A stretch of 64,000 nucleotides of DNA, taken from NCBI GenBank assembly GCA_024685135.1, contig JAIKWA010000050.1:20718-84717 (forward strand). The letters are read 5' to 3'. Position 1 is the stretch's first letter; each line of letters starts with the position of its first letter. Origin of the DNA: Saccharofermentans sp. GTDB lineage: Bacteria; Bacillota; Clostridia; Saccharofermentanales; Saccharofermentanaceae. The position numbers and the translations under genes were made by a program. This document shows positions 1 to 64,000 of the stretch, piece by piece. The notes beneath the pieces were generated by a model. The model was not told the DNA's origin and did no database searches. It was given only the letters and a program-made list of their open reading frames with translations.

Positions 1-345
1 TACCATAGCTCTCATGATGCCGTCAAACATCTGGTTGAGAGATGAAGAATTACCCATAAAGATATTGTCCTTGTCTGTGCCGAGGATATCGCCAAAGACC
101 TTTCTGATGTCTTCGATACCGGCAGGAACACCGTAGTTACGGACATCCTCGTTCTTGCAGGACTTAAAGCCGCTATCGGAAAGCGAATCGTACATGTGGT
201 TAGTCATGTCAAGCTGCTCGGGAGAAGGCTTACCTCTTGTCATATCGAGTGACAGATCCATAGCCTTGTATTCCTCGTAGAGCTTCATAAGCTCCTGCCT
301 TTGCTGCTCAAGCTCTTGTGCAGACATTTCCTTATAACTCTTCAT
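1..345 (-). CDS. Aspartate aminotransferase-like PLP enzyme, N-terminal part (runs off left edge)
   Basis: This frame is absent from the ORF track because its stop lies outside the window. Read on minus it gives 115 open codons, starting MKSYKEMSAQELEQQRQ and containing LDMTRGKPSPEQLDM, then RNYGVPAGIEDIRKVFGDIL. The TRGKPSPEQL segment resembles the N-terminus of the PF12897-type aspartate aminotransferases, which transfer the amino group of aspartate to 2-oxoglutarate using PLP; this is from memory of the family. The catalytic lysine would be off-window. Two adjacent ATGs occur (348 and 345). AGAAGG lies 6 nt before the one at 345, which I chose. It is probably cytoplasmic amino-acid metabolism. 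It differs in type from the aminotransferase at 2598-3788. Confidence 0.72.
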   Translation of the reverse strand, partial: MKSYKEMSAQELEQQRQELMKLYEEYKAMDLSLDMTRGKPSPEQLDMTNHMYDSLSDSGFKSCKNEDVRNYGVPAGIEDIRKVFGDILGTDKDNIFMGNSSSLNQMFDGIMRAMV

Positions 346-475
346 CATGAGCCTTCTTTCTGAAAATGAAATTCTGTAGTGGTAATCTTGCAGTAAATTG
401 ACATAAACCGCCTTAAGACCGTAGTAATTATATTTAAAATGCAATTTCTAGGCAATCATTTTTCATTGTGGTTTC

Positions 476-832
476 TTAAAAAGGTATAATTTCTACATTT
501 TGTACTAAGCAGTCCTTGTTATGCGTTACCTGCCCTATCAAAAATACAACATTTCTGTCTTCGAAACCGTAATGTCTGAGCATATATCCGGTGCATTTAA
601 ATATCTTGCGCTGCTTTGCCGGAGTAACCGTCTCTGCCGATGTGGGATAAGGTCCTTTATTAGACCTCGATCTCACTTCCACGACATAGATATCTTCGTC
701 TTTCTCGAAAACAAGATCCAACTCTCCGACATTATGTACGGCATAGTTTTTGCACACCAGCCGATACCCTTCCTGTTTCATCTGAGATTCGACCGCAGCT
801 TCTGCGATCTTACCGATTTCAACACTTTTCAT
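476..832 (-). CDS. YraN/UPF0102 family nuclease-like protein
   Basis: A 118-aa protein of the usual length for the UPF0102/YraN family, which has a restriction-endonuclease-like fold. It shows the family pattern: an N-terminal helix (GKIAEAAVESQMKQEGYRLV), then the acidic core GELDLVFEKD and EVRSRSN, matching the GE(I/L)DL...(E/D)VK.R nuclease signature. The lysine of the usual VEVK is arginine here (VEVR). The cellular role of the family is not settled; a link to DNA repair or recombination is assumed from the fold. GAGGTGA before the ATG is a good ribosome binding site. It lies 130 nt downstream of the aminotransferase start region and is divergent from the GGDEF/EAL gene. Confidence 0.85.
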   Translation of the reverse strand: MKSVEIGKIAEAAVESQMKQEGYRLVCKNYAVHNVGELDLVFEKDEDIYVVEVRSRSNKGPYPTSAETVTPAKQRKIFKCTGYMLRHYGFEDRNVVFLIGQVTHNKDCLVQNVEIIPF

Positions 833-881
833 TTGTACTTCACCTCTATTAATTTACTCTTTCTTTTGTTCATTCTTTATA

Positions 882-910
882 TTGAAAGTTGGCATTACGC
901 CCTTTATTAT
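882..910 (+). promoter_or_regulatory. Sigma-A-type promoter for the GGDEF/EAL gene
   Basis: TTGAAA (882-887) and TATTAT (905-910) are separated by exactly 17 nt. Transcription would start near 917, giving a leader of about 26 nt with GGAGTG ahead of the ATG at 943. Confidence 0.7.
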
Positions 911-942
911 TTAGGAGTCATCTTTGACATTGGAGTGATTAC

Positions 943-2589
943 ATGGACGAAAGGTATAAAGAGTTTGCCGAATTCTACGACAGTCTTAAGGAATACGACG
1001 GCAATGTTTTTACGAGCAATGAATTTGCCAAATATGCGGAAAGCTTAAATGTCTGCAAGATAGAACACTTTATCTATACGGCAGGTGTTCTGACCAAGAA
1101 GCAGATATCTTACATCAGTTCTTACGAACCCGATCCCGAATACAATGAAGTCTCTCGTGACATCAACGGCGATATAAAGAGCGTAGTCAGGTTCTTCTTC
1201 AAGAAATACTCACCCGAGCTTACCCCAACGCAGCAGGAAGCATTTAAATGTTTTTCCACCAGCGTTGATCTCTATCTCGCTTACCGTTACACGATAGAGG
1301 TCTTGTACTATATCAGGTTCTACGAACCCTTATCGGGTATCCCGAATCTCAATTACCTGATAAAGAGATTAAACGAGATCACCTCTTCTGAGATAAGAGA
1401 TAACGAATACTTCTTCTCTTACTTCAACATCAAGCAGAGCTCGAGGATAAACCGTTTCTTCGGCGGCGATGTTGCAGGTATGCTCATCACTGAATTCGCA
1501 AAGAAACTCAATGAGCTCGTTAATCCGGAAGACGGAGAATTCGCTGCACAGATCGGCGGTGACAACTTCGCTATCTACATGAAGTCAGAAAGGCTCAAGG
1601 ATTTCACCGATTTCATCGCAGGCGTTAAGATCGAGATCCGTTACAACAACGACAACTATGTTCACAGCGTATCTGCAAGAGCAGGTATCGTCTATATCGA
1701 TAACAGCTATGTTAACGGCCATGTTGCCATGAACAACGCTTCAAGATGTCTTACATCCGCAAGGCATTCGAACAAAGACTATGTCATCTGGCCTGTCCTC
1801 GAAGATGTAAGTCCGGTAATAAGTCCGGAGTTCATCCTCAATATGGAGAAGGACCTTCTGAACGATATGTTTATCGTTTACTATCAGCCTGTCATTGAAT
1901 CGAAGGACGGAGAGAACAAGATAATCGCCGCAGAAGCACTTGCAAGATGGGTCAAGGACGGTTCTATAATCATCCCTTCGAGATTCATCGATGCTGCAGG
2001 ATCAGACGGACTTATTACCAAGCTCGACCTTTATATCCTTGACAAGACCTGCCTGTTCATCTCAAAGCAGATGGAAGAAGGCACTCCCCTTGTACCTATT
2101 ACCTGCAACATCTCCTATGCGAGCCTGTCAGACGATGTCGTTGTAGGCAAGATCATCGATACATATAACAAATACAATGTCCCCGCAGGAAGCTTCGGTA
2201 TCGAATTCAAGATCCCTGCTGCCGAGCAGGAGGTCAAGATCCTGGAGAATGCCGCTGCCAAGCTCAAGCTTGCAGGCATCAGTCTGACGATCGACGACTT
2301 CGACATGAGCTATAACGCTTCGGGATTATTAGGCGCGCTTCCCATAGACAGCGTAAAGCTGCACTGCGAGAAATTGAATTTTACGAACTCAAGGAGTAGG
2401 ATAATCCTTGAGAATTTGACAGACCTTGCAGCAAAGCTCGGCTTCACCGTCATCTGCGAGAAGATCGAGACCCCTGAGCTCATCGAAGAGTTCAAGAATT
2501 CCGGTTTCTCCCGCTTCCAGACGAGAGCATTCGAGAAGGCACTTTCTGAGAGGTTCTTTATAAACAGACTCAAAAATCCAATCTATTGA
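943..2589 (+). CDS. Degenerate GGDEF-EAL domain protein
   Basis: A 548-aa soluble protein, normally a family that makes (GGDEF) or hydrolyses (EAL) cyclic di-GMP. Residues 1-120 are a helical N-terminal region without a recognised sensor. A GGDEF fold spans about 130-285, but its active-site loop reads GGDNF (205-209), so cyclase activity is doubtful. The EAL domain spans about 295-545. It keeps EALARW (331-336), the asparagine in CNIS and the pair in IDDF. It loses the KID aspartate (VKLH) and the usual QGYYFSKP end (QTRAFEKAL). It may therefore be a c-di-GMP or GTP receptor rather than an enzyme; this is inference from motifs. It has its own promoter, and the next gene starts 8 nt after its stop. 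Confidence 0.85.
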   Translation: MDERYKEFAEFYDSLKEYDGNVFTSNEFAKYAESLNVCKIEHFIYTAGVLTKKQISYISSYEPDPEYNEVSRDINGDIKSVVRFFFKKYSPELTPTQQEAFKCFSTSVDLYLAYRYTIEVLYYIRFYEPLSGIPNLNYLIKRLNEITSSEIRDNEYFFSYFNIKQSSRINRFFGGDVAGMLITEFAKKLNELVNPEDGEFAAQIGGDNFAIYMKSERLKDFTDFIAGVKIEIRYNNDNYVHSVSARAGIVYIDNSYVNGHVAMNNASRCLTSARHSNKDYVIWPVLEDVSPVISPEFILNMEKDLLNDMFIVYYQPVIESKDGENKIIAAEALARWVKDGSIIIPSRFIDAAGSDGLITKLDLYILDKTCLFISKQMEEGTPLVPITCNISYASLSDDVVVGKIIDTYNKYNVPAGSFGIEFKIPAAEQEVKILENAAAKLKLAGISLTIDDFDMSYNASGLLGALPIDSVKLHCEKLNFTNSRSRIILENLTDLAAKLGFTVICEKIETPELIEEFKNSGFSRFQTRAFEKALSERFFINRLKNPIY

Positions 2590-2597
2590 GGTGACAC

Positions 2598-3788
2598 ATG
2601 ATTTCCAGATCTATCAAGCAACAGTTAGCCGGCGGTTCAGAGATCCGCAAGATGTTCGAAGAGGGCAAGAGACTTAAGGCTATCTACGGTGACGACAACG
2701 TATTCGACTTCTCCATAGGTAACCCTGACTTAGAGCCTCCCAAAGAAGTAACAGAGGCTTTGGCAGAACTTGCAAACAACCCTACTCCCGGCATGCACGG
2801 CTACATGAGCAACAACGGCTACGAATCAACAAGAGCTGCGATCGCTTCCAAGAAGTCTGCTGAATCCGGTTTAGAGATCTCAAGCGGGGCTCTCTGCATG
2901 ACGGTCGGTGCTGCAGCTGCAATGAACGATGTATTGCACTCCATCTTAGATCCCGAAGATGAAGTTATCGTACTTGCTCCTTTCTTCATGGAGTACACTG
3001 GCTATATCAAGAACCACGGCGGCGTTCCGGTTATTGTTCCTACAGACGATAAGTTCATGCCTGTAATAGACAGGATCTCAGATGCTATCACGTCAAAGAC
3101 CAAGGCCATCATCATCAACTCACCTAACAATCCTTCAGGTGTTGTTTATTCAGAGGAGATGCTTACGGCAATTAACGATATGCTCCTTAGCAAGGATCAT
3201 GTTATCCATGTGATCTCCGATGAGCCTTATATCGATCTTGCATACGACGGCATCGAGGTTCCCTGCGCACTTAAGTACATCAAGAACCTTATCGTTTGCT
3301 TCTCATGGAGTAAGTCCTTATCACTCCCCGGTGAGCGTATCGGTTATGCTCTCGTATCCCCTAACCACGAGGACTACGAAGATCTTACTGCTGCAATAGC
3401 AATCTCCAACCGTACACTCGGAAGCGTTAATGCTCCTGCTATCTGGCAGAAGGTTATCGAGAAGGCACTTAATGCTAAGGTCGATGTTGCAAACTACGAG
3501 CATAGAAGAAACCTTCTTTATTCCAACATCATTGATGCAGGCTTCGATGCAGTTAAGCCCAACGGCGCTCTGTATATCTTCATGAACACACCTGAGGGGC
3601 TTGACGATAACGAGTTTGCCAAGGTTTGCGCATCCAAGAATCTCCTTCTCGTTAAGGGTTCTTCCTTCGCTTATCCCGGATACTGCCGTCTCGCATTCTG
3701 CGTATCTGAATCTACTATCGTAAATTCAAGGAAGGCATTCTTTGCCATCGCAGAAGAACTCGGCATCAGGCATAGAGCAAGCCTCTAA
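2598..3788 (+). CDS. Class I/II PLP-dependent aminotransferase
   Basis: A 396-aa fold-type I aminotransferase, close to bacterial aspartate/aromatic aminotransferases. Visible landmarks are the SIGNPDLEPP substrate segment near the N-terminus, NSPNNPSGVVY (the Asn that touches PLP), SDEPYIDLAY (the Asp that binds the pyridine nitrogen) and SWSKSLSLPGERIGY with the Schiff-base lysine. The C-terminal YCRLAFCVS supplies the carboxylate-binding arginine. The substrate cannot be read from sequence; aspartate is the usual one. AGGTGA lies shortly before the ATG. The gene follows the GGDEF/EAL gene by 8 nt, so the two are probably cotranscribed. Its stop overlaps the convergent sortase stop by 4 nt. 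Confidence 0.88.
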   Translation: MISRSIKQQLAGGSEIRKMFEEGKRLKAIYGDDNVFDFSIGNPDLEPPKEVTEALAELANNPTPGMHGYMSNNGYESTRAAIASKKSAESGLEISSGALCMTVGAAAAMNDVLHSILDPEDEVIVLAPFFMEYTGYIKNHGGVPVIVPTDDKFMPVIDRISDAITSKTKAIIINSPNNPSGVVYSEEMLTAINDMLLSKDHVIHVISDEPYIDLAYDGIEVPCALKYIKNLIVCFSWSKSLSLPGERIGYALVSPNHEDYEDLTAAIAISNRTLGSVNAPAIWQKVIEKALNAKVDVANYEHRRNLLYSNIIDAGFDAVKPNGALYIFMNTPEGLDDNEFAKVCASKNLLLVKGSSFAYPGYCRLAFCVSESTIVNSRKAFFAIAEELGIRHRASL

Positions 3789-4426
3789 TCACACAGATCA
3801 CAAACAGCAACAAAACGGTAACCTGCGCCGAGTTCAGTGGCGCAGGTTACTATTGTTAATCGGGGCATTTTGCTGGCACTTGCTGCAATGAGCCCTTCTA
3901 TATCACAGGGTGCTGCATTAAGTGTATCTGTTACTTCAAAATCCAATACTTCTCCCGATACCCGGGTAAAATGGACTTGCGCACCCACCTCTATCTCCTG
4001 GAGCCTGCAAAATATCGTATTAAGATGTCTGTTCCTGTGACCTAATATAGTACTGTTGCCTTTGTCTCCCGGCATAACTGAATCAGGCCATATGCAGACT
4101 CCGTATCTTAAAGCCACTCTGTCACACTCTATATAGCAGGGCTCTAACACTTCTATCGAAGGTATCTCCAGTACTCCTGCCAGATGAAGTGTCTCATTTT
4201 CAAAAGAAGACATATCAAGGTCTTCTTCTCCATTGATCGCCAAAAGGTCAGTGGCAGGCACTTGGATCTCAGACGGGATATCCCCTTCCATATAATCCTC
4301 AACTACATTCTTGGTTATATGTTCTCTTATCAATGTCTTGCAAGGTTCCTTAACGATATATATAAGACCTCCCAAAGATAACATCAGACAGATCACAAGT
4401 CCTGCCACGCTGACCTTACTTCTCAC
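3785..4426 (-). CDS. Sortase (LPXTG transpeptidase) dedicated to the upstream adhesin
   Basis: A 213-aa membrane-anchored transpeptidase that cleaves LPXTG signals and links proteins to peptidoglycan or pilin lysines. One N-terminal TM helix (about 6-24) precedes an extracytoplasmic sortase fold. The catalytic triad is visible as His130 in TILGHRNRH, Cys195 in LTIVTCATE and Arg204 in GYRFVAV. The class is uncertain: it lacks the C-terminal TM helix and lid typical of many pilin-polymerising class C enzymes and looks nearest class D or B. Its ATG overlaps the adhesin stop by 4 nt (ATGA), so translation is coupled. The DNA for the catalytic Cys-to-Arg stretch forms a 12-bp perfect hairpin (separate entry). 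Confidence 0.88.
   Translation of the reverse strand: MRSKVSVAGLVICLMLSLGGLIYIVKEPCKTLIREHITKNVVEDYMEGDIPSEIQVPATDLLAINGEEDLDMSSFENETLHLAGVLEIPSIEVLEPCYIECDRVALRYGVCIWPDSVMPGDKGNSTILGHRNRHLNTIFCRLQEIEVGAQVHFTRVSGEVLDFEVTDTLNAAPCDIEGLIAASASKMPRLTIVTCATELGAGYRFVAVCDLCD
3818..3850 (-). terminator. Terminator-like hairpin inside the sortase coding end
   Basis: Perfect 12-bp inverted repeat GTAACCTGCGCC / GGCGCAGGTTAC with a 9-nt loop. On minus it is followed by CGTTTTGTTGCTGTTTG. It is GC-rich and followed by a T-rich stretch, about 30 nt before the sortase stop, so it may end the adhesin-sortase transcript. It could also limit read-through from the convergent aminotransferase. Termination is inferred; the repeat itself is certain. 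Confidence 0.55.
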
Positions 4427-7400
4427 TTACCTTGTGTCCTCCTTCCCTTTGAGATGAATACCGTGACACCTAATGCGCCGGCAAGCGCGATAACGGCTGC
4501 GAGCATGACATGCTCTGAGATCTCCTCGCCTGTACTCGGCAGGTTCTTAACCGTGATGCTCTGATCAGTGCAGTTAAGATCGTTATGTCTTGCAATCTCA
4601 ACATCTGATGTCTGCACACCGGTCTCGATCTCTTCTTCCGTTGCTCTGTCGTAGATATTCTCGAAAACAACAACTATATCTCCTTCAACCATTCCTCTTG
4701 TGGAAAGCTTGACGGGCACTTCTATAACGCCTTCTGACTCTTCAGGCGTGAATGTAACATCTGATGCGACGATCTCACCATTCTCCATGACGGGCGTACC
4801 GTCTCTCATATATAAAGTTGCGACTATCTCATATTCTCTGCCGGGTTCAAGACCATGGTATGTAACCCTGTCAGTTATGGTCACGATGGAATCTGACCTC
4901 ATTGTCTTCAAGTCATCCGAGCTTCTTGCCGTAGTAACCACATAAGATCTTGTAAGGGTCTGATCTTCGTCTTCTATATCCGTATGTTCGCATATCAGGA
5001 CACCTTCTACCGTGAGATATTCGAATATAACGACATCTTCAACATCAAGAGGGATACTGACATCTTCAAATAAGACTTCAACAGATCCGTCAGACGATGC
5101 AGGCGTGAATACAGCACAAGATGTTATCTCATTGCCTGAACCGTCCTTAAGACGCATTCCTGTTGCCTTATCCACGATATAACCTGTTACCGTGTATTCG
5201 ATACCGGGTTCAAGAGACGAGTAAGTAACTATATCCTTAAGATCGAATTCATCGACAAAGCCGAGCGCATGAGTGCCTGTTGCAGTATCAGATGCATCAG
5301 TTCCGATATCAGGCATAGTAAGCGTCTGATCCGTATCTTCGATATCACAATGCTCGAAGGCAGATTCTCCGTCAAATAAAGTCTCGAAGGCAACGATAGA
5401 TGAGCCCTGAAGATCGTTGGTATTTATAACGAACGGAACTTCAACGATCTGGCTTCTTGCAGAAGCTACAAAGGTAACCTCCGATACATAGGCCGAGCCT
5501 TCCATATCGGTAAGCGCTTCACCTGTATCCTTGCACATAAGGCTTCCCTTGAGAATGTATGTATCTCCTATATTAAGCCCGCTCAGGCTGCAGTAGTCTG
5601 TTACCTCTATCTCCTCGCCCCTGCTCAGCATATGCGAATCTGTTATTCCGAGACTTACATCCTTAAGCATTGTGCCTAAGATAGGTCTTACATTAACAAA
5701 GCAATCCGGCATCTGATATTCATCTGCAAAGAAGTTAGATACTATAGGTCTGCTGTTATCTGCAGTTACCGAGAATTCATAGACTGTTTCATCTGCGATA
5801 TATCCCATAGGTGCTTTTGTCTCAACAAGGTAATATGTACCTGCAGAGAGCTTCAGCAATTTATATATACCCTCTTCTTCGCTGTAAGTAAGTGTTCCTC
5901 TTAAGTTTGTTAGTTCCTTATCGTCAAATACTTCAAATTCTGCCCCCTTAAGACCATTCCCCTCTTGATCGGTCTTATTTACATAAACTCCGCCTGCGAT
6001 ATTGGAGATCGCAAGCTCGTATGTTGCAACTTCAAAGCCTTCGATGCATGTATCCTTGGATTCGATAACTACAGGTGCGAAGTTAGGTGTATCCGTACTG
6101 TTACCGTCGCTATCGGTATACAGATATCCGTCAGGAAGACTTGTCTCAACTACGACATAGCTTCCGGGCCTTAATCCTGACACTGTATAGATACCGTTAT
6201 CTTCGACGAAGTCAGCATTACCGTTCGTACTTACGCTATTAGCTTCAGGTTCATCTGATGTATGGATGCCGTCACCATTTGTATCTTCGTAAATGGTAAA
6301 GCCTGCTCCGCTTAAAAGCTCACCTGTATCTATATCCTTCTTTACTACGGATACACTTGCAGTATAAGGAACCTGTAATACATCAAGTGACATATCGTTG
6401 CTATTTCCTACAGTAAAAGGAACAGCCTCGCTTGCAACATAGTATCCAAAAGGAGACTGAGTCTCAATCAGAAGATAAGCTCCCGTAAAAAGTCCTTCAA
6501 TAACGAGCTTGCCGTCCCTATCTGTATCTTCTATCTGAGATCTTGTCTCCATCTCATCGTCGTCTAATATGCCGTTGGCATTAAGATCCTTATACAGATC
6601 GAAGGTGACACAGCTTCCTTCGTAACCGCTTATAGTCTCTCCTGTTACGGAGTCCTTCTTATTTATGGTGACATCTATACATATCCTGTTATTGCATGTT
6701 ACATACAAGGACTGGTTATCAGAGTTCTCTGTAAGGCGGATAACCTTATATTCGGTATCCTCGCCTTCCCAGTAGCACTTATAGCCTGAAGGCGTGATCT
6801 CCTTTACGCGGTACCAGCCAAGAGGAAGGTCTTCGAATCTTGCTATACCTTCAGCATCTGTAGTCTTAATGGCACATACGGTATTCTGCCATTCGGGGCT
6901 TAAACCATTGCCGCCATAGTAGAGATTAAACCTGATATCAGCGATACTTCCGTCCTCAGATACCTTGCCTACTACAAGATCTGCCTGACCTCTGTCGTTG
7001 CTTACATTCTGAGTTATCGTTGTAGCAGAAGGCAGACTTATGTTCTTATACCAGTAGCTTCCGTCTGAAGATCTCGTAAAGCCTTCGGGCGTATAGTATG
7101 TATATGCCGCAGTGCTTCCCTGCATGTATCTGTCGGTAGGAACGATCTCACGAAGCTGATATGTACCGGATGGGACATTAAGCGCAGCAAGGTTACCACC
7201 GCCTCCTGTAGTCCATATGACCTTACCGTCACTACCGGTCACGCCCTTGGCAAGCTTTATCGTTCCGCCTGTATTCCACAGCTCGAACATAAAGCCCTGA
7301 GAGTTATCCTCACTGTCCGCAACGGATTTGTTTACCACAAGAGATGAATTGTTATGGTCGTTGGTACAGGTAAAATCGTATACCTTATATCCTTCTGCGG

Positions 7401-9003
7401 TAAACGAATAAGAATATCTGGTCTGAGATCTTCTGGTCCAGCCCGTAGTCTTATTCTCCACACTGTAGTTTAATACATTGCCGTCCAGGCATTTAAACTG
7501 CGGTATTACAAAATCTTCGTATATCGTATATGTCACACCCTTTTGCAGGGGAAAATACTTACCTGATACCTTAAGACCTGATGCGGTATACCAGTTCCAT
7601 GCACCCGATACATACTTATAGACACCTACAAGGGTATTGCCGCTATACAGACTGAATACTGTCTGATTTACATTCAAACCCGTATTAGTAGTCTTGGTGA
7701 TGGATACCGAAGATGACTCAAGCATAAAGCCTGAGGTGTTACCGGCATTCTGATCGGTAGTCGCCTGATTAGTAACTCTAATGCTCTCACCGCTGAGTCT
7801 GTAATTACTTATGGTCGCATTGTACAGCTCAGTCCAGATACCGCTGCTGTCTATCTTCCTTATCTTGTAGTTCATTGTACCTGTTGTGGTATTTACGTTA
7901 TAAAGGTTCATGTCCACCTGATAGACGTTCTCGTCGAAGAAGCGGTATTCGGCTCTTATATCTTCTACCTGAGGCTCGCCGTCAGCTCCCCAGCCGCTGT
8001 ATCTTAGATCTACTCCATCAGATCCGTCCAAGAGCATAAACGGACAGAAAGTTTCCTTGAGATACAGGAACTTATAGTATCCTTCGTTATCTCTTGTATC
8101 GAAGTCCAGCAAAATCCTCTTAGACCCGTCGTCGCCCCAGTAGTTGACGCAGATACCGTCGAGGCTGTCGTCAGTTACTCTGCCTATGGCATTTGTACCG
8201 GCCCTTGCATCCTCCAAAGTCTCGTATACGCTGAATGTCGCACCCGCAAGTCTCATCCCGCTCGCAGTGCGCTTATCTATATACATGTTGGCATAAGCAT
8301 TGACCGGTGTGGTCCTGAAGCGCTGCATATAGGTAATTACCTTGCCGAGCTTGAGTTCGCCTATTATGTGAGCTACCCTCTTCTCGGATACTCCCGAATC
8401 GGGATCCGAATGCCACATATATGCGCCGTGACCGTCGCTTCCGTCCTTAACACCGGAATAGACACCGATATGAAGGTTCTTACCGTTCTGATCGTAGAAG
8501 AGCAAGACATCACCTGGCACGGAATTTGAAGATATCCAGTTATCTATATCGCTGTCAGACCAGCCTGTGGCATCGAAGGGCGCAGAACCTGCTATGGCCT
8601 TGCGCTCTACATTCGGATCACCTGTATTTATCTCACCTGCAAAGAGCTTCAGATATTCCTGTACCTGCATATTGCCGTCGCAGGCAATATAGCCGTTGAA
8701 ATTACAGCAGCCCGCATCGAGCAGGACTCTTGCAAGATAGTTGGTGCAGTCCATCTCCTCGTAGGACCTTCCGTTATATCTTGCAGCGCAGGAGAGGATC
8801 TTATTCCTCGTCTGCTCTGCTGACCATGGAAACCATTCGGATATGCTTCCGGTATTACCTGTAAAATCGTAGGCATCCATATATAAAGGCGGCGTATATT
8901 CAGGCGCCGCCAAGACAAGAGAACTGCCGTAAAAGCCCAGCACCACGGTAAGCAGTACCAGCATGGCTGTTATCTTGTAAATAGATCTGTTTCTAACTCC
9001 CAT
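4423..9003 (-). CDS. Giant LPXTG surface adhesin: NlpC/P60-like N-terminus, CnaB (SpaA-like) and VaFE repeats
   Basis: A 1526-aa cell-wall protein. A signal peptide spans about 1-33. Residues about 60-235 look like an NlpC/P60-type papain-fold amidase, with Cys86 in MDCTNYLARVLL and His178 in LHIGVYSG. Next come six or seven CnaB/SpaA-type modules beginning with VxxxK pilin motifs (VVNKSVAD, VVKKDIDTG, VYVNKTDQEG). Two of them carry EF-hand-like loops (DLNANGILDDDE, DTNGDGIHTSDE) as in SdrD B-type repeats. Three VaFE repeats follow, each with a V(A/I/V)FE motif and ending HCDIEDTDQTLT, HTDIEDEDQTLT or HNDLNCTDQSIT; such repeats form Thr-Gln ester crosslinks. LPSTG lies near 1488, followed by a TM helix and GRRTQGK. 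GGAGGAGATGAG precedes the ATG. The operon partners are the DUF5688 gene and the sortase. The role, attachment or pilus tip, is inferred. Confidence 0.88.
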   Translation of the reverse strand: MGVRNRSIYKITAMLVLLTVVLGFYGSSLVLAAPEYTPPLYMDAYDFTGNTGSISEWFPWSAEQTRNKILSCAARYNGRSYEEMDCTNYLARVLLDAGCCNFNGYIACDGNMQVQEYLKLFAGEINTGDPNVERKAIAGSAPFDATGWSDSDIDNWISSNSVPGDVLLFYDQNGKNLHIGVYSGVKDGSDGHGAYMWHSDPDSGVSEKRVAHIIGELKLGKVITYMQRFRTTPVNAYANMYIDKRTASGMRLAGATFSVYETLEDARAGTNAIGRVTDDSLDGICVNYWGDDGSKRILLDFDTRDNEGYYKFLYLKETFCPFMLLDGSDGVDLRYSGWGADGEPQVEDIRAEYRFFDENVYQVDMNLYNVNTTTGTMNYKIRKIDSSGIWTELYNATISNYRLSGESIRVTNQATTDQNAGNTSGFMLESSSVSITKTTNTGLNVNQTVFSLYSGNTLVGVYKYVSGAWNWYTASGLKVSGKYFPLQKGVTYTIYEDFVIPQFKCLDGNVLNYSVENKTTGWTRRSQTRYSYSFTAEGYKVYDFTCTNDHNNSSLVVNKSVADSEDNSQGFMFELWNTGGTIKLAKGVTGSDGKVIWTTGGGGNLAALNVPSGTYQLREIVPTDRYMQGSTAAYTYYTPEGFTRSSDGSYWYKNISLPSATTITQNVSNDRGQADLVVGKVSEDGSIADIRFNLYYGGNGLSPEWQNTVCAIKTTDAEGIARFEDLPLGWYRVKEITPSGYKCYWEGEDTEYKVIRLTENSDNQSLYVTCNNRICIDVTINKKDSVTGETISGYEGSCVTFDLYKDLNANGILDDDEMETRSQIEDTDRDGKLVIEGLFTGAYLLIETQSPFGYYVASEAVPFTVGNSNDMSLDVLQVPYTASVSVVKKDIDTGELLSGAGFTIYEDTNGDGIHTSDEPEANSVSTNGNADFVEDNGIYTVSGLRPGSYVVVETSLPDGYLYTDSDGNSTDTPNFAPVVIESKDTCIEGFEVATYELAISNIAGGVYVNKTDQEGNGLKGAEFEVFDDKELTNLRGTLTYSEEEGIYKLLKLSAGTYYLVETKAPMGYIADETVYEFSVTADNSRPIVSNFFADEYQMPDCFVNVRPILGTMLKDVSLGITDSHMLSRGEEIEVTDYCSLSGLNIGDTYILKGSLMCKDTGEALTDMEGSAYVSEVTFVASARSQIVEVPFVINTNDLQGSSIVAFETLFDGESAFEHCDIEDTDQTLTMPDIGTDASDTATGTHALGFVDEFDLKDIVTYSSLEPGIEYTVTGYIVDKATGMRLKDGSGNEITSCAVFTPASSDGSVEVLFEDVSIPLDVEDVVIFEYLTVEGVLICEHTDIEDEDQTLTRSYVVTTARSSDDLKTMRSDSIVTITDRVTYHGLEPGREYEIVATLYMRDGTPVMENGEIVASDVTFTPEESEGVIEVPVKLSTRGMVEGDIVVVFENIYDRATEEEIETGVQTSDVEIARHNDLNCTDQSITVKNLPSTGEEISEHVMLAAVIALAGALGVTVFISKGRRTQGK

Positions 9004-9018
9004 CTCATCTCCTCCGTC

Positions 9019-9978
9019 TTAAGCCACTACATCGCAGCTGGCCACTCTCCTGATCTGATTATCTGCCCTCGAATACAGATAAACGCTGTCAGACAATTTG
9101 TCCTGCGAAGACACCTGAGTCATGTTGGTATCCTTAACGAGCTTGAGCAGTTTGGATCTGCCCTTATAGAACTCTGCAGAGAGGATGATGAGGTCGTGTA
9201 TAGAAGACGGCAGGACATAGCAATCCGTACCGATGATGTCAGCCGCCCTCTTGATAACATCGGGATACAAGAGTGCGTCCGCACCGAAATACCCGATGCT
9301 GTTAGTGACCACATATACTCTCTCGTTATTGGGGATATTGTTAAAACCCGGGAACTCCTCGGTCATGTCCACCTTGCTTCCCCTTCTGTCGTTTACGAGC
9401 CTTAAAAGAGTCTGCTCGATCCTCTCGACCATAAAGGGCAGCATATGAGGGGTATTCTTCCTGGCATGCTCGTACAGATCCTCTTCAGACCAGCCTGCGC
9501 TCTGGCAGACCTCATTGGTCACAATAAAGCCGCTCAGGCCCCTCTGATCCACATGAGTGATAGCGCGGTATATGACCGTAAGATCTTCGAATTCTCTGTG
9601 CGGACACTTCTCGATAAGAGAAGCATTCATGTTCTTAGAGATCAGCTGGAAGATTATCTTGTTCTTAAAGCTTGACAGATCGCTCAGATCCGGGATCTTA
9701 GGTGCGACCTTGACTGAATCCTCCAGATATTTTGCCTGGTTTACCATCGTCCTCTCAAAATTGCCCTCTTCGAGATACTGTTCGTACATACGCTCAAGAT
9801 AAAAAGTAGGGGCCACATATGACCCCTTCTTATCCTTCGGCGTGATGGTGATGCCCGTCAGTTCTTCATTTACCTTGCTTACCTTGTGTTCAACGAGTTT
9901 GCAATTGAAATACCGCTCCGGCATGTAATCCATAAACTCATCGAGAACTCTCTTCCTAAACTCTTCAAAATCCATCAT
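9019..9978 (-). CDS. DUF5688 family protein
   Basis: I recognise this as the DUF5688 family, common in gut and rumen Clostridia and of unknown function. The track ORF (to 10077) is too long: AAGGAGGT sits 7 nt before the ATG at 9978, giving a 319-aa product starting MMDFEEFRKRVLDEFMDYMPE. It is a soluble alpha/beta protein with no signal peptide. Visible blocks are GITITPKDKKGSYVAPTFYL near the N-terminus, a helical middle and NSIGYFGADALLYPDVIKRAA near the C-terminus. It is the first gene of the adhesin operon, 15 nt before the adhesin ATG. It sits just after a promoter and a leader terminator, so it may be made together with, or act on, the surface structure. That link is only by position. 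Confidence 0.75.
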   Translation of the reverse strand: MMDFEEFRKRVLDEFMDYMPERYFNCKLVEHKVSKVNEELTGITITPKDKKGSYVAPTFYLERMYEQYLEEGNFERTMVNQAKYLEDSVKVAPKIPDLSDLSSFKNKIIFQLISKNMNASLIEKCPHREFEDLTVIYRAITHVDQRGLSGFIVTNEVCQSAGWSEEDLYEHARKNTPHMLPFMVERIEQTLLRLVNDRRGSKVDMTEEFPGFNNIPNNERVYVVTNSIGYFGADALLYPDVIKRAADIIGTDCYVLPSSIHDLIILSAEFYKGRSKLLKLVKDTNMTQVSSQDKLSDSVYLYSRADNQIRRVASCDVVA

Positions 9979-10006
9979 CAAGATGACCTCCTTAAATATT
10001 CCCAAT

Positions 10007-10033
10007 AAAAAACGCACCGGCATGCGGTGCGTT
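10007..10033 (-). terminator. Intrinsic terminator in the leader of the DUF5688-adhesin operon
   Basis: Stem AACGCACCG / CGGTGCGTT (9 bp, loop of 5) followed on minus by a T tract (complement of AAAAAA at 10007-10012). It lies about 12 nt downstream of the predicted transcription start for the promoter at 10053-10081 and 28 nt before the DUF5688 start. It is thus either an attenuator for the adhesin operon or the end of the upstream operon. Confidence 0.8.
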
Positions 10034-10052
10034 ATCTGATTGGGTAGCCTAT

Positions 10053-10081
10053 ATAATAGAAAGCCTTCGAGTCTCATTCAA
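10053..10081 (-). promoter_or_regulatory. Sigma-A-type promoter for the DUF5688-adhesin-sortase operon
   Basis: On minus: TTGAAT (10081-10076), 17-nt spacer, TATTAT (10058-10053). Transcription would start near 10046, just before the hairpin at 10033-10011. Both hexamers differ from consensus at one or two positions. Confidence 0.65.
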
Positions 10082-10132
10082 TATGTTAAAGTCTCATTTT
10101 AAGGGGGTGTTTTTGAAGATCTCAGTATTCAG

Positions 10133-10172
10133 AAAACCTTCTGAAGCCGCAATTTATTGGCTTACAGGTTTT
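10133..10172 (-). terminator. Imperfect terminator hairpin overlapping the thiN stop
   Basis: On minus, AAAACCTGTAAGCC pairs with GGCTTCAGAAGGTTTT around a 10-nt loop, with a 2-nt bulge, and ends in a short T run. It begins inside the last codons of the thiamine pyrophosphokinase gene and would close the long secA-to-thiN run. Confidence 0.4.
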
Positions 10173-10815
10173 TTGTTACGATTACGGCAAGTCTGCCGTT
10201 TTCGATCGAAACACTGATTTCCCTCGCATCTTTTGCGGGGTGATTGCTGAAGGTAAGAGACTTACCTGCAGTAACATCGATCCCTTCTAACGGATAGTAA
10301 AGACCTGAAGCTCTTATGCCGGCAGCGGGAGCAGTAAAATCCAAAGGTGCAAGAGATACTGCAAGATCTGCTCCTTCTTCTATTCCTATGGTTATCCCGG
10401 ACTTGCCGTTCATGGGATAGATATCCGTTATGCCGTCAGATAAGACGATGCTGTTTAAGCTTTTCCTCAAACCCGTTGCAAGCTGGATGTTTGCGATAAC
10501 GTGGTCTATCCTGCCGTTTGATATCGGGCAGATAAGGATAACGTCGCTTCCTTCGGGGACTGTATTAAGACAGATCTCGCTGTCGGTCCAATCCTTTTCG
10601 ATCGGGAAGCGGTTAACAGGGATATTATTGTATTCAAGGAACCTGAGTCCTTCAGCTGATACGGAATCGAGATCGCCGTAGCAGGATCTGGGGATGATGC
10701 CATGCTTTAAGCAGAAATCTACGCCGCCGTCAGCGCAGATGACATAGTCGTCTTCTTTGATCCTCGTGCTTGCCGCAGGATCTATGGGACCCGATGTGAT
10801 TATGCAGTAACGCAA
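10162..10815 (-). CDS. thiN: Thiamine pyrophosphokinase
   Basis: A 217-aa cytoplasmic enzyme that transfers pyrophosphate from ATP to thiamine to make thiamine diphosphate. Family markers are ICADGGVDFCLKHGIIP (the nucleotide-binding ADGG), YGDLDSVS (the GDxDS metal site) and EKDWTDSEICL (the KDxTDxE site). The C-terminal beta sandwich is present (SGLYYPLEG, SNHPAKDAREISVSIENGRLAVI). The length is normal. The start overlaps the rpe stop by 16 nt. It is the last gene of the long operon. thiN after rpe and rsgA is the standard order in many Firmicutes, which supports the call. Confidence 0.93.
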   Translation of the reverse strand: MRYCIITSGPIDPAASTRIKEDDYVICADGGVDFCLKHGIIPRSCYGDLDSVSAEGLRFLEYNNIPVNRFPIEKDWTDSEICLNTVPEGSDVILICPISNGRIDHVIANIQLATGLRKSLNSIVLSDGITDIYPMNGKSGITIGIEEGADLAVSLAPLDFTAPAAGIRASGLYYPLEGIDVTAGKSLTFSNHPAKDAREISVSIENGRLAVIVTKNL

Positions 10816-11459
10816 GCCTTGAGCTCCTTAACAGCCTGAGCGGGATCTTCCTTGGCGAATACGGCATTGCCTGCAACAAGAAGTCTTGCGCCTGCATCGT
10901 ATGCGCCCTTAATGGTATTCATGTTAATGCCGCCGTCTACTGAAAGGATGGTATCAGCGCCCTTGGCATCTATTGCCTGCCTGATCGCATTGATCCTCTC
11001 GTTGGAGCCGTCCATATATCCCTGTCCGCCGAAGCCGGGACGTACTGACATGATGAGGATAAGATCGCACTTATCCACCCAGGGGAGCAAGACCTCGATG
11101 GGAGTGTCGGGATGGATAGCGATACCTGCCTTGCAGCCTTCAGCCCTTATTGAATCTATTAGAGCCTGCGCTTCTTCAGTGCACTCGATATGGAAAGTGA
11201 TCATGTCACTTCCTGCCTTGGCAAAAGCGCTTATATACTTCTCGGGATTTGTGATCATGAGATGCGTATCGAAGATAAGATCCGAATGCTTCCTGATCGA
11301 CTTGATCACGGGAATTCCTATTGAAAGATTGTCAACATAATGACCGTCCATGACATCAAGATGCAGATACTCCGTAGTGCCCTTCAGATTATCTATATCT
11401 CTCATGAGATAGCCGAAATCAGCACTCAGGATCGACGGTGCAATATCAAAATTATTCAC
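10800..11459 (-). CDS. rpe: Ribulose-phosphate 3-epimerase
   Basis: Interconverts ribulose-5-phosphate and xylulose-5-phosphate in the pentose phosphate pathway. It is a TIM barrel with the usual landmarks: IAPSILSADF, HLDVMDGHYVDNLSIG (metal-binding His and Asp), MSVRPGFGGQGY and SVDGGINMNT (second Asp and phosphate site). The track starts at 11543, inside rsgA. The correct start is the GTG at 11459, with CGGAGGAAG upstream, giving 219 aa, the normal length. The GTG overlaps the rsgA stop by 8 nt (GTGAATAA), which implies translational coupling. Confidence 0.94.
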   Translation of the reverse strand: MNNFDIAPSILSADFGYLMRDIDNLKGTTEYLHLDVMDGHYVDNLSIGIPVIKSIRKHSDLIFDTHLMITNPEKYISAFAKAGSDMITFHIECTEEAQALIDSIRAEGCKAGIAIHPDTPIEVLLPWVDKCDLILIMSVRPGFGGQGYMDGSNERINAIRQAIDAKGADTILSVDGGINMNTIKGAYDAGARLLVAGNAVFAKEDPAQAVKELKACVTA

Positions 11460-12366
11460 TGGACTTCCTCCGTTTATAATTATTACGTTCACTGTATAAC
11501 TGTTCGCTGAAAGAACAATAACGCGTATATCTTTCTGAGTCAATAAGACCTTCTGACAGCTTTTGCCTTACTACGCACCCTGCTTCTGCAACATGTCTGC
11601 AGTTATCGAATCTGCAGCCTGATGCAAACTTCTCTATCTCTGGATAACCAAGTATAACCTGTCTGTATTCTATTCCCGCCTGATCTAACATCAGCGAGGT
11701 AAAGCCCGGAGTATCAGTAAGGAATCCCTCTCCAAAGTCGAAGAGCTCGACATGCCTTGTCGTATGCTTGCCTCGCTTGAGCTTATCCGATATCTCGCCG
11801 ACATCCATTATGTTGATGCCTAAGATGCTGTTGCAAAGAGTGCTCTTGCCGACTCCCGAAGGACCTGCAAAGGCAGCTATGCCGTCACCCGTTATAGCGA
11901 GGATATCTTCCGACTTAACAGGAGAATCCGCTGAAGATACGAATACCTTAAAGCCTGCATCTGTATAAGTCTTATAAAGCTTACTTGCGGCATCCGTGCC
12001 AAGGTCTTCCTTGGTAAAGATTATTATGGGAGTAATATCCCAGTTGCCGCAAAGAATAAGGAGCTTATCGAGCAGCATGAGATCGGGCTCGGGATCAGAC
12101 GCTGCAAATGTAAGGAGAAGATAATCCACATTTGCAACAGGCGGCCGCATAAGAAAGTTCTTACGCGGCAATATCTGCGTTATTACATAAGGAAGATCAG
12201 GATCGCCCGACGGCTCTATTATTACCTTGTCACCGGACTGGGGGCTTATGCCCTTACCTCTGAACTTACCTCTTACCTGACATAGATGTCTTATGCCGCC
12301 GGCTCTTACAGTATAAGTGCCGCCGACGCCCTTGGTGATTATGCCCTGCATTGGATCTTCAGGCAC
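11452..12366 (-). CDS. rsgA: Ribosome small-subunit-dependent GTPase A
   Basis: A circularly permuted GTPase that checks late 30S subunit maturation. Layout: OB fold (1-65), G4 motif FTKED, G1 GPSGVGKSTLCNSI, G3 DTPGFTSL and a C-terminal zinc knuckle (GCRFDNCRH, then C in AGCVVRQ). At 304 aa the length is normal. It starts with GTG, confirmed by GGGAGGAG just upstream. The GTG shares one base with the stop of prkC (TAGTG). The order prkC-rsgA-rpe-thiN is conserved in Firmicutes. Confidence 0.95.
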   Translation of the reverse strand: MPEDPMQGIITKGVGGTYTVRAGGIRHLCQVRGKFRGKGISPQSGDKVIIEPSGDPDLPYVITQILPRKNFLMRPPVANVDYLLLTFAASDPEPDLMLLDKLLILCGNWDITPIIIFTKEDLGTDAASKLYKTYTDAGFKVFVSSADSPVKSEDILAITGDGIAAFAGPSGVGKSTLCNSILGINIMDVGEISDKLKRGKHTTRHVELFDFGEGFLTDTPGFTSLMLDQAGIEYRQVILGYPEIEKFASGCRFDNCRHVAEAGCVVRQKLSEGLIDSERYTRYCSFSEQLYSERNNYKRRKSSE

Positions 12367-14453
12367 TATACTCCTCCCTCACCGCCGGCATTGGGATCCG
12401 TAGTAGGTACAGGTGTGTTAGTCGGCGTAGGTGTAGGTGTCGGTGTCGGCGTATTCGTCGGCAGAGGTGTCGGCGTAGGTGCAGCCTTGAATACTGCAGT
12501 ATATGTAGTCTCTCCACTTTGTGATACGAATGTAAATGTCGTGGAGAATGCAACAGTATTGCCGAACGAGTCGAGCCAGCAATCGAACTGATAGCCTTCT
12601 GCAGGAAGCGCGGTAAGTGTTACCTGTGTTCCCTCGGGATAGGTGCCGCCGCCGGTTACCGTACCGCCTGTATTACCTGCGATCTGTATGTTTACAACAG
12701 ACTGCGGAGGTGTAGGTGTAGGCGTACCGCCGTTATTAAAGTCGTCTTGCGTACCGATGTAGAGCTTGACTGTGGATCTTCTTGCAACAGGTGTACCTGC
12801 GACAGGATCCGTAAGCATTACGATCTGCGCATTAGCTGCAAGAGCCAATACCTCAGGGCTTCCGTCCAATGTGTACTGGAGTCCTGCCTCATCCAAAGCT
12901 GTTATAGCCTGCTCAACGGTAAAGCCCTTAACGTCAGGTATCACGCTGCTCGTAGGCTCTGTTGCGTAGATGATTACTACTGAATCACCCTTATTAAGCG
13001 ATGTCTCAGCCTCAGGCTCTGTCCTGATAACGAGACCGGGCTCTACTTCATCGGAAGACTCTGATCTCAAGGATACGCTGAGTCCGAAGCCTGTAAGTGA
13101 AGTATAAGCATCCTGGAAGTTCATTCCTGAATAGTCAGACAGGATTATAGAGTCAGGTGCCGAGGATACGGTAAGTATAAGCTTGCTGATGCCGCCTGTA
13201 GTAGAGATGACAACACCTTCTTCGATGCTCTGCTCCATTACGATACCGGGCTCGTAGTCTTCTGTCTCCTGGTATGCGATCTCGTAAGCGACATTATTCG
13301 CTTCGAGCTCTTCTATAGCTTCGTCAGCCTTGAGACCGACATAGTTACCGACCGTATAGTCGGTATTGACCGCTATATCGGTGTTGTTCCTTATCGCATT
13401 GACTACCAGATAGCCGAGTGAGAACAATACCGCAACGATGGCAACGATTATGAGGATCAGGAGGATATTGTCCCTGAATCTGGAGAAACGTCTTGATTCG
13501 GCGCTCTTCTCGATATCGGAAATCTTGTTGTAGTTGGGCTCCTGTCTGAAGGAGATATTGGGCTCGGATGTCTCAGGCTCGGGGATGTTGCTGATAACGC
13601 CGTATACACCGCTCGGGTCTACGAGGAGCGCATCGAGCTCGTTTACGAGCTGGCTCATGCTGAGATATCTCTTCTCGGGAACCTTCTGCATACACTTGTT
13701 GATGATGGCATCAAGACCGGAAGGGATACCGGGCATGATGGAGGACGCAAGAGGCGGTGTCTCCTGAAGATGCTTAACTGCAATGGCTACATTGGATTCA
13801 CCGTCGAAGGGAACTCTTCCCGTTACCATCTCGAACAATGTAACGCCCAGAGAATAGATATCTGACTGGGGTCCTACATTACCTCCTCTTGCCTGCTCGG
13901 GAGAGAAGTAATGAACGGAACCCATGGCGCCGCCTGTCATGGTGATGGTCGTGGAGGATGCGGCTCTTGCGATACCGAAGTCCGTGATCTTCGCGATCTT
14001 ATCTCTTGTTATGAGGATATTCTGAGGCTTGATGTCTCTGTGGACAACGCCGTTTGTGTGTGCGAATTCAAGTGCGACACCGATCTGGATAACGATGGGT
14101 ACCGCATTGCGCCAATCGAGGTGACCGTTCTGATTGATGAGTTCCTTTACGGTGATACCGTCGATATACTCCTGAACGATATATCTGAAATTACCTTCGT
14201 GACCTACGCCGTATACCTTAACGATATTGTTCTGCTGAAGGCTCGATACAGCCTTTGCTTCCGTATCGAATCTCCTGATGAATTCATCGTCTGATGAATA
14301 CTCAGGCTTAAGTATCTTGATAGCAACATTGGCTCCGGTATTCATGTCGATACCGAGATATACGTTAGCCATACCGCCACTGCCGATCAGCTTGACTATC
14401 CTGTATCTGTTAGCAAATATCTGGCCTTCGGGGCCACGTGCATAATCTGCCAT
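12366..14453 (-). CDS. prkC: PASTA-domain serine/threonine kinase with extra InlB-like domain
   Basis: A transmembrane Hanks-type kinase that senses muropeptides or lipid II and controls growth, cell wall synthesis and germination in Firmicutes. The cytoplasmic kinase (about 12-275) shows GSGGMANVYLG, VAIKIL, HRDIKPQNIL, DFGIARA and FSPEQARG, all active-site residues intact. A TM helix follows (LLILIIVAIVAVLFSLGYLVV, about 330-352). Three PASTA repeats occupy about 365-570. Unusually, the protein does not end there: a GGTVTGGGTYPEGTQVTLTA...GYQFDCWLDS module of divergent InlB B-repeat type follows, then a Thr/Pro-rich tail (TPTPTPTPT). The upstream partner phosphatase ends 16 nt before it. 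Kinase identity is certain; the role of the extra tail is unknown. Confidence 0.96.
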   Translation of the reverse strand: MADYARGPEGQIFANRYRIVKLIGSGGMANVYLGIDMNTGANVAIKILKPEYSSDDEFIRRFDTEAKAVSSLQQNNIVKVYGVGHEGNFRYIVQEYIDGITVKELINQNGHLDWRNAVPIVIQIGVALEFAHTNGVVHRDIKPQNILITRDKIAKITDFGIARAASSTTITMTGGAMGSVHYFSPEQARGGNVGPQSDIYSLGVTLFEMVTGRVPFDGESNVAIAVKHLQETPPLASSIMPGIPSGLDAIINKCMQKVPEKRYLSMSQLVNELDALLVDPSGVYGVISNIPEPETSEPNISFRQEPNYNKISDIEKSAESRRFSRFRDNILLILIIVAIVAVLFSLGYLVVNAIRNNTDIAVNTDYTVGNYVGLKADEAIEELEANNVAYEIAYQETEDYEPGIVMEQSIEEGVVISTTGGISKLILTVSSAPDSIILSDYSGMNFQDAYTSLTGFGLSVSLRSESSDEVEPGLVIRTEPEAETSLNKGDSVVIIYATEPTSSVIPDVKGFTVEQAITALDEAGLQYTLDGSPEVLALAANAQIVMLTDPVAGTPVARRSTVKLYIGTQDDFNNGGTPTPTPPQSVVNIQIAGNTGGTVTGGGTYPEGTQVTLTALPAEGYQFDCWLDSFGNTVAFSTTFTFVSQSGETTYTAVFKAAPTPTPLPTNTPTPTPTPTPTNTPVPTTDPNAGGEGGV

Positions 14454-14469
14454 ATTCTTCTCCTGATGC

Positions 14470-15210
14470 CTATTTCCGGCTTGTATTTCCTATTAGTACC
14501 GTGAGGTTATCCTTGCTTCCCAAACTGAGTGCTTCTTTTATAAGTTTGTCGCAAAGACCCTCAAGATCAGCTTTGTTGTTTCTTATAAGCCCCGCAAGGT
14601 CGTTATCCGTAAAGGGCGCATAAAGACCGTCAGAGCAAAGGATCACAAGATCCCCGTAAATTACATTATAACTGTAAATGTCCGGATTTAAAAACTTGTT
14701 TACCCCTACCACGTTAAACAATCTGTTCCTGCCGGGGTGCTTTTTTGCTTCCTCTTCGACAAGTTTGCCGCTCTTTACGAGCATCGCTGCTTCGTTATGG
14801 TCCTTGGTAAGCTTCATTACCGTAGAGCCGTGCATAAGATAGCATCTCGTATCGCCGATGTGGCCTATGGTAACTTCGGTATCCTTTACGAGAGCTAATG
14901 TAAGCGTAGTGCACATACCGAGTCTCTCGCGGTTATCGAGGCTGTTTAAGAGCACCTTGACATTAGCCTTGTTGAAAGCCTTGTGGATTATATCGAAAAG
15001 CTCGTTCTTATCGGATACCATGGGAAGCTCTGCCTTAAGACAAGCTAATGCTTCTTCTACAGCAAGCTTACTTGCGACTTCTCCCGAGCTCTCTCCGCCC
15101 AGGCCGTCAGCTATAGCCATACAGGTATATCCTGCGCATTCTGCAAAACCGAAGTAGTCCTCGTTATTCTCTCTTACGGGACCTTTCTCTGTAGCGCCAC
15201 AGCAGATCAC
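14470..15210 (-). CDS. prpC: PP2C-family Ser/Thr phosphatase (PrpC/Stp)
   Basis: Metal-dependent phosphatase that reverses PrkC phosphorylation. PP2C motifs are present in order: RENNEDYFGF (metal Asp), AIADGLGGESSGEVAS (DGxGG), IGHIGDTRCYLMHG, LTKDHNEAAMLV, LCSDGLYAPFTDNDL and GSKDNLTVLIG (DN metal site). At 246 aa it is a bare catalytic domain. It overlaps the rlmN stop by 4 nt and precedes the kinase by 16 nt, the usual arrangement of this pair. Confidence 0.95.
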   Translation of the reverse strand: MICCGATEKGPVRENNEDYFGFAECAGYTCMAIADGLGGESSGEVASKLAVEEALACLKAELPMVSDKNELFDIIHKAFNKANVKVLLNSLDNRERLGMCTTLTLALVKDTEVTIGHIGDTRCYLMHGSTVMKLTKDHNEAAMLVKSGKLVEEEAKKHPGRNRLFNVVGVNKFLNPDIYSYNVIYGDLVILCSDGLYAPFTDNDLAGLIRNNKADLEGLCDKLIKEALSLGSKDNLTVLIGNTSRK

Positions 15211-16247
15211 TTCTTATCCTCCACCGTACTGCGCCTTAATTGTCCGCAGGCAGCCATAATGTCGGTTCCCATCTCTCTTCTCAAAGTGGCATTTATACCC
15301 TTGTCCGTGAGAAGCTGCTGGAACCTTCTTACCCTGTCTTTGTTTGGACGTCTGTATGCCGAGCCCGGGAACTCGTTTGCAGCAATGAGATTAACATTGC
15401 ATAGCATTCCGCCGAGGAGTGATGCAAGTGCCCTTGCATGTGCATCTGAATCGTTTATCCCAGCGAAAAGACTGTACTCGAAGGTTATCCTTCTATGCGT
15501 CTTTACCGTATATTCCCTGCATGATGCGATAAGCTCATTAAGAGGATATCTTCTTGCTATAGGCATTATCTTCTTCCTGAGTTCGTCATCGGGTGAATGA
15601 AGGGATATCGCGAGATTGACCTGTGAATTAAACTTAGTGAATTCTTCTATCTTGGGGATAAGTCCGCATGTTGATACGGTTATATGTCTTGCTCCGAGGT
15701 TAAGTCCTTCAGGGTCTGTTGCAAGCTTAATAAAACCGATGAGATTATCGTAGTTATCGAAGGGCTCGCCTATTCCCATGACCACTACGCTCCTGATCCT
15801 CTCGCCTGAGAGCTTCTGTGATAAGACTACCTGAGCGAGCATCTCGCCCGAAGATAATGATCTTCCGAAGCCGAGCTTAGCAGATGCACAGAAATCGCAT
15901 CCCATCTTACAGCCTGCCTGCGAGGATATACATACCGACAGTCCCGTCTTGTATCTCATTACGACCGTCTCGATGACATTGCCGTCAAAGAGCCTGTATA
16001 CGAATTTGCGCGTACCGTCTATCTCGGATATGAGGCTTGATATGACATCGAATCCCTCGAAGATAAAATCTTCTTTGAGCTTTGCTCTTATATCCTTGGG
16101 GACATTTGTCATCTCATCCGTGTTTATAACGCCGGAGCTGATCCACTTATGGATCTGATCGGCCCTGAAAGAAGGAAGGCCCTTGTCTTTGCACCAGGCC
16201 TTTATATCTTCGAGATCAAGATCAAGACAGAATCTCTTATCACTCAT
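15207..16247 (-). CDS. rlmN: 23S rRNA (adenine2503-C2)/tRNA methyltransferase
   Basis: Radical-SAM enzyme that methylates A2503 of 23S rRNA and A37 of some tRNAs. The [4Fe-4S] motif is CKMGCDFCASA. Other landmarks are VVMGIGEPFDNYDN, HITVSTCGLIPKI, NLAISLHSPDDELR and the C-terminal RREMGTDIMAACGQL with the substrate-linking cysteine. The track start (TTG at 16262) has no ribosome binding site. I prefer the ATG at 16247 (346 aa), which overlaps the rsmB stop by 8 nt (ATGAGTGA), although its Shine-Dalgarno is weak. Confidence 0.95.
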   Translation of the reverse strand: MSDKRFCLDLDLEDIKAWCKDKGLPSFRADQIHKWISSGVINTDEMTNVPKDIRAKLKEDFIFEGFDVISSLISEIDGTRKFVYRLFDGNVIETVVMRYKTGLSVCISSQAGCKMGCDFCASAKLGFGRSLSSGEMLAQVVLSQKLSGERIRSVVVMGIGEPFDNYDNLIGFIKLATDPEGLNLGARHITVSTCGLIPKIEEFTKFNSQVNLAISLHSPDDELRKKIMPIARRYPLNELIASCREYTVKTHRRITFEYSLFAGINDSDAHARALASLLGGMLCNVNLIAANEFPGSAYRRPNKDRVRRFQQLLTDKGINATLRREMGTDIMAACGQLRRSTVEDKK

Positions 16248-17649
16248 TACCGTCACGCTCAATACGGCAGATAAAGAAACCTTCGCATCCGTCCGTATCG
16301 GGACAGAGCGTGATCATGCCGTTTGAAGCTTCCTCTCTTCTGTCGTTATCCATATAGATGTTATTGGGAAGATGATCGAGGATAGATACAGTATGGAAAT
16401 TCTTATGCTCTTCTATGAATCTTTGTACCTGCTCTTCGTTCTCGCTACTGTTAAGTGTGCATGTGCAATATATAAGAGCTCCGCCCGGTCTTACCATCTT
16501 GCATGCATGATCTAAGATATCGTACTGAACGGGAAGCAGCGCTTCCATATCGTCGAAGGTCATCCGCTCTCTTATGTCGGGTTTCTTGCCGATGAGACCG
16601 AGGCCGCTGCAGGGAACATCGCAGAGCACTATATCGAAGCTCTTGCGGTTATCCTTGTCCTTGGAGATCTTGGCTGCATCCATGCATATGGTATTAACGC
16701 AGTCTATACCGAGCCTTGCGCAGTTTTCATTAATGAGCTCTACCCTTGATTCGTTGATATCAAGAGCCGTGATCTCGCAGTCTCTTCCTGCTATCTCAGC
16801 CATGTGTGTGGTCTTGCCGCCGGGAGCCGCGCAGCAATCGAGGATCTTATCGCCCTTCTTGGGGCATGCGACTATTGAAGCGAGCATAGCGCCCTCGCCC
16901 TGTACGAATACACCGTACTTGGTAAAAGCTTCAGTCTTTTCGAGATTCTTGAGATTGCCTGATATCTCGAGGCAGGAAGGGACGAACTTGCCCGGAACTG
17001 CTGCGATACCGTCCTTTGCAAAGCTTAAGACGATCTCTTCTCTCGTATACTTGATGGGATCGAATCTTACGGTGACCTTGGGCGGCTCTAAGAAAGCCTT
17101 GCCGATCTCGTACGCTCTCTGCTTACCGAAATCGTTCTTGAGGATACCGTAGATCTCAGGCTTAAGAGATACTCTTATGCCCGGCTTGTACTGCTCTATG
17201 TATTTCTTTGCTTCAGGTGCCTTTGTATATTTGCGCAAGACGGCATTAACAAAGCCTGCTGCCTTGGGATTGTACTTCTTTACTATCTCAACGGCGGAAT
17301 CGCATGCCGCGTAATCAGGGATGTTATCGCCGAACTGCATCTGCCAGATAGCCATACGGATAGCTGTTCTTGCAACAGGGTCCATCTCCTCGCATTCTTC
17401 CTTGCATATATGTCTTACAAGGAAGTCGATCGTGAATGTATATGTGATAGTTCCGTAGAGCATGGCTCTTACAAAGTCCAATGACTTGCCGTATTCCCTT
17501 GCCGCCTTGTCAGCCTTCTTGATGACGAGATTGGAGAAGGCTCCCTCCTCGTAAACCTCGTAGAGCATGATGAAACAAAGCTCTCTGTCGTTACCCTGCT
17601 CAATAAGCTTTAAGATGTCTTTCTTCTTAAACCTGATCTCATTCTTCAT
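16240..17649 (-). CDS. rsmB: 16S rRNA (cytosine967-C5)-methyltransferase
   Basis: A 469-aa fusion of an N-terminal NusB-like RNA-binding domain (about 15-150) and a SAM-dependent m5C methyltransferase. The methyltransferase shows ILDCCAAPGGKTTHMAE (SAM motif I), ALDINESR, LCDVPCSGLGLIGKKPD (motif IV with the cysteine that releases product) and IYCTCTLNSSENEEQV (motif VI catalytic cysteine). Length and domain order are typical. It follows fmt by 11 nt, matching the conserved def-fmt-rsmB-rlmN-prpC-prkC order. Confidence 0.95.
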   Translation of the reverse strand: MKNEIRFKKKDILKLIEQGNDRELCFIMLYEVYEEGAFSNLVIKKADKAAREYGKSLDFVRAMLYGTITYTFTIDFLVRHICKEECEEMDPVARTAIRMAIWQMQFGDNIPDYAACDSAVEIVKKYNPKAAGFVNAVLRKYTKAPEAKKYIEQYKPGIRVSLKPEIYGILKNDFGKQRAYEIGKAFLEPPKVTVRFDPIKYTREEIVLSFAKDGIAAVPGKFVPSCLEISGNLKNLEKTEAFTKYGVFVQGEGAMLASIVACPKKGDKILDCCAAPGGKTTHMAEIAGRDCEITALDINESRVELINENCARLGIDCVNTICMDAAKISKDKDNRKSFDIVLCDVPCSGLGLIGKKPDIRERMTFDDMEALLPVQYDILDHACKMVRPGGALIYCTCTLNSSENEEQVQRFIEEHKNFHTVSILDHLPNNIYMDNDRREEASNGMITLCPDTDGCEGFFICRIERDGNE

Positions 17650-17660
17650 TTTAATTCACC

Positions 17661-18608
17661 TTAGCAAACCATAGTTCCGCACTTGAAATTATGTGCACAA
17701 TCAGAGGCATTAAGCCTCTTTCCGCCTTCGCTCTGTATAACGAGCAGCTTGAGATAACCGCTGCCGCACTTAACTATAAGGTCTCCCTTATGAGCCTTAA
17801 CGACAGTACCCGGCAAAGAAGCATCTGCTTCTTCGAACTCAACTACTCTCGAATCGTATACCTTAAACTTCTTACCTTGGGGATCTAATGTATAAGCTCC
17901 GGGCCAGGTGCTCAAAGCTCTTATTCTGTTATGGATAGAAGAAGCGTCCTGATCCCATGTAAAATAACCTTCTTCGGGCTTTATGGGAGGGCACGAAGTA
18001 GCAAGTGCCTCATCTTGAGGGACAGGCTTAATCTTGCCTTCTATATAGTCTTCGATAACTCCGGGAAGAATCTTTGCACTTGCTCTTGCAAGCTCGTCCA
18101 TAAGATCTGCCGTATGGATATCGGGATCTATGGCAACCTCTACCTTGGATAAGATATCACCGGTATCCATGCCTTCGTCCATCTTCATTATCGTTACGCC
18201 CGTAACCTTATCACCTTCCAAGACAGCTCTTTGAACGGGAGCCGAGCCTCTTCTTGCAGGAAGAAGGCTGCCGTGACAATTGAGACAACCGAACCTCGGG
18301 ATATCGAGGATATTCTTCGGAAGTATCTTACCGTATGCCGCTGTAACTATAAGGTCCGGACATGCCTTGCTTATCGTCTCATACGCTTCATCAGTCTTAA
18401 GCGTTGCAGGCTGATAACATTCTATTCCGCACTTAACGGATAACTCTTTTACGGGAGGCGCGGTAAGGATATGCTTCCTTCCGACGGGCTTATCGGGCTG
18501 GCATAAACTCATTGCGATATTGTAGCCGCCTTCAATGAGCGCTTCCATTATAACGGAAGCAAACTCCGGGGTGCCCATAAATACTATCTTCAGATCTTTA
18601 CCTGTCAA
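17661..18608 (-). CDS. fmt: Methionyl-tRNA formyltransferase
   Basis: Formylates initiator Met-tRNA with 10-formyl-THF. Motifs are KIVFMGTPEFAS, SLCQPDKPVGR, CLNCHGSLLPARRGSAPVQRAVL (the HGSLLP active site with Asn/His) and MDEGMDTGDIL (catalytic Asp). The C-terminal tRNA-binding domain (about 205-315) is present. The track start (18644) overlaps def by 35 nt. A TTG at 18608, one base after the def stop and with AAGAGG upstream, yields a 315-aa protein of the usual length and is more likely. The pairing with def is functional: one adds and the other removes the formyl group. Confidence 0.95.
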   Translation of the reverse strand: MTGKDLKIVFMGTPEFASVIMEALIEGGYNIAMSLCQPDKPVGRKHILTAPPVKELSVKCGIECYQPATLKTDEAYETISKACPDLIVTAAYGKILPKNILDIPRFGCLNCHGSLLPARRGSAPVQRAVLEGDKVTGVTIMKMDEGMDTGDILSKVEVAIDPDIHTADLMDELARASAKILPGVIEDYIEGKIKPVPQDEALATSCPPIKPEEGYFTWDQDASSIHNRIRALSTWPGAYTLDPQGKKFKVYDSRVVEFEEADASLPGTVVKAHKGDLIVKCGSGYLKLLVIQSEGGKRLNASDCAHNFKCGTMVC

Positions 18609-18609
18609 A

Positions 18610-19089
18610 TCAATCGTCCTCTTGGATCCTGTAAACATTACCATCTACGGATTTATCTATGAAGAGTATGCCGTCCAAATGATCGTTCTCATGACAGATA
18701 CATCTTGCGAGAAGTCCCGTGGCTTCGATGGTAAACTCTTCGCCGTTCCTGTTTAGCGCCTTGCAGATAACATGAGATGGTCTGTCGACCTCGCAGGTCT
18801 TGCCGGGAACGGATAAGCAGCCTTCGCTTCCTACCTGTGAACCGTCAGCTTCTACGATCTCGGGATTGATGAACTCTATAAGACCATGCTCATCTCCGAC
18901 ATCGATAACGAAGATACGTCTTAATACGCCGACCTGAGGAGCTGCGATACCGATGCCTCTGTTATCGTAGTACATGGTTTCTGCCATGTCGTCCAGGAGC
19001 TTGATGATCCTGGGAGTGATCTCATCCACCGGACGAGACTTCTTACGGATCAGAGGATCGTTCTCCAAAACAAGATTTCTTAAAGCCAT
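18610..19089 (-). CDS. def: Peptide deformylase
   Basis: Metalloenzyme that removes the N-formyl group from new polypeptides. All three signature motifs are seen: GIGIAAPQVG, EGCLSVPG (metal Cys) and CHENDHLDGILF (HExxH, two metal His and the catalytic Glu). The HEFDH of many enzymes reads HENDH here, which keeps the ligands. At 159 aa it is of normal type-1 length. It is directly upstream of fmt. Confidence 0.96.
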   Translation of the reverse strand: MALRNLVLENDPLIRKKSRPVDEITPRIIKLLDDMAETMYYDNRGIGIAAPQVGVLRRIFVIDVGDEHGLIEFINPEIVEADGSQVGSEGCLSVPGKTCEVDRPSHVICKALNRNGEEFTIEATGLLARCICHENDHLDGILFIDKSVDGNVYRIQEDD

Positions 19090-19110
19090 TTATACCACTT
19101 ACCTTTCTAA

Positions 19111-20367
19111 TCAGAAATCCCAGGAATTAACATACCTGTACTGTTCTTCTGTAAGTTTATCTATCGTTATGTCTTTGGTAGCAAGAAGGATCTGAGCTAC
19201 CCTGTCATCTATAACTTCGGGAGTCTGGTATACATCGATGGGGAGCTTGGTCTCCTGCTCTGCGATATATCTTGCAGACTGTGCCTGAAGTGCAAAGGAC
19301 ATATCCATGATCTCGACCGGATGTCCGTCACCCGAGGCGAGATTTACGAGTCTTCCCTCTGCGATTATGCAGATGGTATTGCCGTTATTGAGCTTGTATC
19401 CGATTATATTATGTCTGAGTTCAGAAGCTTCGGTTGCGATATCCTTAAGCTGAGCTACATTTACTTCGCAATCGAAATGTCCTGCGTTGCAGCAGATCGC
19501 TCCGTCCTTCATGAGGTTGAAGTGTCTTCCTACTATTACATCCTTGCAGCCTGTAACGGTTACAAACACATCGCCTAAGGGAGCGGCTTCATCCATCGTC
19601 ATTACGCTGTAGCCCTCCATAAGAGCTTCGCAAGCCTTAACGGGATCGATCTCAGTTACGATTACCTTCGCGCCTAAGCCCTTGGCTCTTAAGGCAACAC
19701 CTCTGCCGCACATACCGAAACCTGCAACGACAACGGTCTTGCCTGCAACCACGAGGTTTGTAGTAGCCATTATAGCTGTCCATACGGATTGACCGGTACC
19801 GAATCTGTTATCGAAAAGATGCTTGCATCTGGCATCGTTAACCGCTATTACGGGATACGCGAGCTGACCCTGCTTCTTGAGGATCTCGAGTCTGTGGACA
19901 CCTGTTGTGGTCTCTTCGCAACCGCCCTTGATATTGGGGACAAGCTCCTTCATGTCAGAATGCAACAGCATTGCAAAATCTCCGCCGTCATCTATTACGA
20001 TATCAGGACCAATGGAAAGAGCCATCTTGAGATGCCTTATGTAATTCTCTTCATCGTCGCCGTGGATGGTATAGACATGCATACCTGTTGAAGCCAATGC
20101 AGCTGCTACATCGTCTTGTGTGGACAAGGGGTTGCAGCCCGTGAGGGCAACCTCTGCGCCGCCTCTTGCGAGAGCCCTTGCAAGGCATGCGGTCTTTGCT
20201 TCAACATGAACGGAAACCGCGATCTTAAGACCCTTGAAGGTCTGCTGCTCGATCAGTTCCTTCTCGATAGCACGAAGGACCGGCATATTCCTGTATGCCC
20301 ACTCGATCTTCTCAAAGCCGTAAGGCGCAAGGTTTATGTCTTTAATGTCGTAGCTTGGAATGTCCAT
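19111..20367 (-). CDS. ahcY: Adenosylhomocysteinase
   Basis: NAD-dependent enzyme that hydrolyses S-adenosylhomocysteine to adenosine and homocysteine, clearing the inhibitory product of methyltransferases. Landmarks are CNPLSTQDDVAAAL near the N-terminus, the substrate segments FGTGQSVWTAI and NDARCKHLFDN, and the Rossmann motif VVVAGFGMCGRGVA. The C-terminal region carries VNLASGDGHPVEIMDMSFALQ. At 418 aa it is of the shorter bacterial/archaeal type. Its neighbours suit the role: a purine nucleoside phosphorylase 1 nt upstream can process adenosine or related nucleosides. Two methyltransferases lie further along the same run. Confidence 0.94.
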   Translation of the reverse strand: MDIPSYDIKDINLAPYGFEKIEWAYRNMPVLRAIEKELIEQQTFKGLKIAVSVHVEAKTACLARALARGGAEVALTGCNPLSTQDDVAAALASTGMHVYTIHGDDEENYIRHLKMALSIGPDIVIDDGGDFAMLLHSDMKELVPNIKGGCEETTTGVHRLEILKKQGQLAYPVIAVNDARCKHLFDNRFGTGQSVWTAIMATTNLVVAGKTVVVAGFGMCGRGVALRAKGLGAKVIVTEIDPVKACEALMEGYSVMTMDEAAPLGDVFVTVTGCKDVIVGRHFNLMKDGAICCNAGHFDCEVNVAQLKDIATEASELRHNIIGYKLNNGNTICIIAEGRLVNLASGDGHPVEIMDMSFALQAQSARYIAEQETKLPIDVYQTPEVIDDRVAQILLATKDITIDKLTEEQYRYVNSWDF

Positions 20368-20368
20368 C

Positions 20369-21226
20369 TCATTCTCCTTTGTCAGTTGTAATGCGGCTTA
20401 TGAATTCTTTTGCAAGGTCGCAGCTCTCTGATGAAGCCTTGCCGGCATTTATAAGCACCTCTTCTTCGGTGAGCTTATTGCCGGACAGGCCTGCTGCCAT
20501 ATTGGTTACACAGGAAAAGCAGACGACCTTCATGCCCATATGGGATGCGGCTATCGCTTCGGGGACCGTAGACATGCCTACGCAGCTTGCACCAAGAAGC
20601 TTAAGCGCTCTGATCTCTGCAGGGGTCTCATACTGAGGACCTTTGCTGTATGCATAGATGCCTCTTCTCAAAGGGATATTAAGATCCCTCGCACAATCCG
20701 TAAGGATGTCTAAGTATTCCTTGTCGTATACAAAGCACTGATCCGGGAATCTCGTGCCGAACTCATCTATGTTGGGCCCTCTCAAAACGGACTCGCAGCC
20801 GAAGGACAAGTGATCTTCGATAGCTACAAAATAAGGCGGCTCGGTCTTGTCGTCTATTCCGCCTGCAGCGTTTGTAAGAAGGATGGTCTTGACTCCGAGT
20901 CTGCCCATAACGCGGACATAGAAGGTTACTTCCTCCATCTCATATCCTTCGTAGTAGTGGAACCTGCCCTTCATCATAAAGACCTTTGAGCCCGAGAGAG
21001 TGCCTGCTATGAGGAGGCCTTCGTGACCGGGCGCCGTTGATACGGGGAAATTAGGAATATCCTTATAAGATATTGCCTTAAATCTCTCGCAGAAATCTGC
21101 CAAAGGGCCAAGGCCTGAACCTAAGACTACGAGGACTTCGGGAATACCGAACTCCCCGAGCTGCGCTCTGATATAGTCAGCAGCTTCGTCTACGCGTCTT
21201 AAATAGTCCTTCCTGTCCTTGATCAT
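20369..21226 (-). CDS. Purine-nucleoside phosphorylase (trimeric class)
   Basis: Phosphorolyses purine nucleosides to base and ribose-1-phosphate. The sequence matches the trimeric PNP/MTAP family: VVLGSGLGPLADF (phosphate site), MKGRFHYYEGYEM, LTNAAGGIDDK, YSKGPQYETPAEIRAL and GASCVGMSTVPEAIAA. At 285 aa it has the expected length (usual names punA or pnp; not assigned). Its ATG shares one base with the stop of secA upstream, and ahcY begins 1 nt after its own stop. It probably works with AhcY in nucleoside salvage. Confidence 0.92.
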   Translation of the reverse strand: MIKDRKDYLRRVDEAADYIRAQLGEFGIPEVLVVLGSGLGPLADFCERFKAISYKDIPNFPVSTAPGHEGLLIAGTLSGSKVFMMKGRFHYYEGYEMEEVTFYVRVMGRLGVKTILLTNAAGGIDDKTEPPYFVAIEDHLSFGCESVLRGPNIDEFGTRFPDQCFVYDKEYLDILTDCARDLNIPLRRGIYAYSKGPQYETPAEIRALKLLGASCVGMSTVPEAIAASHMGMKVVCFSCVTNMAAGLSGNKLTEEEVLINAGKASSESCDLAKEFISRITTDKGE

Positions 21227-24021
21227 TATTTCTTACCACAGCAATCTTTGTACTTCTTGCCTGATCCGCAAGGGCAAGGATCGTTCCTTCCGACCTTGCT
21301 TGAATCTCTCTTTGCAGGTTCAGCGGGGCCCTGGTTGGAAGCAGTACCTTCAATGGGCTTGCTTGCAGCCTGAGCGGTAACGGGAGCAGATGCTCTGCCC
21401 TCACTTGTTACTCTTGCAGTCTGCTTTGCTTCTACCTTGTTGTCCTCGGAGAATGTAGCTCTCATGATGAACTTAACTGCATCATTCTGAATATTCTCGT
21501 TCATCTCTTCGAACATTGCAGAGCCTTCAAGCTTATACTCAACAACAGGATCGTGCTGACCTATAGATCTCATCCTGATGGACTGAGAGAGCTGATCCAA
21601 AGCATCGATGTGATCCATCCACTTGAGGTCTACAGTACGCAGAAGGATCTGTCTTTCTGCCTCACGGAATACCGTTGTGGAGATAGCCTGTTCCTTCTCT
21701 TCAAGTGCCTTCCTGGACTCTTCGGAGATCATGGAAACGAGCTCGTCAACATTGGATGTAAGCTCCTTTGTATCGTCCTTAACGAGAGCAACAGTCGGGA
21801 TATTGCCGAAGATATCTTCTAACTGAAGGCCTAATGCAATGCGCTCAGATGAAGTGATCTTGCCGTCTAATGCGAAGTTATTCACGATCCTCTCAGCAAC
21901 TGCATCGAGCATTCCGAGGAATATGTCGTGGCAATCCTCACCGTCGATGATACGCTTTCTCTGCTCGTATGTGATAGTTCTCTGGATATTGTTGACATCG
22001 TCGTATTCGAGGACATTCTTTCTCTGTGAGAAGTGCAAAGCCTCAAGCTTCTTCTGTGAGCTGTCGATGAGTTTGGAGAGATAACCTACCTGGATCTCCA
22101 TATCGTCTGCCATACCCATGGAATCTGCTATCTGAGTAACTCTATCACCACCGAAGATCCTCAAGAGGTCATCTTCGAGAGAGAGGTAGAACTTGGATCT
22201 TCCGGGGTCACCCTGACGTCCTGCACGACCCTTGAGCTGGTTATCGATACGTCTTGATTCGTGACGCTCGGTACCGACGATGAACAGGCCTCCAAGTTCT
22301 CTTACTTCAGCAGCTTCAGGTGCGAGCTGCTCCTTGAACTTGCCCTCGAGCTCGGCAAACTTGGATCTTGCTTCGAGTACGAGCTCGTCAGTTGTCTCGT
22401 TATGTGCAGTTGATGCAGCGATGAGCTCTTCTGTATAACCCATCTTACGCATCTCCTGATGTGCGAGGAACTCTGCGTTACCGCCTAAGATGATATCCGT
22501 ACCACGTCCTGCCATGTTGGTCGCGATGGTTACTGCTCCCTTACGGCCTGCCTGTGCTACGATCTCAGCCTCTCGCATATGGTTCTTAGCGTTGAGCACA
22601 TTGTGCTTGATACCGTACTTGGAGAAGATCCTCGATAAGAGCTCTGACTTGTCGACATTAACAGTACCTACGAGTACAGGCTGTCCTCTGTCGTGAGCTT
22701 CCTTAACTGCACGAAGGAGTGCGGAGTACTTACCGTTCTCTGTCTTGAATACCGCATCGTATTCATCGATCCTTGCTACAGGCTTATTTGTAGGGATCTG
22801 GATAACGTCCAGGTTATAGATCTGACGGAACTCTGCTTCCTCCGTATAAGCTGTACCGGTCATGCCCGAGAGCTTTGTGTACATACGGAAGTAGTTCTGG
22901 AATGTGATGGTTGCAAGAGTCTTGTTCTCGCTTGCGACCTTAACGCCTTCCTTAGCTTCGATAGCCTGATGCAGACCGTCTGAATATCTTCTGCCCGGCA
23001 TAAGACGTCCGGTAAAGTCGTCTACGATGATTACTTCGCCGTCCTGAACGATATACTGCTGATCCTTCTTGAAGTTACCGTTAGCCTTGAGGGCATTACC
23101 GATATAGTGCTGAAGGTCGAAGTTATCGGGATCGGAGAGGTTATCTACGCCGAAGTACTTCTCTGCCTTGGCAATACCGTTTGCAGTGAGGACTGAAGTC
23201 TTAGCCTTCTCGTCCGTTACATAGTCTGCATCGCCGACGATATCGTCCATATCAACCTTGTCGTCTGTCTCGACAACAATGTACTGCTTGAGTGTCTTAA
23301 CGAATGAATCTGCTCTGTTGTAGAGCTCAGAGGACTCTGTTCCTCTGCCGGAAATGATGAGAGGTGTTCTTGCCTCATCGATGAGGATGGAGTCGACCTC
23401 GTCGACGATAGCGTAATTGAGTTCTCTCTGTACAAGGCTCTCCTTGCGGATTACCATGTTGTCTCTAAGATAGTCGAAGCCGAACTCGTTGTTTGTACCG
23501 TAAACGATATCGCTTGCATACATCTTCTGACGGTCCTTGGCACTGACCTCGTGGATAATGAGACCGACGCTGAGTCCAAGATAGCGGTAAACCTTACCCA
23601 TCCACTCGGAGTCACGCTTTGCGAGGTAATCGTTTACCGTGATTACGTGAACGCCCTTACCTGTAAGTGCATTCAGGTAGACCGGCATGGTAGCTACCAA
23701 TGTCTTACCTTCACCCGTCTTCATCTCGGCGATTCTTCCCTGATGGAGGATGATGCCGCCGATGACCTGGACTCTGTAAGGCTTCATGCCGAGAACTCTC
23801 CAGGAAGCTTCTCTTATCGTTGCAAAAGCTTCGGGAAGGAGCATATCAAGGGTCTCACCTGCCTGATATCTGTCCTTGAACTCCTGAGTCTTTGCAATAA
23901 GCTCAGAATCCGACAGCTTTGAATACTCTTCTTCGTAGCTGAAGACCTTGTCTACGAGAGGCTTGATCCTCTTAAGCTCTCTGTCGCTGTGTGTACCGAA
24001 AATGCTGGTAACCAAATTCAT
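21226..24021 (-). CDS. secA: Protein translocase ATPase SecA
   Basis: Motor of the Sec preprotein export system, acting at the membrane with SecYEG. Layout: nucleotide-binding domain 1 with MKTGEGKTLVATMP (Walker A) and DEVDSILIDEARTPL (DEVD), preprotein crosslinking domain, NBD2 with TNMAGRGTDIILGG and GRAGRQGDPG, helical scaffold, low-complexity linker and a C-terminal SEC-C zinc tail [21 protein letters not shown]. The track begins with a GTG at 24033 whose Shine-Dalgarno would abut it. The ATG at 24021 (MNLVTSIFGTHSDRELKR) fits SecA N-termini better. No second secA is seen here. The export load fits the adhesin and lipoproteins nearby. Confidence 0.96.
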   Translation of the reverse strand: MNLVTSIFGTHSDRELKRIKPLVDKVFSYEEEYSKLSDSELIAKTQEFKDRYQAGETLDMLLPEAFATIREASWRVLGMKPYRVQVIGGIILHQGRIAEMKTGEGKTLVATMPVYLNALTGKGVHVITVNDYLAKRDSEWMGKVYRYLGLSVGLIIHEVSAKDRQKMYASDIVYGTNNEFGFDYLRDNMVIRKESLVQRELNYAIVDEVDSILIDEARTPLIISGRGTESSELYNRADSFVKTLKQYIVVETDDKVDMDDIVGDADYVTDEKAKTSVLTANGIAKAEKYFGVDNLSDPDNFDLQHYIGNALKANGNFKKDQQYIVQDGEVIIVDDFTGRLMPGRRYSDGLHQAIEAKEGVKVASENKTLATITFQNYFRMYTKLSGMTGTAYTEEAEFRQIYNLDVIQIPTNKPVARIDEYDAVFKTENGKYSALLRAVKEAHDRGQPVLVGTVNVDKSELLSRIFSKYGIKHNVLNAKNHMREAEIVAQAGRKGAVTIATNMAGRGTDIILGGNAEFLAHQEMRKMGYTEELIAASTAHNETTDELVLEARSKFAELEGKFKEQLAPEAAEVRELGGLFIVGTERHESRRIDNQLKGRAGRQGDPGRSKFYLSLEDDLLRIFGGDRVTQIADSMGMADDMEIQVGYLSKLIDSSQKKLEALHFSQRKNVLEYDDVNNIQRTITYEQRKRIIDGEDCHDIFLGMLDAVAERIVNNFALDGKITSSERIALGLQLEDIFGNIPTVALVKDDTKELTSNVDELVSMISEESRKALEEKEQAISTTVFREAERQILLRTVDLKWMDHIDALDQLSQSIRMRSIGQHDPVVEYKLEGSAMFEEMNENIQNDAVKFIMRATFSEDNKVEAKQTARVTSEGRASAPVTAQAASKPIEGTASNQGPAEPAKRDSSKVGRNDPCPCGSGKKYKDCCGKK

Positions 24022-24029
24022 TCTTAAAT

Positions 24030-24452
24030 TCACTCCTCAATCTTCTTTTTATTCTTGGCGGCAAGGCGCTTCAATGCCGTACGGTATCCCCCGTCGGGAT
24101 TTACATAACACGCCTTTACTCGCGAAATTGTCGTTGAACTGACCTTAGTGGTCCCTATCGTCTTGCCCTTTACCCTGCCGTTCTTCCTTCCGGAAGAAGA
24201 AACTGCTTCGGTGGATGACTCCTCCTTGGGCGCAAGCTCTCTTATGATCTCTTCGTAGCTCTTGCCCTGCTCGATCCTTCTTACTATCTGCCATCTGTGC
24301 AGGAAGGAATGCAGTTCGTTTATCGAGCAAAGATCCGTAAAAAACCTGTTCATCTCTTCAGGAGATTCCATCGTAAGGATCGCCTGATAGAGATCTTCAA
24401 GTTCTATAAGCTCATCTTCTGAGAATGTAGGTGCCTCAAACTTATCACTCAT
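24030..24452 (-). CDS. TrpR-like (YerC/YecD) DNA-binding protein with insertion in the helix-turn-helix
   Basis: Belongs to the YerC/YecD TrpR-superfamily proteins, about 100 aa all-helical regulators in Firmicutes. The helical core FFTDLCSINELHSFLHRWQIVRRIEQGKS is typical. The first HTH helix is YEEIIRELA (66-74) and the recognition helix is SSTTISRVKAC (105-115), followed by the conserved NPDGGYRTALKRL. Between them lie about 29 extra residues, rich in Ser, Lys, Gly and Thr (about 75-103), where the family normally has a short turn. The reading frame is intact, so this is an insertion and not a frameshift. It may regulate its own operon (dyad at 24711-24746); that is inference. secA follows by 8 nt. 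Confidence 0.85.
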   Translation of the reverse strand: MSDKFEAPTFSEDELIELEDLYQAILTMESPEEMNRFFTDLCSINELHSFLHRWQIVRRIEQGKSYEEIIRELAPKEESSTEAVSSSGRKNGRVKGKTIGTTKVSSTTISRVKACYVNPDGGYRTALKRLAAKNKKKIEE

Positions 24453-24464
24453 CTGTCAATATCC

Positions 24465-24698
24465 TCAAACAGAATCACTGACAAAGTTAAAGAACATATC
24501 CAGCAGACCGCCGTACCTGATCATTATCACCAGTAAAGCGATCAACAATACTACAAGTACGATCGTAAGGCATCTGCTGATCATGAGATTCCTCTTGGCA
24601 AGACGCAATGTATCGCCGATAGACAGATTGGATGTCTTGTCGGTAGTTATTGTTGAATTGGCAAGTTCAGGACGTCTGACCTGGTCGCTTTTCTTCAT
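24465..24698 (-). CDS. Small single-pass membrane protein, unknown
   Basis: A 77-aa protein with a charged N-terminus (MKKSDQVRRPELANS), a basic stretch (LRLAKRNLMISR) and one strong TM helix (CLTIVLVVLLIALLVIMI, about 44-61), then GGLLDMFFNFV. I do not recognise the family. AGGAACTTAT before the ATG contains an acceptable Shine-Dalgarno. It heads the secA operon, 12 nt before the TrpR-like gene, and a palindromic operator-like region lies just upstream. A SecE-like or membrane-anchor role can be imagined from position, but no SecE signature is visible. Confidence 0.7.
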   Translation of the reverse strand: MKKSDQVRRPELANSTITTDKTSNLSIGDTLRLAKRNLMISRCLTIVLVVLLIALLVIMIRYGGLLDMFFNFVSDSV

Positions 24699-24710
24699 AT
24701 AAGTTCCTCC

Positions 24711-24746
24711 GAATATTCTTTGAATATACGTTCACGGAGTATATTC
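24711..24746 (-). promoter_or_regulatory. Dyad operator-like region before the small membrane protein-TrpR-like-secA operon
   Basis: GAATATAC (24722-24729) and GTATATTC (24739-24746) form a perfect 8-bp dyad with a 9-nt centre. A further palindrome GAATATTC lies at 24711-24718, close to the ribosome binding site. On minus the dyad contains TATACT, a possible -10, with TTTCCC 16 nt upstream as a weak -35. It fits a repressor site overlapping a promoter. Confidence 0.45.
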
Positions 24747-24774
24747 TAACACAATAAGCGGGAAACTTATAATA

Positions 24775-25764
24775 TTAATTATATTTATTAGAATTGCCGT
24801 AGGTCTCAACTCTCATATCGACCCCACGGCTTGCAGCATAAAGCATTGAACTTTCCAATACAGATCTGCCGTATTCGGATGAATTATCCGGGATTACGAC
24901 CACCAGAGTCCTGCCCGTTATGGCCCCTATATGGTAATCTGACCCTTCAACCGAGTAATCGCCGCCTGTAAACGAAGCGAGCTTATCTATATGCTCGGTT
25001 ATCGTCTCACTGATATTCTCCCCGCTCTGATAAGTGGGTGCCGTCAGATCCATACTGACGAGGGACGTCGCCTGTCCCATCGTATAGTCGTCTATCGTGG
25101 GAAACTTCTTAGGAAGATTACATCCGTAGATCTCCCTGAAGTCTTCTCCCCTCGAGAAATTATCTTCGCTCCATATATCGTCTCCGGAAGACGAAGCACC
25201 TTCCGCAGCATTAAGAAATGTACTGAAATCACCATAGACCGGGATTATGTTATAGCAGCTCCTGTCTATCCTTCCTGCAAGAGTGACAACGGAATAATCA
25301 CAGGTTACTTCCAATACATTGTGTCCTTCGCTCAATCGCATAGTTACATCTATATCGTCCGGGCACATAAACTCAGAGCCCGAATTGCGCTCTATGAAGC
25401 ATTCCCTGATATTGCGCGCCATTGTACCTGCAAAGACAGCTTCAGTAAGATAATCCTCAAAGGCAAAATCAGATGCTATGTCCACGCCTGTAGCGATCTT
25501 AGCGACCGTGCTCACAACGCTCATGGCCTTGGTATCGCCTATGCCCAGATCCGGGAAGGCGTTAACCACCGTAGATATGTAGTCCGAAGCCGTGGTAGAC
25601 AGAGGACATATCAATGAAGCCTCCTCACAAGCCTGCGCCAACGAGCGCTTCATCTGTATATCTGTCTTATAGAAACTGATAACGCTTATTATGCCCGCTA
25701 TAAACGTGATCGTGACGGTAAAAGATATCGCCGCTTCAAGTGTTATAGAGCCCTTCTTATCCAT
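24775..25764 (-). CDS. TadE-like pseudopilin, large
   Basis: A 329-aa protein with a type-III-pilin-like N-terminus: KKG followed by SITLEAAISF, with glutamate at position +5 after the glycine cleavage site, then a hydrophobic helix (FTVTITFIAGIISVISFY). This is the TadE/TadG arrangement of minor pseudopilins in tight-adherence (Flp) secretion. The rest is extracytoplasmic with no recognised domain; it ends in an alpha/beta stretch TGRTLVVVIPDN. It is the third gene of a three-gene pseudopilin set, 9 nt after the DUF5702 gene. The Tad motor genes are not in this window. Confidence 0.72.
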   Translation of the reverse strand: MDKKGSITLEAAISFTVTITFIAGIISVISFYKTDIQMKRSLAQACEEASLICPLSTTASDYISTVVNAFPDLGIGDTKAMSVVSTVAKIATGVDIASDFAFEDYLTEAVFAGTMARNIRECFIERNSGSEFMCPDDIDVTMRLSEGHNVLEVTCDYSVVTLAGRIDRSCYNIIPVYGDFSTFLNAAEGASSSGDDIWSEDNFSRGEDFREIYGCNLPKKFPTIDDYTMGQATSLVSMDLTAPTYQSGENISETITEHIDKLASFTGGDYSVEGSDYHIGAITGRTLVVVIPDNSSEYGRSVLESSMLYAASRGVDMRVETYGNSNKYN

Positions 25765-25773
25765 AGCATTCTC

Positions 25774-27117
25774 CTATCTGTACAAAGCGTAGCTCTTATC
25801 TATACGGACAGATCCCGCTTCGCACGCACAGCCCGTATACAAAGTGCCGTAATCTCTGGTAAGCACATCCCTCATCCGGCTAAGGAGATAGTCGTCAGGC
25901 ACGAACATCATGAAGGCATTAACAAAATCCCTGTAGCATATGACGCCAACTTCAGTGCCCGATACTTCGAACAGAGTAATGGAGCCTCCGCCTAACACAT
26001 CAACAACGCCAATAACGCTCTGCACCGCAGATATGATCACTATCAGGACAGTAGTTATTATCTCGGGATCTATAACTGCCATACCGCCCGTCGCAGCGGC
26101 AATGACCGTGGAAAGCGCGATCGATATCGCATCAAGGACCGGCTTCAATGTCTCATCGGCAAAATTATCTATAACGTTCTTTATGAGCAGCACTCCGAAT
26201 ATAGCCATTGAGCAGAAGGCCGCGCCAAGTCTGCCGTCCATACCGCAAAGGATGTACTCGGCATCGAGATAGTTCTCCTCGTGTATATCGGTAAAGGACG
26301 TGCCGTTTATCGTGCAATCAGAATCATTGGGCACAATGCAATCGAAATTGCGCGATGCATAGTGAGCTATAGCAGGATGTATCGCGACCGTCATTACCGC
26401 ATCGGTCACTCCCGACTGAAGATCCAAGATGGTATCAAGTCCCGATACAACAGAGGACAGATCGGATACTCTCATATCGAGCCCTAAGTCTTCAAGATCG
26501 TTATCGGCAGATCTCACATCTGATACTATCCCGCCCAGACCTCTTGTCTGTGACCTTGCTTCCTCCCCGTCAAATTCAGGATCTTCGGATAAAGCATCCT
26601 CTATTAGAGAAGATACCGTGGATGCTCCGCTTAAGATATCTTCGATATAGCCTGCTGCAGGACTCGAAGTGATGCCCTTAATGGTATCTATTACCCCTGC
26701 AGTATCTGCCTGCTCGATGAGCCCTCCTATCTGCTCTGCAAGAAATTGCATATATATCCCGGACGCTCTGTACTGGTAGTAGACCGTTATCGCATCCTTA
26801 AGATCCTGCCCGGAGAGCTCCTTGGCGGGTAATACTACTACCGTCTCATCCAACTCGTATCCCTGCCTCGTTAAGGCGGCATCGAAGATATCCGTATTGA
26901 CTCCGTTTTGAGTAAAAGCATATATGCCATATACATCCAGAAGCTGCCTGTTATATTCGGCTAAGATGCACTCTACCTGAGCTCTTGCAGCTTCATTGAG
27001 AGTAAGAGTGTAATCAAGTTCCCAGACAAACACCAGGAAGGTGCATTCAACAAGGACCAGAGCAGACAGGATAAAGGCAATGAATATAGATATGGCTCCC
27101 CTCTTATTGCGTCTCAT
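25774..27117 (-). CDS. DUF5702 / TadG-like membrane-anchored protein
   Basis: Start moved from 27219 to the ATG at 27117, where GAGGAGTGAT precedes MRRNKRGAISIFIAFILSALVLVE. The 447-aa product has a pseudopilin-like helix after RG, but lacks the glutamate at +5. Then comes the LNEAARAQVECILAEYNRQLLDVYGIYAF block that I associate with DUF5702. A second hydrophobic region (about 310-390) includes FADETLKPVLDAISIALSTVIAAATGG. The function is unknown; in other Clostridia such proteins sit in Tad/Flp loci. It starts 1 nt after the stop of the small TadE-like gene. Confidence 0.75.
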   Translation of the reverse strand: MRRNKRGAISIFIAFILSALVLVECTFLVFVWELDYTLTLNEAARAQVECILAEYNRQLLDVYGIYAFTQNGVNTDIFDAALTRQGYELDETVVVLPAKELSGQDLKDAITVYYQYRASGIYMQFLAEQIGGLIEQADTAGVIDTIKGITSSPAAGYIEDILSGASTVSSLIEDALSEDPEFDGEEARSQTRGLGGIVSDVRSADNDLEDLGLDMRVSDLSSVVSGLDTILDLQSGVTDAVMTVAIHPAIAHYASRNFDCIVPNDSDCTINGTSFTDIHEENYLDAEYILCGMDGRLGAAFCSMAIFGVLLIKNVIDNFADETLKPVLDAISIALSTVIAAATGGMAVIDPEIITTVLIVIISAVQSVIGVVDVLGGGSITLFEVSGTEVGVICYRDFVNAFMMFVPDDYLLSRMRDVLTRDYGTLYTGCACEAGSVRIDKSYALYR

Positions 27118-27118
27118 A

Positions 27119-27400
27119 TCACTCCTCCGTATCAGCGAATATCCCGTATACCAGACGGTAGTTATCGGATATCCCGGTAAGATATGTATTGAGCTTCTCT
27201 GCAGATGTGTTATAGACATTGATCCCGTCCATTACAGAGCTGTCCATAAGACCGTCGTCATCTAAGTAGTAACGGGTCTCATTAGCGCCGTCTATCGCTT
27301 CTTCAAATGTATCTATGGCCAAAGTCTCAGGCCCCGTTATAAGGAATGTCAGGAATACGAGTATTACGCTCATGGAAATAGCTGCTTCAAGTGTTGACAT
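27119..27400 (-). CDS. TadE-like small pseudopilin
   Basis: The track starts with a GTG at 27418, but the Shine-Dalgarno GGAGGGG lies inside that extension. The ATG at 27400 gives a 93-aa protein, MSTLEAAISMSVILVFLTFLI, with Glu at +5 of the hydrophobic pilin-type helix. The rest is a short extracytoplasmic region (EEAIDGANETRYYLDDDG, DNYRLVYGIFADTEE). It is first of the three pseudopilin-type genes, downstream of the pheST terminator. No promoter was convincingly found. Confidence 0.68.
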   Translation of the reverse strand: MSTLEAAISMSVILVFLTFLITGPETLAIDTFEEAIDGANETRYYLDDDGLMDSSVMDGINVYNTSAEKLNTYLTGISDNYRLVYGIFADTEE

Positions 27401-27484
27401 TATCTGCCCCTCCTTCACCTTTTCTTACATAGATGATACAGAGATTTAAGGGCTGAAACTGCGACAAAAACCGACAAAAACCAA

Positions 27485-27509
27485 CAAAACAGCGCCCCGA
27501 AGGGCGCTG
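27485..27509 (-). terminator. Intrinsic terminator of pheST
   Basis: On minus: CAGCGCCC, loop TTCG, GGGCGCTG, then TTTTGTTGGTTTTTGTCGG. The T-rich tail continues as a degenerate 10-nt repeat (plus strand cgacaaaaac, about three copies, 27462-27490). It begins 28 nt after the pheT stop. Confidence 0.88.
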
Positions 27510-27536
27510 CTTAAAATTACATTTTGTTTTTGTCTG

Positions 27537-29954
27537 TCAGCTTCTGAGCTTTGCTCCGAGTTTGGAGTCGAGCTTGGATACGATGCTGTCGATATCGTTT
27601 CTTATATCATCGTCTGAAAGCGTCTTGTCATCAGCTCTGAATACGAGAGAGATGGCCACGGACTTGATGCCGATACCGAGCTTATCGTCCTGATACACAT
27701 CGAAGAACTTAACGTCCTTAAGATACTTGCCGCCTGCTGCCTTAGCTGTCTTCATGATGTCAGCAACGGTAACTTCTCTCTTGCAGATAAGAGCAAGGTC
27801 ACGAGTGATCCCGGGGAATCTCGGAAGGCTCTTATATACTCTTGCGCTCTTAGCAGCGTTAACGAGTGCCATGCAATCGAGCTCGAAGGCAACTGTTCCT
27901 TCGGGAGCATCGAATGCTGATGCAACATCGGGATTGATAACGCCCAACATACCGCAGCACTTGCCGTTTACGATAACCGAAGCAGTTCTTCCGGGATGGA
28001 AGGATGCGTTATCCGTAAGGGGCTCGAAGCCGTAGGATCTGATGCCCAATACCTTGAAGAGCTCTTCAAGATCTGCCTTTGTGGCATAGAATGTATCAGC
28101 GCTGTTGCCGGGCTTATATGCGAAGCCTGCAAGTGTCCTTCTCTCATTGGGAAGATCCTGTCCTTCGACGGGGAGATATACATAAGCAACTTCGAATACC
28201 TTTGCTTCGTTTACGCCTCTGCTGGAGTTCCTTGCAGCGATCTTGAGCATTGAAGGAAGCATCGTTGTTCTCATTACGGATGTATCGTCGCCCAAAGGAT
28301 TGGAGATCTTAAGCTGGTTCCTGAGAACGGAATCAGAAGGAACACAAAGGCTGTCAAGATCTGAAGGAGACTCAAACGAATATGTGATCGCTTCGTAGAA
28401 GCCCGTATATACCAAAGTATTGCGGATCTTCTCGATGGTCTGCTGCTCGGGCGTTCTTCCGCCTAATGTAGTCTCCTTACCTGACAGGAGCGTTGCTTCG
28501 ATCTTGTTGTAACCATAGAATCTTGCCACTTCCTCGGAGATATCAGCTTCGCCTTCAAGGTCGGGACGGAACGTGGGAGGTACGATGACCTCAACGCCGT
28601 TTTCTTCTGCGAAGGCACAGCCGAGATCGATAAGAGTCTTGCGCATAAAATCGACTGATGCATCGATACCGATAAAGCTGTTGATCTTCTCGGGTCTGAA
28701 CGGGATGTGGTTTACTTCACGCTTTGTCGGATAGCAATCGATATATCCCTTGGAGACCTTACCGCAACCTAAGAGCTCAACGAGCTCGCAGGCTCTGTCT
28801 AATGCTCTTAAAGCATTCTCGGGATCGAGGCCCTTCTCATATCTTGAAGAAGCCTCTGTACGGAGACCGTTGCCTATTGCGGTACGTCTTACGGATACGC
28901 CGTTGAATACTGCGGACTCGAAAAGGATAGTAGTTGTCTCGGGTAATACTTCTGAGTTCTCACCACCCATTACACCTGCGATAGCACAGGCCTTCTCCTC
29001 GTCTGCGATTACGAGCATGGAGGAATCGAGCGTGTGATCTGTGCCGTCTAATGTCTTGATCTGCTCGCCATCCTTAGCGCGTCTTACGATGATGTGCTTG
29101 CCTGCAAGATAGTTGAGGTCGAAGGCATGCATAGGCTGACCTAACTCGAGGCATACATAGTTTGTGATATCAACGATATTGTTGATGGGACGCATACCTG
29201 CCTGTGTGAGCTTATCTGCCATCCATGCAGGAGAAGGACCGATCTTAACGTCTTCAACGAGTCTTGAAGTATATCTGTAGCAAAGATCAGGTGCCTCGAT
29301 ATCAACCTTGGCAATATCCTTTATGTCGAGCGAGCCCTCCTGCTTGAGCTTAGGCTCAACAGGTCTGAAAGGCTTGCCTAATGTAACTGCGGCTTCCCTG
29401 CCGAGACCTTCGATGGAGAAGCAGTCAGGACGGTTGGATGTGATCTCAAAATCGATCGTTGCAGCACCGAGTCCGAGAAGTGACTTGATGTCTACTCCCA
29501 AAGGTGTGTCCTTAGGCATATTCCAGAGACCGTATTCCTCTGCACCGGGATGACCTTCTGCGGAAACTCCGAGCTCGTCAGCTGCGCAGCACATACCGTA
29601 GCTCTCTACGCCTCTTAACTTACCCTTCTTGATGTGAACGCCGCCCGGAAGGTGCGCGCCGACAACTGCAACGGGGCAGATCATGCCGACATAAACATTA
29701 GGTGCACCGCATACGATCTGAAGGTCTCTTCCGAGCTCATCGGAGCCCAGGTCGACCTTAAGTACATGAAGGTGGTCTGAATCAGGGTGATCGTTGATCT
29801 CTAAGATAGTGCCCGTATAGACACCGTCGATCTCGTCACCTGTTGTAATTACCTCTTCTACCTTAGAACCTGTCATGGTCATCATGTCGCCTAAGACCTT
29901 AGGTTCTACATCTATATCTGTGAAATCTTTAAGCCAGATTATCGGAGCTTTCAT
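27537..29954 (-). CDS. pheT: Phenylalanine-tRNA ligase beta subunit
   Basis: An 805-aa subunit of the (alpha-beta)2 enzyme that charges tRNA-Phe. Domains in order: EMAP/tRNA-binding OB fold (about 40-155; LQIVCGAPN), B3/B4 editing domain (about 205-385; ITSNRPDCFSIEGLGREA), B5 (about 400-475), the aaRS-like core and a C-terminal ferredoxin-like anticodon-binding domain (about 710-805; SLPRFPGITRDLALI). Length and order are normal. It lies 19 nt after pheS and is closed by the terminator at 27485-27509. Confidence 0.97.
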   Translation of the reverse strand: MKAPIIWLKDFTDIDVEPKVLGDMMTMTGSKVEEVITTGDEIDGVYTGTILEINDHPDSDHLHVLKVDLGSDELGRDLQIVCGAPNVYVGMICPVAVVGAHLPGGVHIKKGKLRGVESYGMCCAADELGVSAEGHPGAEEYGLWNMPKDTPLGVDIKSLLGLGAATIDFEITSNRPDCFSIEGLGREAAVTLGKPFRPVEPKLKQEGSLDIKDIAKVDIEAPDLCYRYTSRLVEDVKIGPSPAWMADKLTQAGMRPINNIVDITNYVCLELGQPMHAFDLNYLAGKHIIVRRAKDGEQIKTLDGTDHTLDSSMLVIADEEKACAIAGVMGGENSEVLPETTTILFESAVFNGVSVRRTAIGNGLRTEASSRYEKGLDPENALRALDRACELVELLGCGKVSKGYIDCYPTKREVNHIPFRPEKINSFIGIDASVDFMRKTLIDLGCAFAEENGVEVIVPPTFRPDLEGEADISEEVARFYGYNKIEATLLSGKETTLGGRTPEQQTIEKIRNTLVYTGFYEAITYSFESPSDLDSLCVPSDSVLRNQLKISNPLGDDTSVMRTTMLPSMLKIAARNSSRGVNEAKVFEVAYVYLPVEGQDLPNERRTLAGFAYKPGNSADTFYATKADLEELFKVLGIRSYGFEPLTDNASFHPGRTASVIVNGKCCGMLGVINPDVASAFDAPEGTVAFELDCMALVNAAKSARVYKSLPRFPGITRDLALICKREVTVADIMKTAKAAGGKYLKDVKFFDVYQDDKLGIGIKSVAISLVFRADDKTLSDDDIRNDIDSIVSKLDSKLGAKLRS

Positions 29955-29973
29955 CTGCTAATCCTCCCCTTCC

Positions 29974-31005
29974 TTACTTGAACTGTTCCAAGAATCTGAC
30001 ATCGTTCTCGTAGAGGAGTCTGATATCATCGATTCCGTATCTGCCCATTGCGGTTCTCTCGACACCGATGCCGAATGCGAAGCCGCTGTAAACTTCAGGG
30101 TCGATATTGCAGTTTCTCAAAACTTCGGGGTGGACCATGCCGGCACCGAGAACCTCGATCCAGCCCTCGCCCTTGCAGACATTACATCCGCAGCCGCCGC
30201 ACTTCCAGCATGTGAGGTCAACCTCAACAGAAGGCTCTGTAAACGGGAAATGGTGAGGTCTCAAACGGATCTCAGTCTTCTCACCGAAGAGCTTCTTTGC
30301 GAAGAGTCTCAAAGAACCGACGAGGTCGCCCATCGTAACGCCCTTATCGACAACAAGGCCTTCGATCTGGTGGAATACCGGTGAATGCGTTGCGTCAAGA
30401 GCATCAGATCTATAAACCTTACCCGGGCAGATGACCTTGAGCGGAGGCTTCTGATTCTCCATGATCCTGATCTGCATGCCGGATGTCTGAGTCCTGAGCA
30501 ATACGTTGTTGTTGAAATAGAATGTATCCTGTGTATCTCTTGCAGGATGTCCCTCAGGGATCCTGAGAAGCTCGAAGTTATACTTATCAAGCTCTACTTC
30601 AGGTCCTTCAGCTATCGAATAACCGAGTCCTAAGAAGATCTCGGAGATCTCGTTGATAGCCATGTTGAGAGGATGCCTTGCACCTGCACCCTTCATTGAG
30701 GAGGGGATGGTAACGTCGATGACCTCACGTCTTAACTTGTGAGCTCTCTCCTCTGCCTTGACCTTTGCCGCGATGTCTGCGAGTGCATCTTCCATATGGG
30801 TACGCACTTCGTTTGCAACCTTACCTACGACAGGTCTTTCTTCAGCGGTAAGACCGCCCATTCCTCTTAAGACCTGTGTGAGCTTACCCTTCTTACCTAA
30901 GAAGGCAACTCTGAGCTGTTCAGCTGCAGCAGAATCCTTAACCTGCTCCATTGCCTTGTCGAATTCTTCTTTTATGCCGACAAGGGAGTCCTTCATGTCA
31001 CTCAT
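29974..31005 (-). CDS. pheS: Phenylalanine-tRNA ligase alpha subunit
   Basis: Catalytic subunit of phenylalanyl-tRNA synthetase, class II. An N-terminal coiled coil (about 1-85) precedes the catalytic core with [20 protein letters not shown], then [14 protein letters not shown] (motif 1 region), [21 protein letters not shown] (motif 2) and [18 protein letters not shown] (motif 3). At 343 aa it has the usual length. ATGGAGGT lies just before the ATG. The leader to the divergent gene is only about 60-150 nt and shows no T-box specifier or AGGGTGG-type element, so the operon does not appear to be T-box regulated. Confidence 0.97.
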
Positions 31006-31151
31006 ATAAAAACCTCCATGACAGAGTAATTTACAAACTGCACTATTTTAGCATATTAAGAGTAAAAATGCAGAAGATTGATGCACCTAAACACAAAAAT
31101 AAGAAATTTGTTAGTGCTATACTTGCAATATCAGCTTGGGAGGTGCCTCAA

Positions 31152-31481
31152 ATGCTTTGGAAACAGTTACCTGACAACATGGATTGGATGGATAAGCTTA
31201 AATATTTTTTAGTAAACGGCGAGACCGAAGTCACTCACAAAGATCTGTCTGACGCACTTTGCGTTTTGCTCGGCATGTACCTCGATGAATACAGTAACTG
31301 TCTTGCCCTCGAAGATGCGATATTAGAGGAATTCGGCGAAGATAAGCTAAACGATCTGATGGATAAGAGCATCACTGACAGCGCCATCTACCACTATTCG
31401 AAGCTCCTCGAAGCGCCTAGTGAGAGGCAAAGAAAACTCCTGGCCGTGGAATATCTCGAGAAGCTTCAGACTGAAGGCTGA
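31152..31481 (+). CDS. Hypothetical acidic soluble protein
   Basis: Unrecognised. The track ORF begins far upstream (30951) inside pheS. I place the start at the ATG at 31152 because GGGAGGTG sits 6 nt before it. The 109-aa product, MLWKQLPDNMDWMDKLKYFLVNG onward, is helical and acidic (LEDAILEEFGEDKLNDLMDKS), with no TM segment or known motif. An upstream in-frame ATG at 31068 (MQKIDAPKH) has only a weak AAGAG and is the alternative. It is divergent from pheS. Its last 16 nt overlap the convergent C_GCAxxG gene. Confidence 0.6.
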   Translation: MLWKQLPDNMDWMDKLKYFLVNGETEVTHKDLSDALCVLLGMYLDEYSNCLALEDAILEEFGEDKLNDLMDKSITDSAIYHYSKLLEAPSERQRKLLAVEYLEKLQTEG

Positions 31482-31846
31482 TCCTCGTTTAAGATCTCAT
31501 CCAGGATAGAACATGCATCCTCGATACAACCCGGGCAGGATCTGAGCATGGGACCGCCCGTCCTTCCCTTGAGCACTTTACACTGTGACGAAGTATTCTT
31601 CGAGATAAAACGCTCTTCCAATTCATCGACCTTATCGGGCCTTTTATTCTTGAGGACTTCCTGACATGCAAGAACTGCGCCGCATGTGCCCATCTTACCG
31701 CCCGAAAACATCATGCCCTTGAGCATTATCTCAGGCTCTTTGAGTCCCGATTCCTCGGCATATGTCGTAAGCACGCAGGCTCCGCACATCATCTTACCGA
31801 ATTTTGAGGCTGCCTGCCCCGCTCTGTTATACTGCTCCTTCGACAT
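31466..31846 (-). CDS. C_GCAxxG_C_C family redox-type protein
   Basis: A 126-aa cysteine-rich protein matching the C-GCAxxG-C-C family (putative redox-active). The motif is read as MMCGACVLTTYAEESG, then KGMMFSGGKMGTCGAVLACQ, with later cysteines in SQCKVLKG and MLRSCPGCIEDACSIL. The usual GCAQ/GCAxxG is slightly altered (CGACVL). The family is common in anaerobes and its partner is unknown. No clear ribosome binding site precedes the ATG. Because the first 20 nt overlap the upstream lipoprotein gene, translation is probably coupled. Confidence 0.75.
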   Translation of the reverse strand: MSKEQYNRAGQAASKFGKMMCGACVLTTYAEESGLKEPEIMLKGMMFSGGKMGTCGAVLACQEVLKNKRPDKVDELEERFISKNTSSQCKVLKGRTGGPMLRSCPGCIEDACSILDEILNEDQPSV

Positions 31847-32756
31847 CGATCAGTGTTAAGACTCCGTTCGTAAAAGTAAATGATATGACAAGATAGCCGC
31901 TTTGAGCAGCATCAAGTCCGTACATTATGGTTGTTGAGACATCTTCTCCGGCCTGTACTTCCTCGTTGTAGTGAGGCTGCCCGAATGTCGCTATAAGTTC
32001 ATCTACGGTAGTGACACCGAGCGTTATTGTATTGATTCCGACATCGTTGGGCACATCAGTGCTTCCTGCCAGAGAAGCATATGCATTAACGCTTGTGATA
32101 CGGCAATCTTCAATGGGGATCTCCACGTTTGTCGGATTCGTTACAGCCAGGGTTATCATGAACATCGGTTTTGAAAGATCTACGTCTTCAGCGTTCCAGC
32201 AGTTTACACCCGGCAAGGAGACATCGATGCCGTACTCGGTCTCGCCTGCTTCGATCGTTGTTCTATGAGAATCGAGAGAAGCAACAGCGCCGCTTGCGAT
32301 AAGGGATTTAAGATCGCTCGATATATCGTAATCCACGCCGTCTGCAGTAAGAGTATGTATTATGCCGTAACCACCCGGGATAGGCGGATATGTAACCGTT
32401 GTATTGCTTGTAGGATCTGTGGCCCTTGTGGCAGTAGGGGCGGCTGAAGGAAGCGTAGGGTCCACTACCGCTTCAGAGGGCAAACTCGGACGGTTGATGA
32501 TCTCCGTAAACTTAAATCTGTTTGCTTCCTCATCAAAAGTAACATGAGTCTCGATTATCCCGTCTGTAGAAAGGAATATCCATGTCGTCTCGCCGTCTTC
32601 CTCAGTCTCTTCGACGAGATCAAAATCAACTTCGTATTCTTCTTCGGCGGCAATCTCGGCCGTCTCCTCGTCAGGTTCTATCTTCCGTTTAAGAGAGCAC
32701 GAAGCGGCCGGCAGTACAAGACTTATAGCTAGCAAAGATGCGATTACTCTTCTCAT
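31827..32756 (-). CDS. Putative lipoprotein with acidic and Pro/Thr-rich linker
   Basis: The track start (32915) is too far upstream; AGGAGAAGGCT precedes the ATG at 32756. The 309-aa product begins MRRVIASLLAISLVLPAASCSLKRK, a lipoprotein signal with cleavage before the cysteine. An acidic stretch follows (EETAEIAAEEEYEVDFDLVEE). A linker of prolines and threonines (about 90-125; PTLPSAAPTATRATDPT) leads to a beta-rich domain (about 130-309) with a DELIATFGQPHYNEE segment. That segment resembles SmpA/OmlA-like or related lipoprotein folds, but I cannot assign it. It is extracytoplasmic, membrane anchored and of unknown function. Confidence 0.7.
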   Translation of the reverse strand: MRRVIASLLAISLVLPAASCSLKRKIEPDEETAEIAAEEEYEVDFDLVEETEEDGETTWIFLSTDGIIETHVTFDEEANRFKFTEIINRPSLPSEAVVDPTLPSAAPTATRATDPTSNTTVTYPPIPGGYGIIHTLTADGVDYDISSDLKSLIASGAVASLDSHRTTIEAGETEYGIDVSLPGVNCWNAEDVDLSKPMFMITLAVTNPTNVEIPIEDCRITSVNAYASLAGSTDVPNDVGINTITLGVTTVDELIATFGQPHYNEEVQAGEDVSTTIMYGLDAAQSGYLVISFTFTNGVLTLIDVEGAV

Positions 32757-32882
32757 AGCCTTCTCCTCATATATTGTCCATCCAATTATAGCATTATACC
32801 TCAGACTAAAAAAATATAGATATTTACCGTTACCTCTACAATCCCGTAAGTGCATTTGATAAAATAAGCACCGGAGGCATAT

Positions 32883-33551
32883 ATGACTATCTACGAAGCC
32901 ATACAGGAGAGACATTCCGTAAGGATCTTTAGGAAGGACCCTATCCCGGACGATGTGCTCAAACTCTTAAATCAGAGGATCAAGGAGCTTAACTCGGAAT
33001 ACGATGTCGAGCTCGCACTCGTTACCTCCAATACCAAGGTCATCAACACAGCATATAAATATACATTCACCAAGAATGCGGATAACTGCATCGTCCTTAC
33101 AGGCAAGAACAGACCCGGCATAGACGAGGTCATCGGCTATGTCGGTTGTGACATCATGCTCTATGCCCAGACATTAGGGCTCAACACCTGCTGGATGAGC
33201 GGCTCCATCAATAAAGGCGAAGCAAGAGATGCAGCAAGGGCAAAGCCCGGTTATCTCATCCCCGGTATAGTAGTTATCGGCTATGGTGAAAATCAAGGCA
33301 AGCCTCACAGATCCAAAGAATATAAAGATGTAGCAAGATATATTGGCGAAGCACCATACTGGTTCTATAAAGGCGTAGGCTGCGTGCTCTTAGCCCCTAC
33401 CGCCAATAATAAACAGGCATTCAATATAAAAGGTGATGCGGGGAAAGTACGCATCACCTGTGATAACGGTTCTTATTCCGGCTTAGAACTCGGGATTGCA
33501 AAATACCATTTCGAAGCCGGTGCCGGCAAAGATAATTTTACCTGGGCCTGA
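32883..33551 (+). CDS. Nitroreductase-family protein (PF14512-like)
   Basis: A 222-aa flavoprotein-type fold beginning MTIYEAIQERHSVRIFRKDP, where the RHSVR pattern is the FMN-phosphate-binding signature of nitroreductases. GLNTCWMSGSI and IPGIVVIGYG follow in the usual order. The C-terminal SGLELGIAKYHFEAGAG resembles the family of putative nitroreductases typified by TM1586. The substrate is unknown. CCGGAGGCAT gives a good ribosome binding site. It stands alone on plus, divergent from the lipoprotein, and its end abuts the convergent DHH gene with no gap. Confidence 0.82.
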   Translation: MTIYEAIQERHSVRIFRKDPIPDDVLKLLNQRIKELNSEYDVELALVTSNTKVINTAYKYTFTKNADNCIVLTGKNRPGIDEVIGYVGCDIMLYAQTLGLNTCWMSGSINKGEARDAARAKPGYLIPGIVVIGYGENQGKPHRSKEYKDVARYIGEAPYWFYKGVGCVLLAPTANNKQAFNIKGDAGKVRITCDNGSYSGLELGIAKYHFEAGAGKDNFTWA

Positions 33552-34484
33552 TCAAGGATGTTCGTTGAGCTTTGCGATGATATCGGGAAGCTGTGCATCT
33601 ACCTTATCGTTATCGAGCTGGCAAGTACCTGCCTTTGGATGACCACCGCCGCCATATGACAGGCAGAGCTCACCGATATCAACAGTTCCTGCAGTATTGA
33701 AGATAGACTTACCGATCATTACGGCCGTATTCTGCTTCTTAAAGCCCCATGCCACATGGATGCTCATCTCTGCTTCGGGATACATTGCATAGATCATGAA
33801 CCTGTTGCCTGTATAGATGACATCGAGAGGTCTTAAGTCTAATACAGCGACCTTGCCATGCATCTGAACATTCTCCTTGAGCTGCTGCTTGAACAGTTCC
33901 TGCTGCTCAAAGTACATATCGACTCTCTCCTTGACGTCAGGAAGCTTCATAACATCGTCTATGGAGTGATCTACACAGAAATCTATGAGCTTCATCATGA
34001 GGTCGTAATTGGAGATAGTGAAATTATGGAAACGGCCGAGGCCAGTTCTTGCGTCCATAAGGAAGTTCATGAGCACCCAGCCTGAAGGATTCAGGATCTC
34101 ATCGATAGTAAAATCAGCTGAATCGCCCTTATCTACTGCATTCAGGATCTCCTCGCTCACGGTGTGGAAGCGCTCCTTGCCTCCATAGTAGTTATAGACT
34201 ACCCTTGCAGCGGACTTTGCACCGCCGAGGCAGATGAACTTGCCTTCAAATGCGGATTCGTCATTGCGCAAGATCTCACTCTCATGGTGATCGAACGCAA
34301 GTCCTACTCTGGGATCAAAGGGAAGGTTTGTTGTGATGTCGTTTGACGTGATATCTATCTTACCGTCCTGAACATCCTTGGGATGAACGAACTTGATGTC
34401 ATCTATCATATCAAGTTCCTTAAGCAGCATAGCGCAAACGAGACCATCAAAGTCACTTCTTGTTACCAGACGCATCTTATCCAT
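33552..34484 (-). CDS. DHH-family phosphoesterase
   Basis: Start chosen at the ATG at 34484 (MDKMRLVTRSDFDG), 7 nt after GGAGGT; the track start is upstream of this. The 310-aa protein shows DHH-superfamily motifs: SDFDGLVCAMLL (metal Asp pair, motif I), AFDHHESEIL (the DHH motif) and a C-terminal DHHA1-like YGGGGHPKAGTCQL substrate loop. Members hydrolyse short oligonucleotides, cyclic-di-AMP products or polyphosphate, and the exact substrate cannot be told. It follows the glyoxalase-II-like gene by 78 nt. Confidence 0.85.
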   Translation of the reverse strand: MDKMRLVTRSDFDGLVCAMLLKELDMIDDIKFVHPKDVQDGKIDITSNDITTNLPFDPRVGLAFDHHESEILRNDESAFEGKFICLGGAKSAARVVYNYYGGKERFHTVSEEILNAVDKGDSADFTIDEILNPSGWVLMNFLMDARTGLGRFHNFTISNYDLMMKLIDFCVDHSIDDVMKLPDVKERVDMYFEQQELFKQQLKENVQMHGKVAVLDLRPLDVIYTGNRFMIYAMYPEAEMSIHVAWGFKKQNTAVMIGKSIFNTAGTVDIGELCLSYGGGGHPKAGTCQLDNDKVDAQLPDIIAKLNEHP

Positions 34485-34562
34485 TGTCATACCTCCAACA
34501 AACATAATTGATATCTCTAATATAGCAAAGATCAATTACGAAAAAAGAAAACAGAATGTTAA

Positions 34563-35189
34563 TTAATCTTGGAGATAGGGATTTGTCTTAAGCTCATATC
34601 CGATGGAAGTATCGGGGCCGTGGCCCGGGAATACGGGGAGTTCTTGAGGCAAAGCGGCAAGCATTCTAAGGGAATCTTGCATATCCTTTATGCTTCCGCC
34701 CTCCATATCACATCTGCCCATACTTCCGGCAAATAAAGTATCTCCGCTAAGCAAAGCTTCAGCCGTATCATCCTTTATAAGGAAACATACGGAGCCTTTG
34801 CTGTGCCCCGGGGTTGCTAAGACCTTGATATTAAATGGGTCTATATCAAAAGAACCTTTGGCATCTTCGTGCTCAAAGCTGTACATACGGTCCTCACCGG
34901 TCATATAAGAGCAGTTATAGATGGGATCCTTGAGCAGATAATCGTCCTCATAAGACATATATACCTTTGCTTCAGGGCATAATGCATGCCATTTGTCGAT
35001 ATAGCAAAGATGGTCATTATGTGCGTGAGTTATAAGAATACCCCTTACCATGTTGCCGGTAAGCTCATCTATCCTGCCCAATACCTCATCAGGACTTACT
35101 GAAGGGTCAACGATCAAAGCAGTATCTCCGCTCTTTATAACGTAGCAGTTAGATCCGAGCGGTCCTATCGGGAAACTATAGATATTCAT
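34563..35189 (-). CDS. Metallo-beta-lactamase-fold hydrolase (glyoxalase II-like)
   Basis: A 208-aa MBL-fold enzyme with the metal site THAHNDHL (HxHxDH), ATPGHSKGSVCFL (third His), LSGDTLFAGSMGRCDMEGG (bridging Asp) and PGHGPDTSI (last His). The GRxD segment is typical of the hydroxyacylglutathione-hydrolase-like (YcbL-type) subgroup. Activity on a thioester is likely, but the substrate is unproven. It starts 6 nt after the methylglyoxal-synthase-like gene, which would make a methylglyoxal-related role attractive if that neighbour were active. Confidence 0.87.
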   Translation of the reverse strand: MNIYSFPIGPLGSNCYVIKSGDTALIVDPSVSPDEVLGRIDELTGNMVRGILITHAHNDHLCYIDKWHALCPEAKVYMSYEDDYLLKDPIYNCSYMTGEDRMYSFEHEDAKGSFDIDPFNIKVLATPGHSKGSVCFLIKDDTAEALLSGDTLFAGSMGRCDMEGGSIKDMQDSLRMLAALPQELPVFPGHGPDTSIGYELKTNPYLQD

Positions 35190-35195
35190 AGGAGA

Positions 35196-35606
35196 TCAAT
35201 CTACCGGATTAGAGTAATCGCTGCTCCACTGACGGTAATCCAGAGCGCCTGCATCTACAGCCGTTATAAGGACTTCGGCAGATGCGATATTGGTCGCATA
35301 AGGGATAGTATACTGATCGCAAACATCGAGGAGCTGTGAAGAATTGGATCCTTTGTTCTGTCTGCCGTCTCTTAAGTAGATAACACAGTCGATACCGTTG
35401 AACTCGGCTCTTGAAGCGAGCTGCTCAAAACCTGCGGAATAATCTACGGAAAGGCCTGATACCTCAAGATCTGCAGATGTCTTAAGGAGCTTAGCTGTGT
35501 TGTATATGGAAATAAGCTGGTGTTTCTCGAGCAAAGGTTTATAAGCAATGCAAAAATTAACGAGAAGTTCTGTCTTCCTATTATCCGCCATCAAGACAAT
35601 CTTCAT
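35196..35606 (-). CDS. Methylglyoxal-synthase-like protein lacking the catalytic residues
   Basis: A 136-aa MGS-fold protein. The scaffold is clear: MKIVLMADNRKTELLVNFCIAYKPLLEKHQL matches the family N-terminus, and CDQYTIPYATNIASAEVLI matches its C-terminus. The catalytic parts are lost: the AHD histidine is AD, the TGTTG phosphate loop is IYNTAK, GGDQQ (catalytic Asp) is AGFEQ, and the HxxD segment is NSSQ. It is therefore probably not a synthase. In many Clostridia mgsA follows the mre/mrd cell-shape genes, as here, so it seems an ortholog that changed function. GGAGA lies 7 nt before the ATG. Confidence 0.75.
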   Translation of the reverse strand: MKIVLMADNRKTELLVNFCIAYKPLLEKHQLISIYNTAKLLKTSADLEVSGLSVDYSAGFEQLASRAEFNGIDCVIYLRDGRQNKGSNSSQLLDVCDQYTIPYATNIASAEVLITAVDAGALDYRQWSSDYSNPVD

Positions 35607-35667
35607 CAAAAGTTCTCCATCAAAACATTAATAATATGATGATAAAGAATTTGGATATGCAAAACAA

Positions 35668-35695
35668 TTTATAATTATTACAAATTTAACGACAA
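35668..35695 (-). promoter_or_regulatory. Promoter for the mgs-like/MBL genes
   Basis: On minus: TTGTCG (35695-35690), 16-nt spacer, TATAAA (35673-35668), inside a very AT-rich 106-nt gap between mrdA and the mgs-like gene. Confidence 0.45.
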
Positions 35696-35715
35696 TAAAT
35701 TGGCTTTTTGACAAA

Positions 35716-38046
35716 TTACCCGGCGGTGGGATCTACGCTCGGAATATAGTCTCCGAGCACTGGATTTATTGTGGTCAGATCGACTGAAGAATCGTATTGT
35801 GTCTCAAAATAAGCACTCAGGAGCTTCTTTGCGATAACGATGGTAGAAGCGCCCCACTCACCTTTTTCAACGATGAGAGCTATTGCTACCTGCGGATCGT
35901 CCTTAGGTGCATAACAGATGAATAGACCGTTGGAATACTCTTTACGCAGCTCCTCGTAACCCGTCTCGGCCGTACCCGTCTTACAAACGATCTCGACCGG
36001 GAAGGAACCGAACTGATTCTGTGCGGTACTATCCCAGGAGCTTGTACCCGTAACAACGCATCTCATGGCCTCTCTTACCGCATTGATGCTGGATTCGGAG
36101 ATGCCGAGATCCACGGATTCTCTCTGGCCCTCGTAGAGTATCGAGCCGTCGCTTGCCACAACAGAATCAATAACATAAGGTGTTACGAGCCTGTTTGTTG
36201 CGATTCCTGCCGTATATCTGCAGAGCTGGAGGATGGTAAAGCAGTCGTCGAACTGTCCGATCGCGGCCTGCGCAGTGTTTGACGGGAACCATGTCTTATC
36301 GTATTCGGACTCGTGGAGGAGTCTTTTTGTCTCTCTTGAAGACATAACTCCTGATATCTCACCCGGAAGATCGATGCCGGTCTTAAGACCGAGGCCAAAT
36401 CTGTGGGCCATATCAGCGATATAGTCGATACCCGTATCAACGCCAAGGAGCATGAAGTAAACGTTGCAGGATGTAGCCATAGCCGAATTGAGGTTCAAAG
36501 GACCGTGACCTGTCGTTGCGAACTCGAGGCACTTAAACTGCCATCCGCCGATATCGATAGGGCTCGTACATCTGATCCAGTTGGATTCAGGGGTTATCCT
36601 GCCCTGCTCGAGGCCTGCAAGAGCAGTGATGGGCTTGAATGTCGAACCCGGAGCATACATTGACATGATGGCTCTGTTCCACAAAGGGAGGTCAGCAGCC
36701 GTCAGCTCTTCGTATTCGTCGATACCAAGATAGTATTTAACCTGCTCTGCGGCCTGTTCGTCGCCGTAGCTTGCGAGGATAAAGTCATTAGGGTCGTAAT
36801 TGGGATAAGAACCCATGGCAAGGACCGCACCGGTATTAACGTCCATCATAACGAACGCGCCGGAGCTTGCCGTGGCATAACCTGTCTGCTCTACGGCTTC
36901 AGCAGCCTGAGCTTCGTTGATATAGTCCTTGAGGGCTTCAGTACCTACTTCCTGAAGATGTGAATCAATGGTGAGGTTGACCGTCGCGCCGGGCTCGGGG
37001 TCTATGCCGTAGTCAGAAGACACATAGAAGCCTTCCTCACCTTCAGTAGTCCAGATATTATAAGGTGTTACGCCCGAGCTTCCGTGCAGATATCTCTCCA
37101 TCTGGGATTCGACGCCCGACATACCGACCATATCGTCACTGGTATAGCCGAACTGTGACAGATTCGTATAAGATTCAGGCGAGATCCTTCCTACATAGCC
37201 CAAGACATGGCAGCTGTAGAGAGCCTGCGGAGAATATGTTCTCGCATAGTCCTCGCCTATTACGATACCCATGTAGTGGTAGTTCTGTTCCTTCAATATG
37301 GTAACAAGCTCATCGGGCACATCCATTGCGATCTCAACGGGGCTTCCCTTTATAAAGGACCAGTTATCCTGATATATCTGATATCTTATCCTGATGATGC
37401 GGTAAGCTTCCTCATCCGTATAACCGTTATCGAGGCCGAACTTCTGTCTGAGATAGAGAAAGAATACCTCCGGATCCGTCTTAACATAATTGTCCGTAAA
37501 GGTGACGATAACGCCCTGGGAATAGTCTTCGAGGGCAAAGAGGTTCGTATCAGACTGCCAGAGCCTTATCTTCTCTTCGTCCTTAAGGAATCTCGGCTCG
37601 GGATCCATCGCAAAGTAGTCGTCGAGTCCGCATACGGTGATGCAATTATATTCATCGAAAAGATAACTGAGCTCGAGGCACAGAGAGTTAAGCTCGTCGT
37701 CATCCATATAGGCATTGGCGATCATAACGGTGTTGTATTTGATCGAAGACGCAAGGAGCACTCCCCTGCTGTCATAGATATCACCTCTCGGAGCCTCGGA
37801 TACATACTGTCTTACGACGCCCAAAGAGCCTTCTGAGATAGTATTCTGATAGCCTGAGAACTGAAGGCGCATGGTCATTATAAAGATGACAACGCCAAAA
37901 GCCGAGAATATAAGAGCCAGGATAAGGAACCTGTTACCTACAAGCCCTTTGATAAGCTCCCATAAACCCTTATTGGAATCTTCAGATCCCTTGCCTGAGT
38001 TGCGGTCAAATGCGCCGTAGTCCTTACCTGTCAGATTTGAAGCCAT
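35716..38046 (-). CDS. mrdA: Penicillin-binding protein 2 (elongasome transpeptidase)
   Basis: A 776-aa class B PBP that crosslinks side-wall peptidoglycan with RodA/MreCD. It has a cytoplasmic N-terminus, one TM helix (FLILALIFSAFGVVIFIMTM, about 36-55), a dimerisation domain with RGDIYDSRGVLLASS, and a transpeptidase domain with SMYAPGSTFKPITAL (SxxK serine), SCNV (SxN) and VCKTGTAET (KTG). Its start overlaps mreD by 16 nt. With mreC-mreD-mrdA it forms a cell-shape operon, which implies a rod or ovoid cell. mreB and rodA are not in the window. Confidence 0.95.
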   Translation of the reverse strand: MASNLTGKDYGAFDRNSGKGSEDSNKGLWELIKGLVGNRFLILALIFSAFGVVIFIMTMRLQFSGYQNTISEGSLGVVRQYVSEAPRGDIYDSRGVLLASSIKYNTVMIANAYMDDDELNSLCLELSYLFDEYNCITVCGLDDYFAMDPEPRFLKDEEKIRLWQSDTNLFALEDYSQGVIVTFTDNYVKTDPEVFFLYLRQKFGLDNGYTDEEAYRIIRIRYQIYQDNWSFIKGSPVEIAMDVPDELVTILKEQNYHYMGIVIGEDYARTYSPQALYSCHVLGYVGRISPESYTNLSQFGYTSDDMVGMSGVESQMERYLHGSSGVTPYNIWTTEGEEGFYVSSDYGIDPEPGATVNLTIDSHLQEVGTEALKDYINEAQAAEAVEQTGYATASSGAFVMMDVNTGAVLAMGSYPNYDPNDFILASYGDEQAAEQVKYYLGIDEYEELTAADLPLWNRAIMSMYAPGSTFKPITALAGLEQGRITPESNWIRCTSPIDIGGWQFKCLEFATTGHGPLNLNSAMATSCNVYFMLLGVDTGIDYIADMAHRFGLGLKTGIDLPGEISGVMSSRETKRLLHESEYDKTWFPSNTAQAAIGQFDDCFTILQLCRYTAGIATNRLVTPYVIDSVVASDGSILYEGQRESVDLGISESSINAVREAMRCVVTGTSSWDSTAQNQFGSFPVEIVCKTGTAETGYEELRKEYSNGLFICYAPKDDPQVAIALIVEKGEWGASTIVIAKKLLSAYFETQYDSSVDLTTINPVLGDYIPSVDPTAG

Positions 38047-38654
38047 GAATCTTCTCCATAAGACTTGATGACATCGTCATTCGAATCATCGCTCTTCCTT
38101 CTGCTTACGGGCCCTAAGAACCTCAGAAGGAATATGATGGGTAAAGCCGCAAGGACATTTACGAGCAGCGAAGGCAGGATCGAATCCGTAAGGATCTTGC
38201 CCAGAGTAAGTGTATAGATAGCGCCGTCCTGCAGCTTGAGCCACAGGAATATGCAGATATGTCCCGATACTTTATAGATGAGAGTAGCAGAGAGCACTGC
38301 AAGTAGCGCGAAGTGAACATTTCTGTGAAGTCTGTGCTTGAAGAACGAAGAACCGTAGCTTCCCGCGAGGAATAAGACGAGCATGCCGATACCTGAAGCA
38401 AGCTGTGTCTTGCCGTCTAATCCCATGATGATCGGGGATGCAAAACAGTCTCTTATCATGCCGGTTATAAGTCCCACGACCGCTCCGTCAAGGAAGCCGT
38501 AATAGTAGCCTGTGAGCACCACAAAAGCAAAAGTAAGATCAGCTACCTGACCTCTGAAGCTTATGGCATTCGGGAAGGATACCTGGAAGGTTGTAAAGAG
38601 GAGTATATAAATCGCATATACGATTATTTTCCTTATGGGAAACTTACCCTGCAT
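38031..38654 (-). CDS. mreD: Rod shape-determining protein MreD
   Basis: A 207-aa integral membrane protein with about five to six TM helices (IIVYAIYILLFTTFQVSF, LTFAFVVLTGYYYGFLDGAVVG, LASGIGMLVLFLAG and later segments). The DGAVVGLITGMIRDC stretch matches the MreD pattern near the second and third helices. It is part of the elongasome. It overlaps mreC by 11 nt and mrdA by 16 nt. Sequence conservation in MreD is low, so the order of neighbours carries part of the call. Confidence 0.9.
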   Translation of the reverse strand: MQGKFPIRKIIVYAIYILLFTTFQVSFPNAISFRGQVADLTFAFVVLTGYYYGFLDGAVVGLITGMIRDCFASPIIMGLDGKTQLASGIGMLVLFLAGSYGSSFFKHRLHRNVHFALLAVLSATLIYKVSGHICIFLWLKLQDGAIYTLTLGKILTDSILPSLLVNVLAALPIIFLLRFLGPVSRRKSDDSNDDVIKSYGEDSWLQI

Positions 38655-39537
38655 TTTCTGTCACTTCCGTTTCATCCGAAGCCTCTTCCTCTTCAGTCTG
38701 ATAAGGGATCATGACGAATACGTCCTCGATATCGCCGATATCGGAATTAGGCTTTAAGGTTGCCGTAATTGCAAGAGGGTTCGAATAGTCGACGTCAACT
38801 ATCGTTCCCACCGGAATACCTTCAGGGAAAAGGCCGCCCTCACCTGATGTAACGATCTCTGTGCCGGGCTCTATCACAGTGCCGCTCTCGATCCTTGTTA
38901 CGAGGCAAAGCCCGTCGTTCTTAAGAGAAGCGTCACCTGATACGAGCATGGTCGCGCCGTTTACTACGTTGACCTTGCAGGCAACCGAGAAACCCTCGTG
39001 GAGCAAAGGCAGTACCATCGAATCAGAGCTTCCGACTTCTATTACCCTTCCGACGAGGTTCATCTCTACATCGAGTACCGGGAAAGCCTCCATGCTCTGA
39101 GCATCGATGCCGTCATTGGAACCCGCACCGACACGGATAACGGAGAACCACTCATCTGCCTCTCTTGAGAGAACCTGAGCGCCGTAGATATCGTAGTTGC
39201 TGAAGGTATCTCTTATGTGGAATGCATCCTTGAGCTCCTCGTATCTGATAGCAGCCTCTTCGTTCTGAGTAAGCTGATATCTGAGGTCCGCTATCTGGTC
39301 TTTGAGATTCTCATTCTCTTCTCTTATGGCCATACCATCCGTAAGAGCTGCCCAGAAGTCTGAGATGACATTGCCGGAATTCATAACAAAAGCCTGCACC
39401 GGCGATACTATCGCCGATACAGGTTTCTTAAGGAATGCTATTGGACTGTTGGGGATAAAACTAAGCACTACTCCCGCTACGAGTGCAAGAGATACGGCAA
39501 GAACTATGAACCATTTTGTGCTAAAGAGTTTCTTCAA
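38644..39537 (-). CDS. mreC: Rod shape-determining protein MreC
   Basis: A 297-aa bitopic protein that links the elongasome to PBP2. An N-terminal TM helix (WFIVLAVSLALVAGVVLSFI) is followed by a coiled coil (ENENLKDQIADLRYQLTQNEEAAIRYEELKD) and the double beta-barrel with GAQVLSREADEWFSVIRVGAGSNDGI and IVTSGEGGLFPEGIPVGTI. The start is TTG, with GGGGAGA 6 nt upstream. The acidic C-terminal tail (EEEEASDETEVTENAG) is extra. It is 24 nt downstream of the SEC-C gene. Confidence 0.94.
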   Translation of the reverse strand: MKKLFSTKWFIVLAVSLALVAGVVLSFIPNSPIAFLKKPVSAIVSPVQAFVMNSGNVISDFWAALTDGMAIREENENLKDQIADLRYQLTQNEEAAIRYEELKDAFHIRDTFSNYDIYGAQVLSREADEWFSVIRVGAGSNDGIDAQSMEAFPVLDVEMNLVGRVIEVGSSDSMVLPLLHEGFSVACKVNVVNGATMLVSGDASLKNDGLCLVTRIESGTVIEPGTEIVTSGEGGLFPEGIPVGTIVDVDYSNPLAITATLKPNSDIGDIEDVFVMIPYQTEEEEASDETEVTENAG

Positions 39538-39561
39538 ATCGAATCTCCCCGGAATCTATGA

Positions 39562-40086
39562 TCAGATCTTACGACCGCAGCAGTTCTTGTACTTCTTGCC
39601 TGAACCGCAAGGACAGGGATCGTTTCTGCCGATCTTGTTGGAGTGAGCGATATTAGCTTCGCGGTACTCTCTTGTGATCTCCTTCATCTTGGAATCCTCC
39701 AAGACCTTGTTCCAAGCCTTGAGGCCGTAGAGCCAGTCAGCCTTTGCGTCACGCATGTTGTAATAGAGCTTCTCGTAATCGATCTCAAGATCGATATCGG
39801 AATCGTCGACGATAGATTCAAGATCAAGAGAATCGCCGTTTGTGAGGCTTGCCTTGATACCGTCTAAGAAGCCTAAGAAGATATCCATCGTATCGTCGTT
39901 GAAACCGAGCTTGATAGCCATAGGCTTAGCCTTGCCGCTGATAAGCTCCTTGTTGTCGGGATATGCACTTAAGATAAGGTCATATGCATTCTTCTCCATT
40001 GCATAGTACTTGTTGATGTATTCAACGTAAGTCTGCTGATTTACAGCATCCTCGGACTTGTCCATCCATGTCTTGTAGTAGCTCAT
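39562..40086 (-). CDS. SEC-C motif protein of unknown function
   Basis: A 174-aa soluble protein. Residues 1-130 are mostly helical and acidic ([39 protein letters not shown]), and I do not recognise them. The C-terminus [21 protein letters not shown] is a zinc-binding SEC-C tail, differing from the SecA tail at 21226 in only a few residues. SEC-C tails bind ribosomes and SecB-like partners in SecA; here a ribosome- or protein-quality-control role is only a guess. It lies between icd and mreC with short gaps (15 and 24 nt). Confidence 0.8.
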
Positions 40087-40101
40087 ATTAACCTCCAGAA
40101 A

Positions 40102-41298
40102 TTATAATTTAGCTGCTATTGCCTTAAGGAATTCCTCAGTCGTTACGACTGTCTTGTCTTCCTTATCAAGGAGAGCATTAAGGTCTCCGGTAATTATACC
40201 TGATTCAATGGTCTCGATAGATGCCTTCTCAAGACGGTCAGCAAAATCCTCGAGGTCCTTAAGACCGTCGAGCTGTGCTCTCTTCCTGAGTGCGCCTGTC
40301 CAAGCGAAAAGTGTAGCCATCGGGTTTGTCGATGTCTTCTCGCCCTTTAAGTGTCTGTAGTAGTGACGTGTAACCGTGCCGTGAGCTGCCTCGTACTCGC
40401 ATGTACCGTCAGGTGCAACGAGAACGGATGTCATCATGGCAAGAGAGCCTGAAGCGGATGCGAGCATATCGCTCATTACATCGCCGTCATAGTTCTTGCA
40501 TGCCCAGACGAAACCGCCTTCAGAACGCATTACTCTTGCGACCGCATCGTCGATCAATGTGTAGAAATATGTGATGCCTGCTGCTTCAAACTGTGCCTTG
40601 TACTCATTCTCGTAGATCTCGGCAAAGATATCCTTGAAGCGGTGGTCATACGTCTTGGAGATAGTATCCTTCGTAGCAAACCAGAGGTCCTGCTTAACGT
40701 CCAAAGCATACTTGAAGCATGCCTGGGCAAAAGCCGTGATGGACTTATCTGTATTGTACTGACCCTGCAGAACGCCTGCACAGGGATATTCAAAGACTGT
40801 CTCTGACTCTTTCCTTCCGTCAGCATATGTAACGACGAGCTCAGCTCTTGCAGGTCCGTCGATCCTGATCTCTGTATTCTTGTAAACATCACCATAAGCA
40901 TGTCTTGCGATGGTGATAGGCTTCTTCCAGGTCGTTACGAAGGGCTTGATGCCGTCAACTAAGATCGGGCATCTGAATACTGTACCGTCGAGCATAGCTC
41001 TGATAGTACCGTTAGGGCTCTTCCACATCTGGTGAAGGTTATATTCTGTCATTCTCTGAGCATTAGGTGTGATGGTTGCACACTTAACGGCAACACCGAG
41101 TTCCTTTGTACGGTTTGCAGAGTCGATCGTAACCTGATCGTTTGTCTTATCTCTGTTCTCGAGTCCGAGATCAAAATACTCTGTCTTAAGGTCAACATAA
41201 GGAAGTAAGACAATATCCTTTATCTGCTTCCAAATGATCCTTGTCATCTCGTCGCCGTCCATCTCAACGAGTGGCGTCTTCATGGCAATCTTCGTCAT
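40102..41298 (-). CDS. icd: Isocitrate dehydrogenase (NADP+), eukaryotic-like type
   Basis: Oxidatively decarboxylates isocitrate to 2-oxoglutarate. The sequence follows the homodimeric eukaryotic-type (subfamily II) enzymes: MDGDEMTRIIWKQIKD, TITPNAQRMTEY, MWKSPNGTIRAMLDGTVFR (substrate-site Ser, Asn and Arg), YIDDAVARVMR-like LIDDAVARVMRSEGGFVWACKNYDGDVMSD (metal Asp) and AAHGTVTRHY. At about 398 aa the length is right. The track GTG at 41307 touches its Shine-Dalgarno; the ATG at 41298, 8 nt after AAGGA, is better. A TATAAT-like box lies at 41320-41315. It probably supplies 2-oxoglutarate and NADPH for glutamate synthesis. Confidence 0.95.
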   Translation of the reverse strand: MTKIAMKTPLVEMDGDEMTRIIWKQIKDIVLLPYVDLKTEYFDLGLENRDKTNDQVTIDSANRTKELGVAVKCATITPNAQRMTEYNLHQMWKSPNGTIRAMLDGTVFRCPILVDGIKPFVTTWKKPITIARHAYGDVYKNTEIRIDGPARAELVVTYADGRKESETVFEYPCAGVLQGQYNTDKSITAFAQACFKYALDVKQDLWFATKDTISKTYDHRFKDIFAEIYENEYKAQFEAAGITYFYTLIDDAVARVMRSEGGFVWACKNYDGDVMSDMLASASGSLAMMTSVLVAPDGTCEYEAAHGTVTRHYYRHLKGEKTSTNPMATLFAWTGALRKRAQLDGLKDLEDFADRLEKASIETIESGIITGDLNALLDKEDKTVVTTEEFLKAIAAKL

Positions 41299-41410
41299 GT
41301 AATTCACTCCTTATATTATAAACATAGAAACAATTGCAAATTTTAATTCAAAGCACCTCAAATTTCAATTGTGACTACTTATTTTATCAGAAAATGCATA
41401 TTCCTTCTCA

Positions 41411-42445
41411 CTATATCGCTTTACATGCCCTCATTACCAATATCTCAAGGCTTGTAAGGTCATCCATCTCACCGTGTTTTACATTGGAATCGGCATTGAC
41501 CGCATACCTGTAGAGGTTAATGAGCTCCGGCATCGTAAATGAAGAAGCTTCTCTTAAGAACTTCTCTGCCTGGAAAGGCATTATTCCGAGCCTGTCCTTA
41601 AGCTCGTAGGGATTGCCGGTATCCTTTGCGACAATGAGCTTTCTTAAATGGTTTACGATAGTTGTATTTATCCTCTGCACGGGCTCTCTCGTCCTGATGA
41701 GCTTATCTAATGTACCCATGGCCTTAACGGCATCGCCGCTTCCGCAGGCATCCATAATGTCGAAGATCGAAGAAGACAGATCCGGAGGACAAATGGCATC
41801 CACGGTATCGAAATCGACCTTGCTTATATTCTCCGCCCTGCAATACAAAGCTACCTTGTTGATCTCTCTGGCGAGCATGGACAGGGACATATCGCATCTT
41901 GAAGCGAGTGAAGCCTGAGCGTCAGTAGTTATCTCAAGTCCCATCTTATTGAACTTGCCCTTTATCCATGAAGTGCAGTCACCAAGATCCATCTTGTTCA
42001 TCTGCGTAATAACCGCAAAGGATACGACGTTCTTGAACATCTTCTTCCTTGAATCGATACTGTCTTCAGCAAAGACTACGACCGTGCCGTCGGGGATATT
42101 CTTAAGTGCATTAAGCGCTTCGTCAGTGCACTCCTTATCGAAGATACCGGACTTCCTTACTACAACGAGCCTTTTTGAAGACATCCACGCAGGAGACGAA
42201 GCCATCTCGGATAAGATATCGAAGCTGAACTTGCTGCCGGTCCTGGTGTCTATAACAGACATATCCATATCTTCAGCGCCTTCTGCTATGAGCTTCTTCC
42301 TGAGCATGGATATCGTTCCTTCGATGAGATAAGGCTCATCTCCGTACATGACGATGAGCTTCATTGCATCCATGTCTTTGCTTAGCTTACCGAAGAACTC
42401 TTTGTATGTAAGTACTCCCTTGGGCGGGGCCTTCTGCTTAGCCAT
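41411..42445 (-). CDS. holA: DNA polymerase III delta subunit
   Basis: A 344-aa clamp-loader subunit that opens the beta sliding clamp. It has the degenerate AAA+ layout of HolA: LIVMYGDEPYLIEGTISMLRKK at the N-terminus, SSKRLVVVRKSG, then CTSWIKGKFNKMGLEITTDAQASLASRCDMSLSMLAREINKVALYC and the C-terminal helical collar. There is no Walker A, as expected. Its ATG shares a base with the stop of the GH25 gene (TGATG). comEC, a frequent neighbour of holA, is upstream. Confidence 0.93.
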   Translation of the reverse strand: MAKQKAPPKGVLTYKEFFGKLSKDMDAMKLIVMYGDEPYLIEGTISMLRKKLIAEGAEDMDMSVIDTRTGSKFSFDILSEMASSPAWMSSKRLVVVRKSGIFDKECTDEALNALKNIPDGTVVVFAEDSIDSRKKMFKNVVSFAVITQMNKMDLGDCTSWIKGKFNKMGLEITTDAQASLASRCDMSLSMLAREINKVALYCRAENISKVDFDTVDAICPPDLSSSIFDIMDACGSGDAVKAMGTLDKLIRTREPVQRINTTIVNHLRKLIVAKDTGNPYELKDRLGIMPFQAEKFLREASSFTMPELINLYRYAVNADSNVKHGEMDDLTSLEILVMRACKAI

Positions 42446-43584
42446 CAGTTATCACCATCCATATAGCAAACATTGATGTCCACATCGCCCTCTATGCCGT
42501 CTATCCTGCCGATGCAGTTTACCTGCCAGAGCAGATAGTCACCTTCGTAAGAAGTCTCATCGGTATAGTGAGCAAGCCAGACATCGTATTCTAACGGGTA
42601 CCAGAGTGTCTCAAGATAGTACTTGCTAGAATAGAGCATCGTATCGTATCCGTATTTTGTCATCTCGTCTGCAAAAGCATAGAAGAGATTGTTGAGATCC
42701 ATAATGCTCAAGTGGTACTGCTGGAATCTCTTGAAGGCCTCCCAGTCGTAACCTATGGGGAAATCAAGCTCCTCGCCGTCTAAAAGCTCTGCAAGCATCT
42801 GAGCATGAGATCTTATTATCTCTTCGGTATTGCCGAAGGTATAGATATAGACGCCGACCTTAAGTCCTGCGGCCTTTGCAGCTGCGAGATTTGTCTTGAA
42901 ATAGCTGTCTTCTATGAGCTCTCCCTCGTGGTATACCATGGCTCTTAATATGACGAAGTCGCAGCCGGCATTCTTGACCGCATCAAAATCTATCTCTCCC
43001 TGCCACTTGGATACATCTATGCCGAGCATTACGCCGTCTGCATCGTATCTCGTTATAAAGTCATCGAAAGATATAGTCTGATGTGTCTCCTCCGTCTGAG
43101 ACGGTGTAGACTCGGTCTCTGTTACGGGCTCTACCATGTTAAGAGTAAAAGAACCTGTTGTCGAATTGCCCGCATCGTCAGTGATAGTAAGGTTTATCGG
43201 GTATTCACCGACGACCGAGGTGTCGTATTCGCCCGTTACCTCGAGCGTTACGTCGCTGTCTCTGTCGTCTATGTAGCTTATATAGTTATCTACAGTAAAA
43301 CTGTCGCCCTTCTCGAGGGTTACCATATTGGGGATCTTGAGCCAGATGGGCGCAGTTACATCTTCACCGTTGGGGACCAAGGCATAAGCGGTATTCTCCG
43401 TCTGCTGCAAAGCCGCTGCAACGGTATTCTCCGTCTCCGTGACGGACTCCGTTATATCACCTGCAGCAATAGTATCAGAAGCCTCCGATACATCGGGCTT
43501 ATCACTGCAGGCTGACATGCAAAGAAGCATTGCTGCCGTACAAGTTGCTGCCGCAAGCTTCTCATATGTGTTGATGCGCATCAT
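42445..43584 (-). CDS. GH25 lysozyme-like lipoprotein with Ig-like domain
   Basis: Start placed at 43584 (MMRINTYEK), after TGGAGA; 43581 is equally possible. The 379-aa product has a lipoprotein signal (LAAATCTAAMLLCMSACSDK, cysteine lipidated) and a Thr/Glu-rich linker. A bacterial Ig-like domain (about 85-155; GDSFTVDNYISYID...TITDDAGNSTTGSF) and a glycoside hydrolase 25 barrel (about 185-379) follow. The GH25 catalytic strands are DVSKWQGEIDF and FPIGYDWEAF (Asp and Glu), and the family end is LWQVNCIGRIDGIEGDVDINV. It would cut peptidoglycan muramyl bonds outside the membrane. It lies between comEC and holA, coupled to holA. Confidence 0.86.
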   Translation of the reverse strand: MMRINTYEKLAAATCTAAMLLCMSACSDKPDVSEASDTIAAGDITESVTETENTVAAALQQTENTAYALVPNGEDVTAPIWLKIPNMVTLEKGDSFTVDNYISYIDDRDSDVTLEVTGEYDTSVVGEYPINLTITDDAGNSTTGSFTLNMVEPVTETESTPSQTEETHQTISFDDFITRYDADGVMLGIDVSKWQGEIDFDAVKNAGCDFVILRAMVYHEGELIEDSYFKTNLAAAKAAGLKVGVYIYTFGNTEEIIRSHAQMLAELLDGEELDFPIGYDWEAFKRFQQYHLSIMDLNNLFYAFADEMTKYGYDTMLYSSKYYLETLWYPLEYDVWLAHYTDETSYEGDYLLWQVNCIGRIDGIEGDVDINVCYMDGDN

Positions 43585-43659
43585 ATTTCTCCATAAGATC
43601 ATTTTGTATATCATAACACAAGGATATGTATATCCTTCCCTAAATGCACAAAAAAACCT

Positions 43660-45909
43660 CTATCTTGCCTCAATAATGACAGCACCCATAAGATCGGTCC
43701 TTAGCACCCTGATGCCCCTTGCTTCAAGCCTTGCAAGGGTCTCGCCTGAAGGATGCCCGTAGAAATTGTCTTCTCCGACGGATATTACGGCCGTCTCTGG
43801 CTTTACGCAGTCAAGGAATACATCACTTGTCGAAAAGCGCGAGCCGTGGTGAGCCACCTTAAGTATATCTACATCAGAAACAAGCCCCGAGTTAACAAGA
43901 GATTCCTCTGTCTCAAAGCCTATGTCCCCTGTATAAAGCACACTAAGGTCTCCGCAGTTAAGCTCCATTACAAGGCTCGCTTCGTTGCCTCCTCCGGTAT
44001 TCACTTCCGGGTATAGCACTTCAAGGCTTACCCCATATCCGAGATCGAAAACATCGCCTTTACCCGTAAGGCAAAGCCCGGATAAGAAAGACTCGTCCAG
44101 TTCAAGTGCAGTAAGGAAATCCGATACGTCCTCATCTTCCCCGTTAAAGCCCGTATAAAGAGCCTTTATGCGGTTTTGACGCACAAGGGCTACAAGGCCT
44201 GCCGCATGGTCCGTATCCCAATGGCTCATGAAGGCATAGTCGACCTGATCTATTCCGTAGTAGTCAAGAAGGTCTCTTACGGTCTGCTCCCCTTCTTCAT
44301 AGATACCGCCGTCTATAAGGCAGGTCTTATCCCCCGTCATTATCAGGCAGCAGTCCCCCTGCCCAACATCCGCAAATACGATGGTAGCAAGGGGCCTGTT
44401 AATAAACTTAAACACGGTAAAGCCTGTAATTACCGCCAGCAAAAGAACAGACGGCTTAAACAATATCCTTTTGGCAAAGCAAGTTGGTAATAAAAGGAGC
44501 ATAGCAAGGAAGAATATGCATAAGACCAATCCCTTGAGCATAGATGCGGGGTAAGAAGCAAATACCGCTATGGCAGTCCCCTTTTGCATCAATTTCTCTA
44601 AGACATATAACATTAGAGATAAGGGAGAAGATATACCCGTAATAAGGCAAGGGACAAAGAAGATGCAGCAAAACTGGCATATAAAGCCTGCAAGCAGTTG
44701 AACGATAAAGAGCACGGGGCTTAAGCGGTAGCTCGTCATATCCCAGAAAGGGATCATACCGAAGCTGCTGCAAAGCGCGGGAGATATTGCTTCCCTTAAG
44801 ACCTTGGGGAAATGGATCCTTCGAAGCAAAGCTTCAGTCTTTTCGCTCAGGCATACTATCGCAATACAGGAAGCAAAGCTCATCATAAAACCCGTGGATA
44901 CGGCCGCAAAGGGGTTTGCAAGGAGCATAAGGATCACGGCAAGACTCATCGCTGACACCCTGTCCCTGTCAGCAAAAGAGCAGCTGCTCATGACAGCAGC
45001 TCTCGTGACCGACTCGCCAAAGCCCGTTATGAGCCCCACCGTTACAACAAAGAGGATATATACCAATATCGCCTTGCGCCTTCCGAGTCCCAAGGCCTTG
45101 AAGATATAGGGCAAAGCGAAGAGGAAGCCTGCAAAATGCATGCCTGATACAGCAAGGATGTGAGAGCAGTCGCACATCTTGAAGCCGTACATCACATTAT
45201 CTTCTATAAAAGATCTGTCACCCAGACATACCGCGGCTATAAGGGCCTTCTGAGTCTCATCGTATTCGGTAAGATGTTCTAATATCTTAAGTCTCAAGCT
45301 GAAGACTGCCTCGTACAGAACGCTTAATGGCGAATGCCTGTAATCTATGGTTTCGACCTTATCTGCAAAGCATACATAGTTTATCCCTTTGCGCCTCAGA
45401 TAAGACGCATAGCTGAACTGACCCGGATTGCGAGATCCCCCGGGTTCTTCTATATCCCCGGATATCTTGATCGTGCAGCCTTCGCAAGCATCGCAGATGC
45501 CTTCAGGAATTACCATTACCTTAACGCCCGATCCCGTTACAGCCTCAAGCTTTATAGAGCCGTCAAGGTTTCTTGCTACCCTTGTGACAGTCAAGGCATA
45601 AGGCACACCATTAAGCTCTTTATTGATGGAAACATTGATATAAAGCGCCAAACAGGCCAAAAGAAGTCCTATGCTAAAATATAAGAGCAAGATACCTGAT
45701 CTTATATCCTGCTTTAAGAGAAGCTTAAAGATAAACAGCAGGCAGAAGCTCATTGCAAAGCAAAGGATAATGACCCATGGCTTTATGAACTCTGCCGAGC
45801 AGAAGGATATGAGACAGACAAGATACATGAGCAAGGCAGGGATAAGAAGCGGCCTTGATAAGACCTTCCGGTATCTGTCATCTTTGTCCTGTCTTAAATC
45901 TCCTGTCAT
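43660..45909 (-). CDS. comEC: ComEC/Rec2 DNA-uptake channel protein
   Basis: A 749-aa polytopic protein that carries single-stranded DNA across the membrane in natural transformation. Layout: N-terminal TM helices and an OB-type DUF4131 region (about 10-200), the competence TM domain (about 220-480; DCSHILAVSGMHFAGFLF is the family hallmark) and a C-terminal metallo-beta-lactamase domain (FADVGQGDCCLI, MSHWDTDHAAGL, YTGDIGFE, VAHHGSRFSTS) with nuclease-type residues intact. Length is normal. No convincing ribosome binding site precedes the ATG at 45909. It is divergent from engB. Confidence 0.94.
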   Translation of the reverse strand: MTGDLRQDKDDRYRKVLSRPLLIPALLMYLVCLISFCSAEFIKPWVIILCFAMSFCLLFIFKLLLKQDIRSGILLLYFSIGLLLACLALYINVSINKELNGVPYALTVTRVARNLDGSIKLEAVTGSGVKVMVIPEGICDACEGCTIKISGDIEEPGGSRNPGQFSYASYLRRKGINYVCFADKVETIDYRHSPLSVLYEAVFSLRLKILEHLTEYDETQKALIAAVCLGDRSFIEDNVMYGFKMCDCSHILAVSGMHFAGFLFALPYIFKALGLGRRKAILVYILFVVTVGLITGFGESVTRAAVMSSCSFADRDRVSAMSLAVILMLLANPFAAVSTGFMMSFASCIAIVCLSEKTEALLRRIHFPKVLREAISPALCSSFGMIPFWDMTSYRLSPVLFIVQLLAGFICQFCCIFFVPCLITGISSPLSLMLYVLEKLMQKGTAIAVFASYPASMLKGLVLCIFFLAMLLLLPTCFAKRILFKPSVLLLAVITGFTVFKFINRPLATIVFADVGQGDCCLIMTGDKTCLIDGGIYEEGEQTVRDLLDYYGIDQVDYAFMSHWDTDHAAGLVALVRQNRIKALYTGFNGEDEDVSDFLTALELDESFLSGLCLTGKGDVFDLGYGVSLEVLYPEVNTGGGNEASLVMELNCGDLSVLYTGDIGFETEESLVNSGLVSDVDILKVAHHGSRFSTSDVFLDCVKPETAVISVGEDNFYGHPSGETLARLEARGIRVLRTDLMGAVIIEAR

Positions 45910-45982
45910 ACAAAGATTTTAAGACGGATAAAGCCTTAAAAATGTACAAAAAACGGTAAAAAACCTACAACGGAGCGAAGAA

Positions 45983-46582
45983 ATGCAAGATATAAACTAC
46001 AACAAGACAAAGTTCATCAAGGTTGCCGTCAAGGTAAACGAGATCCCCGTATCAGGCCTTCCCGAAGTCGTTTTGTCGGGAAGATCCAATGTAGGCAAGT
46101 CCTCACTCATAAATGCCCTCGCCAACAACAAAAAGCTTGCAAAGGTATCCCAGACTCCCGGTAAGACCAGGGAGATCATATATTTCAATATAGACGATAA
46201 GATCCTTCTTACAGACCTTCCGGGCTACGGTTATTCTGCAGCTTCAAAGAGCAAGACCATGGCTTTCTCCGAGCTTTGCGACAACTATTTCAGGTCAGGA
46301 AGAGAATTTGCACTGGTATTACACCTTATAGATATCCGCCACGAGCCTTCAGCAAACGATAAGGCTATGCTCAATTACTTAAACAGCTCGGGTATCCCCT
46401 ACTTCCTCGTATTTACAAAGTGCGATAAGCTCAGCAGGGCTCAGGTCAACCGCAACCTGCAGATGATGGCAAAGAATCTTGATTTTAGCGAAGATGCTTG
46501 CGTTTTCGCCATATCTTCCCAGAACAAAGCGGGTTTAGACGATCTTAAGCAGGCACTAGCAGAATATATTTTGGGCAAGTGA
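45983..46582 (+). CDS. engB: Ribosome biogenesis GTP-binding protein EngB/YsxC
   Basis: A 199-aa GTPase needed for 50S assembly. G motifs: G1 GRSNVGKSSLINAL, G2 TPGKTREI, G3 DLPGYGYS, G4 TKCDKL, G5 ISSQNKAG. The length is standard. It stands alone on plus with CGGAG before the ATG. A weak T-rich inverted repeat (ACTTT...AAAGTTTTTTGATTTTTTT) just after the stop may terminate it. Confidence 0.95.
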   Translation: MQDINYNKTKFIKVAVKVNEIPVSGLPEVVLSGRSNVGKSSLINALANNKKLAKVSQTPGKTREIIYFNIDDKILLTDLPGYGYSAASKSKTMAFSELCDNYFRSGREFALVLHLIDIRHEPSANDKAMLNYLNSSGIPYFLVFTKCDKLSRAQVNRNLQMMAKNLDFSEDACVFAISSQNKAGLDDLKQALAEYILGK

Positions 46583-46639
46583 TGAACTTTTGAACAATAA
46601 TATCGAAAGTTTTTTGATTTTTTTATACATGAAATCACT

Positions 46640-46667
46640 TTGAATTTTCCCAAAGCTCATATAATAT
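46640..46667 (+). promoter_or_regulatory. Promoter for the tandem PRPP-synthetase-like genes
   Basis: TTGAAT (46640-46645), 16-nt spacer, TAATAT (46662-46667). A leader of about 24 nt would carry GGGAG at 46684. Confidence 0.5.
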
Positions 46668-46697
46668 TTTAGTAGCAAATGAAGGGAGCTTTTGACG

Positions 46698-47915
46698 GTG
46701 AGCGATTTGTACTCTGATTCCAATTATAAGCAGTCCGCTCTTGCACCCTTTGGACCTATCGGGATCATCTCACATACAGCTAACAAGAAACTCGCAGAAC
46801 AGGTATCTTCAGTGCTTTCTCAGAAGCGCAGGATGCGTTTTGAGAAGAGATCCAATCCTTTTGTAGACAATCCCGGCTATTCGAGATCCGATTATCTTAT
46901 CTCAAGCCAGAATGTAAGATTCCAGTCAGGCGAAGGTAAATTTGCCCTGGGAGAGAGTGTAAGAGGACACGATATTTATATTATTACTGATGTCCTGTCT
47001 CACAGTTTTAGTTTCGATCTCGTAAATTTCGACCATGTCATCAGTGCTGATGACCACTATATGGACCTGCTGAGGATAATCTCGGTATGTTCCGGCAAAG
47101 CCAAGAGGATCAATGTCATCATGCCCTTCGTATATGAAGGCAGACGCGATAAGCTCGATTCCTTCAGAGAATCTTACGATTGCGCAGATGTTCTCAAGAA
47201 ACTCTACAAATTAGGCGTAGCCAATGTTATTATCTTCGACCCGCATGACGGAAGGATCGAGAATGCCGTCCCGCTCATGTCGATCGAATACCCCAAGTGT
47301 CAGTATAAACTTACATCTTCCCTGCTCACAAAGTACGGTTCCATCAAGCTCGACAAGGATAATACCATCGTCGTATCACCTGATGAATCCGGTATGAGCA
47401 GAGCTATATTCTATTCATCACATCTGAACCTCCCTCTCGGTGTCTTCTACAGAGACAAGGATTACACGATCAAGGTTGACGGAGAGCACCCCATCAAGGA
47501 GTTCAGATATTTAGGCGATGACGTTACGGGAAGAGACATACTTCTTATAGACGATATGATCAATTCCGGCTCTACTATGCTCAGGACTGCCAACAAGCTT
47601 CACGAGCAGGGCGCAAAGGACATCTACTGCCTCGCACCCTTCGGACTTTTTACCGAAGGCTACGAGAGATTCGATAAGGCATATGAAGACGGCATCATCA
47701 AGGCTGTCTGCTGCTCTAACTTAAATTACCATCCCGAGGAGATATACAGCCACGAGTGGTACCTTGAAGCTGATATGGTTCCTTATATCGCACGCATCAT
47801 CGAAGCATTAAACCTCGACGAGTCGGTATATGACCTTATCAATTCAACAAGCCGTCTGATCGAGCTCACACAGCAGATCAGACTTGGAGAAGTTTTCGAC
47901 GAATTCAGTGAATAA
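46698..47915 (+). CDS. Ribose-phosphate pyrophosphokinase-like protein, paralog 1
   Basis: PRPP synthetase fold (two phosphoribosyltransferase-type domains). The track uses TTG at 46692; the GTG at 46698 is better spaced from GGGAG. Matches to the family: FQSGEGKFALGESVRGHDIYI (for FSDGE...ENVRG), MPFVYEGRRDKLDSFRESYDCA (for PYYGYARQDRK..REPI), FDPHDGRIENA (metal His) and ILLIDDMINSGSTML (PRPP loop). The flexible-loop KRR of active enzymes reads RDK (FYRDKDYT), and the usual DTAGT/DTGGT loop is NSGST. At about 405 aa it is longer than the usual 315. It may be a regulatory partner of paralog 2 rather than an independent enzyme; that is inference. Confidence 0.78.
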   Translation: MSDLYSDSNYKQSALAPFGPIGIISHTANKKLAEQVSSVLSQKRRMRFEKRSNPFVDNPGYSRSDYLISSQNVRFQSGEGKFALGESVRGHDIYIITDVLSHSFSFDLVNFDHVISADDHYMDLLRIISVCSGKAKRINVIMPFVYEGRRDKLDSFRESYDCADVLKKLYKLGVANVIIFDPHDGRIENAVPLMSIEYPKCQYKLTSSLLTKYGSIKLDKDNTIVVSPDESGMSRAIFYSSHLNLPLGVFYRDKDYTIKVDGEHPIKEFRYLGDDVTGRDILLIDDMINSGSTMLRTANKLHEQGAKDIYCLAPFGLFTEGYERFDKAYEDGIIKAVCCSNLNYHPEEIYSHEWYLEADMVPYIARIIEALNLDESVYDLINSTSRLIELTQQIRLGEVFDEFSE

Positions 47916-47945
47916 CATATATTACGAAAGGCAGGATATTCAAAA

Positions 47946-49154
47946 ATGACTTCAGCATCTGACGAAAGAGCTTATTCCCGTTACGACCAATACGGTGATA
48001 ACCCGATGGCACCGGTAGGCCCTATTGGACTTATTGCGCTCAGGGGAAGTGAGGATTTTACACAGAAAGTAAACTTCTATTTGAATAAGAGACGCTCCGA
48101 ATACCAGCAGGAGCAGTTCGTTAATACATATCCGGGATTCTTCCGTGAGGATTACCAGATCCCCGTAGATAACGTCAGATTCTCATCAGGCGAAGGTAAG
48201 GCAGTTGTTAAGAACACTGTAAGAGGCCATGACCTCTATCTCGTATCTGATGTACTCAATTGCTCTTGCACATACAAGATGTACGGTATGGATAACCACA
48301 TGTCCCCTGACGATCACTATCAGGATCTTAAGAGAGTTATCCTCGCCTGCTCCGGTAAGTCAAGAAGGATCAACGTAATCATGCCTTTCCTTTACGAGAG
48401 CCGTCAGCACAAGAGAAACGCAAGAGAGTCACTCGACTGCGCATTCGCTCTTGAAGAGCTCTACGACCTCGGTGTTGCTAACATCATCACATTCGATGCA
48501 CACGACGAGAGAGTTGCCAACGCTATCCCTCTTGCAGGCTTCGAATCACTCCAGACTGCATACCAGATCATCAAGGAGATGTACCGTCAGGTTCCTGACC
48601 TCAGCTTCTCAAAGGGTAAGTTCACTGTCGTATCCCCTGATGAAGGCGGTATCCCCAGAGCAATGTACTATGCTTCCATCTTAGGTGTGCCTCTCGGAAC
48701 ATTCTATAAGAGAAGAGACTATACGCAGGTAGTTAACGGCAGAAACCCCATCATCGCTCACGAGTTCCTCGGTGATTCAGTAGAAGGTCTCGATATCCTT
48801 ATCGTAGACGATATGATCTCATCCGGTGATTCAATGCTCGACATCGCCCGTGCAATGAAGGACAGAGGCGCAAGGAACGTATTCTGCGCAGTTACATTCG
48901 CACTTTTCACAGAGGGTATCGATAACTTCAACAAGGCTTACGAAGAAGGCATCATCAACAAGGTATTTGCCACAAACCTCATCTACCGCCGTCCTGAGCT
49001 CCTTCAGGCTCCCTGGTATGCTGATGTTAATATGTGCAAGTTCGTTGCCCTTCTCATCGACGCGATCAACCACGACGCTTCATTGTCTAACCTCATCAAT
49101 CCTACTGAGAAGATCAAGAAGCTCCTCAAGGAAAAGGAAAATATCGACCTTTAA
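47946..49154 (+). CDS. Ribose-phosphate pyrophosphokinase-like protein, paralog 2
   Basis: 402 aa, about 40% alike to paralog 1 by eye and same layout. It keeps more of the canonical signals: FSSGEGKAVVKNTVRGHDLYLV, MPFLYESRQHKRNARESLDCA, FDAHDERVANAIPL, SPDEGGIPRA and the loop FYKRRDYT with the KRR pattern. The PRPP-binding motif is ILIVDDMISSGDSML. It would transfer pyrophosphate from ATP to ribose-5-phosphate for nucleotide, histidine and tryptophan synthesis. AAAGGCAGGAT lies before the ATG. It starts 30 nt after paralog 1, and its stop overlaps the next start. The longer form seems to be a clostridial variant. Confidence 0.82.
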   Translation: MTSASDERAYSRYDQYGDNPMAPVGPIGLIALRGSEDFTQKVNFYLNKRRSEYQQEQFVNTYPGFFREDYQIPVDNVRFSSGEGKAVVKNTVRGHDLYLVSDVLNCSCTYKMYGMDNHMSPDDHYQDLKRVILACSGKSRRINVIMPFLYESRQHKRNARESLDCAFALEELYDLGVANIITFDAHDERVANAIPLAGFESLQTAYQIIKEMYRQVPDLSFSKGKFTVVSPDEGGIPRAMYYASILGVPLGTFYKRRDYTQVVNGRNPIIAHEFLGDSVEGLDILIVDDMISSGDSMLDIARAMKDRGARNVFCAVTFALFTEGIDNFNKAYEEGIINKVFATNLIYRRPELLQAPWYADVNMCKFVALLIDAINHDASLSNLINPTEKIKKLLKEKENIDL

Positions 49155-49504
49155 TGGCACAGAGCAGATCGAATAATAATTCAACAACAAAGAAAAAGAC
49201 TTCGGCTTCAAGACCGAAGTCTTCTTCTAATTCTGCAAGGAGCAAAAAGCAACCGGTCAAGGCAGAACCTGAAGTAACCTTCAAGGATCTGTTCCACCGT
49301 TTCAGCAAGACGAGGATCTTTAAGCCCCTCCTTACGATCGTGATAATCTTCGTGATCATCGGGCTCGATCTTCTCATCTCCTGGAATTCATACAATACTT
49401 TCTTCATGCTCTTAGGCATCGAGCTCCTGATCAGCTTAGTCGTTTGGATATTCTTCCTCTTAAAGAGCGCTTCCGATCCCCAGGACGAACAAGAAGCGGA
49501 GTGA
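49154..49504 (+). CDS. Small basic membrane protein, unknown
   Basis: A 116-aa protein: a low-complexity Ser/Lys/Asn-rich cytoplasmic N-terminus (SRSNNNSTTKKKTSASRPKSSS), then two TM helices (PLLTIVIIFVIIGLDLLI and FFMLLGIELLISLVVWIFFLL) and an acidic tail. I do not recognise it. The ATG shares a base with the stop of the PRPP-synthetase-like gene (TAATG). rqcH starts 7 nt after its stop. The basic N-terminus might touch RNA or ribosomes, as its neighbour RqcH does; that is only a guess. Confidence 0.7.
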   Translation: MAQSRSNNNSTTKKKTSASRPKSSSNSARSKKQPVKAEPEVTFKDLFHRFSKTRIFKPLLTIVIIFVIIGLDLLISWNSYNTFFMLLGIELLISLVVWIFFLLKSASDPQDEQEAE

Positions 49505-49511
49505 TACGGCC

Positions 49512-51407
49512 GTGGCTTTAGACGGTATAACATGTGAACTTCTAACCCGCGAGCTTAATACTATGCTCGAAGGCAGGCGTATCGACAAGATCTTTATGCC
49601 CGATAAGTTCACGCTCATACTTCACCTTAGGACAGTTAATGGAGTTTCCAAACTCCTCATATCCATCAATCCCGGATCGCAGAGAGCAGGATTTACGGAG
49701 AGTAACAGATCCAATCCGCAGATGCCGCCTTCTTTTTGCATGCTCTTAAGAAAGCATCTGTCAGGCTCTAAGATAGTAAGCGTAACCAATCCGGGCTACG
49801 AGAGGATCATCGAATTCCACTGCACCAATACGGATGAATTAAAAGACAATAAGGAATTCACCCTGACGGCCGAGCTTATGGGCCGCTTTGCAAACCTCAT
49901 CCTGATAAACGGCTCGGGCAAGATCTTAGACAGCGCTATACATGTAGATTATTCCGTCTCAAGAGTAAGAGAGATCATGCCTGCGAGGATATACGAATAT
50001 CCCCCGCTCCAAAGCAAGATAACTCCTGACGAAGCTCTCGAATATATCGGAAACGGTAAGCTTCCAATACTCGAAGAAGAGATGAAGCGTCCTGCGGAAA
50101 AGGCTCTGATAAATTCCATCAAGGGCCTGTCCCCTCTCATATCAAGGCAGCTCTGCCACAAGGCTGATATAGACGAGAGAGCTCCCATAACGGAGCTTAC
50201 AGACGTTGAGACATCAAGGCTTAACAAGGCATGCAAAGACTTTTTCGAGCAGATAACAGAGAATACATATACCCCAAGGGTTTTCTACGGACCTGACGGC
50301 GAGCCTTGCGAGTTCTCTCCCATGGATCTTGACGGCTTCGACAAGAAGGCTGGATTTAAGACCATATCCGAGGCTTTAGATGTCTTCTATCAGGCTAAGG
50401 AATCCGGCATCGACTTGGAAGGCAGGAGAAACCGCTTAACGCAGATAGTAACGACTGCGATATCCAGGCTTACAAAGAAGAGAGAAGTCCACGAGAAGGA
50501 CCTTGCAGAAGGCTCCAAGGCCGGCATGTACAAATTATACGGTGACCTTATCCTCACCTACAAGTACCTGGCAAAGCCTCAGGATACGAGCCTTACTGCG
50601 ATAAACTACGAAGAAGATCCTCCAAAAGAGATCACTATCCCCTTAGATCCTTCCCTTGGCGCTTCTGAGAACTCCCAGGAATACTATAAGAGATTCCACA
50701 AAGCCAAGCGTAAAGCTGAGATGGCAGGAGAATATATCAAGGAAGACGATATCGGCATAGAGTATCTGAGATCTCTTAAGACCGCCATTGAATCCGCTTC
50801 CTGCGAAGAGGACTTAGAGGCTCTCGAAGAAGAGATAAGATCTGATACCGCACCTGCCAAAAAGGCTGATAAGAAGGTCAACACCGGCGACCCCAACAGA
50901 CAGGTCGGCATAGCCAAGTCCGGCAAGGCATCCTCGAGAGCCTTAAGAGAAGCGGCAAAAAGAGCCCAGGCAAGAAACAAGAAGGTCTCCCAAAAGAAAA
51001 AGGAAGTATCCTTCAGGAGATATGTAACATCTGACGGCTACGAGATCTTATCCGGCAGGAACAACATCCAGAACGACAGGCTCACCTTCCAGATCGCAGA
51101 TAAGGACGACTGGTGGTTCCATATCAAGGGACTTCCGGGGACACACGTCATATTGAAGACTCACCCGGGCGAAGATATGCCTTCGGACAATGCGGTCATC
51201 GAGGCTGCAGAGCTTGCTGCCTACTATTCCAAGAGCACGGTCTTGGAGGAGCACTTGGAGGGCAAGGGTTCAAGGCCCGGCTTTATTAAGGCAGAGGTAG
51301 ACTACTGCCCCGTCTCACACGTAAAGAAGATCCCCGGAGCCAAGCCCGGAATGGTCATATACAAGGAATACTACTCGATATTGGTCGATTGCAAGGATCA
51401 CGCTTAG
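49512..51407 (+). CDS. rqcH: Rqc2 homolog RqcH (NFACT family, formerly fibronectin-binding protein A)
   Basis: A 631-aa ribosome-associated quality control factor that recruits tRNA-Ala to obstructed 50S subunits and adds C-terminal alanine tails. NFACT-N is at the start (MALDGITCELLTRELNTMLEGRRIDKIF; NPGSQRAGFT region). A helical middle and coiled coil (about 280-430) follow, then a Lys/Arg-rich linker and the NFACT-R domain (SDGYEILSGRNNIQNDRLTFQIADKDDWWFHIKGLPGTHVIL). The start is GTG. Its stop overlaps the convergent MATE gene stop by 4 nt. Confidence 0.94.
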   Translation: MALDGITCELLTRELNTMLEGRRIDKIFMPDKFTLILHLRTVNGVSKLLISINPGSQRAGFTESNRSNPQMPPSFCMLLRKHLSGSKIVSVTNPGYERIIEFHCTNTDELKDNKEFTLTAELMGRFANLILINGSGKILDSAIHVDYSVSRVREIMPARIYEYPPLQSKITPDEALEYIGNGKLPILEEEMKRPAEKALINSIKGLSPLISRQLCHKADIDERAPITELTDVETSRLNKACKDFFEQITENTYTPRVFYGPDGEPCEFSPMDLDGFDKKAGFKTISEALDVFYQAKESGIDLEGRRNRLTQIVTTAISRLTKKREVHEKDLAEGSKAGMYKLYGDLILTYKYLAKPQDTSLTAINYEEDPPKEITIPLDPSLGASENSQEYYKRFHKAKRKAEMAGEYIKEDDIGIEYLRSLKTAIESASCEEDLEALEEEIRSDTAPAKKADKKVNTGDPNRQVGIAKSGKASSRALREAAKRAQARNKKVSQKKKEVSFRRYVTSDGYEILSGRNNIQNDRLTFQIADKDDWWFHIKGLPGTHVILKTHPGEDMPSDNAVIEAAELAAYYSKSTVLEEHLEGKGSRPGFIKAEVDYCPVSHVKKIPGAKPGMVIYKEYYSILVDCKDHA

Positions 51408-52798
51408 ATCTTGGATACGATATTCTGCATCCAGTAGCCCTTGCGAAGGATGACATATCCGATCGCGCACTTTATAAAATCCAGGCAGTGTATGATCGTA
51501 AAGATCAAGATTACATTAAGCGATGTAAATCTTGTAAGTACAAATGCCGCAGGAACTGATATCACCATCATGAACACGGAATCAAACAGGAAGGTGACCA
51601 AGGTCTTACCGCCTGCCCTTATCGTAAAATACGAGCTGTGCAGGAAAGCTTCCTTGGGATAGAAAAGTGCCTGCACGATGATAAACATCATACCGAGACG
51701 CTTTGCTTCATCGGATACGTCATAAAGCGTCGGGTAAAACCATGAGGTGGCAAGAAGGAAAGCTCCTACTGCTAAAGCGAGCATCAGGGATGTTGCGATT
51801 ATCTTGTTATCAACCTCTCTCGCCTTCTTCATATCGCCTGCGCCCAGATATCTTCCGACTATTATAGCGACCGCATCTCCTGTCGCAAGGAAAGCGATAT
51901 TGAATACATTGTTGATGTTATTGGAGATGCTCTGCCCCGCTACTACATTAAGTCCTCTTAAAGAATAAGCCTGTCCCAGGAGGAATATTCCAAGTGACCA
52001 GAAGGTCTCATTGACGAGAAGCGGAAGACCTGTCGTAATAAACTTCTTAAGCTGGTTTAAAGGGACCTTCAGGGTCTTATATACGCCCTTAAAGTATGTA
52101 ACCTTCTCGATATTAACTATTACCCAGATCCTTATAACTGCAAATTCCACTCCCCTTGCGATCAAGGTAGCGATTGCAGCGCCGTTTACTCCCATCTCGG
52201 GGAAGCCGAACTTACCGAAGATGAGAAGATAGTTGAAGGTAAGATTGACGGCTACGGAAATAAGCCCCGCATTCATCGGTACAACCGTCTGTCCGCACTC
52301 TCTTAATGTGCCCGCGTAAGTGTTGGTAAGCATTACGAGGGGCAAGGTAAGGATTATTATGTGCAGATAATCAAGACCCAGAGAAAGCGTTAATGCAAGA
52401 TCTCCTCCATCTTCGCTCTCATGCAGGAACAAGGATATGATGTCTGCTCCCCAAAACCACATGATAGCTGCAGATATTAAGACCAGTAAGACGCCTAACA
52501 TCATCTTGAACCTTATCGTGTTCTTTATTCCCTCTTCGTCTCCCTTGCCGTAGAACTGCGCGGTAAATATGCCTGCGCCGGACAAGCCGCCGAATATGCA
52601 AAGGAAATATACGAACATGATCTGATTTACTATTGCGACAGCAGAAACAGTCTCTGTTCCCAATCCGCCAACCATGAGATTGTCGAGCAAAGATACGAAA
52701 TTCGTTATTCCGTTCTGCACCATGATGGGCAGAGCTACTCCCATAAGCATCCGATAGAACTTACGGTCGCCGATGAATTTACTTTTAAATTGATTCAA
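51404..52798 (-). CDS. MATE family efflux transporter
   Basis: A 464-aa polytopic protein with about 12 TM helices in two similar halves. It begins FYRMLMGVALPIMVQNGITNFVSLLDNLMVGGLGTETVSAVAIVNQ, the standard MATE N-terminus, and has the second-half equivalent ITTGLPLLVNETFWSLGIFLL. These are Na+- or H+-coupled exporters of drugs and metabolites; the substrate is not predictable. It begins 11 nt after queH and is last in the ruvC-ruvA-ruvB-queH-MATE run. Confidence 0.92.
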   Translation of the reverse strand: MNQFKSKFIGDRKFYRMLMGVALPIMVQNGITNFVSLLDNLMVGGLGTETVSAVAIVNQIMFVYFLCIFGGLSGAGIFTAQFYGKGDEEGIKNTIRFKMMLGVLLVLISAAIMWFWGADIISLFLHESEDGGDLALTLSLGLDYLHIIILTLPLVMLTNTYAGTLRECGQTVVPMNAGLISVAVNLTFNYLLIFGKFGFPEMGVNGAAIATLIARGVEFAVIRIWVIVNIEKVTYFKGVYKTLKVPLNQLKKFITTGLPLLVNETFWSLGIFLLGQAYSLRGLNVVAGQSISNNINNVFNIAFLATGDAVAIIVGRYLGAGDMKKAREVDNKIIATSLMLALAVGAFLLATSWFYPTLYDVSDEAKRLGMMFIIVQALFYPKEAFLHSSYFTIRAGGKTLVTFLFDSVFMMVISVPAAFVLTRFTSLNVILIFTIIHCLDFIKCAIGYVILRKGYWMQNIVSKI

Positions 52799-52809
52799 GA
52801 ACTTTCCCT

Positions 52810-53373
52810 TCAGCCTTCTTCAAAGGATCTGTAAATCTTATCACGGAACTTGGATTCTTCAAGAGAGAATATACAACCGCAGAACTTTTGTCTGTAAAGA
52901 CCTATCTCCCTTGCAAGATCCTGACCATGCCTGAAACCGGGCCTGAAATCTATATATTCGAAATCCACATTGTATTTGCGTGCTTTGGTCTCAGCGATAT
53001 TTGCGATCTTATCGTGCTGCTGATACGGGCTTACGAGAAGAGTGGTGCTGAATGAATCAAAGCCGTTCTCTGAAGCAAACTTCGCTATCGCATCCATTCG
53101 CATGTCGTAACACATATCGCATCTGGTCTCAAATTCTTCGAGATATGTCTTGGAAAGCCAGTATTCTTCCTCGCAGCTGTCATCACCCTTGATAAGGCTT
53201 ACCTTATAGTGATCAGCTGCTATCTGAAGATTCTCATATCTCCTGTTCCATTCAAACTCAGGGTGGATATTGGGGTTATACCAGAAGATCTCGAGATCTT
53301 TGCCCTGCCCCGTCAGGAGTTCTAACGGGTACATAGCACAGGGACCGCAGCATGCATGAAGAAGAAGAGACAT
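52810..53373 (-). CDS. queH: Epoxyqueuosine reductase QueH
   Basis: Reduces epoxyqueuosine to queuosine in tRNA, the non-cobalamin alternative to QueG. The DUF208/QueH signature is clear: LLHACCGPCAMYPLELL, FETRCDMCYDMRM (paired cysteines), STTLLVSPYQQHDKI and the C-terminal YRQKFCGCIFSLEES that completes the iron-sulfur/metal site. At 187 aa the length is normal. Its ATG shares a base with the ruvB stop. Confidence 0.92.
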   Translation of the reverse strand: MSLLLHACCGPCAMYPLELLTGQGKDLEIFWYNPNIHPEFEWNRRYENLQIAADHYKVSLIKGDDSCEEEYWLSKTYLEEFETRCDMCYDMRMDAIAKFASENGFDSFSTTLLVSPYQQHDKIANIAETKARKYNVDFEYIDFRPGFRHGQDLAREIGLYRQKFCGCIFSLEESKFRDKIYRSFEEG

Positions 53374-54461
53374 CAGTTGTCCTCTCCGTCAGATAAGATA
53401 TCGTCTATAGATACATTGTTACTAGAAGGAACAGTATACATATTAGGCGGCATGGGTATCTTAAGATGCTCGAATGCCCTTGCAGTGAGCATCCTGCCGC
53501 GCGGTGTCTTCTGGATAAAGCCGTTCTGGAGTAAGAATGGCTCATATACATCTTCTATGGTTATCTGGTCCTCGCCTGTTGTTGCAGCCAGAGTCTCAAG
53601 ACCTACCGGGCCGCCTCTGAAGACATCAGCGATCGTCATGAGCATCCTTCTGTCTATGGTATCAAGGCCGATCTCGTCGATATCGAGCCTTGCAAGACCG
53701 AAGTCGGATACTTCCTTGTCAATAACATCCTTATCCATATAAGAAGCAAAGTCCCTCATACGCTTAAGGAGTCTTATAGCGATCCTCGGAGTTCCTCTTG
53801 ATCTTGAGGCGATATTGCGAAGACCATCCTGATTGATCTCAATGCCGAGCAAAGAAGCATCTCTTGATAAGATCTTCATAAGGTCTTCCGTCTCATAGAG
53901 CTCTAATCTTGAGACCATACCGAATCTGTCACGCAGAGGATTGGATATCATACCGGCTCTCGTCGTGGCACCGATCAGGGTAAAGTGCGGAAGGTCGAGT
54001 CTCATAGATCTTGCCGCAGGGCCCTTACCGATCATAAGATCGAGCTTAAAGTCCTCCATAGCAGGATATAAGACCTCTTCGACGCTCTTGCTGAGTCTGT
54101 GGATCTCATCGATAAATAAGACTTCGTTCTCCTCGAGGTTAGTGAGGATAGCTGCAAGGTCTCCTGCCTTCTCGATCGAAGGACCTGTGGTTATGTGAAG
54201 ACCTACGCCCATCTCATTTGCGATGATGCCTGCAAGTGTAGTCTTACCGAGTCCCGGAGGGCCGTAGAGGAGGACATGGTCCAATGCTTCTCCCCTCTTC
54301 TTGGCAGCATCAATGAAGATCTTGAGATTGGTCTTGATCTTCTCCTGTCCTGCGTAGTCTTCAAGCCTTGTAGGCCTTAATGCCTTATCGTCGCCGTCGG
54401 AAGGTTGACGCACTCTGCCGAGCACGCGCTCCTCTTCATAACCGAAACTTCCGTCACTCAT
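53373..54461 (-). CDS. ruvB: Holliday junction branch-migration helicase RuvB
   Basis: A 362-aa AAA+ motor that drives branch migration with RuvA. Motifs: [39 protein letters not shown] (Walker A), [15 protein letters not shown] (Walker B), [22 protein letters not shown] (sensor 1 and arginine finger) and the C-terminal winged helix ([40 protein letters not shown]). Its N-terminal extension (about 25 aa) is slightly longer than usual. It overlaps ruvA by 4 nt. Confidence 0.97.
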
Positions 54462-55072
54462 GTAATCTTACTTCCTGATGCTATCTTAAGAGACTTCTTG
54501 ATGAGCTCTTCAAGGGTTATACCCTCTTCGTATGCAGCGGCAACTGCGCTGCTCGCTTCACTCTCCTTATATCCTAACACAAGAAGAGCTCCTGCCGCAT
54601 CAGAAGTAACCGAGGAATTAACGGGAGCCGAGTTAGATACAGGCGCAATACTGCCCATGGCCTTCTGCTGTTCCTTGAGCTTATCCTTGAGCTCTAATAC
54701 TATCCTCTCCGCGGTCTTCTTGCCGAGACCCTTAACGGAGGTAAGAAGATGTATATCGCCGCTCATGACGGCTACTGCGATCTGCTCGGGAGTGATCGTG
54801 GAACAGATATTATGTGCTACCTTGGGACCGATACCGCTTACTGTAAGGAGCTTGAGGAATATATCCTTCTGGGAGGCATCTGCAAAGCCGTATAAGGATA
54901 TATCGTCCTCTCTTACGCTCTGATAGACATAGACCTTGGCCTGCTCGCCGATCTTGCCTAAAGTTGCGGATATCATTATGGGACAGTTAATGAGATAACC
55001 TACCCCGTTATTGTCTATAACGATCTGTGAATCGTTCCTTGATTCAATGGTGCCCTTGATGTATGCGTACAT
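54458..55072 (-). CDS. ruvA: Holliday junction DNA-binding subunit RuvA
   Basis: A 204-aa tetrameric junction-binding protein. Domain I is an OB fold ([28 protein letters not shown]). Domain II carries the helix-hairpin-helix repeats ([15 protein letters not shown] and [23 protein letters not shown]). Domain III (about 155-204) is a RuvB-contacting helical bundle ([17 protein letters not shown]). Its ATG lies 8 nt after the ruvC stop. Confidence 0.96.
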
Positions 55073-55080
55073 ATTAACTC

Positions 55081-55641
55081 CTAACCGAATTCATTCCTCT
55101 TGGTATAGCCGTATCTTCCATACTGATATCCTGACACAGCCTTACCTGCAAATCTAACGCCTGTATTAGCCAGACAGATGGCAAGTGCGAGACCGTCTGC
55201 AGCATCGTCAGGCTTGGGGACGGATTCGAGACCTAAGATAGACTTGGTCATCATCTGCATCTGCTTCTTCTCGGCCTTGCCGTAACCTGTTATCGCAAGC
55301 TTGACCTGACCGGGTGTAAACTCGAATACTTCAAGCCCTGCTCTTGCTGCCTCTGCGATAACTACGCCTCTTGCCTGAGCTGTACCTACGACAGTCGTAT
55401 GGTTATGTCCCATGAACAATTCCTCTATGGACATATACTGGGGCTTAAACTGCTCTAACAGATAGCGCATCTTATCGCTTATGGCAAGAAGCCTTAAGGG
55501 GAAATCCGTATGTGCCTTGGTCTCTATAACACCGTAGTCAACGCACTTGATCTTGTTGCCTACTTTATCGATTATGCCGTAACCTGTTATCGCATAGCCC
55601 GGGTCTATACCGATTATCCTGGTCACAGTAGGTTCAGCCAT
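55081..55641 (-). CDS. ruvC: Crossover junction endodeoxyribonuclease RuvC
   Basis: A 186-aa resolvase that nicks Holliday junctions. The four acidic residues are visible in IGIDPGYAITGYG, SIEELFMGHN and KPDDAADGLALAIC. VGTAQARGVVIAEAARAGLEVFEFTPGQVK is the conserved central region. The tail YQYGRYGYTKRNEFG is slightly longer than in many homologs. It is the first gene of the ruvCAB set, 51 nt downstream of the unrelated phosphorylase gene end on the same strand. Confidence 0.95.
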   Translation of the reverse strand: MAEPTVTRIIGIDPGYAITGYGIIDKVGNKIKCVDYGVIETKAHTDFPLRLLAISDKMRYLLEQFKPQYMSIEELFMGHNHTTVVGTAQARGVVIAEAARAGLEVFEFTPGQVKLAITGYGKAEKKQMQMMTKSILGLESVPKPDDAADGLALAICLANTGVRFAGKAVSGYQYGRYGYTKRNEFG

Positions 55642-55692
55642 AATTATCCTCTCGCATTAAAACATTTGTTCGTATTATACACTATTCGCGGA

Positions 55693-57027
55693 TTAAGACA
55701 AGACATCTATGACAGCCTTATGAGATTCAGGCGCAGTATCGCTGATCTCATAAGCTTCGTGTATAAGATCCATGGCATCGTATAAGGCTTCCTCGGGAAG
55801 CGAGGCACCTTCACCCGTACAGATGGAGCAGAGTCTGTCTCCCCTTCTCACATTATCGCCTACCTTGGCATATAAGCAGATACCTGCGCCGTAATCGAGA
55901 GCGCTCTCCTTGGTAAGTCTTCCTGCGCCGAGCTTAACCGAAGCCTTGCCTATGAGATCTGCTCTTACCCTTGTTATATATCCTGTATCAGGGCTCGTTA
56001 CGAACATCGATTCGAAGGGACGCTCCACATACAAAGGCGAGCCCTGACTGTTAACGGAGCCTCCCTGAGAGAGGATAAGCTCTACATATCTCGATAAAGC
56101 CCTGCCGTCTGTAAGCCTTGCTATGCACTCAGCCTTGATCTCGTCTTCTATCATGCCGTTATCCTTGCCGGATAACGAGACGAGCTTTGCAGCAAGAGCC
56201 GTTACGACTGCTATAACATCGCTTGAGCCTCTGCCTGTGAGAGTCTCATATACTTCCTGCATCTCTAAGACATTGCCTACGCATCTTCCCAAAGGCTGAT
56301 CCATATCGGTTATGATCGCACATGTCTTAAGACCTGCAAGCTTGCCTATCTTGATCATGGCTTCGGAAAGAGCTCTTGCATCATCCACATTCTTCATGAA
56401 GGCACCGCTGCCGCAGGTAACATCCAATACCAGAGCCTTGGCTCCGCCCGCTATCTTCTTGCTCATGATGCTCGATGCGATGAGCGGGATAGAATCGACG
56501 GTTCCCGTTACATCCCTTAATGCGTATAAGACCTTGTCGGCAGGAGCAAGATTTGCCGTCTGCCCGGATATTACCATCTTGGATCCCTTGGCAAGTTCCT
56601 TGATCTTCTCGGGAGTAAGGGATGCATTAAAGCCTGCTATCGATTCAAACTTATCTACCGTGCCTCCGGTAAAGCCGAGGCCTCTGCCGGAGAGTTTTAC
56701 GGTGGTCACGTCAAAAGTCGCGAGCAAAGGGATAAGGATAGGAGTTATCTTATCGCCTACGCCGCCCGTTGAATGCTTATCTACGGGGATGCCGTCCAAG
56801 TAAGACAGATCATTGACCTCGCCTGAATGAGCCATCTCGAGAGTAAGAGTCGTCATCTCACGCTCGTCCATACCATTTAACACGATAGCCATGAGAAGAC
56901 TCGATATCTGATAATCGGGGATCGTAGCGTTTGTAACACCTGTAACGAAATACTTGATCTGTTCATCTGTAAGCGCCTTGCCGTAACGCTTATCAAGGAT
57001 AATGTCTATCATCTCCATATAAGTCAC
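55693..57027 (-). CDS. Pyrimidine-nucleoside (thymidine) phosphorylase
   Basis: A 444-aa enzyme that splits thymidine or uridine with phosphate to the base and (deoxy)ribose-1-phosphate. Landmarks: DKHSTGGVGDKITPILIPLLA (phosphate site), LSGRGLGFTGGTVDKFESIAGF, SSIMSKKIAGGAKALVLDVTCGSGAFM and a C-terminal domain ending GICLYAKVGDNVRRGDRLCSI. The length fits DeoA/Pdp (the two names differ by substrate, which I cannot decide). It lies downstream of tRNA-Lys with a terminator between, so it needs its own promoter; none was convincing. Confidence 0.93.
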   Translation of the reverse strand: MTYMEMIDIILDKRYGKALTDEQIKYFVTGVTNATIPDYQISSLLMAIVLNGMDEREMTTLTLEMAHSGEVNDLSYLDGIPVDKHSTGGVGDKITPILIPLLATFDVTTVKLSGRGLGFTGGTVDKFESIAGFNASLTPEKIKELAKGSKMVISGQTANLAPADKVLYALRDVTGTVDSIPLIASSIMSKKIAGGAKALVLDVTCGSGAFMKNVDDARALSEAMIKIGKLAGLKTCAIITDMDQPLGRCVGNVLEMQEVYETLTGRGSSDVIAVVTALAAKLVSLSGKDNGMIEDEIKAECIARLTDGRALSRYVELILSQGGSVNSQGSPLYVERPFESMFVTSPDTGYITRVRADLIGKASVKLGAGRLTKESALDYGAGICLYAKVGDNVRRGDRLCSICTGEGASLPEEALYDAMDLIHEAYEISDTAPESHKAVIDVLS

Positions 57028-57060
57028 CTGTAAAATGAAAAATAATATACATATGATAAC

Positions 57061-57092
57061 AAAAAAAGACTGCGAAAAGTATTCACAGTCTT
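57061..57092 (-). terminator. Terminator after tRNA-Lys
   Basis: On minus: AAGACTG, 13-nt loop, CAGTCTTTTTTT, ending in a seven-T run. It begins 5 nt after the tRNA 3' end. Confidence 0.75.
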
Positions 57093-57096
57093 CTTA

Positions 57097-57173
57097 TGGT
57101 GCACCTCCAGGGACTCGAACCCTGGGCCCACTGATTAAGAGTCAGTTGCTCTACCATCTGAGCTAGAGGTGCA
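57097..57173 (-). tRNA. tRNA-Lys (anticodon CTT), CCA encoded
   Basis: On minus the sequence folds as a full cloverleaf. Acceptor stem TGCACCT/AGGTGCA, D arm around AGCTCAGATGGTAGAGCA, and anticodon stem ACTGA/TCAGT with loop CTCTTAA (anticodon CTT). The T arm is CAGGGTTCGAGTCCCTG and the 3' CCA is encoded. It stands alone between an oxidoreductase gene and a phosphorylase gene, with its own promoter and terminator. Confidence 0.96.
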
Positions 57174-57190
57174 TTAACGCAACGCAAGTT

Positions 57191-57219
57191 ATTATAGCCA
57201 TTCACTTTTATTAAGTCAA
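57191..57219 (-). promoter_or_regulatory. Strong promoter for tRNA-Lys
   Basis: On minus: TTGACT (57219-57214), 17-nt spacer, TATAAT (57196-57191), which is 11/12 to consensus. The predicted start is about 11 nt before the mature tRNA 5' end. It lies just beyond the stop of the Gfo/Idh/MocA gene. Confidence 0.88.
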
Positions 57220-57228
57220 TAACTATTT

Positions 57229-58350
57229 TCAGGTATTTTCGGTATTTTCGAAAAAGCCCTGCATCATCTCCGAAGAGAAGTCTTCCTTAAGGGGCAAAGC
57301 TACAGGTTCTCTAAGCAAAGCAGACTTGTAGATGCCCATTAAAGTATCAACAGAAGAAAAGCCCGCATAGGCATCTGCAACAGGCTCCTTACCCTCTGTA
57401 AGGCTCTTTGCAAGATCGCTGTAGATACCGAGATGAGGATTAAGTGCGCACTTGTACGAGAACAATCCGCCTTCCTTATACTGCTTCCTCATATAGTATC
57501 CGTTGAGCTTCTTTACCTTGCCGTCTTCACGCTTCAAAAGGATATTCATGTGAGGCTTGCCGGAGGAAAGCCCCATCGTTATGCTGCCGTTCTCACAGAA
57601 GACACTGAATTCCGCTTCGTGCCTGGAATCTAATGTTGCCGTCGTTCCCTCGACGGAAGCAAGAGCGCCGTTCTCAAGTCTTAATACCGCCATACCGAGA
57701 TCTTCTGCCTCTATATTGCGAAGACGCTTTGCAAGCATTGCCTGTGCCTGGACAGGCTCTGAGCCCATAAGCCAAACGAGGAGATCTATAGCATGGATGG
57801 TCTGGTTCATCATGGCGCCGCCGTCGCTCTTCCATGTCCCTCTCCAGGCAGCACTTGAATAGTAATCCTCACCGTGTCCCCACCTTACATAGATAGAGCC
57901 GTGAGTAACCTTGCCGAACTTGCCGATGTTTATATCGTCACGAACCAATCCTACGATAGGAAGATAACGGTAGATGTGACCCATGGCGATCTTCTTGCCG
58001 GTCTTGCGTGAGAGTTCATAAAGCTCACGGGACTGGGCGGAAGTCATGGTCATAGGCTTTTCGAGTAAGAGATTGGAGCCGTGCTCCATCGCAAATGTCG
58101 CTATCTGATAATGAAGGCCTGAGGGCACGGTTACGGCGGTTATATCGGGCTTTACTTCTTCTATCGCAACCTTGTAGTCGCTGTAGATCTTGGTGCCTGC
58201 AAAACCCTTAACGGAAGACAGGAGCCTGTTTGCAGAATCTTCGTTGGTATCTGCAACTGCAGCAAGCTCGAGATCTGTAAGTTTGGATATTGCCTTAAGA
58301 TGCTTAACAGAAACCCTGCCGCATCCGATGATAACAACTTTGTATGCCAT
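57229..58350 (-). CDS. Gfo/Idh/MocA family oxidoreductase
   Basis: A 373-aa NAD(P)-dependent sugar or inositol dehydrogenase type. The N-terminal Rossmann fold has VVIIGCGRVSVKHLKAI (GxGxxxxxH) and LLLEKPMTMTSAQSREL (EKP, catalytic Lys). The C-terminal half carries GGAMMNQTIHAIDLLVWLMG with the conserved His. The substrate is unknown. It follows the ECF S-component gene by 11 nt, so the two may be cotranscribed; it could also relate to sugar-nucleotide metabolism for the cell surface. That link is only positional. Confidence 0.92.
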   Translation of the reverse strand: MAYKVVIIGCGRVSVKHLKAISKLTDLELAAVADTNEDSANRLLSSVKGFAGTKIYSDYKVAIEEVKPDITAVTVPSGLHYQIATFAMEHGSNLLLEKPMTMTSAQSRELYELSRKTGKKIAMGHIYRYLPIVGLVRDDINIGKFGKVTHGSIYVRWGHGEDYYSSAAWRGTWKSDGGAMMNQTIHAIDLLVWLMGSEPVQAQAMLAKRLRNIEAEDLGMAVLRLENGALASVEGTTATLDSRHEAEFSVFCENGSITMGLSSGKPHMNILLKREDGKVKKLNGYYMRKQYKEGGLFSYKCALNPHLGIYSDLAKSLTEGKEPVADAYAGFSSVDTLMGIYKSALLREPVALPLKEDFSSEMMQGFFENTENT

Positions 58351-58361
58351 AATGCCTCCGT

Positions 58362-58868
58362 TTATTTAACGGATTTAAGTTTATCACAAAAACGGTATTT
58401 AAACAGGTATGTAAGCGGGATACCGATGACGAGTGCGCCTGTTGCCTGTATGAGATTAGGTACAACGGAGCCCAGAGCCGGGGTAAAACCGTAGAAGAAC
58501 ACTTCAAAGGAGAAGTAACCTAATACCATTATGGCTTCGATCGCAAGGGCTGCAAGAAGCCTCCTGACGAAAGAGGGTTTTGACGCCTTGTACAAGATAA
58601 GGCCTCCTACGGCGCCCATTAAGCCCTTGATAACAAAGGTGGGAGCGATATACACGGGATACCCTGCTATAAGGTCAGCGATGGCTGAACCGATGGACGA
58701 TGCGAAAAAAGCATAAGGTCCGAAGATATAAGACGTGACATAGATAACCGCATCACCTAAATTGATGTAGCCGATGCCTGTGGGGACTCTAAGCTGAGTG
58801 CCTGCAAAGACAAGTGCCGCAAAAACACCTGACAGAGCAACCAGTTGTAATCTCATTCGTCTATCCAT
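58362..58868 (-). CDS. ECF transporter S component
   Basis: The track ORF starts at 58994 in non-coding sequence; MDRRMRLQLVALSGV at 58868 (or M at 58856) is the likely beginning, although no strong ribosome binding site is visible. The 168-aa product has about five to six TM helices and the S-component pattern TGIGYINLGDAVIYVTSYIFGPYAFFASSIGSAIADLIAG, as in PF07155-type substrate-binding subunits of energy-coupling-factor vitamin transporters. The ligand is not readable. It needs the shared EcfAAT module, encoded elsewhere. Confidence 0.85.
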   Translation of the reverse strand: MDRRMRLQLVALSGVFAALVFAGTQLRVPTGIGYINLGDAVIYVTSYIFGPYAFFASSIGSAIADLIAGYPVYIAPTFVIKGLMGAVGGLILYKASKPSFVRRLLAALAIEAIMVLGYFSFEVFFYGFTPALGSVVPNLIQATGALVIGIPLTYLFKYRFCDKLKSVK

Positions 58869-58962
58869 GCGAAGAGAATAACATTTACATTGTAGTGCAT
58901 ACAATTTCGGTATTATCCAAATTTTGTATATTACGCATATAAAGTCTTTATGCAAAATAAGG

Positions 58963-58968
58963 TATAAT
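58963..58968 (+). promoter_or_regulatory. -10 box of the MraY-like gene
   Basis: Exact TATAAT 26 nt before the ATG. No good -35 is seen at 16-18 nt upstream, so the promoter call is tentative. Confidence 0.4.
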
Positions 58969-58994
58969 TCAAGAACTTTACAGGAGATGCTCAT

Positions 58995-59987
58995 ATGACT
59001 ATTTATTGGATTACCTTAGGCGTGGGAGCTTTAATCTCATTCCTGCTTACTTATCTCTTTATGGCAAAAAGACCTTTGGAGAATTCTCTTATAGGTCACG
59101 ACCGCGGACGTAAATTTGCAGAAGGCGCACAGGTCAATGTCGGCAAGCCTACGGGTGTCGGAGTTTACTTCATAACCGTATTCACGATCATATCCCTTAT
59201 AGCAGTAGACATCTGTTATTCAGATATCGGCGTTATAACCGGCATACTCATGGTGTTCGTTGCCATGATCACAGGCCTTTTAGACGACAGATCCAAGAAA
59301 GCCTGGAACGAGTACATCAAGGGCGGCCTTGATTTCGGTGTAGCTATTCTTGCAGCTCTTGCGGCAACATTCTGCTTATTCGACGGTGAAGTAGTCATCT
59401 CCCTTACAGGTTACCACCTTGCAATGAACAAGATCGTATTCTTCATCCTTGCAGTTATCCTCTTTATCGTATCCATCAATGCGACTAATGCCACAGACGG
59501 CATAGACGGCCTGTCTGCAACACTTTCCATATTTACCATTATCGCTCTTACGATAGCAGCTTACTTCAACGGAACGTTGCAGTACGACGGTCTCCTCATA
59601 GGCTGCTTCCTCATCATGTGCCTTCTTGCATATCTTAAGTTCAACTTCTTCCCGAGCAAAGTCCTTATGGGCGATGCGGGTTCAAGAGGTCTGGGCGTCT
59701 TTATCGCTTTCTATGCGATATACCTCAACATCCCTTTTGCGTATCTTATCGTAGGACTTCCCTTCCTTCTTGACGGCGGTATCTCAGTCCTCAAGATCAC
59801 GGTCGGAAGACTCACAAAGAAGAAGATCATCTTATTTAAGAACATCCTCACACCCTTCCATGAAGAGCTCAAAAAGAAGAGAGGCATGAAGGTTCCCCAG
59901 GTCTATAAGACCATCACCATACCTTCTGCCGTATTAGACACTGTCTATGCTGCAGCTGTTATGATAATACTGTTGTTCTTTAATTAA
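58995..59987 (+). CDS. MraY-like glycosyltransferase family 4 membrane transferase
   Basis: A 330-aa polytopic protein (about ten TM helices) of the family that transfers phospho-sugars to undecaprenyl phosphate (MraY, WecA, TagO). Shared motifs: GLLDDRSKK (Asp-Asp), NATNATDGIDGLSAT and LMGDAGSRGLGVF (third Asp). It differs from standard MraY in two places: the KxGTPTMGG loop reads NVGKPTGVGVY, and the PLHHHFE histidine loop reads TPFHEELKKKRGMKVPQVYK, with one His. The HLHHR of WecA/TagO is also absent. It is either a divergent MraY or a transferase for another glycan. AGGAGATG precedes the ATG. Confidence 0.8.
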   Translation: MTIYWITLGVGALISFLLTYLFMAKRPLENSLIGHDRGRKFAEGAQVNVGKPTGVGVYFITVFTIISLIAVDICYSDIGVITGILMVFVAMITGLLDDRSKKAWNEYIKGGLDFGVAILAALAATFCLFDGEVVISLTGYHLAMNKIVFFILAVILFIVSINATNATDGIDGLSATLSIFTIIALTIAAYFNGTLQYDGLLIGCFLIMCLLAYLKFNFFPSKVLMGDAGSRGLGVFIAFYAIYLNIPFAYLIVGLPFLLDGGISVLKITVGRLTKKKIILFKNILTPFHEELKKKRGMKVPQVYKTITIPSAVLDTVYAAAVMIILLFFN

Positions 59988-60164
59988 GGTTTCTATCCTC
60001 TTAAATACAGCTCTTCACGATTTTCTTGGGATCAGCATAAAGCACATCTTAACTTCCTGATGAAGTCAGTCGGGGATTGTTCGTTCCGGATTTTATTCCA
60101 AGATTTGAGGTTTTCCGGGAACAGATTTGGTCCTACGGTTTGGTCCGACTTATGTAAGCATGAT

Positions 60165-60199
60165 AAAGGGGCTGCGAACATCTATTCCACAGCCCCTTT
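60165..60199. terminator. 10-bp GC-rich hairpin, possible bidirectional terminator
   Basis: AAAGGGGCTG / CAGCCCCTTT with a 15-nt loop. A-tract on one side and TTT on the other. It lies about 180 nt after the MraY-like gene and could end that transcript. Confidence 0.45.
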
Positions 60200-60452
60200 G
60201 CATTAATCACACCATACTACGACAGTATTCATTATTTGTCTGCAATTTGATTTATTAAGCAGGCACTAATTAAAGCAGTTCTATGCGGATAACTATATAT
60301 GGATTCCAATTTGTTTCAAAACCACAATATATAGTAGTATTATTCCATCCTTTATTCTCATTCCGTTTCTTTCCCAGACTTATTAGGAACATCTTGGGAA
60401 CATTCCTATTTCCAAATCGCATCTGCAAAACAGGGGCATCTCGGATGGATTA

Positions 60453-60510
60453 TTGAATAGTATAAACCTTGTGAATGCACCTATTTGTGTGTAACAAGGT
60501 TTCTATTCAA
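60453..60510. repeat. Imperfect inverted repeat next to the HTH ORF
   Basis: TTGAATAG-tat-AAACCTTGT pairs with ACAAGGTTT-CTATTCAA around a loop of about 20 nt (17 bp plus a 3-nt bulge). It sits 45 nt beyond the 3' end of the transposase-like ORF. It has no T run, so it looks more like an element-associated structure than a terminator. Confidence 0.55.
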
Positions 60511-60554
60511 TTTTCAAGGTTCTATGTATATATTATACACCGATCTATCATCAC

Positions 60555-60842
60555 TCATCCAAAATCTTTTGCATTACATAAATACTTCTTATAAGTCTGT
60601 CCCTCAGCATCCTTCACAAAAGCATATACTCTTCCTTTTTTTGCTTTAAACGTCTCTTTTAATGCAACACTTGAAAATAATTGTTCAACAGATTCCATTT
60701 GCTTAAGAACGCCTCTGACCCATCTGTTTAATGTATTTACTCCGATACCAAGTTCTTTTGAAATCGTAGCCATTCCTTTTCCAGATTCCAAATAATACAG
60801 TACGGACTGCTCTCTTTCCTCATCTGTGTGCTTTCGGTTCAT
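60555..60842 (-). CDS. Transposase-OrfA-like helix-turn-helix protein, probably a mobile-element remnant
   Basis: A 95-aa protein with an N-terminal HTH of the type in IS3 OrfA and related transposases: HTDEEREQSVLYYLESGKGMATISKELGIGVNTLNRWV. The C-terminal half (LKETFKAKKGRVYAFVKDAEGQTYKKYL) does not look like a transposase I know. AGGAGGAAACAAAC is a perfect ribosome binding site. No OrfB/DDE gene follows, so it is at best a remnant or a stand-alone DNA-binding protein. It is directly next to the point where the AAA ATPase gene is cut. Confidence 0.55.
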   Translation of the reverse strand: MNRKHTDEEREQSVLYYLESGKGMATISKELGIGVNTLNRWVRGVLKQMESVEQLFSSVALKETFKAKKGRVYAFVKDAEGQTYKKYLCNAKDFG

Positions 60843-60900
60843 GTTTGTTTCCTCCTAATGGTGATATTTTATCCATTGGGGTGTAACACTTTTTCGCCGC

Positions 60901-62349
60901 AGTCCAAAAAACGATGTAGGAAAATCAACAATACTCGAAGCTCTAGACATATTTTTCAACGAAGGAAAAGGCGCCATAAAAATGGAAAAGACCGATTTGT
61001 GTGTTGATAGCAACGATAAAGATTTCGAAATATCGGTTGAATTTGGCGACCTCCCCCAAAATGTAGTGTTGGATTCTCAATATCAAACGTCACTAGAAGA
61101 AGAATACTTATTAAATGACCGCCACAATCTTGTTGTTAATAAAGTATTCAATGGTAGTAAATGTACTGGCACATTTATAAATGCAAAGCATCCAACCAAT
61201 CCACTCTGTTCAGATTTACATTCAAAGAAAAAGAGTGAACTGCAGAAAATTATCAAGGAACACAATATAGCTTGCGATAATTTGAACGTTAATGCTGTTA
61301 TGAGAACATCTATTTGGAACCACTGCGATGATTTGCAATTAGATTATATTAGCATAGATGTGAATTCCGGAGACGATACCAAGCACATATGGGAGTCATT
61401 ATCCAAGACTCTCCCCTCATATTCTTTATTCCGTTCTGATCGACCCAATAGCGACAACGACAAAGAAGTGCAAGACCCTCTTAAAATAGCTGTTAATCAA
61501 TTTTTCCAAGAAGCTAGTATACAAGACACTCTAAAGAGTGTTGCTGAATTAGTCGAAAGTAAACTTAGGGAAGTATCAGAGCGAACATTGGATAAACTAA
61601 GAGAAATGGATTCAAGTATAGCCGATAGCTTAAATCCTGTTATACCAACTTCTGAAAGCCTTAAGTGGGCAGATGTGTTTACCAAGAGTGTTTCTATCAC
61701 TTCTGATGATAATATCCCTATCAACAAGCGAGGAAGCGGCGTTAAACGTTTGATTCTTTTGAACTTCTTCAGAGCAGAAGCAGAAAGAAGGCTAGAACAA
61801 GGAGACAGTACCGGTATTATATATGCGATTGAAGAGCCGGAAACATCTCAGCATTTTGCCAATCAAAAAATACTTGTTAAAGCATTTCAAGACTTATCTA
61901 AAGCACCCATCACTCAGGTGATACTTACGACACATAGTGGAATTATAGTAAAAGAACTGGACTGTGATGATATCAGACTGGTTTCCTGTGAATCTGGAAA
62001 GAAAACAATACAACCCATTAAACCCGGTGTATTAGGATATACATCTCTTAATGAGATAAACTACATCGCCTTTAATGAAATTACGGAAGAATATCACGAC
62101 GAGTTATATGGATACATAGAGAGTAATCACTGGTTGACGGAATATGAAAGCGGTAAGCCACAAATGAAATACATATTCGAAAAAGATGGTAAAACAAAAG
62201 AATCATCCAGAACCTTGACTCATTATATTCGTGATGTTCATCATCATCCGGAAAACACGAATAACGCTAAATACACTATGGAACAACTGGCGACTTCGTT
62301 GAAAGATATGATTACCTTCATTGAATCAAAAAGACGTATTAATATATAG
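60901..62349 (+). pseudogene. 5'-truncated AAA ATPase (OLD/AAA15-like) with RxxxxH motif near its C-terminus
   Basis: The track starts at the ATG at 60982, but the same frame upstream reads PKNDVGKSTILEALDIFFN, a Walker A motif, from about 60904. Upstream of that the frame changes character (GVTLFRRS) and meets a stop at 60862. The first 30 or so residues of the ATPase are therefore missing. The rest is intact: a long variable insert (20-225), the signature-like NKRGSGVKRLILLNF (about 248-262), Walker B GIIYAIEEPETSQHF (about 278-292) and LTTHSGIIVKEL. Near the end, HYIRDVHHHPENTN carries an RxxxxH pattern as in HEPN RNases. Such ATPases occur in phage-defence systems. A shortened product from 60982 would lack Walker A. 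Confidence 0.78.
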
Positions 62350-62511
62350 TCCCTTACTTGCAAAAAGTAAGTACTTCAAATACGGACAGATATGATTATC
62401 TATAGCTCGTTCATCGATATATTCATCTGATTCTCCGAGATCCTCTATATTGATAAGGTCATGCAGGTAGTTATATTTGAATGCCGCTCTTATTTCTTTC
62501 CTATAAACTGC
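62326..62511 (-). pseudogene. Possible gene remnant between convergent genes
   Basis: A 62-codon open frame without any ATG, in a different frame from the membrane protein upstream: KEIRAAFKYNYLHDLINIED, then a Leu/Tyr-rich end. It looks protein-like and could be the tail of a lost gene, but no family is recognised and chance cannot be excluded. Confidence 0.22.
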
Positions 62512-63242
62512 TCAAGAATATCAATTTGAGTGTCCGGTATTCCTTTTACCATGCTATCTCTAACTTGCGGCCAGTTATACCTATCGTTACATGATTGATC
62601 GATTTTTAACAGTAATGCATCGAGCAATGATAACGGTTCTTGTATAAGTAAAGAAAGCTTCATCAAAACTAAAATGGTATTATCTTCTGTCCCGCTATCT
62701 ATTCCACTTTCTCTTTTCAGTTTTTTTATCTCATCAGTAAGAACTGCCACCTCAAACATTCTACAATCCTGAAGGAAACTTCGAATGACCGGAAATACAA
62801 TCCTGTTATAATTCTCTTTTTCAGCTAAAATGGGATTATTGCTTCTAAATGGAGCATAATCAATAAAAAACACTGTATTCATCTCAGCTTCAGAATTATG
62901 AATTAATTGCGTTAACGTATCCTTTTGAATACTATCATTGTGCTTCGTAAGATAATCTATATTCTTCAGCATGACTTGTAACTGTCCGTATAGATAATAA
63001 AGATGTGAATAAAGAAATGTTTCTGTGCTTTCACGATTCTCGTGATACCTCGAGATTTCACATATTAAAACTACGATCATGCTGGCGAATGCTCCTCCAA
63101 ATACTGCAAGCAAAAAGGTATCAGGGAGCCATTTTAACTCTTCTAATCCCAATGCACATCTGATTGAGATTAAATATGTAATAACAGCCATAATTATCGA
63201 TAATACTGTTGTCAGTTTGATTGTTTTTACATTCGATCTCAT
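62490..63242 (-). CDS. Two-TM membrane protein with helical cytoplasmic domain, unknown
   Basis: A 250-aa protein. Two TM helices near the N-terminus (TTVLSIIMAVITYLISI and FLLAVFGGAFASMIVVLICEI) are followed by about 180 residues of helical, charged sequence (HLYYLYGQLQVMLKNIDYLTKHND; VLTDEIKKLKRESGI; LDALLLKIDQSC). I do not recognise it. Small two-TM proteins with helical tails occur beside ATPases in defence loci, but there is no direct evidence here. Codon use is AT-rich, unlike the housekeeping region. Its start overlaps the neighbouring ATPase-fragment stop by 4 nt. The ribosome binding site is weak. Confidence 0.6.
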   Translation of the reverse strand: MRSNVKTIKLTTVLSIIMAVITYLISIRCALGLEELKWLPDTFLLAVFGGAFASMIVVLICEISRYHENRESTETFLYSHLYYLYGQLQVMLKNIDYLTKHNDSIQKDTLTQLIHNSEAEMNTVFFIDYAPFRSNNPILAEKENYNRIVFPVIRSFLQDCRMFEVAVLTDEIKKLKRESGIDSGTEDNTILVLMKLSLLIQEPLSLLDALLLKIDQSCNDRYNWPQVRDSMVKGIPDTQIDILEQFIGKK

Positions 63243-63577
63243 GCGTTGACTCCTATATTCCCTATTTTGATGATTTCAATATTTATTATTATGTAATTAT
63301 CACTATTCGTAAACAGCGTTCGATAGAGATGATCAAACTCATCCCACAATTCACCTTTTTTCTTAAAGAACATTCTGTCAATGTTCTGTGTATAAGAAAT
63401 ACTCGAATCTAAGAGGCTCAAATAATAAGGTATTCCACCCATGATCATGTAACATTCCGCTATTTGATATCTGGACCACTTTATAGATACATTTAGACCA
63501 GCATTAAATCGATTCCTTAAGACCATACTCCTTGCTCGAATTCTATCTGATATAACAAAGCAAATTGTCCATTTCAA
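63239..63577 (-). pseudogene. Fragment of a DUF234-type AAA+ ATPase
   Basis: Residues from about 33 on, RYQIAECYMIMGGIPYYLSLL and NIDRMFFKKKGELWDEFDHL, match the middle of the AAA family ATPases of the COG1672/DUF234 type, which are 400-500 aa long. Both the P-loop part and the C-terminal restriction-endonuclease-like domain are missing. The first 30 residues are not recognisable. It is a relic of a larger gene; family recognition is from memory. Confidence 0.65.
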
Positions 63578-63632
63578 TTACACCATTTTGATTGATTTGA
63601 TGCAGTTGGAACAGAAAATGATGCAATTAAAA

Positions 63633-63655
63633 TACGGGAGATTATCTCTCCCGTA
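63633..63655 (-). terminator. Intrinsic terminator (perfect 9-bp stem)
   Basis: TACGGGAGA / TCTCCCGTA with a 5-nt loop; on minus it is followed by TTTTAATT. It would stop minus-strand transcription coming from the right edge before the ATPase fragment. Confidence 0.6.
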
Positions 63656-63725
63656 CCTTAGTCCATCAATGATACATTCCTGCTCACTAAGCTTCGTAAA
63701 CTCGCCCAAAGAACATATGTGTCAT

Positions 63726-63770
63726 AGGGCAAACCCCTTTATCCTCTCCAGGGCAAACCTCTTTATCCTC
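63726..63770. repeat. Two 21-nt direct repeats, 24-nt period
   Basis: AGGGCAAACCCCTTTATCCTC (63726-63746) and AGGGCAAACCTCTTTATCCTC (63750-63770) differ at one base. On minus they read as a repeated EDK-VCPG peptide in the doubtful 64-aa ORF. Confidence 0.7.
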
Positions 63771-63859
63771 GCAGACGCCGACAAGGACAAGTCGCCGTCT
63801 GCTCTTCCTAATTCTCTCTTTTTCCCCATAAATCCCGCCAAAACCAGTTATATAGGGAT

Positions 63860-63901
63860 AAAAAAAGACCCTGCATACCATTTAAGGTGTCACAAGGTCT
63901 T
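63860..63901 (-). terminator. Possible terminator from the right edge
   Basis: On minus AAGACC pairs with GGTCTT around a 25-nt partly paired loop, followed by a run of T (complement of seven A at 63860-63866). It would end a gene lying beyond 64000. Confidence 0.4.
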
Positions 63902-64000
63902 ATTTGGTTCTTTCTTAACTCTCTATCCAGTCAGGTTACTCGTTTTTGCCCCCGAGAGGATAAAGTGTTTTGGTTTTGAACAATATGTTCACTCGTACTC

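Follow-up and report, generated by a model that had tools for sequence, protein, structure and literature searches.

A sortase-anchored stalk protein with a putative NlpC/P60-type enzyme tip, encoded at a Saccharofermentans locus where related genomes carry other reactive tips

Lactocepin and C5a peptidase are sortase-anchored subtilases, LPXTG-anchored S8 proteases with stalk architectures other than the one described here. The TIE proteins combine an N-terminal head, a stalk of CnaB and T-Q domains and an LPXTG anchor, the head being a thioester domain (Walden 2015, PMC4450167; Miller 2018, PMC6194298). In the "fibrillar enzymes", which are likewise long stalked surface proteins, an enzyme-like N-terminal domain replaces the adhesive one, and NlpC is not mentioned in the text that describes them (Monzon and Bateman 2022, PMC9210967). 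The domains tabulated as partners of NlpC/P60 are LysM, SH3, ChW and similar ones, with LPXTG not among them (PMC6403190), and literature searches on sortase-anchored NlpC/P60 proteins found nothing.

The locus analysed here lies in a stretch of 64,000 nucleotides (the window) from a Saccharofermentans genome, a small assembly of 1.94 Mb. Three genes follow one another on the minus strand, the first encoding a DUF5688 protein of 319 aa (9019..9978, ATG start at 9978; PF18941 at 245.5 bits, cut-off 34.5), the second the sortase-anchored stalk protein or "fibrillar enzyme" of 1526 aa (4423..9003) and the third a sortase of 213 aa in which TIVTC forms the TLxTC motif (3785..4426; PF04203 at 65.2 bits and TIGR01076 at 55.2 bits, both above cut-off). 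The gap between the first two genes is 15 nt and contains a good ribosome-binding site, while the GTG start of the sortase and the TGA stop of the adhesin share 4 nt (GTGA). Open reading frames and profile scores thus bear out the gene trio proposed in the first-pass annotation, with the sortase gene lying outside the span of 4423-9978 that was named there. The genes 5′ of DUF5688 we take, from reading their sequences, to be thiN-, rpe-, rsgA- and pknB-like, and the convergent gene 3′ of the unit is, on the same basis, presumably aminotransferase-like. When the same trio was sought in relatives, this head and stalk were found directly after DUF5688 in seven genomes of the genus, a recurrence that argues against a chance arrangement, and in 4/7 a sortase was also present. 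Those relatives for which a named record exists carry the labels Mageeibacillus, Ruminococcaceae, Clostridiales or Clostridia; they are metagenome-assembled genomes, and at least one is rumen-derived. Viral contigs scanned with the adhesin and with DUF5688 yielded no relatives of either.

The stalk begins with a CnaB/SpaA-type region at residues ~236-1105 (5689..8298, minus strand; five stretches of PF17802 at 182 bits, and PF17210), followed at residues ~1108-1485 by T-Q ester (VaFE) domains (4549..5682, minus strand; PF18202/NF033903, 207 bits), of which NCBIfam counts three, each closed by a DQT/S motif. The LPSTG sorting motif at residues 1488-1492 (4528..4542, minus strand; recognised in the sequence and by PF00746 at 20.7 bits) precedes a membrane segment and a basic tail. 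The CnaB and VaFE modules and the LPXTG anchor recorded in the first-pass annotation are therefore confirmed by Pfam and NCBIfam as five SpaA matches, three T-Q domains and LPSTG, and its self-crosslinking stalk with a sortase of its own is supported by the domain matches.

The head at the far N-terminal end, residues ~33-235 (8299..8907, minus strand), was assigned as NlpC/P60-like from a structure model, Foldseek, invariant residues and a weak NLPC_P60 match. Against PF00877 it scores 16.1 bits (E 0.012) and does not reach the cut-off of 23. The AlphaFold2 model, built from an input of 7 sequences only, has a pLDDT of 73.5 and a pTM of 0.78, and its order of helices and strands is papain-like, with the Cys on a helix and the His on the following sheet. 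The top Foldseek match of the model is the NlpC/P60 enzyme 6sqx (E 2.2e-4), and the matches include CwlO (8wt3, probability 1.00) and MepS (8xup, probability 0.98). Another head type found at the same locus does clear the PF00877 cut-off (27.7 bits), and a profile comparison of the window's head type with this passing type gave a probability of 70% (E 4e-5), with the Cys and the His of the two types in register. An NlpC/P60 head, as had been proposed, is thus upheld at the level of a papain-like fold by the model, Foldseek and the sister-head profile, and falls short at the level of the sequence score, which is under the Pfam cut-off. A sequence search of the PDB with the head profile gave no meaningful match.

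The residue numbers first given for the putative active site, Cys86 (codon 8746-8748), His178 (8470-8472) and His198 (8410-8412, all minus strand), are correct, and all three residues are invariant in the 7/7 aligned heads, the window copy included, which makes His198 the candidate for the third catalytic residue. The third position is H or Q in tips of type B and D in type C (the types are described below), and the alignment shows no WGG loop, a feature of canonical wall enzymes, in the window's head type. Across 56 NlpC-like domains of the genus, comprising tips A-D and secreted paralogues, only three columns show no variation at all, those of a Tyr, a Cys and a His, although the domains in this set were located by their Cys and His so that the invariance of those two columns is partly by construction. 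The full catalytic motifs were, however, recovered independently within each head type. Three such columns are what an enzyme family should show and, short of proof, are the best evidence for activity. Because the Cys and His are invariant both among the relatives and in 56 divergent domains, the head probably works as a cysteine hydrolase or acyltransferase.

The wider locus was followed through about 80 neighbourhoods, which yielded 69 loci where DUF5688 follows rpe/rsgA. At 68/69 of these pknB-rsgA-rpe-(thiN)-DUF5688 loci of this rumen genus a stalk protein is encoded within the next three genes, the lone exception (L086) being a contig that stops soon after DUF5688. The tips differ. The NlpC head of the window (type A) occurs at 7 loci and is limited to seven of the genomes searched in the genus, while a canonical NlpC/P60 tip (type B) is found at 19, a subtilase together with a third NlpC type (type C) at 8, a subtilase without the type-C NlpC at 11 and a further NlpC tip (type D) at 3. 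A local profile places thioester tips at 8 loci, with PF08341 passed by 3/3 of those tested (L089, L091, L098), and an unidentified type F accounts for 5 loci and other tips for 7. The subtilase domain scores 58 bits against PF00082 in L071, and its D (DTG), H (GHGT), N (SAGN) and S (STSEA) do not vary among the 7 aligned copies. A frameshift was considered as the source of the odd basic C-terminal tail of the type-C relatives and was rejected, the IPKTG anchor being in frame and the tail merely longer. As relatives keep the gene at the same site with other tips, and flanking genes, DUF5688 and stalk are all retained, the site is a platform for different reactive tips.

The tips have been exchanged seldom. 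On a tree of rpe, rsgA and pknB the tip types require 11 changes, where the minimum possible is 8 and the mean for shuffled labels 43, indicating that tips are inherited within clades and rarely replaced; rapid cassette exchange is rejected on the same comparison, and the replacements are old and few. The clearest replacement is that of the subtilase group, which is nested inside the type-B clade. For most stalk C-termini of this group the nearest relatives, after one another, are those of type B (43-45% identity), which is what a change of tip on a retained stalk would produce. A tree of NlpC domains, for which the program warned of long branches meeting, gives two of the tips a sister domain on proteins encoded in the window's own genome. 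The sister of the type-A tip (100/100) is the NlpC domain of a secreted protein with ChW repeats (L024), and the sister of the type-B tip (100/98) is that of a second, ChW-like protein (L226). Through these pairs of tip and secreted sister, the same two domain families are displayed in two formats.

The host genome has two sortases, one at the locus and one elsewhere, and none of the class-specific sortase models (B-F) reached its cut-off on the locus sortase. A linked sortase accompanies 4/7 type-A, 15/19 type-B, 3/3 type-D and 0/8 type-C tips; with 3/7 carriers of the window's head having no linked sortase, the coupling is not strict. In type B the anchor motif tracks the presence of the sortase, being P[IVM]SG at 15/15 loci with one and IPSTG, IPKTG or IPVLG at the four where none was found, one of these on a contig that ends at the adhesin. 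This covariation suggests that the linked sortase is a dedicated one, with a preference for a motif of its own, and that sortase and motif were lost together.

Upstream of the unit lies a conserved promoter-like leader (10053..10107, minus strand) with a TGAGACT direct repeat of 20-bp period, a -35-like TTGAAT and a -10-like TATTAT, and between this site and the DUF5688 ribosome-binding site there is a hairpin with a T-run resembling an intrinsic terminator (10006..10033, minus strand). By a strict scan a hairpin is present just 5′ of the DUF5688 start at 62/68 loci, its sequence varying between clades with the pairing preserved, and the promoter-like site with its TGAGACT direct repeat lies 5′ of the hairpin in at least 33 loci. 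The T-run ends only ~14-30 nt from the ribosome-binding site, so that any transcript that includes DUF5688 has to pass through the hairpin, which may be a candidate for regulated read-through. The only regional Rfam match, ncr1241 on the terminator hairpin, was sub-threshold and was dismissed as chance.

DUF5688 itself was found in 80/85 genomes of the genus and occupies the same site in nearly all of the genus. Outside the genus, in the same class, BLAST with the window's proteins found a stalk or sortase relative in 0/40 sampled DUF5688 neighbourhoods; in nine of the 40 the gene before DUF5688 is presumably that of elongation factor P, and other out-of-genus DUF5688 genes adjoin conjugation or replication genes. 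DUF5688 is therefore no general sortase partner, and the suggestion of the first-pass annotation that it might give a function clue to the family fails for sortase systems at large, the family being almost never sortase-linked outside the genus (0/40) and tied to the locus within it (68/69 loci). This guards against mis-annotation of DUF5688 as a sortase-system family in general. The predicted model of the protein is too weak to interpret (pTM 0.54), a fold search with it against solved structures gave no significant match, neither did a PDB sequence search with the DUF5688 profile give a meaningful one, and literature searches on DUF5688 found nothing. No signal peptide is apparent, and the protein probably stays in the cytoplasm as an accessory of this locus.

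The computed anatomy and gene order are best explained by a stalked enzyme with an NlpC/P60 tip acting on an outside target, displayed from a platform on which tips have been replaced a few times, a reading to which we give a probability of about 0.62. What the computation establishes is the anatomy, the fold class, the conserved catalytic residues, the fixed locus and the exchange of tips; catalysis, the outside target and the part played by the linked sortase are inferred. The exported protein would be fixed by sortase to peptidoglycan at LPSTG, and the CnaB (isopeptide) and T-Q ester domains would make the stalk a locked, rigid rod that holds the N-terminal papain-fold domain at its far tip. 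There Cys86, polarised by His178 and His198, would attack an amide or peptide bond in an extracellular target, forming an acyl-enzyme that would then be hydrolysed or passed to another nucleophile. Over the history of the locus other domains with reactive nucleophiles have taken the tip position a few times, namely other NlpC/P60 types, a subtilase with or without NlpC, or a thioester domain. Peptide bonds in neighbours' peptidoglycan or in other surface peptides would be the most likely target, and neighbours' peptidoglycan the likeliest substrate class, given that the solved structures closest to the head are those of wall endopeptidases.

The protein may more specifically be a contact weapon or prey opener, its head cutting the peptidoglycan of adjacent rumen cells while the stalk keeps it off the cell's own wall. 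This is possible, if on the unlikely side: the best structural matches, CwlO and MepS, are peptidoglycan endopeptidases and the sister domains sit on secreted proteins with ChW repeats, which are suspected wall binders (PMC8051824), whereas the locus showed neither an immunity gene nor a toxin-delivery gene nor hypervariability, and the tips are stably inherited within clades, unlike typical arms-race toxins. A remodelling enzyme of the cell's own wall, simply anchored near its substrate, would suit the standing of NlpC/P60 domains as classic cell-wall hydrolases (PMC6403190), but it is improbable, since about ten stalk domains would, by their count, put the head far beyond the wall and the window's NlpC tip type is present at 7/69 loci only. 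Carried by such a minority of the genus, the head is not an essential autolysin.

Acyltransferases exist within the papain superfamily, and another reading is a covalent adhesin, in which the Cys head would be acylated by a target amide and join the target to itself or to another amine in the manner of thioester domains. This analogy gains weight from the PF08341 domains that related species carry at this locus on a stalk of the same type, TIE adhesins being known to bind covalently via a Cys-Gln thioester (PMC4450167). The subtilase tips at the locus nevertheless fit plain proteolysis better and no residues that would mark a transferase were identified, leaving this reading doubtful, as is the further idea that one site alternating reactive heads, with its NlpC tips repurposed for covalent links, represents a second solution to covalent adhesion beside the thioester. 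Hardly better placed is a catalytically dead NlpC-like domain that serves for binding: the head is under the Pfam cut-off and enzyme-like tips can bind (Monzon and Bateman 2022, PMC9210967), yet 56 divergent domains that have almost nothing else in common all keep the Cys and the His.

Read as a stalked enzyme, the window protein is a fresh variation on the known TIE adhesins and "fibrillar enzymes". The tips of stalked proteins are usually filed as adhesins, and at this one orthologous site enzyme-like tips and tips for covalent adhesion interchange, a natural series of exchanges in which one can test whether stalked peptidases and thioester adhesins serve related ends in the rumen community. 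With TIE proteins the window protein shares an N-terminal head, the CnaB and T-Q stalk and the LPXTG anchor, but where those, like some relatives at the locus, have a thioester head (PF08341), it has an NlpC/P60-like Cys-His head; a PF08341 search of the protein gave no match at E up to 10, and having no thioester domain it is not a TIE protein. From the NlpC/P60 wall peptidases (PF00877; CwlO, MepS), with which it has the predicted fold, the Cys-His dyad and a third polar residue in common, the head differs in being divergent, below cut-off, free of the WGG loop and borne on a sortase-anchored stalk. The subtilase-tipped relatives resemble lactocepin and C5a peptidase as LPXTG-anchored S8 proteases, but here an ester-bond stalk carries the S8 domain in fusion with NlpC or thioester-like domains. 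With the "fibrillar enzymes" (PMC9210967) the window protein appears, from its sequence and model, to share a long stalk on the cell surface and an enzyme-like N-terminal domain in the place of an adhesive one, whereas here a single orthologous locus bears the enzyme tip in some genomes and a thioester or subtilase tip in others.

DUF5688 is preceded by a conserved leader, at 9980-10107 of the window on the minus strand, with equivalents across the genus. It consists, in order, of TGAGACT repeats spaced 20 bp apart, a promoter-like site, a hairpin resembling an intrinsic terminator and a ribosome-binding site, with a scan placing this hairpin immediately 5′ of the DUF5688 ribosome-binding site in 62 of 68 genus loci. 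In one relative, an unrelated gene of 284 aa is also preceded by a leader of this type (L223; G006:C8:19057-19083), comprising repeat, -10-like site, hairpin and ribosome-binding site as at DUF5688. This looks like a copy of the control element placed in front of a second gene.

In other Clostridia (L134, L136, L147, L148, L154-L156, L161 and L164) an elongation factor P-like gene, which we take from reading its sequence to be elongation factor P, often lies just before DUF5688, and a membrane protein with SH3-like repeats is frequently encoded after it. In the clade in which a subtilase replaces the canonical NlpC/P60 (type-B) tip, L180 and L186 carry an extra gene between DUF5688 and the stalk gene, which from its sequence in these two loci resembles a PD-(D/E)XK transposase or Rpn-type nuclease; L187 and L095 have a gene at a similar position. 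Another clade (L086, L087, L196 and L197) encodes an acidic secreted protein of ~200 aa there.

At type-B loci (e.g., L072, L083, L177 and L184), sorting motif and linked sortase covary, with P[IVM]SG in all 15 stalk proteins having a linked sortase, while those for which no such sortase was found have PxTG or PxLG. In several proteins with a subtilase tip, P[AS]LGD, an uncertain anchor motif, stands at the end. No linked sortase was found at type-C loci (L071, L074, L075, L076 and L094). Their proteins combine two tip domains in tandem, a subtilase and an NlpC-like one, with a conserved tail rich in arginine that extends ~45 aa past the membrane segment. Sister domains of the type-A (the window's own) and type-B tips are borne by two secreted ChW-repeat-type proteins, L024 and L226, encoded in the window's genome.

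Follow-up and report, generated by a model that had tools for sequence, protein, structure and literature searches.

A conserved intrinsic terminator between the predicted promoter and first gene of a DUF5688-surface protein operon, a candidate ligand-free attenuator in Saccharofermentans

Does the terminator hairpin that lies between thiN and the DUF5688-adhesin-sortase operon of Saccharofermentans sp. end the first of these transcripts, or does it stand in the leader of the second? The window (the whole stretch of 64,000 nucleotides that was analysed) carries on its minus strand the thiamine pyrophosphokinase gene thiN (10162..10815; Pfam TPK_catalytic, 1.2e-21, and TPK_B1_binding), the last gene of the upstream operon rsgA-rpe-thiN, followed by genes for a DUF5688 protein (9019..9978, first in its operon, ATG at 9978-9976; Pfam DUF5688, 1.1e-72), a large LPXTG surface protein with SpaA and T-Q ester bond domains (4423..9003; Pfam) and a sortase (3785..4426; Pfam Sortase, 6.1e-18). 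Read on that strand from thiN to DUF5688, the intergenic region contains in order the repeat AATGAGACT, TTGAAT, 17 nt, TATTAT, a predicted transcription start (+1) at about 10046, ACCCAATCAGAT, the hairpin, TTTT, ATTGGG, AAGGAGG and ATG. The promoter scan places the -35 element TTGAAT at 10081-10076 and the -10 element TATTAT at 10058-10053. The hairpin AACGCACCG-CATGC-CGGTGCGTT (10011..10033; terminator score 24.8 in the scans) starts 13 nt past the predicted +1 and forms a perfect 9-bp stem, AACGCACCG/CGGTGCGTT, with six GC pairs and the loop CATGC. A T tract, TTTTTT (10007..10012), whose first two T are paired in the stem, lies directly behind it, and the ribosome binding site AAGGAGG is at 9987..9993; by sequence this GC-rich stem with a T-rich tract is an intrinsic terminator. 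The earlier note had described this arrangement, with a promoter, a stem and T tract (10033-10007) about 13 nt past +1 and only then the Shine-Dalgarno (SD) sequence of the operon, and the scans bear it out. An in-frame upstream ORF through the hairpin (10077-9978), having no SD in front, was set aside.

At a single locus the pattern is unremarkable, the promoter match alone being not above chance (22 promoter-like sites per 20 kb vs 32.5 +/- 6.1 in shuffles) and terminator-like sites being mildly enriched (21 vs 13.7 in shuffles of a 20-kb scan), and its significance therefore rests on conservation in 70 orthologous loci. These were obtained by searching 85 same-genus genomes with the DUF5688 protein, retrieving the loci and leaving out DUF5688 paralogs at other places. 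Across this genus of uncultured Clostridia (about 70 species), the order promoter, hairpin and T tract, SD, DUF5688 start codon is found in all 70 leaders, with the -35 element and the position of the -10 element conserved and with DUF5688 protein identity among relatives down to about 25%. The hairpin sequence is wholly different between clades while its form is retained; five of the ten stem pairs show two-sided changes among 27 aligned orthologous leaders. In the same alignment T6 is invariant, more so than any other part of the leader, and the loop and outer arms vary. The T run is at least six long in 55 of 67 leaders, and the terminator score is above zero in 67 of 70, the non-positive scores (L028, L029, L100) arising where the script anchored a wrong hairpin and the actual hairpins are intact.

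Across the genus the operon mostly encodes a surface protein; the gene behind DUF5688 varies by species and encodes a SpaA/T-Q adhesin, a thioester-domain protein or a subtilase. At L012, L017, L024, L028, L030 and L032 the leader and DUF5688 are constant and the gene behind them changes (subtilase, thioester-domain or SpaA surface protein). Leader and DUF5688 would together make a constant expression cassette with variable cargo. Genes for PD-(D/E)XK transposase-type nucleases lie directly behind DUF5688 at L019:2453-3289, L051:657-1487 and L055:2474-3268, identified by Pfam PDDEXK_2 for L051 and by similar sequence for the other two. In the sister genus g20, DUF5688 genes lack such a leader and immediately follow another gene; there (L161-L180) DUF5688 mostly follows a RadC/JAB-like gene, recognised by eye from a HNHPSGDPTPSEED-type motif, leaderless and as on mobile elements. 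The copy in the adhesin operon may be the domesticated one. As to DUF5688 as a regulator, no solved relative was found (best structure match 7a0h, E 0.047), the window's DUF5688 protein has no PHROG match, and its AlphaFold model, run without an alignment, is uninformative (pLDDT 35).

Which operon owns the hairpin can be read from what its position follows. Where the thiN stop could be measured (41 loci), the hairpin lies 19.3 nt from the -10 element (standard deviation 2.1) and 96 nt from the upstream stop codon (standard deviation 28.1). The module is retained where rpe and not thiN is upstream (L094, L095, L097, L107), where two genes intervene between thiN and the promoter (L101, L115, L116), and at L114, where DUF5688 sits behind an unrelated gene. 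DUF5688 paralogs elsewhere in the genomes are without the hairpin, and L120 and L122 show the usual order, with the terminator of the upstream gene ahead of the promoter. From the start of the T tract to the ATG there are 29-40 nt across orthologs, too few for a second promoter between T tract and SD, leaving a terminator between predicted promoter and first gene with no promoter in between. Because it is locked to the -10 element and not to the stop codon, survives changes of the upstream gene and is absent at the paralogs, the hairpin is, at the level of sequence, part of the downstream DUF5688-operon leader. The placement of a terminator between promoter and first gene, first proposed from this locus, thus holds in every ortholog analysed, with the promoter upstream of the hairpin and the hairpin positioned by it and not by thiN.

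Two features of the promoter region had not figured in the earlier note, the first being the 9-bp sequence AATGAGACT, directly repeated with 20-bp spacing across the -35 element and the DNA upstream of it. Its distal copy (10090..10098, minus strand) is a putative regulator half-site, and its proximal copy (10070..10078, minus strand) overlaps the -35 element and the spacer. A GAGACT direct repeat at 20-21 bp spacing, overlapping the -35 element, is present in 45 of the 70 orthologous loci. No second site in the genome combines TTGAATGAGACT with its partner, and TTGAATGAGACT in this layout is unique in the genome; together with the conservation of the repeat, this suggests that a dedicated regulator of initiation acts through it. 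A GAGACT-repeat regulon was rejected for lack of a comparable second genomic site, L062 sharing the spacing but not being a leader. A phase-variable invertible promoter was likewise rejected, as no good pair of inverted-repeat arms flanks the promoter in the region searched (9900-10300). The -10 region at 10050-10059 is near-palindromic (TATATAATAG on the plus strand), with a perfect TATAAT on the opposite strand. This plus-strand TATAAT precedes a plus-strand ORF of 30-odd codons with an SD-like GGGGG, and it has no good -35 element.

The second feature is a pair of outer arms, CCCAAT (10039..10044, minus strand), 1-2 nt after the predicted +1, and ATTGGG (10001..10006, minus strand), downstream of the T tract, which came out of the leader fold and the swap tests and pair across the T tract, beginning beside the predicted +1. 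Other species have different arms that also pair, such as GCAA/TTGC, CGTAAC/GTTGCG and CCGGG/CCCGG.

Attenuators are usually recognised by a sensor or an antiterminator. Neither is visible in the DUF5688 leader, which is nevertheless found genus-wide before an operon with a varying second gene. Folding of the segment between +1 and the end of the 5' arm gives a median energy of -0.4 kcal/mol and no competing antiterminator, in keeping with the expectation that so short a leader leaves no room for a classical one. No mutually exclusive antiterminator or sensing RNA was found in the leader, and Rfam returned no family at gathering score at this site, only weak sub-threshold matches, of which the sRNA ncr1241 (E 0.013, 27 bits vs 60) was treated as chance. 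The SAM riboswitch before metK (L157, an Rfam match) in this genome is a real attenuator whose terminator likewise stands just upstream of the SD. That leader and the T-box-like leader of aspS (L142, read by eye, with no Rfam match) resemble the DUF5688 leader in placing a terminator 28-36 nt before the start codon, as an attenuator (a proposed one in the DUF5688 case), but both have a long sensing domain upstream, for which the DUF5688 leader has no room.

A closer parallel is offered by NusA of Bacillus subtilis, which controls its own gene by leader termination with no ligand (PMC12288461). The B. subtilis nusA-operon leader and the rimP leaders of the genus (L133, L181-L194) share with the DUF5688 leader a promoter, a short leader, an intrinsic terminator, an SD and a first gene, with no aptamer; in the nusA leader termination efficiency is the regulated step (PMC12288461). 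The rimP leader (L133 = G000:C128:7372-7419, minus strand; L181-L194), with its promoter, T6 terminator hairpin, SD and competing 5' stem, is, from its layout, probably a nusA-type autoregulated attenuator. The analogy has limits: the rimP leaders carry a competing 5' stem, GUUC...GAAC, of about -5 kcal/mol (eight folded), whereas the DUF5688 leader has about 13 nt before its hairpin and no such competitor, and the gene behind the DUF5688 leader does not belong to an elongation-factor operon as in nusA and rimP.

We narrowly favour the proposal that the hairpin is a ligand-free, promoter-proximal attenuator of the DUF5688-surface-protein operon, doubling as an insulator and possibly yielding a read-through mRNA with a protected 5' end. 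RNA polymerase would start at the conserved promoter, at about 10046, make some 40 nt of RNA and meet the terminator; most polymerases would stop there, and a fraction would read through into the operon. Since there is no aptamer and no competing antiterminator, this fraction would depend on terminator strength and on the general elongation factors NusA and NusG, as in the B. subtilis NusA leader, and by analogy with that ligand-free autoregulation such tuning is the simplest mechanism. Initiation would probably be controlled by the regulator of the GAGACT repeat. In the read-through mRNA, pairing of the outer arms would enclose the T tract and sequester the 5' end, protecting the few full-length transcripts. 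If real, the leader would offer a small natural model of how polymerase gets past a terminator 40 nt from its promoter, and of whether promoter distance, NusA/NusG level or another factor decides the passage.

The outer arms also bear on a different account, in which the element is a 5'-terminal stem-loop stabiliser guarding the operon mRNA from 5'-end dependent decay, and its terminator shape is incidental or inactive so near the promoter. The predicted +1 is at the stem base in most leaders and forms a base pair in 40 of 67. Counted from this predicted +1, two or more of the first four nucleotides pair beyond the T tract in 52 leaders out of the 67; ordinary terminators show this in 12-15 of 30 cases, and leaders with shuffled flanks in 26.6 of 67. 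Each leader's own arms pair better than swapped ones, only 2 of 20,000 permutations being as good. In B. subtilis, RppH requires at least two unpaired 5' nucleotides (PMC3997798), and the outer arms would fit protection of the read-through mRNA from such decay (PMC3997798). The stem-loop stabilisers of aprE (B. subtilis), ompA (E. coli) and papA are similar in having a stem-loop at or next to the 5' end, as predicted for the DUF5688 leader, and the SD downstream (PMC3997798), but the DUF5688 leader, unlike theirs, has a conserved terminator T tract in its stem, and its stabilising role is putative. Support for pairing of the stem base with the predicted 5' end across the T tract is moderate, since relatedness is not fully removed, the +1 is predicted, such pairing is also frequent at this genome's ordinary terminators, and some species (L022, L109) retain hairpin and T tract with a weak outer pairing or none. 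A pure stabiliser would have no need for an invariant T6 right behind the stem, and with start sites predicted and the pairing weak or lost at L022 and L109 we consider stabilisation unlikely as the whole explanation.

LoaP is a NusG-type antiterminator that acts on costly operons. It is a candidate for dedicated protein antitermination, in which a factor binding RNA or polymerase would read the hairpin or promoter region and let polymerase pass when induced. A strongly conserved block with no RNA-based relief is what such a scheme would leave, LoaP (NF033641) scores above cut-off in 39 of the 85 genomes, including the window's own (G000), and many of the hairpin loops are UNCG, like the LoaP target. 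Near-complete genomes without LoaP over the cut-off (e.g. G001, G007, G016, G061, G090) keep the leader, however, for which reason LoaP was rejected as an obligatory factor, and UNCG loops occur in genomes without LoaP too. The LoaP-controlled dfn and mln leaders of Bacillus velezensis likewise place an intrinsic terminator, often with a UNCG loop, before a costly operon, but in dfn the leader is long and includes, ahead of the terminator, a separate small hairpin to which LoaP binds (PMC12691694), whereas in the DUF5688 leader only about 13 nt precede the terminator stem and no separate small UNCG hairpin was found there; nor is LoaP always present in the genomes that carry this leader. No candidate gene is tied to the leader. 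The dedicated antitermination protein to which the short leader had seemed to point thus failed to emerge, LoaP being not obligatory and no other candidate having been found, and we regard this mechanism as rather unlikely.

The attenuator that we favour would share its hairpin with the upstream operon. Between upstream gene and promoter, 67 of the 70 loci have no further terminator, which makes the hairpin the sole terminator for the upstream operon, and the upstream genes are co-directional in the loci checked; a double role as leader terminator and end of the upstream operon is therefore likely. As the only terminator for polymerases arriving from the thiN operon, the hairpin would also stop these and insulate the costly surface-protein operon. 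Part of the conservation may accordingly reflect the need to end the upstream operon, and with co-directional upstream genes no locus separates the two roles cleanly. The same facts would suit a hairpin that is nothing but the upstream terminator, the promoter-like sequence being weak or unimportant and the DUF5688 operon transcribed by rare read-through or from elsewhere. The promoter elements and the GAGACT repeat are, however, conserved alongside the hairpin, and the module is kept behind several kinds of upstream gene. The simpler view, raised at the outset, that the hairpin only ends thiN and the real promoter lies elsewhere is disfavoured, because the promoter is upstream in all orthologs, it sets the position of the hairpin where the stop codon does not, no other promoter has space between T tract and SD and there is no antiterminator, and we judge the terminator-only account quite improbable.

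Young elongation complexes may respond poorly to a terminator at +40, and the least probable reading that we considered, a doubtful one, is that the hairpin is blind to its own promoter, stopping mature complexes from upstream and passing its own young ones (sigma-bound or NusA-less, at about +40) before the outer arms seal the 5' end of the mRNA, in which case one element would be terminator, insulator and 5' cap.

Leaders of the kind proposed here can escape annotation in which any intergenic terminator is credited to the gene upstream. The 31 strong intergenic terminators in 444 kb of the genome include several just before a same-strand gene start, among them those of the metK SAM riboswitch, the aspS T-box-like leader, a Cys-rich ORF/radical SAM pair, the rimP leader and the DUF5688 leader. 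In the Cys-rich case (L156, minus strand), a short Cys-rich ORF comes first, then the terminator (9362-9387 of the reverse complement) and then a radical SAM gene; the arrangement resembles that of a SCIFF-type peptide and its maturase, with a putative attenuating terminator between them. At L143:10120-10157, a strong palindrome with T6 overlaps a consensus promoter, TTGACA-17-TATATT, immediately upstream of the SD of a gene for a small metal-binding-type protein, and this palindrome may be an operator rather than a terminator.
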